From Xestospongia bergquistia (taxonomy: Eukaryota > Porifera > Demospongiae > Haplosclerida > Petrosiidae): a stretch of DNA of 64,000 bases. The translations under genes were made by a program, and so were the position numbers. Under the pieces are notes generated by a model. It was not told the origin of the DNA. It ran no database searches and saw only the letters and a program-made list of their open reading frames with translations. Location of the stretch: the NCBI GenBank assembly GCA_963965975.1, contig OZ014412.1, forward strand, positions 3,908,501 through 3,972,500, written 5' to 3'. Of this stretch, positions 1-64,000 are shown piece after piece. Every line of letters begins with the position of its first letter. Position 1 is the stretch's first letter.

Positions 1-405
1 AGTCCTCTGCCTACTAATGGTAACTCATATACCACTACTAGACAGCTACTTTGTCTAACAAGTACAATAGTACATGAGACACTAACAATTGGACAATACA
101 GACTTTGTAATATTGATTTAAGAAACCAGAGTCAATCCTCTACCACCTAGTGATATAAAGATCAAACAAAGACTTGGTGTAAACAAGATAGGAAGGAAGT
201 TTTTATATTGAATCTTTCATGTAACATTTGAGCCAACTTTACCTGAACTAGATGACATTGAAGAAAACCATCAACATATCACTGGCATGTTCCAACTCTG
301 GTACAAGACTAAGAGATGTCCACATACTTAGGACATATTGTTGATGATAATAAGGCTACCATCTGTGAATGAGTCTGACCTTGCTGACCAATTATACACA
401 AGCTG
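1..405 (+). pseudogene. Relic of the 3' end of a Death-domain receptor
   Basis: Bases 1-110 match scrambled parts of the tyrosine-rich tail exon of receptor A, including a shared stretch coding TNGN and a shared stretch around VHET. Bases 235-405 match the Death-domain exon at 7274-7524: the reading LPELDDIEEN, then FQLWYKTKR, then VNESDLADQLY can be followed, but it is interrupted by a stop where A has the tryptophan of YTWDT. No splice sites or open frame join the pieces. It is a decayed copy of the same gene end, lying upstream of receptor A on the same strand; the rest of the copy may lie left of the window. Confidence 0.7.
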
Positions 406-1317
406 CTCAGTAATTTTTTTGTCAAAATGGATAGTACGTGCATGTAAAGTCAGTATGAAATTAACAGTAAACATTTTTATAATGACTTGGTGTGACAGAT
501 ATATCATGTTTTTAGTAGAAATTGTACACGTTGAAAGGGATGCTCCATACTCACTAATCATCTATGTATGTATCTAGAGCCAAGTATCTCTCACCTTGTT
601 CTATTGTAAAAACTAGCTTATAATTATCACTAATAATTTATTACTTTAGTCGTTAAAGTCAGTATTTTGAGATTGATGCTTCTGAACAAGGAAAAGATAA
701 AAAAAACCATACTTGTAATCCTTCATTATGACAGATTATTTTAAATATCATTAATGTGAATGGATCTATATATGCAATTTTAATTGCATATATAGATATA
801 CTCTCATTGATATAACAGTGAGCCTTATTATATGTATGACTTAGCTATTACTACAATATTATATATAGTACATTACATTACTATACTGTTAACAAACTGT
901 CATAGTGTAGTGACTACTGGCCATATAATCTTTTCATCAAAATCCAGCTGTGTGCAACATGGCACTTTAGAATCATAGTATTAATGATCATATTAGTTAC
1001 ATATTTATGACATGTGAATATCATAATTATACTTTCTCAATTAGAGATAATCATTAAATGCTGATGACAAAATCATGTCTTCTGATGGAAGTAGATAAAA
1101 CATTGTAGATAACCACATATAAATGTAAACAGTACTATGTGAAAATAAAAATTAAGTGATATAAAAAAGGGTGTACTGAGAAACAATCATATATATGTAA
1201 ACATTATAAATTAATCAGTTATGACATATATGCATTAAATAACATGACATCAATACATCATATGACATGTCTAGTTGTTAAAGGGTTAACTACTAATTTG
1301 TATCTTATGGAGGCAGA
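406..1317. other. Gene-free AT-rich stretch
   Basis: Apart from the palindrome near 780, this holds no exon, splice pattern or repeat I can support. Overlapping short open frames on both strands at 328-577 look like chance frames at the edge of the Death-domain relic. Confidence 0.5.
764..797. repeat. Near-perfect 34-base palindrome
   Basis: Two arms of about 16 bases reading atctatatatgcaatt pair with almost no loop. It could form a cruciform or hairpin. No gene is attached to it. Confidence 0.7.
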
Positions 1318-1438
1318 TTACTATGGAATCCTAAAATCATGTCAATTACTCACTATATAATTTGTTGCTTTGTATAAGTACAACATACCAACAACTTATA
1401 CAGTGAGTAATTCACATGAAGTTTGGATTCCATAGTAA
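1318..1438. mobile_element. MITE-like inverted-repeat element, 121 bp
   Basis: The two ends form a terminal inverted repeat of about 43 bases starting TTACTATGGAATCC, with a few mismatches and one indel, around a short centre. There is no coding capacity. The end motif ACTATGGAAT recurs in the window, for example at 49707-49793 with inverted copies at both ends, which fits a small non-autonomous DNA transposon family. No clear target-site duplication was established. Confidence 0.6.
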
Positions 1439-4073
1439 CAACTGATGTAAGCTACAAAATGGCTGTTAAAGTAGCTGACTAATTTTTATAATGAACAATC
1501 AATGCTCTCAATGTTTACCATTGAAAATACATGTAACTTTAGTATAAGTTTTCTTAATTATCAATAAATCTACATATAAGCCCTTATGTCATATATTTGT
1601 ATAATATGCCTATCAAATTTTAAAGAACAATATCAATGAAAAATAGGTGAGACCAATGAACTATGAATCTGCTTCCATAGTAACATATCTTAGTATGTTG
1701 CTCACTTATGGGATCATAGTACATATGAATTCATGTATCTACTTAAAAAGCTATTGGTAAGTATAGGGAGGAGGGTATATACTATACACATAATTTAAAT
1801 TAAATTTATACTTACAAACCTAAAATGCTCCATTCATTCAACCTAAGGAGAGTTCATAGAGATATGCTTCAAATCTCTCAGAATTTTATGCCCTCTAAAA
1901 AATTGCAATTTTGAAACAAGAGTTGTAATAGAGAGGGGATTATTGGTTTGTGATAGAGTCTTGGTTTATTAAAATGTTTATATATTGTACCAGGAGCACA
2001 TGAAAAAGAAGGAAGTAGATTCTAAATGTTAATGTTAATGCACATATATCCAGTGGTCAGTATCAATATACCAATACATTGATGTATTTGACATGTAATC
2101 AATAATAATAAATAATAAAATGCATATGTCTTTTCATACCTGTTTGAATGTCCTTTAATGAGATAGGCTACTTCAGTAATATTTTTTAAAAGGTAAGATA
2201 CCAATTGATACGTCATTACAAAATAGATAAATGTAATCCAATTTTGTGCCAGGACATTACAAAGTAGCTAATATGCTCTGAAAGGCAGATGGATGTGGCT
2301 GCTTCCTTATGTCAAGCAATAACACAACTACCCTTGATATATTACCTTCTATAATTATAATTACAATTGTAGGTAGTAATGTGTTATATATACTGGTAAG
2401 GAGTACTTCATTCCTTTTTATCTGCAGTATAAACTGTTATATTGAGGACTACCTTCTGTAGTTATGATTAAAGATGTAGGTAGTGACAGATAAGGACTAC
2501 TTCATTATATTAAACAAACTGTTATATTGAGGACTACCTAAAACAGTTATGTTATGTATAGACATACTCAAAAATTGAAATTCAAAAACAAAGACAGAAT
2601 AGTTTTTTACACTATATCAGATTTTAAACTATTATGTTAGCACTTGTTAAACATATTTTAGGCAAGCTAGTACAGAGGTGAAAGAGGTAAGCAAAATGGG
2701 AAAAACAAAATACGTTAAACCTTTGCATCACTCTAATTAAGGATGAACTCAAATACTCAACACATACATTTTTATATGTTATCTCTCCATAACAACATGA
2801 TATATGTGATGAAAACATTTACAATAACTCCTACAAGCATCAACATGTACTGTAACAATAGAATATGGTAAGAAATGTATCTTGAAATTTGCTGACGTGG
2901 GTTGATCTACGATGTCAACTTCCAAAATGCCATTTACACAATGTCAACTTCCATACTGTCCATTCCTAAAATGTCTGTTTATCAAAATGCCAATGTGTGC
3001 CATATTGAGAATAAATTTTTTTACTGAAACTAAATAATTGTATTACTGTTTATTATATAACTGTTTGTTTAATTAATGTACATTATACAAGGGATAGAGG
3101 AAGGGTTCATCTTATGTGATATTGTCTGTTAGTGACTTTGCTTACTATATCATATGTTGTCATGATAATATCATCATTGACATTATCACAGTTGTCATAT
3201 ATTATATGTAATATGTATTTACATATAACTATATCCTTGTTTAAATTTATCAAACAATTAATATACTAATATCTAGTTATATCTATTACTACCATATCTA
3301 CTGATATATCACAATATTATAATAATGAGTTTACCATTAGTGGTAAGTGATATATATCTCATGTGATATTATCAGCAATACACTTTCAACATGGCAATAT
3401 CAGCAACTTGTGGAATACAATATAAATAAATTACAATGTTATATATTCTGTTGTTATAACAGGAATAAGTAACATATAAAATTAATGAAATTGATGGGCA
3501 CAATGAAATCATTTTCAAAAAGTTACTATATTAACATATAGTGGAATCAATGAGTGGTAGATAACCTACATTTATCAAAAGGAAAAATACTATGAATGTT
3601 ATTAATTTGCCTTTGCAATGAGTGCTGTGACTATGTCTAATGACTAGTCCACTTATCTGCCTTCTAGCATTCTGTACAGTTTTTATCAACTCTCAAATTT
3701 CTGCCAATGTTCTATTTATCATATCAACATCTTCAAAGCAATTATAGTCTGCATATTGTTGAAACTAATATAAATGGTACTCTGAATTAAGGATTCTCTT
3801 AGAGTATTTTTTAAACATATTGATACTAGGAAAGGACTCTGAATATTATAATTCGAAAAATTTTCTGTACTATTTTAGCATTTAACTATTGATGAAAATA
3901 GTTATTATAAGTATTGGATAAAATGTTTGGCAATTGCAAAGCTAAATCAAATTAGTATCATTTATGTAAGACTATAAACAAAGAGGTTCGGTAAGAAGTA
4001 ATTACAAGTTCTTTCTGGAATCATATATTAAATTTCTAAACCAACATTCATTGATTACATTCAGTGATTAAAA
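1439..4073. other. Gene-free stretch with short direct repeats
   Basis: No exon is supported. Around 2431-2453 and 2517-2541 the segment aaactgttatattgaggact is repeated directly, and weaker copies of neighbouring sequence surround it (2340-2545). Around 2898-2960 a gtcaacttcc motif occurs twice. The remainder is unremarkable AT-rich sequence leading to the receptor A promoter. Confidence 0.5.
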
Positions 4074-4256
4074 CGGAAGATAAATTTAATATTCTTTCTG
4101 GCTAATCATTAGTAATAAACTACTTCCGCAAGTAGGATGGTTCCTCACGGAGAAAGATGAGCTGCTTCATCTCTTTACCATTTTCTTAAAGTAGTAAATT
4201 GTAACTGTGTTATATATTATACATATATTATTTTTAGGTTTTACACCACTAAGAAA
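4074..4256 (+). promoter_or_regulatory. Probable promoter/5' UTR of receptor A with paired ETS-like sites
   Basis: A more GC- and CpG-containing patch just before the start codon holds CGGAAG at 4074-4079 and its reverse complement CTTCCG at 4123-4128, in opposite orientation 44 bases apart. CGGAAG is the core recognised by ETS-family transcription factors. The patch also contains cacggagaa near 4147. The transcription start cannot be placed from sequence alone. Confidence 0.35.
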
Positions 4257-7200
4257 ATGACATCTAGATTTATACTATTCATGGTATTTTCGTTCACCTC
4301 TACAGTGCTCGGTATGATTATACATATAATATCAAAGCACAAACATGTTTTTATGTGTACTAGCCCTAGCATAAAGAAGGAAATGATGAATATTTCATAA
4401 TTAAAATTAATTTGTTTATATGGTTATATGTATATAGATACATACACATAACTGTGTAGTGGTTTATTTCATTGAGATTTTTAAAGGTACAGGATTGCAA
4501 AACAATTCTGTCAAATTTATTTTCACACACACACAAATTTTGAATGAAACTATTCAACACTTTCTAGTGACGATTAGTTAAGGGAACTTTGTTGATGGAT
4601 ATGCTACCAGTTGTAAAGACCATATCATCAACTGTTGGTAAAAAAATATTAGTTGATTTATTTTTGCCTCCTGCAAATGAGAATGTATGCTTGCCAAAAA
4701 TAACCTACTATATGGTATATATTACACTACAAATTATGTTAAGAAGTTAATTATACTAAAATTTATATATTTATATCTGACATTGTGCTAAACGTTTTTA
4801 CACAGCAATTCAATTCATATTTACTCCATCTCCTAACATTGGAGTCTATCAACTAGCACATTATCAATGTTCAGTGGATTATACTAGTGTGAGTATTACT
4901 TGGTATGTTAATGGAACAGGCTCTGCTAATAATGATATTATTCAACTTGGTATTGTTACAAATGGAGATGGATCACAACAGTCTAATCTTACCATACCTG
5001 GATATCCTCAATATAACAATACAGTAGTGAGATGTAATGCTGCAGGATTTATAAATGGTAACATGAGTTATTACAACTTTAGAGAATCTACTCTGAGAAT
5101 ACAAGGTAACACACTCTCTGACATATGTTATTATATCTTCTCTCATTAGGTAAACTAGCTGCTGTCAACAACTTGATATGTCATGTACAAAGTCAGTATT
5201 TGAACTGTTCCTGGTCTCCTCCATTCTCTCTGGTATCCATACCTGGTTATGTCATCGATGTTACTTATAGAGGAGAACTAGTTATACAGAACACTACATC
5301 TTCTACAACATGGCAGTACAACTACTGTCCTAGTCAATTTGGTATATACACATATACAATTAGTGTAGCTGGTAATAACTCAGCTGGAGAAGGAGAGATA
5401 AGTAACATATCAGTTATAGTACCAGAAGGTATGTCATGTAGTTAAATTCAATCTCTCTTCACTAACTATAATAAAGATGAAATTACTTCCTACAATGTGA
5501 CTCCTAAAATGTTATCAAATGGTTCTTATTTGATCTGCTGTATTGTAGAGGTATATCATAAAATACGTTATTTCAGATTCATTTTCTCTCTTAGACTAAA
5601 TACTCTATAGAGCCATCATTAATATCTCTCAAACTAACTACCAGTAATGGAACTATATTAACATATACTGGAACAGTTACTGACATTGTTGATAATAAAT
5701 TTAAAGGGAATATAAATATTGGTACAAATGGGAGACAAAAGTTGACTGTGTATTTAAGTCTAATATATGACAAAAACAACTCTTTAATGAATAATTTATC
5801 AGTAAATATAATTTGTAAGTTAATACAATTACTTTATTTGTTATTTTATCATTCTTTTAATAGCTACATTCAATGTACAAAATGGTAGTTTAACCTCTAC
5901 TACTGGAGAAGTTTGTTTTACTTGTTATTTTCTTGAGGGTAGTCAATCACAAGGATGTTATATTAAATATAACTCACTTATAACAGACTACTACAGTGGT
6001 AATATTACTATAGTGAGAACATCAGTAGATACCAATACTGCTAGTAAATGTGCGACAGGAATATATACCAGTAACTATAACGTGACATTTTACGACATGG
6101 ATTATAACAATAATATATACATTGAGGAATATGCTTTAATACTGACTAATCAATTAGTGACTGGACTTACTCCAACTGTTAATACCTTATCACCCACCTC
6201 GTGCACATTCTGTACCAGTAGTAAGTGAATATATTATTGTTTATATAATACATAGTTATTACTACTACAGTGGCTACTGTTGAGAGTGTTAAAGAAGAAA
6301 CAATTATTATTGGTCTGTTTGTCTATAATGTACATATTATTATTGGGAGTTCTCTGTTATAGTTATAGTTGTTACAGTAGTTGTATTTATCATTGCTATT
6401 ATCATTATTGTCATTATTGGTGTAATCTTATACAGATTTAAGACAAAAAAAGGTATATGTAACATATTGATAATATTATGATTGAGTGTTATACGTATCT
6501 AGGCAAACAGATGTCATTACAAGACAATGATGATAATGAGAACTCAAAACAAAATCTTAAGGTTAATAATAAGGAGTGTTCAGGATTTTCTTATCATGTT
6601 ACTATGTGAATATATATAGTGTCAGTTGTAATATCATTGTGTTTGCAATGGTATTGTCAGCTGTTAAATTTAATGTTCACTATATGATGTAGTAAGATTG
6701 TTTTAGCAATTGTAAGTTAGTATTCCTGATGTTGTTATTAATTTTAGACTTAGTAATTATGTTGTCTAACTAATTATTATAATAGTTATTAACGCTGCAT
6801 GTTTAATCTCCCTTTACATTAGATATCAACAACTGTTCAACTTAACCAGATCAACTATACTGATGTGAACCCATTATCTATTGGTCCTATTGCTCCTCCT
6901 ACTCTCCATTCTACAGTACCTTATAGTACAGTAGTACATGAGACGCCAATAATGGAACAATATAGTTTAATACAACAATATCAGTCTTCATATTTAGTAA
7001 ATGGACCAACTAATGAGGAGTATGCCAGACTTAATCATAATGTACATGCTAGTATCCAAGTTTACGACCATACTGAACATCCTCATTCTCATACTTCAAC
7101 ACCTATGTATTCAACAGTACCTACTAATGGTAACACCACCAATCATGTATCATCACCATACAGTCAGTACTCTACTTTGTCTAATAAAACAAGTGATAAA

Positions 7201-7524
7201 TTAACTACTAAGAAGACAACAGGTCAGTAAACTTTACTATATAGTAGATAGTATTTTATATTTATTATATTAGAGTTAACTCATAAAGATCTAGTTACTT
7301 ATGTTGCTCCACATGTAACTACAAAACTACGAGAGATAGGTACTGCCCTAGCACTAACTCCACCTGAACTAGATGACATTGAAGAGAACCTTCAAGGTAT
7401 CACTGGTGTGTTCCAACTCTGGTATGAGACTAAGAGACGTCCATATACCTGGGACACATTGCTAATGATATTAAGGTCACCTGCTGTGAATGAAGCTGAA
7501 CTTGCTGACAAACTAATTCAGTGA
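4257..7524 (+). CDS. Receptor A: Ig-FN3-cysteine module-TM-tyrosine tail-Death domain, 694 aa
   Basis: Exons: 4257-4311, 4806-5105, 5150-5428, 5477-5550, 5595-5814, 5864-6220, 6363-6452, 6503-6561, 6823-7222, 7274-7524. They keep one open frame, all junctions are GT-AG, and seven of nine introns are under 150 bases. Residues 1-19 are a signal peptide. Residues 19-118 are an Ig-like domain (YQC, ITWYV, VVRC). Residues 119-211 are FN3-like, with CSWSPP recalling cytokine-receptor domains. Residues 310-428 are a module with C-x2-C, GC and GIYTSNYNV. A helix at about 430-452 is followed by basic residues. The tail (459-611) has YSTV, YSLI, YARL, YSTV and YSTL; VPYSTV and SQYSTL fit the ITIM pattern. 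Residues 612-694 match a Death domain (LALTPPELDDIEEN, YTWDTLLMIL). It probably signals through adaptors at the plasma membrane; the ligand is unknown. The 6221-6362 intron could hide one more small exon. Confidence 0.85.
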
Positions 7525-7671
7525 CTATATTAAGTCAACTGTAACATGTGTGTATGTGTGTTTATGCAAATGTGTGCATGTATTTCCTGGACAGCTGGGT
7601 ATTGTTTGTAATTTCAATTTTTATTATGATCAATTTTATACACATATATACTGTATCAACTGTAATTTTGT

Positions 7672-7677
7672 AATAAA
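7672..7677 (+). terminator. Polyadenylation signal of receptor A
   Basis: AATAAA lies about 148 bases after the stop codon of receptor A, a normal 3' UTR distance. No other copy lies between the stop codon and this one. Confidence 0.5.
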
Positions 7678-8966
7678 AGAAAGTCCAAGCCATTAAGCTT
7701 AGATCTTGGACCATCTGTCATGAATGGATCAGTTGTTTAGAGCCTAACTGTTGCTAGATTAGAGGAAAGGTAAACATAAAGATAAAAACATATAATATTT
7801 ATTAACTGTATCAAAAGTATTATTAACACAAGAAAACATTTAAAGGAAATGAAATAATAACAATGAGTGAGGATTTGAAAACATTATCATTCACTCCCTA
7901 TATGCTAATAACTGTTGTGATACACATTTTCTATGTAGTATATCCAAATGTCAATTCAAAAGTAATAATAAAGCTTGGCAGACTGTGTTGATAAAGTAAC
8001 AACCTAATATCATAATATACTATATATACATGTCTAAAATGAGCAACAGATATGAATTAAATTCAAATGTTGCTATAGCAACTATGTAAGTTTTCTAATT
8101 ACCAAAGGGGCAAGTCGGGCAACTAACCAAATTTTTAAGAACAGGATACATCCAAAGGTATTTTTTTTTATGTGTAACCAGATAGAATTCCTATGGCTTG
8201 TTAATTCAATACTTAAAAGTCTATAAGGCCTTTTACAAAGTCTAGTATGTTAGGCCCAAGTTTTAGAAGTTTGCAATGTGTAAGGATGTTACACTCCTGG
8301 AAAGTAATGTCATGGCATGCATCTGTAGCAAACATTATAGAATGCCAATTGAGAAATGGGAGTTAATTAGGATTACTCAGCAGCTCTCACTATGGAATTT
8401 CTTACAAGCTACCAGGAGCACAGTTAATATCCAAAAATTACTCAGAACAATTAGCTTTTGATGTCAGTGCCTCAATAAACAAAGCACATGCAGGAACTAG
8501 GAATTGAAACTGATTGTGTCACAAATTTGTGTGCCCTTGATTTCTAATATGTTTAAGGAGGGATGGTCAAGGGATCGTATACAGACTAAGCATTACATAA
8601 TTCCTCAGACTCACTTCGTGATTCTTTTCATCCTTGGTAGTATGTTGGTCTATCTGTCATTGGGTTGTTTGTGTTTATTGCCATTGACATTGGCCAGCGA
8701 TTTATAATCATACTAGCTGCTAGGTTTGATACATTGTAGATTGCGTACTATATTATTGAAATTTTAACAAACTTAGCACTTTGCAGACCATAATGCTGTG
8801 TTTTACGAATAAGCAAGCACTTTGAAGTTTAAAAGCAAAAATGTTTGTAATGAGTTAGCAATCAACCTAATTCCCAATTATAAAATGAATATCAAGTAGC
8901 AAGCCTCATCACTAAGCAACTAGTAATTAATAGTTCAAGCACAATGGAACAACAACCTACTGGGAT
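7678..8966. other. Stretch of no clear gene
   Basis: Base composition rises slightly in GC between about 8100 and 9550. Short frames at 8276-8461 and 8504-8707 have no recognisable motif, no start context and no splice pattern. They may belong to the transposase relic that follows or be chance. Confidence 0.35.
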
Positions 8967-9150
8967 TTGGCAACTGTACTTTCAAGCTCAGATGCTACAA
9001 TCTCTTGGTATAGAAGAAAGGGTCTTCTAGCTGATCAGAAACTTTGTGAGTGTGGTTGGTCCTCTCATGAAGTGAAGACGACCAGATATCTGAAAGATGT
9101 CCTAGAAAGAGATGTCAATGTGAAAAGTGCAAATCAGTCTAGAATGTAAC
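8967..9150 (+). pseudogene. Possible relic of a Merlin/ISXO2-like DNA transposase
   Basis: The frame from 8967 reads ATISWYRRKGLLADQKLCEC. This resembles the N-terminal zinc-ribbon start of IS1595/ISXO2-like (Merlin) transposases, where a W-x-x-x-x-GLL segment precedes a C-x-CG pair. About 80 bases on, in another frame, ERCPRKRCQCEKC resembles the second cysteine pair of the same ribbon, so a frameshift separates the two halves. No DDE catalytic region and no terminal repeats were found. Recognition is by motif only and could be coincidence. Confidence 0.3.
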
Positions 9151-9962
9151 TGCGATGTTCTACACTAAAGCCTTTTTCGTTATATTTGTAATACTAAATG
9201 TAAGGTCAAAGCCACACCCTAGGCGTGGTCAATGGATTTTGGTAGCAATTCAGTTTTGTTATTACTCTATACCAAAAGTTGGAAGATGATCTGTGATAAA
9301 TAAGCACTAAAGGTTTTGCAGTCTTCCTTATTAAGGGAATGGAGAGGATTATGTTATCCAGATCTTTTTACCAGTCTCAGGTATGGCATAACATATTTTG
9401 TTTTAATTTTTGACAGTGTAAATTGTTGCTATCTTTTTGTATATTTGTATGTGATGTGTGTCTGTGGGATATGTGTGTACATGCTACAGTGTGTTGCTTT
9501 TATGGGTGTGTCCACAAAGACATTCCTGCATAATTTAGTAAGTTAATCGTATACAAGACTAAAGATTCTTCTATACGTGTCTATGCTAGAATGTTTTCAT
9601 TGATGAATCACATTATGCCCAAGCAGTGTTGCTTGTGTACAGTTATGTATAGTTACAACCAGTAAGGAAACAATATTGATGCTTTCTAGTTAAGCTGAAT
9701 GCCTTTGTGCATGATAACTATCTGCAATATAGCAGAAAAGATACTAGGACCCATTTACAGACATTACTATCATTTTAACTTGGCACACACAGCATGCCAG
9801 ACAGTCCTATAATTGTTTTGGCCCTGAATTTGATCAATCACACCCATTAGCACTCAGAGTTAGGATTAATGAAGTTCATTGGTTGCTATATGTGTTAGTG
9901 ATTAAAGAATATGGTTTAATTTCATTTGTTGCTTATATTTGTACAATAGAATAAAATGAAGC

Positions 9963-9992
9963 AAATAGACACACACACACATATATATATAT
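9963..9992. repeat. (CA)n(TA)n microsatellite
   Basis: A run of CA dinucleotides passes directly into a run of TA dinucleotides. Confidence 0.9.
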
Positions 9993-10066
9993 AACACAGA
10001 GCTTTTTGCTATGCTTTACTATAAAATTAGTTGATTTAACCACTATATAGTTATACAGGTTGTATA

Positions 10067-10267
10067 TACTGTAGACCGGGAAACTTTCGCGTTACAAAAG
10101 TTTCATGTAAAAATTTACATGTTAAAATAATTTCGAACATAAGAGGCGTGTACGAAATTTATTAACCCTATTTATTTCAATGTGTAATAATGTTTGTGTA
10201 ATTTATTTTCGTACATCATACAATGTTCGAATTTTTTTTAACAACGAAACTTTCCCCATTTACGGTA
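10067..10267. mobile_element. MITE-like inverted-repeat element, 201 bp
   Basis: The left end (TACTGTAGACCGGGAAACTTTCG) and the right end read in reverse (TACCGTAAATGGGGAAAGTTTCG) form a terminal inverted repeat of about 27 bases. A second inner pair around gtacgaaat extends the symmetry. There is no coding frame. Both ends begin with TA, as expected for a TA target site. CpG is enriched compared with the flanks. This fits a non-autonomous DNA transposon. Confidence 0.65.
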
Positions 10268-13132
10268 TGTGGCAAATTATTTGATGTAAACATCTGTATA
10301 GTATTCATTACTAATGTACTATGGAATTTAACTGTTCATGTAGATAATTATTAGAACTATGATGATAACATGCTTGACCTTGGCTGTTACTATAAATTGA
10401 TATATACTCTTCAATGTATTTAGTAGGGATATATGGAACCAAAATGTACATAAATTGATTAAAACAATTAATTTATTGCTCTTTGCCTATATATCTAACA
10501 TCCTATAGTACAGTCTTCCACAGACACTGCTGCTAATTATACAATATTTGTAACTCTATTCAATGTATCACTGTAAAGTCATTATCTTCCAAAACAATTA
10601 TAGGATGATTTTTCAATTATAATCTTGTTCAGACTCTGAAACACTCCCACATTTACATTTACCTCTTGTCAGGCCACATGTAAGCCAAATTTGGAGTCTT
10701 GTTCCTTAAACCTTAATTCATTAATTGAGAATGTTCAGAATCTTGTGCCCAAATTGTGTTTGAAATATCAAGTTCAGAACTATGAGAATCCACTATATGT
10801 AATTATTTAATATCCCTTGTCTCTCCTTAAATATATTTTCATATTGGCATATTTGAGGAATGTAACCCTTGCAAATGGCACAATTGTCATACTGACATAT
10901 ATTTTATTAACCAATGCTCACTTGAATTATTTTTAACTCCTATAATATGTGTGTTCAATCTGTCTTTTGAATTCTTTGCCTAGTTCACTAGCCAATAGTA
11001 GGAAATTCATCACAGCCTTGGTTTCTTTCTGGCTTCAGTAACCTACATGCTTCACACTCTTCTTGTAGATATTTTCATGTTCTATAAAAGATTGTTTCAT
11101 AATCTAAATTTTGTGTGGCATCCAATGAGGATTACACTCATCTTCTAATGTAGCAGGTTTTTTAACATAAAAATGATGCCTAGAGCAGCTTAACTATATC
11201 AATGGTTAAAATTCTTACAGGTCACCACAAATCATTGACTTCTCTGGTTGTTTGATATTGTAGATAGAAAAAAATTTCTATGTTTTTGCTCAGTATTAAG
11301 TAATTTTTGTAACTTAGTTAATTATAATTTCATGCAGGTACCCTACAGAAAATATTCTTGTTCCTTCCAGATCTCTAACTAAAATCTATCGCTAAGCAAT
11401 TTACCTGCTATAAGAGTGCAACTGTACTCCATTGCATATGTTGACATGATCTATGACATCTCATGAATATACTTAATAGGCTTCCTTTTAATGGATAAAA
11501 GTAGTTAATGCTTTATGCATATATGTTAGGAAATATTTGATGACACATGTAGCATTGTACATATGCATATGAGGGAGTGTATAAATAATAACTATGGTTT
11601 GTTATTATCATAATTTCCTCATGAGTAAATGACAAAATATTTTAACAGTGATTATTGTTTATGCATTAATAAAAATTATGACATGGATTTAAATAGGTAT
11701 TATTATATTTGCATAACTACGATGAGTAAAGTTATTATAACAAACAAATCAACACTATGAGCACTATTTCTTCATTGATAACAGTATATGTTGATTAGAT
11801 CTAATAAAGTGGAATACATTTTATATATCATAATATAATAATATATTATGCTTTATTTAAGGATAGCATCATATGTTTATATATTGCCCTATGCACTATA
11901 AGAGTTTATCACAATTGTGCTTTGTTTTAGCCATTATTATAATGCAACAACACAGGTGAGAGGGGATTAATTTTATTAGAAGTATAGCAAAATCATTCAC
12001 TTGATTCTTTAAAACAACCAATTAATTTTAACAGTCAGGATTTATATAGTAATTTTATTAATAAGCTTTTTGGGAAAGAAATGGGCAAATACTTGTGTAA
12101 AGCACATACAGCTTGTGCTATGGTTAAGTTGTTTATGAAGTGCTTTGCCCTAGTCTGGATAATATTAATTCTTTACAATAATAATAATAATAATAATAAT
12201 AATAGTTATATGTTAATCGACCTTCATGTTTCATGTAACAATGTAACACTATAGGCGTAATGTTTATACCAATGGAGACAGTATTGTAGAGGACCTGGCA
12301 TTAGCTTTTTGCAAATACAAATGTGGCAGCTACAAAGACTGATATTTCTTTTCAGTTGCTACCATACAGGCAGTTTGCCAGGTTGTAACATGATACACCT
12401 ACCTGTTGTATAAATATATAATTAGTGAATGTAGAGATCTCTCACTATAAACATTGATTGGTTAATTTAACTAGTACATGGTTATACATGTTGTATATGT
12501 AAACATAATACTATTTTAATTATTAATGTACTTTCAAATTAATTGTAACTACAGTGAAAGGTAGTGAATAGCACCAAACTAATTAATAACATTTACACAA
12601 CTTTAAGAGACATCACTGTTGACTCTTTCAATGTTTCAATATTAATCAATGTATTAGAAAATTCTGGTTAAGATGGCAGATAGAGCGAAAATAGATACGA
12701 TTTTAGATAAAAGACATTATATGAGAATTATATGGCCAAAGTTGAGAAATAATCTGATGCCCTTTTTTCAGTGCTCTTCTTAATGCTCTTGCCACAAAGT
12801 GATCAATTATTTACTGAAATCTCCTCTTCTGATTGTGCCTTATTAAAATATTTTTAATTTCATAAATGGATACTGGATTGACTAAATAAATTACATGCCT
12901 ATACTATATATATATATATATATATATATAGTGTTACAAAAAATTGTTTCCTGACTAGCTATAAGTCTTTCTTATTTTTGACACTCCAGTATATTCAGGT
13001 TTAACTTTCAAAAAATTACCAAATCCCACAAGTTTCCTATTGTATAATATCACCATTTTATTAATAAATCTGAACATCTAGAGCTAGATCATATTATCTA
13101 AGAACTATTAAATACAAAACATTTTTTCTTAG
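10268..13132. other. Intergenic stretch between convergent receptors A and B
   Basis: No intact gene is supported. Between about 10600 and 11200 the minus strand holds short coding-like scraps broken by stops that I cannot assign. An (AAT)n run lies at 12176-12204 and an (AT)n run at 12904-12931. Confidence 0.4.
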
Positions 13133-13137
13133 CATAA

Positions 13138-13315
13138 ATGATCTGTTCCTTTTCAAGAGAGGAAGTTATTGTGAAAGAAGATGATGGACAGACCATCACT
13201 TTTTCAGAAATCAGTAAGTTGCTATATAAACCATTGGAACTAACAATGGTATAACAATGAGAGAACATAATTGAGGTCTTGTTTATCCTTGTAGATCCTC
13301 ATGTTAATGAAGCTT
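13138..13315 (+). CDS. Possible two-exon small ORF, 32 aa
   Basis: An ATG at 13138 opens a frame reading REEVIVKEDDGQTITFSEI and reaching a good donor (ATCA|GTAAGT) at 13213/13214. An acceptor after tccttgtag at 13294 adds NPHVNEA and a stop. A pyrimidine-rich acceptor-like site ends at 13132, just before the ATG, so this may be the last two exons of a longer gene. The composition is acidic and no family is recognised. It is short and could be chance. Confidence 0.2.
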
Positions 13316-13556
13316 GACAGCTCACAAATACAAGACTTGTACAAACTGATATATAACTCAACTCCTTAACTATATAATTATTATATCAACATTTTATGCT
13401 TTTGTTGGATAGTAATTTATGATGGGTATCAAATGATATATTTGTCCATATTTATGTAATACATCAGCTTTGAATCATCAAATGAAGTGATTTTAAAATG
13501 TTTACACACACACACAAGCACATATAATTGGCATAGTTATTGAGTGACTTGTTCTT

Positions 13557-16111
13557 CTAAGTTGTGTGCATGTTCAAGTTTGGTGATGTCAATATCATTA
13601 ACAATGTATATGGATATCTCTTAGTCTTAGTCTTGTACTGGAGTTGGAACTCACCAGTAATACCTTGATTGTTCTCTTCAATGTAATTTAGTTCAGGTGA
13701 AGTTAGTACTAGGGCAGTACTTATCTCTTGTATTGGTTGTAACATAAACATGCAAGTTAAGTCTGCTGCTATATGCCTCATCAGATCATCTACTTTCAGA
13801 ATATAGACTGATGTTGTATTAAACTATATTTTGTTATTATTGGTGTCTTGCATATAATACTGTATAGTAATGTAAAAAGTAGTCTAAAGTAACCAACTGT
13901 TCCCAGACCAGTAATCATGACTAATGGTAACAGAGTCAGAGCCCCATCTGAATAGTTAATTTGAACAAATTTGAATATTTTATGTTTATTTAGAGATTAC
14001 ATGAAATACAAAATATTTTTAAAAAAGTATAATTACATAACATAATGAAGCCTGTAATGTTTAAAAAGAATCAGCATGATTACATAATATAATAAACAAG
14101 CCATGAACATCAACACACTGTGGCAAACTTTCTTTTCATTAAGCACAGAGACCTCCATAGTATATGTCCACTTTGCTGTTAATTTTCTCATGTGCATAGA
14201 TGACAAAATTCTGCTGTTAACCTTCTCATGTGCATAGATGACTAAGTTCCTCAAAGTACAATATTATAATGTTACTTAACATTGATAACACAATAGGTAC
14301 AGCAACAGCAACAGAAAGAACTACAAAATAAAGTTGCATAATAAAAGCACTACATTTATAAATAAACTTGCCATTAACTGATGAAACTTTGATATTATAA
14401 ACTAAAGTAATAGTATGAGTTATATAATGAAAATATTTCATATAACTTACTATGTGTAGTAGGTGATAGAGAAATAATATTAGTAGTCACTATAGTAATA
14501 ATATGAATTCTATTGTTATATTAATAATAACTTACTACTATCATAGTCTGTAAATAGTGTAGTAGGTGATGGAGATGATGATGTAACATCTGTTGATAAA
14601 GACACACTTAGTATGGAAGTTGGAACAAGAGACAGCCCAGTTATAGATTGATTAGTCATTTTTACAGCATAAGCATCCTTGTAAATGTTATTGCTGTGTT
14701 CCACATCATAAAATGTCACATTATAATTACTGGTGTATATTCCTGTCACACATTTACTAGCAGTACTGGCATCTACTGATGTTCTCACTATGGTAATATT
14801 ACCATTGAAGACAGTTCTAGTACATTTGTATTCAATATAACATCCTTGTGCTTGACTACCAACTACAAAACAGCATGTAAAACAAACTTCTCCTGTTGTA
14901 GGATTCATTACCATTAGATTGCCATCTTGAACATCAAATGTAGCTATAAATATTAGGAAGGAATTAAGTTTAACTAAATAAATAACTTACTAAAATCTTT
15001 GGGGGTTGATGTGTTGATCAAGAAACCATTATTATACTTCAGACTGAAAGAAAACTTCCATATTTTGTTGTCATGTAATTTCCCTGCGTCAACTTCTACT
15101 GTACTTTCGGAGACATTAAAGTCAGAGGTGTTAAAATTAACTTTAGAAGTATTATCATGCAAGAAGACCTGCAAATGTGATTGATGTTTTCTCAGGACAT
15201 CCTCTTTCTAAAACAAAAGAACATTATTTTAAAAATTACATTTATGATCTCAATACAACCTTTATATTAATGCCTAAGCTCCAATTACCACTGACATTCT
15301 TTGCAGTAATGTTGTACTCATGAGTATCAAGACTTTCTATTAATAAATTAGATAACTACGTACGATAAGCATCTTCATAATTCACCTGTATTCATTTCTA
15401 TTGTCAAAGAACTTGTATCTCCTTCTCCAGCTGTATTGTTACCAGCTACACTAACTGTGTAGTTACCAAATTGACTAGGACTGATGCAGAAGGTCCAGGT
15501 GGTGTCAACTGTAAAGTTTTGACTTATCTCTCCATTAGAGTCCTTAGTAAAATTAACAACATAGCCAGGTATAGGTACAAGAGAAAATGGAGGAGACCAA
15601 GTACATGTTGCACAAATATGTTGTTGTCTTTTGCATACAAGATTCCCAACATTTGCTAGTTTACCTAATAAAAAGAATAATTTAAATGTACTATCAACGA
15701 TGTGTCACCTTGTATTCTTAGAGTAGATTCACCAAAATTAAAGTAACCTTGATTATTCACAAATCCTGCAGCATTACATCTCACTACTGTATTGTTATAT
15801 TGAGGATATCCAGGTATGGTAAGACTGGAATTAGATGATCCTGCTCCATTTGTAACAATACCAAGTTGAATAATATCACTATCAGCAGACCCTTTTCCAT
15901 TAACATGCCAAGTAATACCTACATCAGTATGATCTACTGAACATTGGTAATGTGCTAGTTGATAGACTCCAATGTTAGCTTCAGGAGATGGTGTGAAGGT
16001 GAACTGCACAGCTGGTAGAGACAAAGAATGCACATTTTTCTTAATTACATGAAATTTATATCTCATACCCAAAACATTTAAATACAATAAATACACTCTC
16101 TTCCAAACCAT
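13557..16111 (-). CDS. Receptor B: Ig-FN3-cysteine module-TM-Death, decayed tail
   Basis: On the minus strand six ectodomain exons read open with the same phases as receptor A: 16111-16069 (signal peptide, MVWKRVYLLYLNVLG), 16011-15709 (Ig; YQC, ITWHV, VVRC), 15664-15386 (FN3, CTWSPP), 15336-15260, 15207-14991 (NKIWKF), 14943-14536 (cysteine module, GIYTSNYNV). A hydrophobic exon begins at 14320 (LSVAVAVPIVLSMLSNIIIL); its donor is unsettled. The tyrosine-rich tail is degraded: only a scrap matching TPII.KYSLIQ is seen near 13850. A Death-domain exon at 13789-13557 is open and ends in a stop, but lacks the three-residue WDT segment of receptor A and ends early. The ectodomain is probably functional; the signalling end may not be. 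Alternatives are a pseudogene in early decay or a receptor with reduced signalling. Confidence 0.6.
14163..14245. repeat. Short tandem duplication in the receptor B tail region
   Basis: A segment of about 40 bases containing ctcatgtgcatagatgac occurs twice in a row between the transmembrane exon and the Death-domain exon of receptor B. It supports the view that the tail of this gene has been rearranged. Confidence 0.7.
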
Positions 16112-16149
16112 TGCTTCAACATTGAGACTTAAATAGCTGTAAAAAGGTC

Positions 16150-16460
16150 ACAATTGCTAAAAAGCGTGCGTTATTCTTTAGATTTTTAGTGGCCAACATA
16201 TTCGATAATTGTGAGCTAAACGAACAAAACTTATTGTTCGGTACAGTTGTAATACGGTAGTAATAGCAAAATCGTCAGAAAACGGCTTAAATACAAGCTC
16301 GCAGAGTGTAATCGCTTCAGCTATAATAAGTTTCAATGTCCAAATAAAAATGGCTTGTGAATGCAAGTGGCCAAGTAATGATCAACGGTAGCGTCATGAA
16401 TTTGCTTGACTATTACGGAACATCAGAGCGATGCTGTACGACACAGGCGTCTTAGCTTCT
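16150..16460. promoter_or_regulatory. CpG-rich patch upstream of receptor B
   Basis: This interval has about fifteen CpG dinucleotides in 300 bases, against a very CpG-poor background. It lies 40 to 350 bases before the start codon of receptor B, the expected place for its promoter. It could also drive transcription to the right, but no convincing rightward gene is visible. Confidence 0.4.
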
Positions 16461-16824
16461 GTTAGGTTGAAATTTAAAAGTAAAAATTCTTTTAAAAAAG
16501 CTTATTGGACATTTTCTTCTACTTGTGGTTGCAAAACTAGTTGACATGTAGCTGTAACATATGCTACTCCGTATTGCTTGGAAATAGTCTAGTGGTGACC
16601 CTAGGCCTTCTCAAGGTTATAGCTAAAGTTATATGTAATAATAATTATAATTATAGAAAATTATATATAATCCCTAAACCAAGCAGTTATAGTTGTACCT
16701 ACCAAAACTACAGGAACACGAGTATAAGCTAAAGATTATGAAGTTGGATATTAACACCAGTGACATTTTAGACCTAGTATAATTGATATACTTATATAGC
16801 ATACACAATTTCTTAGTTACTCAC

Positions 16825-16861
16825 CACCACCAGCGAACATTATCATCAAAATATCTCTCAT
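16825..16861 (-). CDS. Candidate alternative first exon for receptor B
   Basis: On the minus strand an ATG at 16861 opens MRDILMIMFAGG and meets a strong donor (G|GTGAGTAAC) after 37 bases, that is in phase 1. Signal-peptide exons of receptors A and B also end in phase 1, so this exon could splice in frame onto the Ig exon at 16011, bypassing the exon at 16111-16069. It could equally be the leftover first exon of a lost paralogue, or chance; its hydrophobic stretch is short. Confidence 0.3.
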
Positions 16862-16919
16862 GGTGCTGTTTAAACGTCGTGGCTGTAAATATACTGGTCT
16901 AGCTAGAAAGAGGGAGTGT

Positions 16920-17836
16920 CTTATATGTAATAATTACCAATTTAATACAACATAATATAACTATGTATACATTCACAATATTATTAGATATTTTCAAAAT
17001 TGTAGGTAACAGAATACTGTAAGATTCCAAAGTTTAAGAATTTTTACATAGAGTACTGCATAAGACTTGATCATGTAGATATATTGATCACAAGCTGGCG
17101 AGATAAATTGTCAAGAGTCTTAAGATCATCTCTTCATACTATATTATTATATTAATATTATAACAATCTAGGGATGCTAACCATAATATTAAATGTATGT
17201 ACTATGTACACATCTTCTAGTATATTGTCATAAATTAAGAGCGATGAACTGTTGCTTCTTGAATCAAAGAATCAATAGTATATTGTTACTTGTTATGAAG
17301 TGTCTTGTTAATAAACACTATAAACAGTATATGTGAAACATTTTCAGATTGACATGCACATATATGCAGATTAGCTTTTTGTCATCACTTCATGTTGTGA
17401 TAACAACTCCTTTATGAAAAATGCTTTCATTAATAATATTTACTTGAATGTACAAAAGTAATTCACTACTGTTAGTTGTTATTGAGTTACAATAATATTT
17501 TTACATATCTATAAGAATGAAGCATATCTAAGTGCATATTAATATTTCCGTGATTTTTTCTGAGAAATCATAATGAACAAAATTATAAAGTTTAACACAG
17601 TTTCTCATAAATAATAACCTAGTGTTCAGTTTAAAATTTAGGCTTTGAGAATTAAAATGTTTATTTATATACGTATATTACCAGAGTTAATTTTCTGATA
17701 TATTTTGGTTTTATATAGGTTGATTTGAACTGTTCCAAATCACACAAGGACTTTTAGTGAATGTAAACAGTAATATTATTAATATCATCACAGATATTAT
17801 AGTAGCTAAATATAACTCACCAAATGAAACAGAATA
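16920..17836. other. Gene-free AT-rich stretch
   Basis: No exon, repeat or symmetry that I can support. A long plus-strand frame at 17757-18050 is the antisense of the module that follows. Confidence 0.45.
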
Positions 17837-18145
17837 TTACAGAGTTAAATTAGAAGTCACTGAAACACATGGTTCTAATCCAATAATAGTGATATTAGTA
17901 GATGATATTGTCCAGTCATCTGATAATCTATCCTCCTCTTCAATATCATATACATACATATTATATATACCACTAAGTAGATCATATGTACATCCAATTA
18001 CTGTACTACTACATACTGGAGAACACATCAATGATATGTTAGTACTGTAGGTAGAGGAGGTTAATGAAATAAGACAACCTTTAACAATAACTCCTCTTAT
18101 AAAATGACATGTTCTAACAATAATATTATTTAGGTCATTTTTAGA
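17837..18145 (-). pseudogene. Solo cysteine-module exon fragment
   Basis: On the minus strand the frame reads through HFIRG, GCLISLTSSTYSTNISLMC, GIYNMYVYDIEEEDRLSDDW and NITIIGLEP, matching exon 6 of receptor C (55013-55498). A deletion near its start removes one cysteine of the C-x2-C pair, and no acceptor precedes it. No Ig, FN3, transmembrane or tail exon is found within several kb on either side. It is a decayed or stranded exon copy whose central part stays almost unchanged. Confidence 0.7.
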
Positions 18146-19279
18146 GTAGTTTCAGTAAATAAACAAACCTGACCTTGACCTACAAAATTATTATATATAA
18201 AATTCTTTTTTAAAAAAATTAGCTGATACATGAGTAGTTTTTTCAATAGTAATTCCTATTAATTCTGTAATACTATGTTATGTTAATTATTAATGTACAG
18301 TACATTATACTATACATTCTTTTACATAAACCAAAAATAGATAAATTTACTAAGAAATAAGAATTATTGTAAACTTTAACATCATGTAAATGTTATCTCA
18401 CCAACCAGTCATTCTATTAACATAAGAAAATTTGTCTCATTACTAGATATGGACAAATTCTGTAAAATCTGCTGTTGATTTCTTATCTGTTATTGTTGTT
18501 ATTGTCTTACTGAACAATAAACAATAACATGTATTTGAATAGGTTTCCTATAACACAATTAAGCCATAGTACATGTTAATATAGAGTCAATAAATGTCCT
18601 ATATGACTTGAGTTATTTGACATATGTAGGGTCTCACAGGAAGTAATTAGTAGTTTAATTTTGGGGAAAGTCATCAGATCCTGTATTAAAATTTATCTAT
18701 CCTATAACATTTACTTACAATTTAGTACTTTCCATATTTATTTTCAAGTATATACAAACAAAATTTTGTTTATTGCTTCATATATGATATATCATATGTG
18801 TTGTAGAGTATCATCATTTCTCATACATAACATTTTGACTAAAACAAAGTGCAGGCTTAGCACACAACAATTTATCAACCACATAGTATATATATGTACT
18901 TATGTAATATATTACAGGATTTATGTATATGAGAGAGTTCTATGTGTAGGTTTGAATATTATAGCTTATTTGACAACATATCATCCTGATTCTTCCTGCT
19001 AACAATATCACTAAATACTATATTATTTATAATAAGACAGATAACTATGTGTGTTACATTATACAGTAAATATTACATTACTTACAGATTGTATACGTAC
19101 ATACAATATAATATAGTTAAACAGTTATCAGTTTGTATAAGTTGTGTCTCTTTAATAAAGTAATCAGTGTTTGTTGTCAAATCTCATTAGATCTACAAGA
19201 TAACACATTAGTCGAGAACAATTTCTGCTGTGTTGTCTCATTTACATAAACATATCAGTTCATAGGCTAAAGTAATGGC
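18146..19279. other. Gene-free AT-rich stretch
   Basis: Nothing supported. The 113-codon frame at 18661-19002 has no domain, a tryptophan-free composition typical of translated AT-rich DNA, and no splice context. Confidence 0.4.
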
Positions 19280-19737
19280 ATACTGATGTATGAACAAGCA
19301 ACTGAGCAGTTCTTCTTTTTTATGCTTTAGCTTATTTGGTAAAAAAAAATGTTACTATAAATTACTAACACTAATATGGACTTTTAGTACAGTGACTGAC
19401 GCATGAACAAGCAACTGAGCAGTTCTTCTTTTTTATGCTTTAGCTTATTTGGTAAAAAAGGATGTTACTATAAATTACTAACAATAATATGGACTTTTAG
19501 TACAGTGACTGACGCATGAACAAGCAACTGAGCAGTTCTTCTTTTTTATGCTTTAGCTTATTTGGTAAAAAAGGATGTTACTATAAATTACTAACAATAA
19601 TATGGACTTTTAGTACAGTGACTGACGCATGAACAAGCAACTGAGCAGTCCCTCTTTTTTATGCTTTAGCTTATTTGGTAAAAAAGGATGTTACTATAAA
19701 TTACTATCAATAATATGGACTTTTAGTACAGTGACTG
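19280..19737. repeat. Four-copy tandem repeat, 113-114 bp unit
   Basis: Copies begin near 19280, 19393, 19507 and 19620 with gactgacgcatgaacaagca (the first is diverged: tactgatgtatgaac). Copies 2 to 4 are almost identical, so the expansion is recent. There is no coding frame through the unit. Confidence 0.95.
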
Positions 19738-19875
19738 TATAAACAATGTGATGTAATGTTATTATAGCTATAGTCTAAATAATAGTGGACACTGTATGTC
19801 ACCTATAACATCATCCAACCTCTCTATAGTTATTATCCTACTAAAGTGAAAGTGACTGGTGTAAAGACAATACAT

Positions 19876-20140
19876 AATACAGAATAGTTATGTACATGGT
19901 TGTGTGAATCATAATTTGTAGTATTATACATGCATTATCATGTATATTATGTATAATGTATAAATGAGGTTGGTAATACACGAGATATAATAGTCAGATA
20001 GTCATGTACATGCTCATGTGAATCCTAATATGTAGTGTTAAGTGTAAACATTATACCATGTCTGAAAACTTAATATGTACATTATACCAGTAGTTTTATA
20101 CATGCAGCATATATGTCTATTATGTATAATGTATAAATGA
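19876..20140. repeat. Diverged two-copy direct repeat
   Basis: The segments 19882-19985 and 20000-20160 share gtcatgtacatg-like starts and a common tattatgtataatgtataaa block near their ends. The second copy carries extra sequence in its middle. Confidence 0.6.
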
Positions 20141-20167
20141 TGTTGGCAACATAGAAGGAAGAAGATC

Positions 20168-20226
20168 AATTGTACAAGCTTACTCTTAACCAGAAGCTCG
20201 TGATGTGGTTTGATGTGCTGACACAT
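20168..20226 (-). pseudogene. Scrap of an omega-amidase (NIT2-like) exon
   Basis: On the minus strand the reading HHELLVKSKLV aligns with [11 protein letters not shown] of the better copy at 26775-26856. Only the end of that exon survives. It is the lowest-coordinate, most decayed member of the NIT2-like series on this strand, and by itself would not be identifiable. Confidence 0.4.
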
Positions 20227-20229
20227 TTC

Positions 20230-22217
20230 TTACTATAAGATAACATAAAATGAAATGAAGAGAATGTTTTTGAAAGAAGTCAGAGTTATTATAACATCAC
20301 ATATTGTATGTTGTTCTCTTAGTAAACATCATGTTGTTGTTGTTCTTTCAACTGCTTATCGTTATATCTATACAAACTGTACAGTTACACATTTAATGTA
20401 CATGTAATATAGTTACAAAATTCCCACTGTATAACTCATCACTTTGTACATATAATGTTGCTATTTCACTAAACCCCAGTGTTCACCAATAATTATAATT
20501 ATGAATATCTATAGAAGTATAATTAGTACTGTGATGGCACTGTATCTGGGTCATCACTAGGAATACAGTGAAATTACATACAATCAACATTACAATTACC
20601 AGCACCGTAAGTTCGTGGTTTTTTGATTTTGTGAAGTTAGTGGATATGAAAAATTTATTTATTTTTGTATTAAATATGACAATCGTCACTTTGCTAAAGT
20701 TAACCTCTGCATTGATTTAAAACGTGATATATGTGATATAAAACTCTTGTAGTATATGTCTGTGCAGTAGTTTAACTATATGGCAATAGGTGACTCCATG
20801 AAAACAATATAAATGTATATACTCCATCTTTGGGTGTGTAACTGTATATCCTTTATGTGACAATTTGTCAACCTTTCTTTCCTTGTTTACAATATGATGT
20901 GTTTCTTATAACAGAACAGATTTATCAGAGTAGCTTAAAAATTATGATTATTATATTGCTAATTGTAACTGTTCAAATATGATTTATTTATAGATTTCAC
21001 AACATAGATTGTACATACATGTAATATAGTTAAGCAGTGTGACTTTGTATAAGTCTTGTCTCTTGTCAGAAGTAATAGGAATTTCCTGTCAAACTTCATT
21101 AACATAAGACAGATCTACAAAAGACGACATAATGTGAACATAATAATTTGTCATGTTCTCTCATTGACCTTTCCCATGTTTTCTCATTGATATTAATGGT
21201 GTATAACAACTTACTAATGTCTGAATAAATCATTGTCTCTTTCTCATCAGCTTTAGCTAATAATTTCACCCCTTATATGGAAAGAAAAGGAATATTAATC
21301 ATATAAATAAATGAACTTTGACAAAACAATTATTTGTGTGAGCCTGGGGCACTTAGTCATTAAGATTAATCTCATACAGACCCACTACCTCATACCTTAT
21401 ATTTTCATACTGCCTTTAATTAGGGTAGTACTAATATTGTTTTCTCCTGACTACTTGTGTGATCAATGCTATCATAACATTATTAGACTAACCATAGGAT
21501 ACTATGGGTTGAATGACCACATAAGAAGCTGTTTTGTGTTGACCACACTAAATGCAGCTGTGTACATCTGATAGTCTATAGACAAAAAGATTAGTAACAT
21601 AATATTACAGATGTTATATTACAGCTGTATCAATGACTTCACACAATAGTATATGAGTCAGAAGTAATATATATTTTCCTTATTATCATCTTATGGGAGT
21701 TTAATCAACAATGGATGTGTCTTTTTGTATCTAAAATGTCACCCATAGGTGGTTGAGCAAGGTAACACAATATTGATAGAATTTTATTTTGTAGATTATC
21801 AAACACCAACATAATTTTGCTGCCATTATAATCCAGTCAGTACCACAGTACTGTCCAATTGTAGTTAGTGTGTCTTTTGTAAAGGTCTACATAAAATATA
21901 TAGACAACATATCACCATAATAGGTATAGGTTATATACCTCAGTACACTTTCTACTGAATTTATTAAACCAAGAACCAAAGGAGTGACATTTGATAAATT
22001 CAGTAGAAACTATACTGAAGTTTATAATTAATTTCTGTTTTATAGAACTCATCTAACATAGCATCCATCATAAATTACTTAAGAAATTACAGTATTTATG
22101 AGAAATCTACTTTGACTACCTGGCACATGAAGCATACCAGGGAATCCCCTAAATGTTTTGACCACATGATATGCATATACTTATATATATAATTATATAC
22201 ATACACAGATATATCTT
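20230..22217. other. Gene-free stretch with one hairpin
   Basis: An inverted repeat at 21938-22020 pairs ctcagtac-ctttctactgaatttat with its complement around a loop of about 25 bases. No exons are supported. A segment near 22115-22165 (acctggcacatgaagcatacc) is similar to one near 9778-9830, suggesting an old dispersed repeat. Confidence 0.4.
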
Positions 22218-22286
22218 AATCAGAAGTTCCCAATGCTGGTCCACTTGTCATGTTAAAAACTCCTGGATAGACCAATAATTTACAGC
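22218..22286 (-). pseudogene. Omega-amidase (NIT2-like) exon relic, GCKLLVYPG region
   Basis: After a good acceptor (tttttctag, minus strand) the frame reads GCKLLVYPGVFNMTSGPA, a close match to the segment that follows the catalytic cysteine region in NIT2 omega-amidases (nitrilase superfamily), which hydrolyse alpha-ketoglutaramate and alpha-ketosuccinamate. A two-base loss then shifts the frame ahead of what should be HWELLIK. Upstream on the same strand lie further NIT2-like exons at 23.9 and 25.0 kb in the right order, so these are parts of one broken gene copy. Confidence 0.65.
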
Positions 22287-22299
22287 CTAGAAAAACAAA

Positions 22300-23864
22300 G
22301 TCAGGAGTAATTGATATCTTAATATAGAAAACATCGCAAGGTAGTGTACATGAGCTGTGAAAATAAATATATTGAAGCCATATTAACACTTCTATGTATT
22401 ATTTAATCTCTACATTGAGGACATCTCTATACTAAGAACAGCATCCACTATACAGAGATTCTATCATAACAAATGTACTCCTGACAATAGCCAATCTATC
22501 AGTGGAGGTTCTGTGTCAGACACTATGGGGCATTTTGTTATTCACTGTAACTAAGGTGTAATATTTAAATTGGCATAATATACCTTAACTGTTCATGTAA
22601 TATAATATCAATGTGCATAGACCACCCCTTTGTACATATAATACTGCTAGATTAGTAAACCTCATATCAAACATACTTAATCTACTTGTATACTAGAGAA
22701 AAAAATAAATAAAGGGAAATGGGCTAGACAATACTTACTTCATAATTATAAGAAACCTTTTTGACTAACCAAAGAAACTCCCCCTTTACAGACTATACTA
22801 ATAGGTGTTACTATGGTAACTAATGGCTACTCTTTTGTCAAGAGTTGTACTACTATACTTAGATCAATACATCATTAGTAATTGATTCTGTGGCCTACAC
22901 ATTGAGTAAATGATACAACACTTTTTGTCAAAGTTGCAATATACCATTATAGTTTATAGTATAAATTACTTCACAACTTTTCTATCTCCATTGCTTTGTA
23001 TACTAATAAATCATGTGTCTAATATTTTTTGAGTTAGTCTAAATATAATAACACAAATCCCAAAAGCTCTATATGACATTTTAATAAAAACATCTACAAT
23101 AGATTTATGATCCTATCTTCTTATTATACACTCTTGGTTATGTTTAAATCAGTATCAGTAACATTAAAACAGTCAGTTACAAAACACCAATATCATTGCC
23201 AAGTAAGGTTCTAAATAAACACAAACAAACACACACACACACACACGTACAGACACATGCACACACTGCAATACAATATATTAACCTTATCTTTCCAAGT
23301 ATATCAGCATCAAAAAGGTGTGTCTAATATCTATAGATATTGTAGTGAGATAAAAAGGAATAGTTGTGGGTGTATCACTACATGTGAATTATGATAAAGG
23401 TACATCCCATTGACTACACTAAATAAACATTTGGGAGTGACCACATTCTCTCTAGATAATATAATTCACATGTATATCATAATTGTTTATGGTATAAATC
23501 TCTCTTGACATTTAAAATATGATAATATATATATATAAATGTTACAAGATATTATAAATTCATGAGGGATTTATAAAAATGTAGTGTAATAAGCTATAGC
23601 ACAAAGGGCGCCACATAATAAGAGATTATTATGATCTTAACTATATCAGTCTACAATCAAAGCACTTATAACTAAAATAATATTTGGCCAGAATATGATA
23701 TAATTATAATTATGTTTACATGAACTAAAGTAAACACTTCACAAAATCAATCAGACTATTACTAAATTGACTGTCAAAGCCACTCACAATGTCCTGGAGG
23801 TGGCAGAATTAAGAAGTTGTTACAGCTGTCAATTGTTACAACAATAATTACAACTAACACTTAC
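22300..23864. other. Stretch without recognisable exons
   Basis: This interval should hold the NIT2 exon with the catalytic cysteine (GICYDMRF in known enzymes) if the broken copy were complete; I could not find it. A (CA)n microsatellite lies at 23226-23247. Confidence 0.4.
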
Positions 23865-23965
23865 TTTTCTATATTTTGTTAGTTGATCTCCAGTAGGACT
23901 GACCATAGTACAAGTATTGTATCTCTTGTCTCCATCTTTTTGTGATATACAACAAAGGAAAGACA
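23865..23965 (-). pseudogene. Omega-amidase (NIT2-like) exon relic, KDGDKRYNTC region
   Basis: On the minus strand the frame reads QKDGDKRYNTCTMVSPTG and then QLTKYRK, ending at a good donor (AAA|GTAAGTG). It matches the segment of NIT2 that contains the catalytic lysine in (A/T)KYRK. The lysine is kept here. The exon itself is open; the gene copy is broken at the exons on each side. Confidence 0.65.
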
Positions 23966-24912
23966 CATGACTCATACAAAATTACCTTTAAGTACTAAGT
24001 AATATATATATACACACATATATATCTTAATAGTATTTTCCACTTCGCTCAGCTGTACATGCTAGGCAGTCTAATATTGTTTAGATCATTTGATGTGTAT
24101 CTATATATGCCTGTATGTTCACTGATATCATTTCTTATATTGTTGTATGTGATCTTCAAAGCTGACCAATGAAATTAGCCTGAATAAAGTTACTACTCAC
24201 AATACATTGTAATTAATTAGTCCTATCAAAAATGTGGACATGACTGATTAAAGCTTGAAAGCTTATTAACTTGAGAAGAAAATATCTTTGAGTAGCTTCT
24301 TTCAGCCTTCAGAAGTGGAAAAATATAATTCTTTATAGAAACAACACTACCATCATAGTAATTTTAAGGTAATTATAATCTTGTTTACACCAATAAGAAT
24401 ATAGTAATAGCGTAGACTACTATTATACATGTATAGGTTGTTCATAATGCACCCTTTACAATTAAGTCGGTCAAAAATTATATTAGTGATTCAATTAAGA
24501 TTTACTGAATTAGGATTACTTGTAAGTTTAAGCTACTTTTTGACGTAACTGGTTACCTAGCAACCCACACTCTAAATAGTAATAAGTAATGTATGTTACT
24601 ATGTTTACGGTATAGTAAATGATTGATAATATAATTCTGTTAATAGTTAAATACAAAACTACTATAAACACAGCTATAATAAACATGACTTAGGAAGACA
24701 TGTGTCTGAAGGGCTAAAGACAGACTATAATTGTAATCATAATAGATGTCCCACCCAGGAATACACCCAAACCCACAATGGCAGTTGTTGAACATTGTTT
24801 CAAGTCTATACTATAAACATAGTATATTATAACATATGGAATGTTTATTACTTAATATAAGAGTAATAATATTACATACCACTATATATAGCGAAGTAAC
24901 TAGTATCATATC
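23966..24912. other. Stretch without recognisable exons
   Basis: A complete NIT2 copy would have one more exon here. Only AT-rich sequence and a short (TA)n(CA)n run near 24002-24025 are visible. Confidence 0.35.
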
Positions 24913-25044
24913 ATAAGGAGAATTAAAACATTTACATAATATAATAACTTGTGCTTCATTAGATATTGACTCTTGGACAAATTTAGTAGCTTGTTTAAGG
25001 TTGGTAGCTTTATTAAATCCAGTAATAGCCATATACGGCCGAGA
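24913..25044 (-). pseudogene. Omega-amidase (NIT2-like) N-terminal exon relic
   Basis: The minus-strand frame reads AITGFNKATNLKQATKFVQE, then SNEAQVIIL, then CFNSPYD, matching the first conserved block of NIT2 omega-amidases. The catalytic glutamate of the LPECFNSPY motif is replaced by lysine (LCKCFNSPY), which should abolish activity. After SPY the frame is shifted relative to the expected TSYF segment, which continues in another frame. The surrounding open frame (25185-24811) is mostly chance extension. Confidence 0.65.
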
Positions 25045-25185
25045 TGAAATAGTTAAGTAACTGTGAATGAGAAATAAGTGTGTGCAACACGCTATATTAA
25101 TAATAACTATTAATAATAAGGAGGTATGGCTAACATTAACTACTAAAATACTATGTAGCCTATAACAGAACATATGAGGCCTCAT

Positions 25186-26774
25186 TAGTCTTAAGATGTA
25201 AATTATAGACTAAAATATTGTAATAGGACTAGTAACATCATGAACAGAGAGGGTATCTTCAATTCATATCATCTCTTATGTTCCACTACAGTACATATAA
25301 TGATATTAATATAACATTATGTACATTAATAATCTACATATTTATACAGTGACACATAATATTATTACCTGAGAGGCCATCATTGATAATACACTGAGCC
25401 CATATCACACCCCATCCCAAAGGAGTTCAAGGGTCAAATAAACAATATGAAAATATTCATATTATAGTTAGTACATAATATTTTAGTCTAGTTTGGATCA
25501 AGGGAAAAATTGTCCTTCAATTTTCTGTCCCGGTGAACAAAATATACACACAATCACAGTGTTATTGCTAGTCAATTAGTATTAATTACATATAGGATTC
25601 TTATGCCCTCCAGTATATTTTAACTATAATGTATACTGACAAGCAGTAATGCACATATAAATGGGCAAAGGTAAGACTGAATTTTTAACTTGAAATATGA
25701 GTAGTATAAAGTAACAGCATCATTAAAAATATCTTATCTCCTATGTAAACAAAATAGATATAAAGTTACCAGTTGCTAATATCTTTATACTAACTTTTAG
25801 TGTCTCATCTCTTAGAGATGATAGTAAATGAATTATTATTGTAATTGTGTCCAATATTATAATAATATCTCTTTAATTTATAATTTATGACTATATGAAA
25901 ATAAAAATAAATTATTTTTACTTCCATACAATCCTATTATTGTTTAGTTGAGTCTTGTTTGTTAATATATCCACTTGTAGTGTTTTATTTATGACTGAAT
26001 ACAACAGACAAAATTAAATTATATGCTCTAACCTAGTTTTATGTAGTCAGACCAACCCTAAAACTGAGCTAGTCTGGCATTATAAGACTTAAGTATAATT
26101 ACAATTACAATATCAATATAGTACATGTCAGTGTTATATTGTGCAATTAATGTTTCATTGTGTATCCTCTATTTGACAAGTATTGTGCAATCAAGGTGTG
26201 TTCTATTGTATATCCTCTATTCCATAATTATTATTGTACTTATCCTTGTTGTCATCCTTGTCTTTCCTGTTCACAGTAACATGTGTGTATTTATAATTAA
26301 TTATTAATTACATAATTTAATAATAATAATGATACTTAGTGAAATAATAAAGCCATTGTGCATAACAAGTTTTAAATGGAAATCAGACAGTTTGCCATCA
26401 AAAATAAAATTTGTTGTCATTTCAATTTGTGGTTTCATAAAATAATTTATTTAATTAATAGTCAATTAGGAATAGTTTAGTAGTTACTTGTCAATAGTGA
26501 AATGAACTGCATTATAAGAACAAGATAATTAGCTCTATGAGAGGATACTAGAGAAATGAGATACCAGTACTTAGGCCATGTCTATTAAATAAAAACTATA
26601 GTAATGCCTAAAGAAACATTATAGTAAGTCTAATGATGTATCTATGTCCATTGCCAGTTGTGGTGGCTGTGTAAACATGTACATCTACATATCAAACACT
26701 ATACATAATACATGTGTATATTGTACTAAGTATAGTGTGCCCTTGCCAACAAGGAACCTTATATGTTAACCACT
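25186..26774. other. Gene-free AT-rich stretch
   Basis: No exon or repeat I can support. The hydrophobic frame at 26125-26307 has no homology cue. Confidence 0.4.
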
Positions 26775-26856
26775 AGCCTACTCTTAACCAGAAGCTCCCA
26801 ATGTGCTGGTCCACTCATCATGTTAAAAGCATCAGGATAAACCAGTGGTTTAAAAC
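26775..26856 (-). pseudogene. Second NIT2-like exon copy, PAHWELLVK region
   Basis: After an acceptor (cttcattag) the minus-strand frame reads [20 protein letters not shown] and continues [11 protein letters not shown] to a stop. It matches [22 protein letters not shown] of NIT2 enzymes more completely than the copy at 22218-22286, but the reading ends shortly after. It pairs with the N-terminal relic at 27107-27275 as a second, separate broken copy of the gene. Confidence 0.65.
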
Positions 26857-27106
26857 CTAATGAAGATAAGTCAGAAGTTATTAGCATACAAAACATTATA
26901 AAGCAACGTCATACAAAAAAACAATCTATTTAGTAAGCAGTTTTAGACATGTAAGGTGGCTAAAGACAATAGACTACCACACATTCTTTCTAGAAACAGT
27001 AAGTACTATAGTATAAACATGGTACATATAATATATTGAGTGTGTTATATAAGAGTATATAAAAATATTATATACCACTAATGAGATATGTATTTTTTCT
27101 TATGTT

Positions 27107-27275
27107 ACTTGTCTAAGATATTCTATGCAGTCTCCTGGTATAGGTTAACAATATGTAGTGAAGTAACTAGTACAATAATGAGAATTAAAACATTCAGATG
27201 ATATAATGACTTGTGCTCCATTAGATGCTGCCTTTTGAACAACTTTAGTAGCTTGATTTAAGATTGGTCATTTTA
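27107..27275 (-). pseudogene. Second NIT2-like N-terminal exon copy
   Basis: The minus-strand frame reads NQATKVVQKAASNGAQVI, then SSECFNSHY, then TSYFTTYC, a stop, and PIPGDCIEYL. The order matches the first 70 or so residues of NIT2. Unlike the copy at 24913-25044, the catalytic glutamate in ECFNS is kept, but a stop interrupts the exon and the start of the block is out of frame. Confidence 0.65.
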
Positions 27276-27299
27276 TTACATCCAATTAATAGCTGTATT

Positions 27300-28049
27300 A
27301 GGCAAAGACGAAATGTTTGAGTAATTGTCAATGAGATAAGTGTATGTAATACATGATAATAATAATAACTAATAAAAAATATTAGTACTTGTAATTAGAA
27401 TTTAATAGATTATTATAATGTTTCAAGGTAGGCACACTAAAATTTTGTAATTTCATGTTTATTATGTTTGATTGCTTTCTAAATATTAAAATATTGGACA
27501 GTAGATTATTCATCATTGTTAAATAAATAACAAAATATTAAACAAAGTCATTTTCTTTATGGTACTCTCACTTTACAGTTACCATCATAGCCAAGAAACA
27601 CTATATATAAACTATACACAAAAAACGACATAAAAATAACTCATATCTTCTCACACTGTAGTGAGCTATTTTGTTCTGGAGTTTGTTAAATGGAGAAAAA
27701 TGTTATTGTAATTATATAGTATGTGATGGCTGAGGTATGTTGACTTTTATAAAGTTTTTAGTATGAACTACAGTTCACAGATCTGTTCTTTCTGCTGGCT
27801 ATTGACTTCTTTAACCACAAATTAATTAAATATCAAAGGTGTGACAGTTATATATTATACATATAAACATTTTTCAAAGGAATTCAGAGTTATCAAACTT
27901 TGCTGACACTTGAGAAAGAGAAGTGTGTATATTGGGATTTATTGTTTTGAAAATGAATATTTTTGGACAGTGACTCACTGAAAGTGATATTGACATTATT
28001 AATCTGGTTATATTTTCAGTCGTTTAGATAATGTAATACATTAACTTAG
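27300..28049. other. Gene-free stretch, duplicated in part
   Basis: The end of this interval (about 27900-28050) resembles 34560-34720: both contain tgtatattggga and a following cactgaaagtgat segment. No exon is supported. Confidence 0.45.
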
Positions 28050-28975
28050 TATATGTATACTGGTAACATTACTGATATATCTAATATATTATCAGTGGAC
28101 ATATACTGGGTAATATTACTGATAAATCTAATATATTATCAGTGGACATATACTGGTAATATTACTGATATATCTAATATACTACCAGTGGACATATACT
28201 GGTAATATTACTGATTTATCTAATATACTACCAGTGGACATATACTGGTAATATTACTGATATATCTAATATGCTACCAGTGAACATATACTAGTAATAT
28301 TACTGATATATATAATATATTATCAGTGGACATATACTGGGTAATATTACTGATATATCTAATATACTACCAGTGGACAAATACTGGTAGTATTACTGAT
28401 ATATCTAATATACTACCAGTGGACATATACTGGGTAATATTACTGATATATCTAATATACTACCAGTGGACATATACTAGTAATATTACTGATACATCTA
28501 ATATACTACCAGTGGACATATACTAGTAATATTACTGATATATCTAATATATTATCAGTGGACATATACTGGGTAATATTACTGATATATCTAATATACT
28601 ACCAGTGGACATATACTGGTAATATTACTGATATATCTAATATACTACCAGTGGACAAATACTGGTAGTATTACTGATATATCTAATATACTACCAGTGG
28701 ACATATACTGGGTAATATTACTGATATATCTAATATACTACCAGTGGACATATACTAGTAATATTACTGATACATCTAATATACTACCAGTGGACATATA
28801 CTAGTAATATTACTGATATATCTAATATATTATCAGTGGACATATACTGGTAATATTACTGATATATCTAATATACTACCAGTGGACATATACTGGTAAT
28901 ATTACTGATATATCTAATATACTACCAGTGGACAAATACTGGTAGTATTACTGATATATATATATATATATATAT
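28050..28975 (+). repeat. 46-bp satellite array, forward orientation
   Basis: About twenty head-to-tail copies of a 46-base unit of the type tatactggtaatattactga-tatatctaatatactaccag-tggaca. Within it a variant monomer (gtggacaaatactggtag) recurs at 28373, 28651 and 28928, spacing about 277 bases, so a six-monomer higher-order repeat exists. An (AT)n run closes the array at 28955-28978. Open frames through the array are a by-product of periodicity. Confidence 0.95.
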
Positions 28976-28978
28976 ATA

Positions 28979-29365
28979 AGTAGACATGTACACATATGGT
29001 AACATATCTATATATACTACAAATAGACATGTACATATATGGTAACATATCTACAAATAGACATGTACATATATGGTAACAATATCTATATACTAAAAGT
29101 AGATGTGTACATATATGGTAACAATATCTATATCCTAAAAGTAGACGTGTACATATATGGTAGCATATCTATATATATACTACAAGTGGACATGTACATA
29201 TATGGTTTCTTATCTATACATCTTATAATTAGGAAATACATGCATAACAATACTATAAGAGGACATGTACATATATGGTAATATTATGAGTGGACAAGAA
29301 CATATATGGTAAAATTACAGACAAGTTAACACACTATAAGTGGAGATGTACATACATGGTAATAT
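28979..29365 (+). repeat. Second, related minisatellite
   Basis: About eight diverged copies of a unit near 45-60 bases built around gacatgtacatatatggta. It abuts the 46-base array and shares the gacat-tac-ata-tggtaa skeleton, so it may be an older derivative. Confidence 0.85.
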
Positions 29366-30655
29366 ATATATTTGATGAAAAAATTCATTCTGATAGTGAT
29401 TATATCTCTTGTAAGTTGTAGGACATTCTTCAGAGACACCTGGTGTTAGGAGATATTTTATTAATAGCCTGCAGCTCACTAGAGTTTTCTTGAATGTATC
29501 TACCTGTTTTTTATGAAAATTAAATTAAAGTATTGTTTATATTAACTGTCTTTACTCCAAGAATAAACATTTGGCATATTACAAAAATAATTTAGATTTT
29601 ATAGAACTTGCCAATTTCATTTTCATTGTTGTCATAATGTATACCTATATATTATATAGAAGGTAATGTTCATAATAATTATATAATTTATCCAATGTAC
29701 TACATCCAATGTACTACTAGAGATATATCCTGGTAATATATGTTAATACATGTTACCAGCTTATCATAATTTGCAAGTAGTTTGATTACTAATATTAGGA
29801 TTATATCACTATGATTTAACTTCTCAAATGTTGTTGTTGTATAGTTGTGTTAAATGTAGTCATCATTTTTAATGAACATCTTCTCTTACACTAATGTAGT
29901 CGGTTGTCCATATAGTTATTATAAAATACATTGTATTACATTATGTAATGTAAACAACCATTATCATTTAGAGTTGATATCTAGTTAACTTATTTAATTC
30001 TAAGAAACATATCTTACACAATCAGTTTACTTAGTTTACAATGAAGTTCTCTTCAGTCATCTATTTTGACATAAACATTACAATATAAGGAATGTCAACT
30101 ATATATAGTGTTTTGATAATTATTGTGACATAACAGGTCAGGAATTTGTTGATTTGATTCCTATCCTAAATATTACACAATTAATGTTCACTTTAAGTAT
30201 TTTGTTAACATCAAATAAAACTAACAAAACATTACTTTGTTATTAATGAAGTGATAGTAATAACAACATTTAATTTTATCAAAAGAGACTGATATGAGAT
30301 AATACCTTCTTCTTCAATATTATTATATGACAGACATTATATCTGCCTATTTGAAGGGAAAGAATTTGTTGAAGGAGAAAGGTATAATAACTGTTATCTT
30401 ATAGTACAAAGTGACATTGACATAACAGTTGTTGTAAAAATAAATTATAGTAACATAACATAGTAACTATAGCTACTATGGAATTACAGTAGTAGTCAAA
30501 GTACACACATACCTACGTAAGTATGTAGCATATGTCATCAAATTATGTTTACAGTATAACATTAATAATTATAACTACCTATGTAATTATTATGTAGTAA
30601 AGTTAAGATAGTCTACAGTCGACTCTACACTAATAATATGATCATTGTGGCTGTT
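29366..30655. other. Spacer between inverted satellite arrays
   Basis: No gene is supported. Bases 29450-29690 are duplicated at 44425-44650, sharing ctagagttttcttgaatg and the following 200 bases with moderate divergence. Confidence 0.5.
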
Positions 30656-32172
30656 GATAATATCAATATATGTCCACTGGTAATATATTAGGTATATTAG
30701 GTATATTAGCAATGTTACCGGTATATGTCCACTGATAATATATTAGATATATCAGTAATATTACCAGTATATGTCCACTGGTAGTATATTAGATATTTCA
30801 GTAATATTACCAGTATATGTCCACTGGTAGTATATTAGATATATCAGTAATATTACCAGTATATGTCCACTGGTAGTATATTGATATATCAGTAAATGTT
30901 ACCATTATATGTTAACTGATAGTATATTAGATATACCAGTAATAATACCAGTATATGTCCACTGGTAGTATATTAGATATATCAGTAATATTACCAGTAT
31001 ACGTCCACTGGTAGTATATCAGATATATCAGTAATATTACCAGTATATGTCCAATGGTAGTATATTGATATATCAGTAAATATTACCATTATATGTTAAC
31101 TGATAGTATATTAGATATACCAGTAATAATACCAGTATATGTCCACTGGTAGTATATTAGATATATCAGTAATATTACCAGTATATGTCCACTGGTAGTA
31201 TATTAGATATACCAGTAATATTATCAGTATATGTCCACTGGTAGTATATTAGATATATCAGTAATATTACTAGTATATGTCCACTGGTAGTATATTAGAT
31301 ATATCAGTAATATTACCATTATACGTCCACTGGTAGTATATCAGATATATCAGTAATATTACCAGTATATGTCCACTGGTAGTATATTGATATATCAGTA
31401 AATGTTACCATTATATGTTAACTGATAGTATATTAGATATACCAGTGATAATACCAGTATATGTCCACTGGTAGTATATTAGATATATCAGTAATATTAC
31501 CAGTATACATCCACTGGTAGTATATCAGATATATCAGTAATATTACCAGTATATGTCCAATGATAGTATATTGATATATCAGTAAATGTTACCATTATAT
31601 GTTAACTGATAGTATATTAGATATACCAGTAATAATACCAGTATATGTCCACTGGTAGTATATTAGATATATCAGTAATATTACCAGTATATGTCCACTG
31701 GTAGTATATTAGATATACCAGTAATATTATCAGTATATGTCCACTGGTAGTATATTAGATATATCAGTAATATTACTAGTATATGTCCACTGGTAGTATA
31801 TTAGATATATCAGTAATATTACCATTATACATCCACTGGTAGTATATCAGATATATCAGTAATATTACCAGTATATGTCCAATGGTAGTATATTGATATA
31901 TCAGTAAATGTTACCATTATATGTTAACTGATAGTATATTAGATATACCAGTAATAATACCAGTATATGTCCACTGGTAGTATATTAGATATATCAGTAA
32001 TATTACCAGTATATGTCCACTGGTAGTATATTAGATATACCAGTAATATTACCAGTATATGTCCACTGGTAGTATATTAGATATACCAGTAATATTATCA
32101 GTATATGTCCACTGGTAGTATATTAGATATATCAGTAATGTTAGCGATATATGTCCACTGGTAGTATATTGA
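30656..32172 (-). repeat. 46-bp satellite array, reverse orientation
   Basis: About thirty-two copies of the reverse complement of the array at 28050-28975 (ccactggtagtatattagat). A variant monomer with atatgttaactgatag recurs near 30907, 31091, 31412, 31597 and 31919, giving an alternating 184/321 spacing and so a higher-order unit of about 506 bases (eleven monomers). The array ends abruptly against a Death-domain relic. Confidence 0.95.
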
Positions 32173-32330
32173 TTTCTGAACCATATTTCATTGAAGAGAA
32201 CCATCAAGGTGTCATTGGTGTGTTTCAACTCTATTATGAGACTAAGAGACGTCCATATACCTGGGACACATGTTGATAATTATAAGGTTGCTAGTCATAA
32301 GCTTCCTGATAGCTAGAAGTATAATTGTTA
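32173..32330 (+). pseudogene. Death-domain exon relic next to the satellite
   Basis: The reading IEENHQGVIGVFQLYYETKR followed by RPYTWDT matches the Death-domain exon of receptor A, then runs into stops. Its 5' half was replaced by satellite. The downstream 300 bases are shared with the region after the relic at 59757-59912 (both have tgaaatgtggttttgttg-like and attaaactgtaaacacaatt segments), so both come from one duplicated gene end. Confidence 0.75.
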
Positions 32331-34099
32331 AAAAATAAAATTATTTAGACTACTTTAATCATTATAATAACAATAATAACAATAATAATGATGATGATGA
32401 TTATGATGTTGAGTGTGGTTTTGTTGAAGCAAATTATTGCATGATTAAACTGTAAACACAATTTGATTCCATTTAGCTATTGTTTACACAGGTACTATTA
32501 CTTATGTACTTTGACTGATGATGTAATGTCTAGTTTGTAACTAATGAAGTACTAGATACCCATTAATCAAATGGCCATCTGTAGCATTAGAACTACTAAA
32601 TTACTGACTAAACTGTAAACACAATTTGATGACATATGCTACAACAGTTTATTTAACTAGTACTAGTGTAATTATCCAATTTGTAACTATATCATAGATC
32701 GTAACTACTATCAACTACTTCTGTTACTTATATATTAATAGAAATGTTACTATGTATAGTATAATATAATATTAATAAAGTTGTTGTATTATTGTGTAGT
32801 ACTAGTATTACTAATTGATAATACATTGTCTTTGTCAAATAAATTACTTATTATGGAAGTTATTAGATAAAAATTGTCCTGTATTTAGCTTAGAACAGAC
32901 ACTGAGAATAACAAAATGATCACTAATCCAAAGTTTCAATCAATTTACTGATCAACATCTATAATACATAATTCAGTACTTCTATTAAACTATAGAGTTC
33001 AGGAGATAAATTTATCACAATAAACAAAATATTAACATGTGTATTAAATAGTACAAAAGTAACAAGTACACTATTTTTATTACTACAACATAAACTCAAC
33101 AGCTACACAAATCAAGACTAAAATGTTATTAAGCACAGCATATTATAGATTTGATATAACTAAAAAAGATATTAAGATCACATGTCTTACATTCTATCAA
33201 ACCTCAACAAATTTAAGGAAAGGAAAGTCATATAATTATAATAGTCAAACAAAGTTTACAATATAGTAATGTGTTAGGTCTATCATGTAATTTATAAGTT
33301 ACAGTTATATTTAAGAACCATAAGAATGGGATAAAATATTATCGCAAATTTACAGGTCTGGTTACTTTAGTAACAATACAATTATGTCTATTTTTACCAT
33401 ACTAGTAATATTATTGTTGTAGGAGTTAAATAGATAATAAATATAAGAACTTTGACAATAAGAGAAGTGTACTATATTAATATAATCTATTCATACAATT
33501 CCATATCCAGTATGTGGGCGTGGTGTATATGATATGACTTTATGAACATATAGCTATCATTCAAATTATGTCTGTATAATTAATAAAGTATATCATATTC
33601 TATTGATGCTCTGAACTACTAAGTTTAAACAGCCACTAATAATGAAATAGCTTAGTAATTTATGATTTTATGGTAATAAAAGGCTATAGTGATATATCAG
33701 TTGTGTTTAACAAACATGTTTTTACATGTTTTAACTTCCTTGAATAGGCTCTTATCAACTATAAACATCAAGTAAAATAGCTAATATATAACATAAGTTA
33801 ATCATTTATATTTATATTCAACTCAAATATAAAAAAACTGTTTGGATGTCAAATAATGCTTTAAATAGTATGTTACAATATATAGGTATGACATAGTATT
33901 GAGAGTAATAGTTAATCTACTACATATCATTCAATGTTATGATATACTCCATGATTGTAGTGAAAGTAGTTCATTTACTTTTATGTGATAACTTTATCTA
34001 TTTAATACTGTTTACAGCTGTTTTGTTGTTATATGATATGATATAATAAATAATTCCCAAGTATGAATAAATAAATACACACCCCAGTTTTTTATTTTT
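32331..34099. other. Duplicated non-coding flank
   Basis: Bases 32930-33060 recur at 39800-39920, and 33100-34020 recur at 45940-47870 (with an insertion there), sharing for example gtctggttactttagtaac-like and tccatgattgtagt segments. No exon is supported. Confidence 0.6.
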
Positions 34100-34372
34100 T
34101 GTCATTTTATAAGAGAAGCTATTGTTAAAGGTTGTCTTATTTCATTAACCTCCTCTACCTACAGTACTAACATATCATTGATGTGTTCTCCAGTATGTAG
34201 TAGTACAGTAATTGGATGTACATATAATCTACCTAGTGGTATATATAATATGTATGTATATGATATTAAAGAGGAGGATAGATTATCAGATGACTGGGTA
34301 ATATCATCTAATAATATCACTATTGCTGGATTGAAACCAACTTATACATCTGTGTATAATAACTTAAGGTAG
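34100..34372 (+). pseudogene. Solo cysteine-module exon fragment
   Basis: From a truncated start (CHF region lost its first cysteines) the frame runs KGCLISLTSSTYSTNISLMC, GIYNMYVYDIKEEDRLSDDW and NITIAGLKPT to a stop. It matches the exon of receptor C with few changes. It lacks acceptor, transmembrane and tail exons nearby and belongs to the 33.1-34.4 kb duplicated block. Confidence 0.7.
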
Positions 34373-34753
34373 ATTATTCTTAGCATACGCATAATACAGT
34401 GTTATAGTTGATAATATACTATTATTATATTATATATGTTATAGTCATAATACTATAGAGGCTGGATATACAAACACTAAACAAGTTAATGTTGAACTGA
34501 TAGAGTGTTCTAACTACTGTATACACTTAGTGATGATGCGTACTTGCTAGCTGTGCTATGGAAGGCTATCAAAATTTGTTGAGACTGAAGACTTAAAAAT
34601 TGTATATTGGGACTTGTTGTTTGCAATATGTATACTTTGAAACATGATTCACTGAAAGTGATTGACATTAATAACCTAGGTATACTTTCACTCATTTATA
34701 ATTACTAATATAATAATACATTAGCTTTTATTGTAATTAGTGTATTAGCTGAT

Positions 34754-35645
34754 TCAGTACATGAGAATGTTTAATTGTGTCACATATAATGAACTAGTTA
34801 ACAATGTCACCTTATTCTGTACAATGAGCACTAATAATAACTGCTTCATTCTTTATCAGATATAGTAATGACTCCATAGCATTGAAATATTACATGATAT
34901 GTATGTAATATCTATTGTTCCTGTTATTATTCCACTCATAATTGTGATCTAAGTTAGTTACTATAACAGTATATCAATAGAGCTTTTATTACTATTAAAA
35001 GGTGATCTTGCACATGAGATAATAAACTCTTCTCCAAATTTTTATATATTATACAATATTCTCATATAAACAATATAACTATACACATAACATAATCATT
35101 GCAATGATTATAATTACTATTATTAACAATGATTGCACATTGAAAGTAAACAGACATATAATAATAGTATTAATAGAATTTTTCACGTTAGCCTTTACTC
35201 TAAGTAATGTCATCAGTACATGTAATTCAGTACATGAGAATGTTTAATTGCGTCATATACACTGAACTAGTTAACAAAAAATGTCAACTTGGCCCATACA
35301 ACGGACACTAATAAATACAACAGCATCATTTTTTACCATATATAGTAATGACTATGACATTGAAAAATTATATGATATGTATGTAATATCCATGGTTCCT
35401 GTTATTATTTCACTCATAATTGTGACCTAAGTTAGTTACTATAACAGTATATCAATAGAGCTTGTATTACTAAGACTAATCCATCATATATGTATTGGGA
35501 TTAATTCTGACATAATAACAAACTTTTTCTAAACTTTTACAATATTCTCATATAAACAATACAACTATACATATAACATAATCATTGTAATGATTGTAAT
35601 TACTATTATTAACAATGACTACATATTGAAAGTAAACTATAATTA
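34754..35645. repeat. Diverged tandem duplication, about 465 bp unit
   Basis: The segments starting at 34756 and 35224 share gtacatgagaatgtttaatt, a middle block with catgatatgtatgtaatatc-like sequence, and tatcaatagagctt. Both copies end with an attctcatataaacaata block. They are non-coding. Confidence 0.8.
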
Positions 35646-36267
35646 TCATTATATGTTATATAGTGTTGTTGTTGTTTGCCTCAGATGTAGCTCATGAATG
35701 TCATAACTTAATTGAAATAAGTTGATAATACAATTAACCTTTGTACAATATATATATATAGAAGACTTAATACAGTGGTGTTTGATTGGTAATAATTGTA
35801 TACTTGTATGTCTTAACATTATAAAATGATCAGTACAATATAATATTAGTATTGTAATATTTGTAACTTAGATTTTTTATATATATGATATAATAATATG
35901 ATATAATATGATATAGTATGATGTTATACAGTTTGTACAGTAATATAATGTGTTGTAACAAAAATTTCTTATGTTAATACATACTGTTCCTCATCAAATA
36001 AAATGGCAGATATTATTGAAACATTCTTGTCCTTGTTCTTCTAAGCTAGACATATAAATCTTTTAATCTTCAATTGTTTCCTTGACAACTCTAATATCCA
36101 AAACAGATGTAAACAGTTGTGATAATAAACAAATGTTACATACTTCAAAGACTTTAGGGACAATACAGACTACACACGAGCATTAATTATAATGAATTGC
36201 ATTTGGGGAATTTATGTGGTACGTGTAATTTATCTTTTCCTGTTACATCAAAAAGTTCTTTGTCTAG

Positions 36268-36490
36268 CACAATTTATAAACAAGTATTGAATGTATTTTG
36301 GCCTGTGAAAACTATACATGTAAGTAACTCAATACATCAATTATATGTTAGCTATAATGTGTCACTATGTTATAAACAAGTAGTGAATACATTTTGGTCT
36401 ATGATATCCATATATGGAAGTAACTCAATACATCAATTATGACATTAGCTATAATGTGTTGTTATGCTATAAACAAGTAATGAATATGGA
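36268..36490. repeat. Tandem repeat of about 105 bp, 2 full copies
   Basis: Copies share ataaacaagta-tgaat, tttggcc/tttggtc and agtaactcaatacatcaatt. A related block lies at 63050-63190. It is non-coding. Confidence 0.75.
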
Positions 36491-36899
36491 TATGACAAAT
36501 AATGAATATGTTATACTTTTCTTATGAATAGTTTATCGGTTATCACATTTAATAGATCATCAAGTTATATATACCATTATTCCTATATAACATGTATGGT
36601 GTTTACCTATAACTATAACAATTCTTGTCGATTAATTAGTTCATGCATGATTAACAAGACCACTCATTCAATTGGAACTTAATAGTGTGTCAAATCATTG
36701 ACAGATGTGCAGTTTATTAAATTAATTTATAATAACATTTACTTGCAAACTAACTAACAATATATAATTATGAGTAAATAACAATAACAAACAACAATAA
36801 CATTAAATTAAACATAATTTTAAATTGTGTTTCAGATCATGGACAATAAAATGTCTAATTTGATGAACAGTATCTGTTAGTGGATATTGAGTGTATTAC

Positions 36900-37090
36900 A
36901 AACTATTCCCACTGTTAGTATTACCTTGTCTCAGTGGCATAGTTCTTCTTATCTAACTTATCACTATATGTACTAGCGTAGTACATACCAGACATACCAG
37001 TATTCATACCTTCTAGACTACCTGATATAGTATATATCATATTTATATTACCTTGTCTCAGTGACATAGTTCAACACATACCACTATATG
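36900..37090 (-). pseudogene. Two relics of the short-tail transmembrane exon end
   Basis: On the minus strand, 36960-36900 reads the end of the C-type transmembrane exon (the region coding IRRTKSLRQ, changed) plus its intron start and a scrap of the tail exon. The segment at 37090-37040 repeats the CACTGAGACAAGGTAATA junction. Both are too short and changed to code. Confidence 0.6.
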
Positions 37091-37169
37091 TATTATAGTA
37101 TCATACAACAATAGATAATGTTTAACCTGGTTTTGAATCACTAAGATCACATGTTGGAATATACATGGG

Positions 37170-37437
37170 CAATTCATGTGTATAGTATGTTCTTATAGTC
37201 TTGAGTACAATTATAAAAGATAACATACACATAACATAACATGTGTATAGTATGTTCTTATAGTCTTGAGTACAATTATAAAAGATAACATACACATAAC
37301 ATAACATGTGTATAGTATGTTCTTATAGTCTTGAGTACAATTATAAAAGATAACATACACATAACATAACATGTGTATAGTATGCTTTAAAAGTCTTGAA
37401 TACATTTACTAAAGAGAACACACACACACATACATAA
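37170..37437. repeat. Four-copy tandem repeat, 64-65 bp unit
   Basis: Copies of catgtgtatagtatgttctt followed by atagtcttgagtacaattat and a tail. Three copies are almost identical and the last is diverged. The long minus-strand frames here (37122-37405) are periodic artefacts. Confidence 0.95.
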
Positions 37438-37975
37438 CAAGTGAATTTATTTAAAATAAAACAAAACATTTATATAATCAATTAAAGTCTAGATCTCAGC
37501 AAGGATCCATATCAAGTGGTACTGATTAATTATTATTACTCACAACACAAGGATATATTTATAGTTCATTTAATACCATTATATTGTTTCCTTTGTTGTC
37601 AGTTACATAATCTATATCCATGAGTTCATAGCACTAGTATGGACATAAATTAATCATTATATGATTTAAAATGAATTGACAAACAATTATTTGTGGATAT
37701 AGATACTAATACTATTATTATGTGTCTATTGCTCTAACTTTTACTCCTTTGTATATATTTATTACTGTAGAGGACATATTAACTGAAATATAATATTTTT
37801 CTTTTATCAGTACTACATTTTAAGTTTCATTAATAATTATTTACTATAATAATCTCCACATTAATACTGGAATAGATCTCATAGTGGAAGTATTGTACTA
37901 TTAACTTTAACCTATTGGCCTAACTAATGGAGATATAGACTTAATATTAATACAATCAATGGAGTAGGGACTGGA

Positions 37976-38150
37976 ATGTGGAACAGTAACACTACAATGT
38001 TTAAAACATGTAATGTACAATTAAGTGTAGGAGAAGAAGTGATGTCATCAGAAGTAATCTATACTACTAACAACACTTATTGTCCTATTGACCTAACTAA
38101 TGGAAAACTATACAATGAACAGCAGGAAGATAGACTGTACAATATTGTTG
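37976..38150 (+). other. Open frame of ectodomain-like composition, unassigned
   Basis: An ATG frame reads VQLSVGEEVMSSEVIYTTNN and TYCPIDLTNGKLYNEQQEDR. It has two N-glycosylation motifs, two cysteines and a codon texture like the receptor exons. The phrase for CPIDLTNG is echoed just upstream at 37913-37932, hinting at a tandem sub-unit. No acceptor or donor with matching phase was identified and I recognise no domain. It may be a diverged exon of the receptor family or chance. Confidence 0.25.
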
Positions 38151-38361
38151 AGCTGTTTCATTTCTTATTAGATCAAACAATGACTCTATGGGTTGAAATA
38201 TATTATGACATACATTTTTGTCTTTGTTCTGATTCCATGCATTATGTATGCACAATAATACTAATCACATGATCATGAGTTAAGTAAGCAAATAGTTCTA
38301 GAAACATGATGAAGATGGATGAAAGAATTACATATATTATATATGTTTTTATAACATAATG

Positions 38362-38452
38362 ATATTTGTTATATCAGCATTATTTGATCTGATATAACAA
38401 ATATCAGATATATGCTGTATATAGGTATATGCTGATGTAGCATATACCTAAT
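38362..38452. repeat. Two adjacent perfect hairpins
   Basis: gatatttgttatatcag pairs with its exact complement 11 bases further on (38362-38406), and aggtatatgct pairs with agcatatacct (38424-38451). There is no flanking coding sequence; they could be the ends of a tiny palindromic element. Confidence 0.75.
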
Positions 38453-39135
38453 CCAATAAACAATTGTAGAAATTCAAAATATGACACTATAGCAACATTA
38501 TAAGTCTTCCATTTATACAGTCAACCCAGATTCCTAGAAACTAATTATCAATCCATATATTAAACTTGTATGTACTATAACTATTTTGAGTTTGTTACAT
38601 TTATTTCATTCTTTCTAATTATAGCTATTACTGACAAACATTCTTGAACTCAAAATCTCTTATTTAGTTTTACAATTGGTACTTGTTTGAATGAATAAAC
38701 AACATCTACATGGCTGAAATGTTTTATTACTTTATTGACTTAATTTTTTTCACAATCCTCTTTAAATTTGATGGTTGTCTGGACCCGAACAACAAGATAT
38801 TATTCACAGTTACATGTATTATTCATAAAATAGATGTTCATATTTTGAGGGCCTGGTTATTATATTTAGTACATATTGCTACTATAAATACTTATATATA
38901 TATACATACTGTATTTAATCAAAACTTGTTTAATTTAAAGTAATAAGGCAAGCATATAAACCTTGTTAAACAGACACATGCATAAAAATATAAATTAATG
39001 AAATTATTGTCATTTTAAAAAATGATCCTAAAACTTATAACATGATTATTATATATTATTTTATGTGTGTGTTATATAATAACAGATATGTCCAAAAAGA
39101 TGATCTTCTGCATGAGATAAGTTGTCTCATAGTTG

Positions 39136-39290
39136 ATAGTTAAAACTAAGTGACATTGAAGAGAACCATATCACTGGTGTGTTTTAACTATGGTATGAGA
39201 CTAAGAGACATCCATATACCTTGGACATATTGTTGATGATATTGAGGTCACCAGCTATAAATGAAACTTAAACTTGCTGACCTATTAGAG
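39136..39290 (+). pseudogene. Death-domain exon relic
   Basis: Nucleotide similarity to 7360-7524 runs from the LSDIEENH region through YETKRHPYTLDILLMILRSP to the ADLLE end, with stops and a deletion. There is no acceptor and no neighbouring tail exon. Confidence 0.7.
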
Positions 39291-39420
39291 ATACGGCATT
39301 CTCAATGATGGATAAATCATATCATAGCGGTAATATTTATTTTCCAGTACCACTGTAGCAATTTGAGAGATCTCTTTATAATTAAATAACCAACTACAGA
39401 TGAACTTGTCAACCATGAAA

Positions 39421-39800
39421 TTATATTAAATGACTATACAAATGTTTGTAGATTGTATTGTGTTCTAAGTAGATGACCATGCAATATAATCATAGTACTC
39501 TTCTTATTACATCATATCAAATAAATGTAATTCATTGGTTGTTAATGCTTACTTGTACTGTTACTATATGACACATAGTCACTACCATATAAATTAATGT
39601 GTATAATCACTAACATATAAATTAAATGAATTTGTTAGTCATGCAATTATACTAGATGACTATGCAACAGTTTTGTTGAATGTATTGTACTTTAGATAGA
39701 TGACCATGCAATATAATCATGGCACTCTTATTATATCAAATAAATGTAATTCATTGATAGTTAGTATTGATGTGTACTGTTACTATATGAGTGTAATACT
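39421..39800. repeat. Diverged tandem duplication, about 240 bp unit
   Basis: Two copies share gatgaccatgcaatataatca and aaataaatgtaattcattg. A third copy lies at 48540-48830. It forms part of the duplicated non-coding background of the receptor mosaic. Confidence 0.7.
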
Positions 39801-40415
39801 TCTATTAAACTATATAGTTCTCTCAATCAGGTATTTAAATTTATCACAATAAATACAGTATCACTATGTATATCAAATATTACAAAAGTAACAAGTATAC
39901 TACTCTCCTCACTATCTAATAACTTCCACAGGTAGTTAGTTATGCTGCTACTATTTATTTTTACATCATCAATTATAATTATTAATGTCACTGTTTGTAC
40001 TAAATAATGAGAATTATTTTATGTTCCTTTCATTCCCATAAAATGGTACAATTGATATCATATAGATTTGTTTCATACAGCCTCCTCTTTTGATAAAATT
40101 AAGTATCTTTATTATTATGACTTATTAATGACAATAAACATGTTTACTGATATCTTTTTATATTTCAAATAAACTTTAGTTGTGTCATATATAATATAAG
40201 ATAGGGCTTAAAACATGCAGGAGATCAACAAATGTCTGACCTGATAACTTATTTTACTAACTATCTTAACCAAAACAATATACATAGTTGATATTCCTTA
40301 CTTGTTTTTATATTATCATTATTTTTGATTAGTTAAATAGATTACAGAGAACACCAGATTGTAAGCTAAATAAATAATGTTGTATGATACATCTTATTGG
40401 ATTAATAGTGCATAG

Positions 40416-41212
40416 ATGTCTACTCTATGTATTCAAAGTGATAAAGTGATATGTTATAATGTTAGTACCTACAGTAGTAACATATCATTGATGTGTTCTC
40501 CAGTATGTAGTAGTACAGTAATTGGATGTACATATGATCTACCTAGTGGTATATATAATATGTATGTATATGATATTGAAGAGGAGGGTATATTATCAGA
40601 TGACTGGGCAATATCACCTACTAATATCACTATTACTGGATTGGAACTAACTTCTGGAAACAATAACACTACTATATCAGTTATAGCTAGTGATGACAAT
40701 AATAGAATAATAACAGATGGAGATATAATAACTGCTTTGATAAACCTGAACTTAATGGAGAACAAAGAATGGAAGACAGAAATAAGGTTGTTTTATTCAA
40801 GTGGACTAGTTGTTGATATAACAGATCAACTCAAACTAAGTAAGATGTTATGATACTAACACAATAAACAATGTTTGTATTATGTTTTATTGTTCATTCA
40901 TTAGGTACATATGATATTACTGAAGCTACCCTATATAATGACCTAAGTAATATTGGTAGAATGTGTTACAGCTGTCATTTCATAAGAGGAGCTATTGTTA
41001 AAGGTTGTCTTATTTCATTTACCTCTTCTACCTACAGTAGTAACATATCATTGATGTGTTCTCCAGTATGTAGTAATACAGTAATTGGATGTACATATGA
41101 GCTACCTAGTGGTATATATAATATGTATGTATATGATATTGAAGAGGAGGGTAGATTATCAGATCACTGGGTAATATTGATATTATATGTACACCATTGG
41201 ACCAGTCATTAA
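40416..41212 (+). CDS. Chimeric receptor fragment: module + exon 5 spliced to a second module, 243 aa
   Basis: Exon 40416-40839 encodes a half cysteine module (ISLMCSPVCSSTVIGC, GIYNMYVYDIEEE) fused with no intron to exon-5-type sequence (TTISVIASDDNN, NKEWK, VVDITDQLKL). It ends in phase 1 at a good donor. After a 65-base intron, exon 40905-41212 begins with the acceptor and first half of the module (TYDITEATLYND, CYSC, GAIVKGCLIS), runs through GIYNMYVYDIEEEGRLSD and stops after unrelated sequence. The splice is in frame, giving module-exon5-module. No signal peptide, Ig, FN3 or membrane segment is attached. It arose by unequal exchange between copies; whether it is expressed is unknown. 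Confidence 0.45.
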
Positions 41213-41224
41213 ATAACTTGTAAC

Positions 41225-41395
41225 TTTGTTCTCAATAGTTATGACAAGGTTAGGTTCATTTATATATGGTAACCTCATATATCATCACAATATGTATCAA
41301 GTAGACACCAGGATAATTCTCTTCAATGTTGCCTAGTTTAGAAGTTCAAACAGAGTTAACACTAGTTAAATATGACTAAACTAGAATCAGGATAG
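41225..41395 (-). pseudogene. Inverted Death-domain exon relic
   Basis: On the minus strand, nucleotide similarity to 7350-7515 is visible: a block coding IEEN, an internal deletion, then a block matching the TLLMILRSP to ADKL part. It is directly tail to tail with the chimeric fragment ending at 41212, a junction of oppositely oriented gene pieces. Confidence 0.55.
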
Positions 41396-41399
41396 ATAT

Positions 41400-43700
41400 T
41401 ATTTCCCTCTTATGACAGCGATAATAGACCCATTGTTTGTACATTGATTTGGCTGCTGTACAATGACTTTTCCCTCACAAACTAGAAGGCAAAGGATAAT
41501 GTAGTAGAAGGAAATGGGTCATCATCATAAAAAGAAATTCCAATTTGTTCAATCAAAGAACAACACCCAAATAACAATGTTAATGGATAACAATTAGCCC
41601 AGGTAACTAGAATGGACATTGAAGGATAGTCTTGAGTATCCACTAGTACCAATATTCAGCTCATAGGGTATTCACGAGTATCAAACCAGTATCCATATAT
41701 GTCCTTAGTTCATAATCTCAGTTATTTTGACAACATTATTGATGATGGAAAAATTTATTACTATAAGGTAATCAGTGCTATGTATATAATGACCAAATCA
41801 CTCAATAGACAGGTTGACAAATGAACTCTTGTATGAGTGAAAATAAAAGGAGACTACCATCAGTTACCGATATAATATTCAATCCCTCTTTGATTAAAAA
41901 ACAAGCCTTTTTGAACAAAAGTTCACCACCTAATTGTCTTGAATTCTTTCCTCAAGTAAGAATACATATCTGAGAACAGAGATCAAAAGTATTTTTATTT
42001 AGTCATGAATGTTTTCATAGTGTTATCCTTTCTAAAAGGCTACAAATATATACAATATATATAGCTATTACTTTACAATCTACTATATTTGTAGATTAAT
42101 GTGTTTTTTTAAATTTAATAATCTACTCTAATTCTAAGTTAATATTGTTTGTTTCAGTCAAACAAACATCATTCATTTAAAGACATAACAATTCTCACAA
42201 TCAGTCAATTATGATATGTAGATAATAACGGTCTCATCCACAGACTAAAATGGAAGCCAGGTGATATGAATATGATGAAGATGCAATTACAAACCAATCC
42301 TTTTTGAACTACAACATCTGTCAGACACATACAAACCACTACAAACCTCATGAAATGTTTTATGTGCTAGACTGTTTTAATATTGTTTTAGACTATGAGT
42401 TATAATATATATTTATCTATTTCTTTTAATGATAAAGTGATATTTTGTTTCACATTTTGTATACAATACTACACATTAGGAGTTTAATAAACTTGTTAAA
42501 GTGTTGGTTTTCAGTCATTACAATTTGTTATTAATTTATATCAATTGAGTAACAACACTGATCCACTCACTATATTAAAGGTGAGGTATATATTCCACCT
42601 TGACCATGTTAGAGGTGTCGCTAATTGGATTTACATGTACTTTTTGACATTGTCATATTTATACTATCTGTTATTTTGAAGTACAGCAATGATACTAGAC
42701 ATTTATTGGCTATATTAACAGTAATACTTTCATACTGAGAACTTGATAACTACTGATAATTCACCAGATATTATTATTACTATTAATGATTTTAATCTAG
42801 TTCAAGTTGATACATAATGAGACAACTTATTATATCCAACATTTAGTATAATAATAATGATAATTGAACTATAGTATATCATGTTTAATGACTTTATTAT
42901 GTTTTATATGTAAATTTATATGGACTCTTATGGTGATACTTTGCTTATGGATAATACAGCAGCTGCCTTTTGAAACCATTGGATATATTGACTTCAGACT
43001 TAATGACAGGAAGTACTATTGGAATAATTTGGTACCTTATAATTAGAAATTGAACAAGAAAAGACTAAGTTATTGTAGAAAAATCAAGGTCAAATTTAAC
43101 ATGAAGCAACTAATTAATTACATTATTAAATAAACCATATTTAAACAACAAAAAATACTCACAATTTAATTTGATAGCATTGTGTGTAGTTACATGTTAT
43201 TATAGCTAGTGGTGACTAGCGATAGCTATATGTACAAATTAAATTTTCCTTATAAGCAGATCATAATATGTTAGGTTTTGAAGGTAAAAAGCAATGAACA
43301 CTTAAAAAAAGTCAACAATTGAAATTATAAAATGACATTAAATTTTGGAAACAAAATACCACTGGTTTTGGTAATAGAAAATTTAGTTTTAGTTTTAATA
43401 TTATTAAAATAGTCAGATTAGTTTAGTTAGTATACTAAAGCATTATACTCCTTACTAAATTATAGTGTTGACTATGTTAGTATTAAAAAATTTTTAATTA
43501 TCAGTACATAACAAAAAAAAGGTTTGATGAAAATGGTATTGCAAAAAGACATGAGACATCTTATTATGTTACAATGAAGTTATAATGTCATGTCAGTGAA
43601 TGCTATTATAAAAAAGACATGAAAGCTTCCACCCAGACACTTAGATGTCAGTTACCTAAAATACCAATTTATATAAGGGCCACATTTCTCTGTATATTAA
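41400..43700. other. Gene-free stretch
   Basis: From 41400 to 42350 composition is slightly less AT-rich and unlike the receptor flanks, but no frame, splice pattern or repeat could be supported. The frame at 42864-43046 has no homology cue. Confidence 0.4.
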
Positions 43701-43705
43701 TAATT

Positions 43706-44035
43706 TTATCACACCATATGTAGTACATGTGTTCATCTCTAATTCACACACTGAAATGCAACATATGGTGTATGCAGTTGTTGAAGGATTAAATTATATA
43801 ATTAATATCAACTGTACCATATACTATTAATATTATATCACACCATATGCAGCACATGTGCTCAGTAGTAGGAGTGATTATATCAACATTCTCATATTGA
43901 GGTATAACTTGATGAGGGACAGTATCTGTTAGTGGATTAATAGGAGATAGTACAGTATCTACAATGGATAATACCATTTACAAACTTTTCCCACTTTTAG
44001 TATTACCTTGTCTCAGTGACTTAATAAGCAACATA
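43706..44035 (-). pseudogene. Short-tail exons of a C-type receptor, inverted relic
   Basis: On the minus strand, 44035-43985 resembles the end of the transmembrane exon and its donor. Bases 43960-43820 read VLSPINPLTDTVPHQVIPQY and ENVDIIT, matching the tail of receptor C (55822-55985), before diverging. A second partial copy of the tail end lies at 43757-43706. The YEN motif is kept in the longer copy. It is broken, with no upstream exons. Confidence 0.65.
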
Positions 44036-45478
44036 TACTATATGTGATATAGTGTCACATAACAATAGATAATACTTAATCTAGCTTTGAATTATTTGTT
44101 ATATTTAAAGAAATATTACCTTTTGAATACATTGATGTGTCAACCATAACATTTATGTCCTTTATCAATATGATGTACACAATCACATAATCAGTTAAAT
44201 AATATAAGAAATGAATTTGTATGTTGATCTGGCATATGAATGTATGATATATAACATGACTCAATAAAAGATACATATAATACTATTTCTGATAATGATC
44301 ATGACATAAATAGTTTTCTAATATAAGAGTTTTACTAATTGAATCTCATGGATTCATGCTACTTTAGACAGCTTTTTGAGATGCATTATGTCTCTGCTAT
44401 TGCTGGTATCTTATGACATTTCATTTATAGCCTGAAGGTACTAGAGTTTTCTTGAATGCATCAACCTATTTTTTACCAAATTAAATTAAAGTGCTGTGTT
44501 TATATTAACTGTTTCTACTCCAAGAACAAACAAATGACATATTACAAAAACAACTATTGTTTTTATAAACTTGCCAATTTCAGTCATTTTTTTATCATAA
44601 TGTATATATGTATAATATACATGTTCATAATAATGATGTTATATGTACTGTTACCAGTTCATCATAATTTAGTCTTATGGATAAGGTATTAAACATGAAA
44701 ATAATTTGATTTATAATGATATATAGGTATATAAAATTTGTGTCAAGTCATTATGCCATTCTTTCCAAAATTAATTTAGTTCTGTGATAAAGATAATATG
44801 CATGTAGATAATATACCTTTGTATAGGACAGAAAAATAATGTATCCTTGTAATATAATAGACTCATTACAATGATGTATTATACATAAATTTCATATAAA
44901 TAATTTTTCTAATAATGAATTTGCACATAAAAAGCATGAGCTTTAATTAACATATACTCAAAAGTAGTGACTTCATTTTAATCATCTCATATTACATTAC
45001 AGCTGTCATATTTTCTAAACTATATTAGGGCTATATATTCTCTTGAATTACTCAGCTGTTACCCACTACATTATCAGAAGTGCAATGACATGGATGGTAC
45101 ACATAAAATGTTATTGTTGAAATTTCCAGTAAACTAAGACACCTGTGTCATAATAATTTTCAATTGAAACACTATGCCACCAAGAACCAGGTGGTCAAGT
45201 CTGTAAGATCAAAAACCACACATTGCACCATAACATAAGCTATACATGAGTAACTCTGTTTATTAATTATGAGTCTGTTAAAGTTTGGTTACTAATAATG
45301 TAAACTGTTGCTACAAGGAACATGTTTCTTATTGTTAATGAAAAGGAAATGTAATTTATTAATAGTGCATTTAATCACAAGCAAAATTAATATGGAGTAT
45401 ACAATTAACTTAATGACAGGAGGTCATGTTCATATCATATGTATGTACATACATATATATGTACAATCTTATATATGT
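44036..45478. other. Gene-free stretch with duplicated segment
   Basis: Bases 44425-44650 are a diverged copy of 29450-29690. No exon is supported. Confidence 0.45.
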
Positions 45479-45630
45479 ATTTGTTGATAAGTAACTTATC
45501 AACAAATGTAACCTGATTTGCAATAAGGGATCACTTCTGGCAAAACATTTGTGACATGATTTATGAAAAAGGACAACTGTTAAAATATCTTTAAAACAGT
45601 TTCATATGCATACAGCTGCTATATATACGC
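45479..45630. mobile_element. Half copy of the 47.5 kb MITE-like element
   Basis: It starts in a perfect hairpin (tttgttgataagt) and continues with cctgatttgcaataagggat and cacttctggcaaaacatttg, a diverged copy of the left half of the element at 47453-47697. The right arm is missing. Confidence 0.6.
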
Positions 45631-45654
45631 AATATGAAAAATAAAATAATAAAA

Positions 45655-45892
45655 GCATTACATCTCACTACTGTATTGTTATATTGAGTATATCCAGATA
45701 TAATAAGTCTGGAGTTAGGTGATCCTGCTCCATTTGTAACAATACCAAGTTTGATGGTACAATTATGACTAGAACTTGTTCCATTAATAAGCTAAGCAAT
45801 AATCGCAACAGTATGATGATCCACTGAACATTGGTAATGTGCTAATTGATAGACTTCAATGTTAGGAGATGAAGTAAATATGAATTGAACAG
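45655..45892 (-). pseudogene. Ig-domain exon relic
   Basis: On the minus strand an acceptor is followed by AVQFIFTSSPNIEVYQLAHY and QCSVDHHT, then LGIVTNGAGSPNS and YNNTVVRCN, matching the Ig exon of receptors A and B. The conserved Ig tryptophan is replaced by a stop, and the exon end is missing. It is a single-exon remnant at the edge of the duplicated block beginning near 45940. Confidence 0.75.
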
Positions 45893-45939
45893 CTATACAA
45901 CAAAATTATAGCAATTTAGAGTTTTCTTGGAATAGAATG

Positions 45940-47452
45940 TTAAGACCAAAATGCTATTAAGCACAAAAAATATATATAACAAGAAAGTACGGTAATTTAG
46001 AGTTTTCTCTTTTAATAAAGATACTAAGATCAAATGTCTTATGTTGAATGAAGGCTTAACAAATTTAGGGAAAGGAAAATCATATAATTATGAAAACCAA
46101 ACAAGGTTCACAGTGTAGTTATGTACATCATGTAATTTCTAAGTTACAGATATATGTAAGAATCATAAGAATGGAATAAGATATTGTCGTGGTCTGGTTA
46201 CTATAGTAACAATACAAAATTATGCCTATATTTATCATACTAGTATGCTTTTGTTTTAGGAGTTAAATGGACAATAAATATGAGAACTATGACAATAATA
46301 GAAGTGCATTATCTAAATTCATACAATTCTATATTCAGTGTTTGGGTGTGGTGGGTGGATATATGATATGAACATATTGCTATCGACTAAATTATGTCTG
46401 TATAATTAAGTATATTCTAGTCTGTTGATGTACTGTGCTACTAAGTTTAAAGTAGTCACTAATAAAAACAGCATACCAATTTAACATTTTACAGTAATAA
46501 AAGGCTATACTGATATATTAACTATCAATTGTGTTTAATAAAACTAATTATTATAAGTTTTTACTCCCTTGAATAGTTTCTCATTGACTATGTACATTGA
46601 GTAAAATATCTAAAATATAACATAAGATGGTGAGTCATTTATATCAATCTCCTCTCCCTAAATCTAGTGTAAAACAACTTTTGGATGACAAATAATTTCT
46701 AACTCTGTTAGTCATCAACATCACCATTGCCATTATTGTTGTTTATGAACAACTAAATAACATGTTTATTGATTTCTCTGAATGTGGTTATAATATTTTA
46801 GTTATTAAGTAATTGTCAGATAATATGTACAAAAATCTTGAGTGAGGACATATAAAGACACAAGATCAATTGTTAACATAAATGTAATTAACCAAGCAAT
46901 ATGATTTAAGAGTTTACTTATTAACAGATAACATGACTAATGAACCTGATAGATATTAGTCTACAAGGTTAAAATGCCCACCATAGTCTACCATAATAAC
47001 TTACCAAAAATTTTATTTGTAATTAGAGTATATATCAGTAATAGGAAGCAATGAGAACTATACAGCATGCAATAATAGGGTTGATAATCACATTGATATA
47101 TATATTATTGTACATTGTACTACAATAGATACTAACAATATCAGTAGTAGCCATGTTGTCTTCACTAGATCCATGCTGAATTTGTCATTACATCATTATT
47201 ACATACTAGCGACACATATGGCAAAACATTATACAAACCATTATATATTATATTACAAGCACATTGCTATAGTGTATGATGATCTAATAATGATGTAATA
47301 GTAGAGTCAGTATGAAGTCAACATTGCTACTAAGGTTATAAATTATAATATTCTAAATTTATAATATTTGAATAGATGTTATTATCTATTATTTAGATTA
47401 CACAATTGGACTGTCATAGCTTTGTTTATTATATTATATGTGAACTATAAAT
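45940..47452. repeat. Duplicated block paired with 33.1-34.0 kb
   Basis: From 45946 to about 46650 the order of matching segments follows 33120-33840 (for example ttaggagttaaat, agtaacaatacaa and cataagaatgg). The match resumes at about 47700. Between them about 1 kb, including the MITE at 47453-47697, is present only in this copy. Confidence 0.7.
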
Positions 47453-47697
47453 ATATGTGACCTGATTTGCAAAAAGGGATCACTTCTGTCAAAACATTTG
47501 TGACCTGATTTGTGAAAAATAACCTGTTCAAACATCTCAAAAAACAGTTTTGTATACATACAGTTGTTATATATGCATAACTATTCTATATGTATGCAAA
47601 ACTGTTTTTAGTATTTTTAACATTGTTTTTTTTATCGCAAATCAGGTCACAAATGTTTTGACAGAAGTGATCCCTTTTTGCAAATCAGGTCACATAT
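47453..47697. mobile_element. MITE-like element with long terminal inverted repeats, 245 bp
   Basis: Both ends carry an almost perfect inverted repeat of about 60 bases beginning atatgtgacctgatttgcaa and continuing through gggatcacttctgtcaaaac. The end motif gtgacctgatttg is repeated inside each arm. A second inner palindrome surrounds the centre (tatgcaaaactgttttt). There is no coding frame. It interrupts the 33/46 kb duplication, so it inserted after that duplication. A half copy is at 45479. Confidence 0.8.
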
Positions 47698-47884
47698 GCT
47701 CACATCTTAAATAGTATGATACAATATATATAAGTATGACAATAGTAAATAATATTTTACAAACATTGTTAAATGTTATAATATACTCCATGATTGTAGT
47801 AAAAGTAGTTATGTGACAACTTTATCTACTTAATACTGTTTACAGTATTAAGTAGATATATACATATACATAAGTAGATAGATA

Positions 47885-48290
47885 CATATACATACATAAT
47901 ATGTATGTATATGATATTGAAGAGGAAGACAGATTATCAGATGAGTGGGCAATATAATCTACTAATATCACTATTACTGGATTGGAACCAACTTAATCAT
48001 CTCATGAAATGACACTACCATATTCTGTTCCCATGATCACAGTATTGATTGACAAAGGAACAAATGCTTAATAAATGTTTTATCAAATTATAGATCATAA
48101 CTGACCTTATTATCTTTTTGTTATAAAGACATACCAGTAAATAATATATTGGCTAATTAGTAATTATAGTAATGTAATAAAAATATAGGCATAGTAATAT
48201 ATAGGTAGGTGTGTCAATTCTAATGCTGGTATGTATCGTACCACAAAACTGCTGAGTGGACTAGAGAGATGAACACATATACTGCATGCA
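47885..48290 (+). pseudogene. Relic of a C-type receptor 3' end
   Basis: Bases 47895-48000 match the end of the cysteine module (MYVYDIEEEDRLSDEWAI, then a stop, then NITITGLEPT). Bases 48200-48230 match the transmembrane exon (GVSILMLVC), and 48255-48290 match the end of the tail exon. The order is right for receptor C, but the pieces are fragmentary and compressed. Confidence 0.65.
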
Positions 48291-49106
48291 GTAAATATAT
48301 TGTATTATAAATATTTTGTTATTATTATTGGATATATTAACAATATTCAAAGAGTGTAATCCTTTAAAGAAGACCTCCTAAGTTAATAAAAAAATCGTGA
48401 GAAAATCATTTTAAAAACTAATTGATCATGGCATTTAAAGCAGGAAAAACAATATTCTGAAGTTAATAGAAGAATATTTATAATGTTCTAATTTTAAAAA
48501 TCAATGACTTGCCATTTCATCCAAACACTATAAGAATCGTAGTTACAATTTGTGCAATTTCTATAAGTAGATGCTCATGTAACATAATAGTACTCTTTTT
48601 ATTATATCATAGCAAATGAATACATTCTGTTAGCTGTGAATACTTACTTGAATTGTCATTGCATGTCTTGTAGTCACTACCATAAAAATTTATATGTATA
48701 ATCAATACCATATAAGTTAATGTGTACAATCACTATCATATAAATTAATGTGTACAATCACTCCCATATAAATAAATCAACTTGTCAACTATGCAATTAT
48801 ACTAAATGACCATACAAAGTTTTTATAGCATGTATAATAGATATCCACTGTATGTATTTAAAATGATAATGTTATTTATATTATAAAATACATTGAAATA
48901 TATTTATTCAAACTTTATGAACAACTAATTATATTAGTGTAGGAGAGGTACTCATAAAATAATAATGACTATTAGATACACCTATATAGCAACAATGTTA
49001 GAGTATGCAATTCATCAAGAGATGATTCTAAAATGAACAATCAAACAATGTATGTTCCATTTCAGACAAGTATTTCATTTGAAAGCATTAAAACAAACAA
49101 AATGTA

Positions 49107-49290
49107 ACAGTATCATTGATGTGTTCTCCAGTATGTACTACTACAGTAATTGGATGTACATATGATATACCTAGTGGTATATATAATATGTATGTATATG
49201 ATATTGAAGAGGAGGGTAGATTATTAGATACCTTGGCAGTATCATCTATTAATATTACTTTTACTGGATTGGAACCAACTTGTTCCTTTC
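49107..49290 (+). pseudogene. Solo central cysteine-module cassette
   Basis: It starts at the same place as other solo copies (next to the ISLMCSP codons) and ends at the same GLEPT codons. It keeps GIYNMYVYDIEEEGRLLD open. The sequence immediately following is unrelated to any receptor exon. Confidence 0.7.
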
Positions 49291-49396
49291 TGGCTACTTC
49301 TATATTTTGTTGGGATGCTTTGACAATCTGCTGAATTAGTTCAAAACGAACAGCAGGAACATATGACTGGTCAATAAACAAACTTATGTATTTCAT
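49283..49396 (-). other. Coding-like segment abutting the module cassette, unassigned
   Basis: On the minus strand an ATG at 49396 opens a frame reading DQSYVPAVRFELIQQIVKAS and QQNIEVARKEQ, with a protein-like, low-bias composition rare in this window. It runs straight into the antisense of the cassette at 49290. I do not recognise the family. It may be an exon of an unrelated gene truncated by the cassette, or chance. Confidence 0.3.
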
Positions 49397-49706
49397 ATAA
49401 TACTATATATATTATATATATAATGTGTGTGTGTTAGAGTGTGTGCATGTATGCATACATGTGTGTGATATTGAGTAATGATCAAACTTGTACACTGAAA
49501 AATAAGGTCTAACCAATCATTTCACATTGAATATAATACAGGATGAAATATCAAGAGGTAGTGAACATCATATTGTCTTCATTAACAATATGTTGGTTGA
49601 CACTTGACAGATAGGTAGTTAATTGTTAGAACAATGAAGATATTATTTAATAATATCTCATTTGTTGGAATTTTCATAGATGCTGGTCCTGTGTTTAAGG
49701 GCTATC

Positions 49707-49793
49707 ACTATGGAATGGAATTCATAACAAGACAACCTTACTACACACATACCTTATGACAAATAACTACATAAAGTGTCAATTCCATAGTAA
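49707..49793. mobile_element. Short element with ACTATGGAAT / ATTCCATAGT ends
   Basis: The inverted end motifs match those of the element at 1318-1438, but the interior is different and the inverted repeat is short. Confidence 0.4.
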
Positions 49794-49799
49794 TTACTA

Positions 49800-51170
49800 A
49801 TCAATACAGTATACATTGTTAATACTTTTTTAGAAATGTATGCATCTTAAGTGGTCATGAATTGGCAACAACAACCAAACTGTTTTAACTTTAACAGTGT
49901 ATCGTGTTAGTATATTGTGTTAGTATATTGTATATACTGTACTAACAGATACTATCCCTAATAAAGCAGCTACCAATATATCTGTTATTAGACAAAAAAC
50001 TTAATTTGTATGGTATTTTGTTGATATAAAGGAATATTATTATCATTGGGATACCTGAAATTAACAATATTTAATGAGAATGATTTCTTTATAGAAGATA
50101 TCACAAATGTAATTAATAATTCATGAAAAGTATTTACCATTTAGTTTCCTATGAGATTTACTTAAAAGCATGAAAGAGCATACATAGTATATATATATAT
50201 ATAGCAATGTATTAGTTACATTTCAATGTATTTTGTAAGGACGTATACAACTAAAATGTACATGACATTGTTATAACAACTACTTTATTATAGCATTGTT
50301 TATCAGTTCATGGTATTCAATTTAATAAATGAGGATATTAATTAACTTAAGAATGTTAATAAAATGTGGTATATACTATAGAGGTTTATAAAATCAAAAT
50401 AGTTCATTATTGTCATTCTATTTGGAATTATATTGTAATGTCATCAGTAAAATGTCATCATATGAGTTGACCTACATTTTTACATTTACCTACCTATAAA
50501 AAGTTTTAAACAAGCTATTTCATTGGCAAAAAGTAATCCTTAAGCCTCAAGCTGTTACAAGTGCCTGATACATTGTTCTAACCAAAGCTCTATAAAGTAC
50601 AACTGCATATAGTACACAATATATACATATAGTATAATACATATATTATACTAATATAATAATAATATAATACATATATTATATTATATTATATTTGCAT
50701 ATAATATGATGTACTAATAGACTCAATGTTGATATGATATAATATTGCTATGTATTAATGTAATTATATAGCTTTTGGGATTGTATTGATAATAATTAAT
50801 TATTGTAGTGGAAGAGAACCATTTCCCATCTCTTGCTAATGTATAATGTCCTTCACAATTAAGTGATAAACATTTTTGTAATAATCATGTCCTTGTTCTT
50901 CTGAGTTAGATATATAATGTATATAAGTCTTTTGAACTGGTTGGTTATTTAACTAACTCATGATCACTTATAGTTTGTTTACATGACGAAAATACATTGA
51001 AATGTTGACAACAAATGTTGTTTTAATTATTAATTACTATGGAATTGACAGTTAATTAGAGAACATGTACTACATATAGTATAATATGATGTTGAACAAT
51101 AACAACATATGTGTGCATAGGTGCATGCATGTGGGTGTGGGTGTGTTTATATACATAGTACAATATGTTA
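49800..51170. other. Gene-free AT-rich stretch
   Basis: There are short (TA)n runs near 50190 and 50640-50700. Bases 50870-50945 resemble 35995-36060 (gtccttgttcttct). No exon is supported. Confidence 0.4.
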
Positions 51171-51177
51171 TTACATT

Positions 51178-51230
51178 GTAGATACTGTACCATCTCCTGT
51201 TAACAGGTATTCTCCTTCATCGAGTAGTGA
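51178..51230 (+). pseudogene. Scrap of the C-type tail exon
   Basis: After an acceptor-like ttgtag the reading DTVPSPVN matches the start of the tail exon of receptor C. The homology is lost within 40 bases. Confidence 0.5.
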
Positions 51231-51628
51231 CTTGTAATGAGAAACACTCAAATTGTCTACTATATTTAGGCCTGGAGCAAGCAAATTTTAATTGGTCAGG
51301 CCACTGGTAGAAGGATACTAGTAGTAATTCATGAGAAAAATATTTAATGTTTAATTTGCCATGGAAGCATAAAAGAACAATTCTCTAAAATTAACAATGC
51401 ATCACTTGATGAAATCACTGATCTCATCAATTACTCCTGACACAATAAATTATGTACAATTTCTATAACATTGATTAAAATTCTTTATAAACAAGACTAC
51501 CATGTGTGATTTTATCAACTTTATTAGTCATTATATGGCAATAAACTATTTATAGTCTAAAAGGATAAATGTAGATTGTTGCCATCTAAAATCCAATTTG
51601 GTAACTGTGGTAATATTGGTATTTATTC

Positions 51629-51817
51629 TTGTGTGACAAATTGCAAGCTACACCTTTCAATGAAATTATGGGTTTTTATGTTCAAAAATTACAAAGTAGT
51701 CAGGTCCAAACTATTTTTGGTCCAAAGTCATGTCTATTAGAAGAATTTCAAGAATTCTATAAAAAAGAGCTGACTCCTCTTGTGGAGGAGATATTGAGGA
51801 AAGGTGATGGTATTTGA
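51629..51817 (+). other. Open frame FNEIMGFYVQKLQSS, unassigned
   Basis: A 62-codon frame reads FNEIMGFYVQKLQSS, then VQTIFGPKSCLLEEFQEFYK and KELTPLVEEILRKGDG. It is amphipathic and charged, unlike chance AT-rich frames. After the stop the next coding-like piece (IRKIAYFESA) continues in the same register, so a longer frame seems to have been cut. The second copy at 60393-60620 is further decayed. No family is recognised. Confidence 0.35.
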
Positions 51818-52503
51818 GGTAAAAATATCAGAAAGATTGCTTACTTTGAAAGTGCTAAACATTTTTCTTTTTCAAAGTCAATACTCGAGATGAGACTTGT
51901 ATGGTACCTATTGTTGTCCTAGCAACTGTGCTGTTCAAGTAAAAACCAAAATTGAGAAAACTGCTTAGGTAGTGTTTGGACTATGTTAGAGAAATATAAT
52001 AAGTAAGTATTATATGTTTTACTTAGTAATAATAAAATATGTGGTTAGTTGATCATAATACATAATACTACATAATGTGGTTATTAAAAGTATGTAAACT
52101 ATTTTATTGATATATTACATAACAACACATATAAATACACTGTATTGTGTTAACAGATACAAAATGTTATAATAAATGTCTAATCAAAAGATTATATGAC
52201 ATTTATGAAATAAAGTTAGTAAATACATTATTATCATATATTATTGTCATAGTAATAATATTATAATCAATTCACTTGAATTAATGTGATATGTCATTTA
52301 GATAATATGAAAAACAAAGTCCTAAACAAAAGTCAAGTGTCAAGTAGAAGTTACATTAGGAAAAGATCGATATTGGCCTCAGATGGTATAACAATGAAAT
52401 AGAATATCTCTACTGACTAAAAGTCATTTGACAGACTAATAAGTTAGACAGAACAAATGTTATTGTTGTAACCATGAATGATATTTCATCTAATTAGACA
52501 TAC

Positions 52504-52633
52504 CTTTGAAGTAAAATATGACATGTCCTGCCCAGTGTGAGCTTTTCCACAACAAAGTAAGGGACCTTTCTTGATGAAAGTATGTAATAATATTGTGGTA
52601 CAATCACACTTAACAACCTCTTTTAGTTGAATG
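52504..52633 (-). pseudogene. Truncated copy of the unassigned cysteine exon
   Basis: Nearly identical to 61470-61597: the minus strand reads IQLKEVVKCDCTTILLHTFI, then KGPLLCCGKAHTGQ, and ends at the same donor. Its first 24 codons are missing because of the deletion relative to copy 2. Confidence 0.6.
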
Positions 52634-53000
52634 TAGTGTATATGGTTATTATGACCTTGTTGTTTGTTTCAATCAATTCATTGTCATTTTGGTTGGATGT
52701 GTATACATGCCTACAAAATACATTGAAAAATGTTTGACAACAAAATACTATTTTGATTACTAGTTACAATAGAATTGAGAGTTTTCTTAGAAAGGTCACG
52801 TATTTGGTGTCTTGGATTGTCCTATAGGGTTGTCTATGTTATATTTTGGTCCTATTATACATTTCAAAGTTACAGCCCTAATGTATAGGTCCAGTGTCCA
52901 TTTAATGAGATTTCAAAGAGACCGTCATAGCTTACAGTTATAGTCAGTGTCACTGTCTATAACTGTAAGGTTGTAATCATTTTCTATATGATGCCAACAT

Positions 53001-53731
53001 GTACCATACACACTGCCAAACATAATGTCAATACATTATATGGAACATGTCAATGCATAATAGTGCTACTAAATGGGGACAAGAATTCATAGAAATTGAA
53101 TTCATAATATTGTTTCTTTAACAATGTATGTCTTCTGTTAGTACAACTACCAAAGAAGGGAGTTCTCCCATCATTTGTAATTAAAAGCTTTGTACAATAT
53201 AAATACATCTTCCCTATTGTACAATCAGCATTTTAATTATATAGCTAAAATTTAAATATTTATATGTAGATAAATACTTTCATATAAATATAGCTTTGAC
53301 AATTTACTTTATCATACTACAAATATTAAACTGAAAGTAAATATAACTGACTTTATGACAAACACATCATTCAATGGCTCTATATTTCATATATACAGTT
53401 TCATTGGGATAAAAGCAATGTTATCATTACATTTAATTCACTGGACAAAACTGCAAACTCTCAAATGTCACTTCCCCAAAAAAAACTCAAAATATATGAA
53501 CATCCTTTAATGTTGAACCATTAATGTCAACTTTCAATTATTGTGAGGTCTATGCTTGAAGTTTTAGGTTCAAGGCACAGTGCAAAGGAGTTAGTTAAGT
53601 ATATTTAGCTCTATTTAAACTTTATATTGAGAAGTATAGTGTGTACTATGATACTCTGAGTGTTTCAAATGTGTAAATAAAGTGTTGTTAAATTTGACCA
53701 TATTTAAATGGATAAGTTTTACTAATATACA

Positions 53732-53772
<41 letters not shown>

Positions 53773-53934
53773 TCACATATGAACAACATATTAAACGTAA
53801 ATGTTTCATTTTAAAATAGATATAAAAGATTCAAATTATATAAGACATACCAATAGTGTATTAATTTTGGTATTATAATAATAATGTAATGACATATACT
53901 ATTTTATTTAGTTTTATTATATAGATCTTCAGTT
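53001..53934. other. Upstream region of receptor C
   Basis: No signal-peptide exon in phase 1 was found. There is an (AT)n run at 53735-53766. If receptor C is expressed, its start must lie elsewhere. Confidence 0.4.
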
Positions 53935-54251
53935 CATATTTATTCTATCTCCTAACATTGGAAACTATCAACAAACACATTATCAATAATACCTGATGTA
54001 GGTATTATTTGGCTTGTTAATAGAACAGGTTCTACTAACAATGGCACTATTCAACTTGGTATTGTTACAAATGGAGCATAATCATCTAGCTCCAGTCTTA
54101 TTATACCTGGATATAGTCAATATAACAATACAGTAGTGAGATTTAATGCTTTTGGATTTGGTGCAATAAATGGTAGTAATTATTTTTGCTGGAGGATTTG
54201 TTGATATTAGACCCTAGAACACCTTTGATAACGCTACTCTGAGAATACAAG
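53935..54251 (+). pseudogene. Broken Ig exon of receptor C
   Basis: Acceptor and donor sites are kept, and the segments LQFIFILSPNIGNY, LGIVTNGA and YNNTVVRFN match the Ig exons of A and B. However, several stops and shifts interrupt it and the second Ig cysteine is phenylalanine. Skipping it would leave phase unchanged because it is a 1-1 exon. Confidence 0.75.
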
Positions 54252-54295
54252 GTAACACACTCTCTGATATATGTCATTATATCTCCTCTCATTAG

Positions 54296-55985
54296 ATCAA
54301 CTAGCTGCTGTCAAGAACTTAATATGTCATGTACAAAGTCAGTATATAAACTGTTCCTGGTCTCCACCCTTCTCTCTGGTATCCATATCTGGTTATGTCA
54401 TCAATGTCACTTATGGAGGAGAACTAGTTACACAGAACACTACATCTTCTACAACATGGCAGTACTGTCCCAGTCAATTTGGTATATACACAATTAGTGT
54501 TGCTGGTAATAATTCAGCTGGAGAAGGAGAGATAACTACTACATCACTACATGTACCAGGAGGTATTATCACTATGGTTACTAATGTATAATTTATTACT
54601 TTGATTTTAGTTAATATAAGTAATTTAACAACTACCTTTATCAGATCAGTTAATAGTTGGATACTAAATATAACAATATATGATTTGGTAAGTTACATTA
54701 TGATATCTCTAGATACCTCATGTTTGTGATATTAGGAACTTCTACAATGTCCACATACAGTGGAGTCAGCTCAACTAAATGTTGTTATATACAATGAAGA
54801 TAATTCTTCTATATTTCTAAATAATCCAATAATTCTAACTGATGAAGGAGTTATTGTTGTTACCATCTATATTGTAAATATAACTGAGAATAAAATATGG
54901 AAGACAAGAATGAGTTTATCATTACCAAGTGGAGTTGTTATTGATGTAACAGAATCAATTGTACTATGTAAGTACATTATAAATGACTTATAAATATTTT
55001 CTCATTCATTAGGTACATATGATATTACTGAAGCTACCCTATATAATGACCTAAGTAATATTGGTAGAACATGTTACGGCTGTTATTTTATAAGAGGAGC
55101 TATTGTTAAAGGTTGTTTTATTTCATTAACCTCCTCTACCTACAGTACTAACATATCATTGATGTGTTCTCCAGTATGTAGTAGTACAGTAATTGGATGT
55201 ACATATGATCTACCTAGTGGTATATATAATATGTATGTATATGATATTGAAGAGGAGGATAGATTATCAGACGACTGGGCAATATCATCTACTAATATCA
55301 CTATTACTGGATTGGAACCAACTTATCCATCTCTTGAAGTCATTTGTCCTGTATGTTTTGTTTCTATGGTTACAGTATTACATACTACAGAAACATGTGA
55401 CTGTAGAAGGACTATTACATTTAATATCGTTATTCTATATAATAATATAGATGATACACAAATGAGTAAAAGTAAAACAGCTGGTGGTATATTAGGAGGT
55501 AATAATAATAATGATAATTTCACTCACATTGTTAATATCAACATTAATAAATTTTAGTAGATTAGTTATTAGATGATTTTCAGATAAGATTTATTTTTTA
55601 ATAATTTATACATTCACATAATGTTATTTGTTATAATACATAATGATTTATAGATATTGTTTGTGTTTTGTTATTAGGTAGTCTAATAGGTGTGTCAGTT
55701 CTAATACTGGTATGTACTGTACTAGTACATATTGTGATATGTTGGATAAGAAGAACTAAGTCACTGAGACAAGGTAATACTAACAGTGGGAATAGTTTGT
55801 AAATGGTATTATCCATTGTAGGTACTGTACCATCTCCTATTAATCCACTAACAGATACTGTCCCTCATCAAGTTATACTTCAATATGAGAATGTTGATAT
55901 GATCACTAATACACTACCTACTACTGAACTAGAGATGAACACATGTACTGCATATGGTGTGATATATTATGTCAATGGAAATTAA
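54296..55985 (+). CDS. Receptor C: FN3-cysteine module-TM-short YxN tail
   Basis: Exons 54296-54562 (FN3; CSWSPP, TISVAGNNSAGEGEI), 54611-54687, 54736-54967 (NKIWK), 55013-55498 (module CYGC, GCFIS, ISLMCSPVCSSTVIGC, GIYNMYVYDIEEED, then a cysteine-containing stalk), 55678-55773 (GVSLILVCTVLVHIVIC-type transmembrane helix followed by IRRTKSLRQ) and 55822-55985 (tail). All junctions are GT-AG and in frame, and most introns are 44-48 bases. The tail holds QYENV and YYVNGN: YEN and YVN fit the Grb2-SH2 consensus YxN. There is no Death domain. Exon phases match receptor A, so the two genes share an ectodomain but carry different tails. The preceding Ig exon is broken and no signal exon is seen, so the gene is probably a pseudogene or uses another start; an ATG at 54271 could open directly into the FN3 exon. 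Confidence 0.65.
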
Positions 55986-55989
55986 TACT

Positions 55990-57855
55990 GTGTTGCGACT
56001 GGATTTTTATAAAACACATAAATATCATTCAATGACCTCTTTGTAGTGATAATATACTTATATGTCAAATTAAATCCATTGTGTTTGTGTGGTAGCTATT
56101 TAAATAATATTATCTTTTAAAGACACAGACAACATATAGTTGTTAACTGGAGTAGAAGCACAGCAACAAATTAATTGTGCATAGCACAATTAATTTTATT
56201 AAGATACATTTTTAATCATTGATAATATTATTATGTTGTGTGAGAGTATTCTGTGAATACTCATTTGTTATTTTAACAATTTTATTTTCTTATAGCTTAA
56301 CAAAACTGATTGATTAATTTTGACACATTTTAAAATTATGAATACAAATTAATTAATAAAATTACTTGATAATGTATTATGTATGTACATTGTACAATAT
56401 AATTAATCTGATATGATCAGATAATGAAAGCTGTACTTTTAAGACCATACTCTAATCTGGTAAATGGGAAAAAAGCTTACTTAGAAGTCTATTAAACTTT
56501 TATGTTCCAGGCTATGGCAACAGAACTTTGATTAAAAATTTCTAAATTGTGCAATTCTGCTATCTATACTTAATGAGAGTAAGCAAAAATATGTCCATGG
56601 TTATGTTTTAATCAAATATAACAACAACAGTTCACACCTTTATCAAACTCGAATAAAATTTTGACTTCGTTGCTCAAAATGCCACATATATGAAGGAATA
56701 TGAGAAATGATTATACTCAACACTACACATTTCACAACTACTTGATAATAAATGATTTATATCTAGTTCCAACTTTATCAACATTAAAATCATCATTATT
56801 TCTTGTATTACTATATACATATCCTACAATATATTTTGTTAACAATCAAGTGGTATCTATTAAATACAAGTAAATTAAATTCATTCATTATAGAGAATCA
56901 GGTCAGCATTTATCAATCTTCCTATATATTTTGAGTGATTTAAACCAAACAGGATACATACTGAAGAATTCTTTAATCAGTAAAACATTTAATTTAATTA
57001 TATATACACATATAAGGTCTAATTATATTATAGTAAAACAATTAATGTAACTATACATCATTAATAATTACTAATTCAACAACAACAACAATGTAGTTTA
57101 ATAATAACCTATCAGGAAGAACTAAATAATCAAATTGTCCAAAATTTATATTAGTATACTATTAATACTTATGTTAACATATAGTCAAATGGTCATTATA
57201 CATAGTGTACTAGTTGATGAGAAAGTATTTACAAGATATCAAAGTGTATAGTAACTGTTATCTCATCAATCACATGTACTTATAACAAGTTTATACTTCA
57301 TAGTACTACAATCTTTGTTAATATAATATTTATTATAATTATTATTTTAACAACATCATTATTATAACATAGTACTATGGGATCTACCCATCCATAAAGG
57401 AAATCATAGTTACTTGAATAAAGTTACTCATATATAAAAGTTAGAACAAATATTACAATAACTACACATCCATATTATCACAGTGAAGGCAATTAAACTT
57501 GAAATGAGGGAAAAACCTTAGCTAAGGTATACCATACTTAGATATTTGTACTGGAACAAACATCCTGGATAAGATCTTGTAGATTTTTTTTTGATCACTT
57601 ACTAAAGCAACATTGGGCACATGTGGTATAATCAGAGTCACACAATTTCTCTTGACATTTGCTAGCTTTACTACATATTCACATTCAAGTTTGACAGATA
57701 TTTCATTTTAGCTTTAAAAATCAGTATATTGGAGAACCAGTGGATATATTAATATCTGACATATAAATTTTGAATTATCTCATCAATGAGTGCTTTAGTT
57801 ATACTACTAATAAAATGTAACAATATTGTTTAGTTCATTAATTATATATAATTAG
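55990..57855. other. Gene-free AT-rich stretch
   Basis: Downstream of receptor C no exon is supported. A small hairpin (taattgtgcatagcacaatta) lies near 56173. The next receptor piece starts at 57856. Confidence 0.4.
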
Positions 57856-58013
57856 GTACATATGATATTACTGAAGCTACTCTATATAATGACCTAAGTA
57901 ATATTGGTAGAACATGTTACAGCTGTCATTTTATAAGAGGAGCTATTGTTAAAGGTTGTCTTATTTCATTAACCTCCTCTACTTACAATACTAATATATC
58001 ATTGATGTGTTCT
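57856..58013 (+). pseudogene. 5' half of a cysteine-module exon
   Basis: A correct acceptor (attag) is followed by TYDITEATLYNDLSNIGR, CYSC, GAIVKGCLIS and NISLMCS. Homology stops abruptly near 58013, just before the part that the solo cassettes keep. The sequence after it includes tctcattagatcaactcgtg, a match to the acceptor of the FN3 exon, suggesting a recombination junction. Confidence 0.7.
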
Positions 58014-58019
58014 TTAGCA

Positions 58020-59330
58020 TACCAATTCTCATTAGATCAACTCGTGTATAACCAAACACATAAAAAAACCTTGGTAATAACTTTTCATTTCATAAGCATT
58101 ACCATTTATCTAAACCCTAGATTAAACCTTGACCTATGGCATTCTTTTATACACTTCGATAACTTTTACTAATATCATGCTATGATAGAATCTTATCATT
58201 AATATTATTATAGAGTTATCAGTTCTAAAAACATTACCATAATATACATAATATTATAATGTATTATACATTCTTCATAATTGTACTATTAAAATTATGG
58301 GGTAGTTTTTCTAAAAGGAGCTATCATAACATGAACTGATAACTTGAGTTTAATCTGTTCTTCAAGGTTATTTCAACAAATGCAATTAAAAAATAGGTTG
58401 CCTGAAGAAATAGGTTTTTATTAACAAGACACATATAACACCAAATCCAAATCATTTGAAATTACTAGTTACATAATTTATTGACATTAATTAAAGTACA
58501 GTCAAACCCCAATGTCTTATAATCATACAATTATAATTATAATTAATACTATCAGTATTATTGTCAATTTAGTTACATCTTTCACAATCATATTTACTGA
58601 TAATTACATATCTCAAAGCTGAATTAATTGTTTACCATCATTGAGTGATATTTTCAGTTATTATTGCTATAAGTCATTTCATAGTAATATCATGCTACTA
58701 TTAGAATCATCATATTTCATTAAAACTATGTGTCTATATAATTATTATTAAGATGAAAGCTAAGAAATTCTTTTCAATGACAATGTTTAATTTCAAGTTA
58801 ACACTATTGCACTATTGTATTGTTATGCATAATATCACAACATACATACCTAATGTAGTGACTTTGTTATCATAGTGATTAATTATCAAAGTTGTCATAC
58901 TATTAAGAAGAAGTGATAAAAAAATTAATGAGAATTTCTTTTTAAACATTCTCTTAAGTGTTAGCATTCATACAAATGTGCTGTATTGAGGTTGTGTATG
59001 TAGGTATAACTAAACATTTAAAATAATGAAATATATATAGTTATAGGTATATAATATCTATTAATGATCCAAGCTGTCACAGCTATTATATTATACCAAA
59101 AGCAGGTAGGTAAATTTGTAACGATATTTCAGAAAGTCTTCAGTGCATTGACTAATTGTTCATTCCTTTTCATAAAAATTTTGTTCATGTAGACTGTTAT
59201 ATTTTATTAGACTATAAAATATTTGTAAATGATTATAATGTACTTACTTAATACAGTTGATTCTATTACGTTAATAGCATGTCATAAACATAAAATGTCC
59301 TATACCAATATTATTGATATTAGTATTATT
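58020..59330. other. Gene-free stretch
   Basis: No exon is supported. The sequence around 58100-58300 does not match other receptor flanks. Confidence 0.35.
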
Positions 59331-59335
59331 TATCA

Positions 59336-59470
59336 TTATTTTATCACACCATATGCAGCACATGTGTTCATCTCTAGTTCAGTAGTAGGTAGTGTATTAG
59401 TGATCATATCAACATTCTCATATTGAGGTATAACTTGATGAGGGACAGTATATGTTAGTGGATTAGTACA
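59336..59470 (-). pseudogene. Inverted C-type tail exon relic
   Basis: On the minus strand, PLTYTVPHQVIPQYENVDMI, then NTLPTTELEMNTCAAYGV, match the tail exon of receptor C almost completely, including YEN, but the end (YYVNGN) is lost and the start is cut. No transmembrane exon is attached. Confidence 0.75.
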
Positions 59471-59756
59471 TATCTTTGTTATTGTATTTATTTACTATTA
59501 CCAAAAAGATTATGGAGGATTAATACACTGGATGGCTGTTTATTATAAAGATACATTTGTATAACTATAATATTGGTCAATAAAATATGAAACTATTGTT
59601 TTAATAATGACTATCTCATATACAACACCATCTTGTTGTAAACACATGTATACAATCTTATATACTATCATATACCAACTGTTCTTGTATGTAAACTATA
59701 TTAATATGAAATAATATTAAATGGTCTATTATGAGTGTCTATAGTCGCCTCATGAT

Positions 59757-59912
59757 GTTTGAACTAGATGACATTATAGACAACCATAAAGGTATCATTG
59801 GTGTGTTTTAACTCTGGTATGAGACTAAGAGATGTACACATACTTGTATCACATTGTTAATGATATTGATATTACCAACTATAAGTGAGCCTGAATTTCC
59901 TGACTAACTAGA
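59757..59912 (+). pseudogene. Death-domain exon relic
   Basis: Nucleotide similarity to 7360-7524 is continuous from ELDDI to the SEPEF region, with stops. It is followed by a flank shared with 32331-32600. Confidence 0.75.
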
Positions 59913-60319
59913 AATAGAAATTGTTGATAAAACAAAATTATACATTTGACTGCTTTCCACTATAATAACAATGATGATGATGATGGTGAATGTGGTTTTG
60001 TTGGGGGAAATTACTGCTGATTAAACTGTAAACACAATTTGACCACATATGCTACTGTTTACATTAGTACTACCATATATGTACTTTGACTGTTGTCTAG
60101 TTTGTAACTAGTGAAGTATAGTATTGATTAGAACTATTAAACTACTAACTAAAATATAAACATAGTTAGATCCCACATGTTACTGTTTATGTAGGCATGT
60201 GTGTGGTTTTACTACAAATACTAATGTAATTGTCCAATTTGTAAGTATATCATAGGTTTTAATTACTATTAACTACTTTTGTTACTTTTGTCATTAATGG
60301 TAATGTTACTATATATAGT

Positions 60320-62900
60320 ATAATATAATATTAATATTAGGGTTTATTGGTCCAATTTAACTGTAGTAATGTTGATATTTTATTGTTTTGTGACAAATTG
60401 CAAGCTACAACTGTCAATGAATTCATCGGTATTTACATCCAGTATATACAAAGTTGTCAGGTCCAAGCTATTCCTGGTCCATAGTTGTGTCCATATCGAG
60501 CATTTGAAGAATTTTATGTTAAGAGCTGACTTCTCTTATGGAGAAGATATTGATGGAAGGTGATGATATTGGAGGAGAGAGTATCAGAAAGATTGCTTAC
60601 TTTGACAGTGCTGAACGTTTTTTTTCCAAAGTCTATACTTGAGATAAAACTTGTATGGTAACCTATTGTTGTCCTAGTAACTGTGCTGTTCAAGTAAAAA
60701 CTATATTGAGAAAACTGCTAGGGTAGTGTTTGGAATGTTAGAAAAATAAGTAAGTATTATATGTTTTACTTAGTAATAATAAAATGCGGTTAGTTGATCA
60801 TAATACATAATACTGCATAATGTGGTTATTAAAAGTATGTAAACTATTATGTTATATATTACATAACAACACATATAAATACACTGTATTGTGTTAACAG
60901 ATATGAACTACAATTAATATTGTCATAATGATGTAATCAATTCATTTGAATTATGATGAAATGTCATTTAGATAACAAAGTTCTAAACAAAATCAAATAG
61001 AAGTGATATTGGGAAATGATCATTAACAAGACTTTCACTACTTGAATGAGAGTACACCAAATAAATGGATCATTCTTCTTAAGATTCTGTTCCTATTCAA
61101 AGAACAATTTGCTTAGGTAATTATCAGGGACATCATTAGGATTTTTTTGTACTTACTAAATTTATTCACCAGTTGTTTTAAGTCTGATATTAATAAAAAA
61201 GTATTTATTAAACAAATGTAATGTAACTAACTCTTAAGTTCTCTTTGACAAGGATGTTGATTAATGTTTGCTGAATTAGCAAAATATTATTAATATACAA
61301 TTAATTTATTAAACAGATCTTACAAAATTTAAAGTCAACTTTGACCACAGATGGTAAAAAATGAATAGAATATCTCTACTGATTGAAACTCATTTGACAG
61401 ACTAATAAGTTAGACAGAACAAATGTTATCCTTGTAACCATGAATGATATTTCATCTAATTAGACATACCTTTGAAGTAAAATATGACATGTCCTGCCCA
61501 GTGTGAGCTTTTCCACAACAAAGTAAGGGACCTTTCTTGATGAAAGTATGTAATAATATTGTGGTACAATCACACTTAACAACCTCTTTTAGTTGAATGC
61601 ATGAACCTCCTCTTGGAACAGGCTCATTTCTTCTATTCTTAATTTGTCTATAAATTTCACATTGTATCATTTTATATTACTTGTATCAAATTCTACACAT
61701 ATCACCATATGTACTATAGTGTAATATAACAGTAGATAATACTTAGTCTAGTCTTACATCACTACTTGCATTACTTATCTTTCAAAATGTGCTGACTATA
61801 TTGATTAAACTATAATTATTAATTATCAGTACATGACAAAACCAATTTTTGATAAAAGTGGGATTAGAATAAATGTCATGGATGGATCTTTAAGATGTAC
61901 TTATTATACTCTAGCAGGTTACATTGTATATTGTGATAGTCTCATTAAGATGTTATACTGTAATTGTGGTCATCTCATTTGTGTATACACAATAAATGCT
62001 AAAAGTTCACTATTTTATTCCATGCTGATTTCCACTGTCTTCATTCTCTAGTGATAAGTTACTATTATCATTGTTTTTGTTTATTTCTCTTTTATAAGTA
62101 AAAGCCTTATTTATTGATGTCAACATTTAAATAGAGAAGGAACAAAGTCCCTAATGAATACTCCAATAGGTTTGATATTTCTGATCATAACATTATTAAT
62201 TCCTCTTGTTCGTTCAGTAGTTTCCATTATATGATTAGTGTTTACTAGATAGTAATTATTCTGCTTTACATACATTCACAAATAAATTCATGTGTATGAT
62301 CTTTTATGACATTCATTTCCTTCAGTTCATGCACTATTGTATGTAATGTACTATAATAAATGTCAGCAATAAGTAAAATTTAAATTGTAACCTACTTGTA
62401 CATAAGAAATATTATGTATTCCTGTCACAATGTACTCATATACTTTATACATTTGATATAATATATTAGATTTATTGACCAACAAGGCAAAACCCTAAAC
62501 ATATTTCCCCTTAAAGGTTAATGAAGTAATAACCCACAAGACAATCCTACTCAATACCACACAAGCTATACTGGTTATATGTACACCTATGTTAATGTAT
62601 ATATGTTCTATATTGACAAGTAGTGTATATGATTATTATGACCTGGTTACAACCTATTCATTGTCATTTGGTTGGATACATGCCTACAAAATACATTGAC
62701 AGCATATACTGTTTTGATTACTAGTTACAATAGAATTGACAGTCTTCTTAGAAAGGGTATGTATGTGGTATGTAGGATTGTCCTATAAGGTTGTCCATGC
62801 TATGCTTTGGTCCTATTATACATTGACAGCCCTCATGTATAGGCTCAGTATCCATTTTAATAAGATATCAAAGAGAACCTTATAGCTTTGACAATTAACT
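60320..62900. repeat. Segmental duplication, copy 2 (pair of 51.6-53.0 kb)
   Basis: It has the same order of elements as copy 1, but includes about 1 kb (61598-62622) between the cysteine exon and the shared tail block that copy 1 lacks. Conservation is highest over the cysteine exon (61388-61597), with only a few differences in about 208 bases. Confidence 0.8.
61470..61670 (-). CDS. Unassigned first exon with cysteine pairs, 67 codons
   Basis: On the minus strand an ATG at 61670 opens MIQCEIYRQIKNRR, NEPVPRGGSCIQLKEVV, KCDCTTILLHTFIKK and GPLLCCGKAHTGQDMSYF, ending in phase 0 at a donor (AAAG|GTATGTC) at 61470. It is the most protein-like frame outside the receptors: mixed composition, five cysteines, no low complexity. 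The copy at 52504-52633 preserves the same residues. Downstream exons were not identified. I do not recognise the family. It could be a small conserved gene or a captured exon. Confidence 0.4.
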
Positions 62901-63194
62901 TCAAAACTTTCAAGTGCCAATCAGTATACTATTAATATGAAACAGTATAGTCTTTAATACTTCTCTGTGTCTAATCCTATACTATATACAATGAGAATGG
63001 CAATGATTAGCTTAAAATCAACCAATGTAGTTTTTCAATGAATTATTTCTACTATAAACAAATAGTGAATATGTTTTGGTACTTAAATGGAATATGAATA
63101 ATTGATTTGTTTCCTTTGATGGCTGTACAAGTTGTTTGTAAACAAGAAATGAATATGTCTTAGTATGAAATAGTAATAAGTAAGTAACTCTATA
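62901..63194. other. Short gene-free stretch
   Basis: Bases 63050-63190 are related to the tandem repeat at 36268-36490. Nothing else is supported. Confidence 0.45.
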
Positions 63195-63481
63195 TAACCT
63201 CCTCTACCTACAGTAGTAACATATCATTGATGTGTTCTCCAGTATGTAATAGTACAGTAATTGGATGTACATATGATATACCTAGTGGTATATATAATAT
63301 GTATGTATATGATATTGAAGAGGAGGATACATTATCAGATGACTGGGCAATATCATATACTAATATCACTATTACTGGATTGAAACCAACTTACTCATAT
63401 CCTTGTCAAGTTATAAATTCTATATCGAGCCCTGTTACTATAGTTACAGTATCAGTTGTTATACAGAAATATGTGCATTAG
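63195..63481 (+). pseudogene. Solo central cysteine-module cassette
   Basis: It begins at the pyrimidine-rich cctctacctacag boundary and stays open through ISLMCSPVCNSTVIGC, GIYNMYVYDIEEED and NITITGLKPT into a different stalk with a stop at 63481. The first half of the module is absent. About 150 bases on is a scrap of the C-type tail exon. Confidence 0.7.
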
Positions 63482-63606
63482 TTAGTAAACATGTTTTAAC
63501 TTGTTTTATCGATAAAACAATATACTAATATACTATAACGTAATATACTATAACGTAACACTGATCAATATTATTGTGTGTGTGTATGTGATGTATTATT
63601 ACATTA

Positions 63607-63645
63607 CAGGTACCATCTACTAATAGATACTGTCCCTCTATATGT
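63607..63645 (+). pseudogene. Scrap of the C-type tail exon
   Basis: After an acceptor-like ttacag the bases for GTI-PLTDTVP match the tail exon of receptor C with a deletion. It lies in the correct order after the cassette at 63195-63481, so the two are likely one decayed gene end. Confidence 0.55.
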
Positions 63646-64000
63646 ATTCACTAATATGTCTGCTTATAGAAAGATGTTTTGTTTGTACATATGAATGTTG
63701 GATATACAAATAATCAATATTCATAGATAGATGTCGTAAGTCTTCTAACATTGATCTCCCAAAGTTTAAAAATAATTCATAATTATAAAATGCTTAATCA
63801 TTTATAAATGAAACCATCAACAAACAATTCCCAGAAGTTCACTGGCTTATCATTTCTCCTGAGAATACAATATTACATCATAGCTGTCATGATGCATAAG
63901 GAAAATGTTATGTTAGTATTCAGAATTATTCAGCTGTTATCCATTTCTATTGTACATTATCATCAGTACAATGGAATGAATGGTACATATAAAGATGTCA

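Follow-up and report, generated by a model that had tools for sequence, protein, structure and literature searches.

The question raised by this sponge locus is whether immune-type tyrosine motifs and a Death domain, more often described on separate receptors, are carried by one and the same chain. If both are present on one receptor, it would represent a concrete candidate for the means by which an early-branching animal couples surface recognition to the triggering or restraint of cell death. As suggested by our analysis of the window (the whole 64-kb stretch of DNA), ITIM-like tyrosines and a likely Death domain appear to share the inside part of one predicted surface receptor.

Gene structure and splicing

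The gene was rebuilt from the sequence at positions 4257-7524 of the plus strand, where ten exons and nine GT-AG introns give a single stop-free frame of 678 residues. The encoded protein consists, in this order, of a signal peptide, an Ig part, an FN3 part, a two-exon cysteine module, a transmembrane (TM) helix, a tail of 159 residues and a Death-like last exon. The following features were assigned to the gene:

4257-4311, plus strand: exon 1, signal peptide MTSRFILFMVFSFTSTVL (hydropathy 2.14, window at residue 5)
4806-5105, plus strand: exon 2, Ig-like domain with Cys40, Trp51 and Cys95 (Pfam Ig_3, sub-cut-off)
5150-5428, plus strand: exon 3, FN3-like domain (Pfam fn3, E 0.036, sub-cut-off)
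5611-5814, plus strand: exon 4, first half of the two-exon ectodomain module (open frame, GT-AG)
5864-6220, plus strand: exon 5, cysteine module (aligned with nine further copies or part-copies)
6271-6312, plus strand: exon 6, juxtamembrane (open frame, GT-AG model)
6363-6452, plus strand: exon 7, transmembrane helix and RFKTKKG (hydropathy 3.9, window at residue 410)
6503-6561, plus strand: exon 8, start of the cytoplasmic tail (GT-AG model)
6823-7222, plus strand: exon 9, tyrosine tail (YTDV, YSTV, YSLI, YARL, YSTV, YSTL)
7274-7524, plus strand: exon 10, Death-like domain and stop (Pfam PF00531, sub-threshold, exon scanned alone)
7672-7677, plus strand: polyadenylation signal AATAAA, 148 nt beyond the stop

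The unbroken joining of ten exons and the junctions 5814/5864, 6452/6503 and 7222/7274, put forward in a preliminary description of the locus, were all recovered in the rebuilt model. The sites VPYSTV and SQYSTL and the further YxxL/I sites reported there are likewise present, the tail having six YxxI/L/V sites; the reported length of 694 residues was not reproduced.

Introns 1 to 9 measure, in order, 494, 44, 182, 49, 50, 50, 50, 261 and 51 nt, six of the nine being 44-51 nt in size, and intron 1 begins with the donor GTATGA after exon 1. Introns 1-7 and 9 are in phase 1 and intron 8 is in phase 0; thus, exons 2-7 form symmetric 1-1 units, which are a common form among shuffled ectodomain exons. 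The GC content was 28%, which together with the short introns and the types of domain points to a probable demosponge. The six frames of the locus contained four stop-to-stop stretches of at least 100 codons and two of at least 130 codons, as compared with means of 0.12 and 0.012, respectively, for the shuffled locus (500 Markov shuffles). An open frame arising by chance is ruled out by these open-stretch shuffles together with the order of parts in a paralog on the opposite strand:

13572-16012, minus strand: paralog with Ig, FN3, exon-4-like, module, tail remnant and Death exon, in the same part order

The structure of the receptor gene, including its tyrosine tail, is real at the sequence level.

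Ectodomain and membrane segment

The match of exon 2 to Pfam Ig_3 (E 0.017, 16 bits) remained below the cut-off of 30, and the Cys-Trp-Cys spacing of this exon, judged by eye, fits the Ig pattern. Exon 2 shares 82% identity with the paralog exon at 15707-16012 (minus strand), and the Ig exon of the minus-strand paralog matched Pfam ig, also below cut-off (E 0.11). The fn3 bit scores were 14.7 for exon 3 and 21.5 and 21.9 for two paralog exons (E 2.8e-4 and 2.1e-4), all of them under the cut-off of 25; in the paralog exon with the fn3 E-value of 2.1e-4, Ig_J scores better (E 6.5e-5). The Ig-FN3 ectodomain described earlier is retained as Ig-like and FN3-like exons, but both lie under the Pfam cut-off in the intact copy, where every match to Ig, FN3 and Death falls below the curated threshold.

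Exons 4 and 5, which together form the cysteine module, gave no credible Pfam match, and the AlphaFold model of exon 5 (pLDDT 33.6) did not represent the module usefully. Segments resembling exon 4, recognized by eye, are located upstream of module copies at 15007-15147 (minus strand) and 54784-54951, and after a module copy at 40653-40823. None of these three was listed by tblastn with exon 4 alone at E 1; tblastn with the whole protein included the segment at 54784.

Copies or part-copies of the cysteine module, nine in all, were found at 17870-18158 (minus strand), 34100-34354, 40464-40652, 40895-41185, 47892-48008, 49101-49281, 55000-55356, 57852-58013 and 63194-63394. They display 84-97% DNA identity among the listed pairs, and most of the matches do not exceed the exon in length. 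The interval 40464-41185 contains, one after another, a part-copy of the module, a segment resembling exon 4 and a further copy of the module; a related gene may therefore carry several modules.

Besides the signal peptide, the protein possesses one TM region, with hydropathy windows starting at residues 402-423 and basic residues after it, and its ectodomain contains 14 N-glycosylation sequons. No paralog copy of exon 1 was found within the 64-kb window. The top matches of the whole-protein Pfam scan, DUF6773 (1.8e-5), ECSCR (8.9e-4) and others, all sub-cut-off, lie on the hydrophobic TM stretch and were set aside because of its composition.

Tyrosine motifs of the cytoplasmic tail

Ten tyrosines are present in the tail, six of which belong to YxxI/L/V motifs, as compared with a shuffle mean of 1.67 (p-value 0.0016; 0.155% of 20,000 tail shuffles reach six). 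Three sites, INYTDV, VPYSTV and SQYSTL, are ITIM-like versus 0.70 expected from tail shuffles (p-value 0.024), under a counting rule which allows S, I, V, L or T at position -2 and by which INYTDV is included. The protein combines one TM segment with an ITIM-like cytoplasmic tail (VPYSTV, SQYSTL), as expected of IgSF receptors of the ITIM type.

The same tyrosines could belong to a Death receptor in which they serve mainly for clathrin sorting (YxxPhi), so that the Death domain would signal and the tail would set the surface level. All six tail sites fit YxxPhi equally well as the ITIM/ITAM core, and an ITAM-like spacing is found in a single pair only, YSTV and YSLI. For the YDTL motif of Fas, both sorting and phosphorylation are described, and endocytosis is primed by Y291 (PMC4778973). 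A mainly sorting role is opposed, however, by the excess of sites with an ITIM-type residue at -2, given above, and by the motifs LQYENV and TAYGVI, which are located beyond the TM-like segment of a relative in the window:

53927-55982, plus strand: relative with a broken Ig exon and FN3, exon-4-like and module exons (sequence matches)

In this relative, the TM-like segment (55647-55766) is followed by a short stretch with the two motifs (55875-55982) before a stop, and the nearest downstream Death exon is located at 59761. As far as its sequence indicates, the relative may be an ITIM-tail receptor that does not include a Death domain. A tail devoted mainly to sorting is regarded as rather unlikely, and phosphotyrosine gating of a Death receptor is preferred.

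The Death-like last exon

Scanned alone, exon 10 matched PF00531 with an E-value of 0.18 and 12.4 bits (cut-off 22.6), residues 12-69 being aligned with positions 8-72 of the 86 in the profile, and Death was the only Pfam family that the exon matched (24,736 models). Since Death had been named in advance in the preliminary description, the expectation for this single family is about 7e-6 (0.18/24,736). The E-value of 0.18 on its own is weak, because one of the ten scrambled or reversed controls (nine shuffles of exon 10 and the reversed exon), a shuffle, matched a different family at E 0.11; none of the ten controls matched Death.

The alignment of exon 10 with FADD scored above all 500 of 500 shuffles. 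For UNC5B, MyD88 and p100, 461, 498 and 130 of 500 shuffles, respectively, scored at least as high as the real exon, and 114 of 2000 shuffles were as high or higher against a thin profile of four solved Death domains. Comparison of exon 10 with a Death profile by hhalign resulted in E 0.2 across 14 columns. Death was missing from the whole-protein Pfam matches at E 1 or better, and seven pieces from the five other copies of the exon gave no Pfam Death match, the intact exon being the only one of eight rows that did. The PDB sequence search returned no match with exon 10 and one unrelated match (E 1.1) with the profile. AlphaFold, supplied with an alignment of the eight window pieces, produced four helices for exon 10 (pLDDT 64.5, pTM 0.39), and Foldseek with this model returned ten matches, the best at E 3.9, giving no fold support.

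Among the checks proposed earlier, the Pfam scan found Ig_3, fn3 and Death, each below cut-off and Death from the exon alone only, and the structure prediction, with its low-confidence model, was uninformative as to a Death fold. The C-terminal Death domain of the preliminary description is supported in part, by the sub-threshold Pfam match and by FADD, but not by the whole-protein scan or by three of the four solved domains.

If the last exon instead encoded a helical domain of another fold, the protein would be an IgSF tyrosine-tail receptor with some other C-terminal domain. Such an assignment would agree with a match obtained below threshold from the exon alone and not from the whole protein, with other exon copies that do not match Death, and with the weak AlphaFold model, the missing fold match and the negative profile tests; yet Death is the exon's only family match and spans most of the profile, the scrambled controls do not match it, and the alignment with FADD is positive. 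We consider a non-Death domain improbable, and the last exon is probably a Death domain.

Relatives in the window and selection

The intact gene has no other whole copy in the 64-kb window, its relatives there being partial or broken. Six copies of the Death exon are present; of the other five, a stop interrupts three, a fourth is reduced to a fragment, and the fifth (13.6 kb, minus strand, within the paralog given above) has stayed open but is shorter and diverged. The remaining four are:

236-394, plus strand: Death-exon copy with one stop, at the left window edge
32190-32270, plus strand: Death-exon fragment (taken as 32175-32273 where it adjoins the second 46-bp satellite array)
39143-39265, plus strand: Death-exon fragment with stop (sequence match)
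59761-59904, plus strand: Death-exon fragment with stop (sequence match)

The 46-bp satellite forms two arrays of opposite sense, at 28056-28968 and 30692-32170, and a 113-bp tandem repeat at 19282-19737 comprises four copies with 97% matches.

No stop interrupts the Ig, FN3 and module exons of the minus-strand paralog, and the region beyond the module is decayed. The acceptor and donor of its Ig exon are kept, as are the acceptors of its FN3 and module exons. Its tail remnant, a DNA match of 6927-7034 to 13864-13757 (E 1.7e-10), is located directly before the Death exon, which indicates that the pairing of tail and Death exon was inherited. Upstream of the Death copy at 236-394, a tail remnant at 61-105 gave a weak match (E 0.58).

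These arrangements bear on a possible fusion in the gene model, in which a receptor gene (exons 1-7) and a distinct tail-Death gene would have been read as one. Intron 8, with 261 nt longer than the adjacent introns and beginning with the donor GTTAAT, would be in line with such a boundary, but in the minus-strand paralog the ectodomain exons, a tail remnant and the Death exon follow one another on one strand in the order of the intact gene, and a fusion is therefore very improbable.

The Ig, FN3 and module exons compared with those of the minus-strand paralog gave a dN/dS of 0.39 (95% 0.28-0.52; 299 codons), and none of 1000 bootstraps was at or above 1. In this pairwise comparison the ectodomain exons appear to be under purifying selection, a low pairwise dN/dS being unable to tell which of two copies was constrained. 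For the Death exon and the left-edge copy, dN/dS amounted to 0.34 (95% 0.12-1.07; 51 codons), with 33 of 1000 bootstraps at or above 1. The ten single pairs gave values of 0.31, 0.34, 0.35, 0.36, 0.42, 0.52, 0.76, 0.77, 0.87 and 1.57.

The condition of the other Death copies, and the four of ten pairs at 0.76-1.57, would be expected of a recently silenced copy, open yet unexpressed, within a decaying cluster. Against such silencing, which we judge unlikely, stand ten open exons with GT-AG borders, the poly(A) signal and the dN/dS of the ectodomain.

Eight further open frames in the window gave no Pfam match above cut-off, and neither Rfam (gathering thresholds) nor a tRNA scan found anything in the 64 kb. 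No relatives were found in collections of viral, bacterial and archaeal contigs, a result that has no bearing on animal orthologs.

Proposed function

The preferred explanation, to which we assign about an even chance, is that the gene belongs to a family of single-pass IgSF receptors that is mostly decayed and has, in the window, this one whole member, and that it encodes a phosphotyrosine-gated Death receptor. The ectodomain would bind a microbial, self or neighbour-cell ligand, and clustering of the receptor by this ligand would lead Src-family kinases to phosphorylate the tail, on which SH2 proteins of the SHP, Csk or Grb2 type could dock. The Death domain might recruit a Death-domain adaptor of the MyD88, FADD or CRADD type. 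The tail tyrosines would decide if the Death platform signals at all and from what compartment it does so, as in Fas, which is the nearest published mechanism for the proposed tyrosine-set Death signalling.

On a broader and more speculative reading, regarded as a minor possibility, the gene would belong to an IgSF family of allorecognition or microbe sensing, in which tyrosine switches and Death on one chain wire recognition to cell death, beside Death-less tyrosine-tail relatives, in the manner of paired receptors.

Comparison with known receptor systems

The ectodomain of Fas is of the TNFR type, and no TNFR family was found in the receptor at E 1 in the whole-protein Pfam scan. Fas Y232 and Y291 (YDTL) are described as being controlled by Src-family kinases and SHP-1, with death or survival as the outcome (PMC4778973). 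Death-domain output set by tyrosine phosphorylation would be the feature in common, being a proposal in the case of the receptor reported here, whereas the Fas tyrosines are situated inside the Death domain (PMC4778973) and those of our receptor in a separate tail.

UNC5, whose Ig ectodomain is paired with a Death domain, resembles the receptor in these parts and in its one TM segment (PMC5372507). According to a title in the reference list of the same article, UNC5 is tyrosine phosphorylated and binds Shp2 (PMC5372507). It differs by its TSP repeats and ZU5 domain (PMC5372507), and neither TSP families nor ZU5 were found in the receptor at E 1 in the whole-protein scan.

The coupling of phosphotyrosine and Death signalling in one receptor had been presented as new. 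The exact combination of Ig, FN3, tyrosine motifs and Death was not met in the open-licence literature, which cannot show absence from print, but the claim of novelty for the coupling as such was too strong, since Fas and, by the cited title, UNC5 already combine both.

Among sponges, a gene of Dysidea avara with Ig domains and a CARD, upregulated 1 h into exposure to microbial signals, likewise joins Ig to a death-fold domain (PMC6208332). In this gene and in the sponge Ig-TIR proteins, CARD or TIR replaces Death, and tyrosine motifs are not described for them in the accessible text of that source (PMC6208332); no TIR was found in our receptor at E 1 in the whole-protein Pfam scan. Animal death signalling runs on Death-domain platforms, and Amphimedon is reported to encode 357 TRADD-N proteins, with Death-like domains placed N-terminally in most architectural types (PMC8195603).

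FcoR of Botryllus and Alr of Hydractinia are IgSF receptors of allorecognition loci with ITIM, hemITAM or core YxxI/L/V motifs, and thereby resemble the receptor as IgSF receptors of non-vertebrate animals equipped with tyrosine motifs (PMC12065747). The FcoRs differ in having sushi and several Ig domains; in the accessible text of PMC12065747, the phrase 'death domain' is absent, and FN3 and the cysteine module of our receptor are not mentioned for Alr or FcoR. Sponges, cnidarians and ascidians do not share conserved candidate allorecognition proteins, whereas signalling through tyrosine motifs is common to the cnidarian and ascidian candidates (PMC12065747). Judged from its sequence, the receptor described here is predicted to be of the Alr/FcoR-like IgSF tyrosine-tail type, ending in a Death domain.
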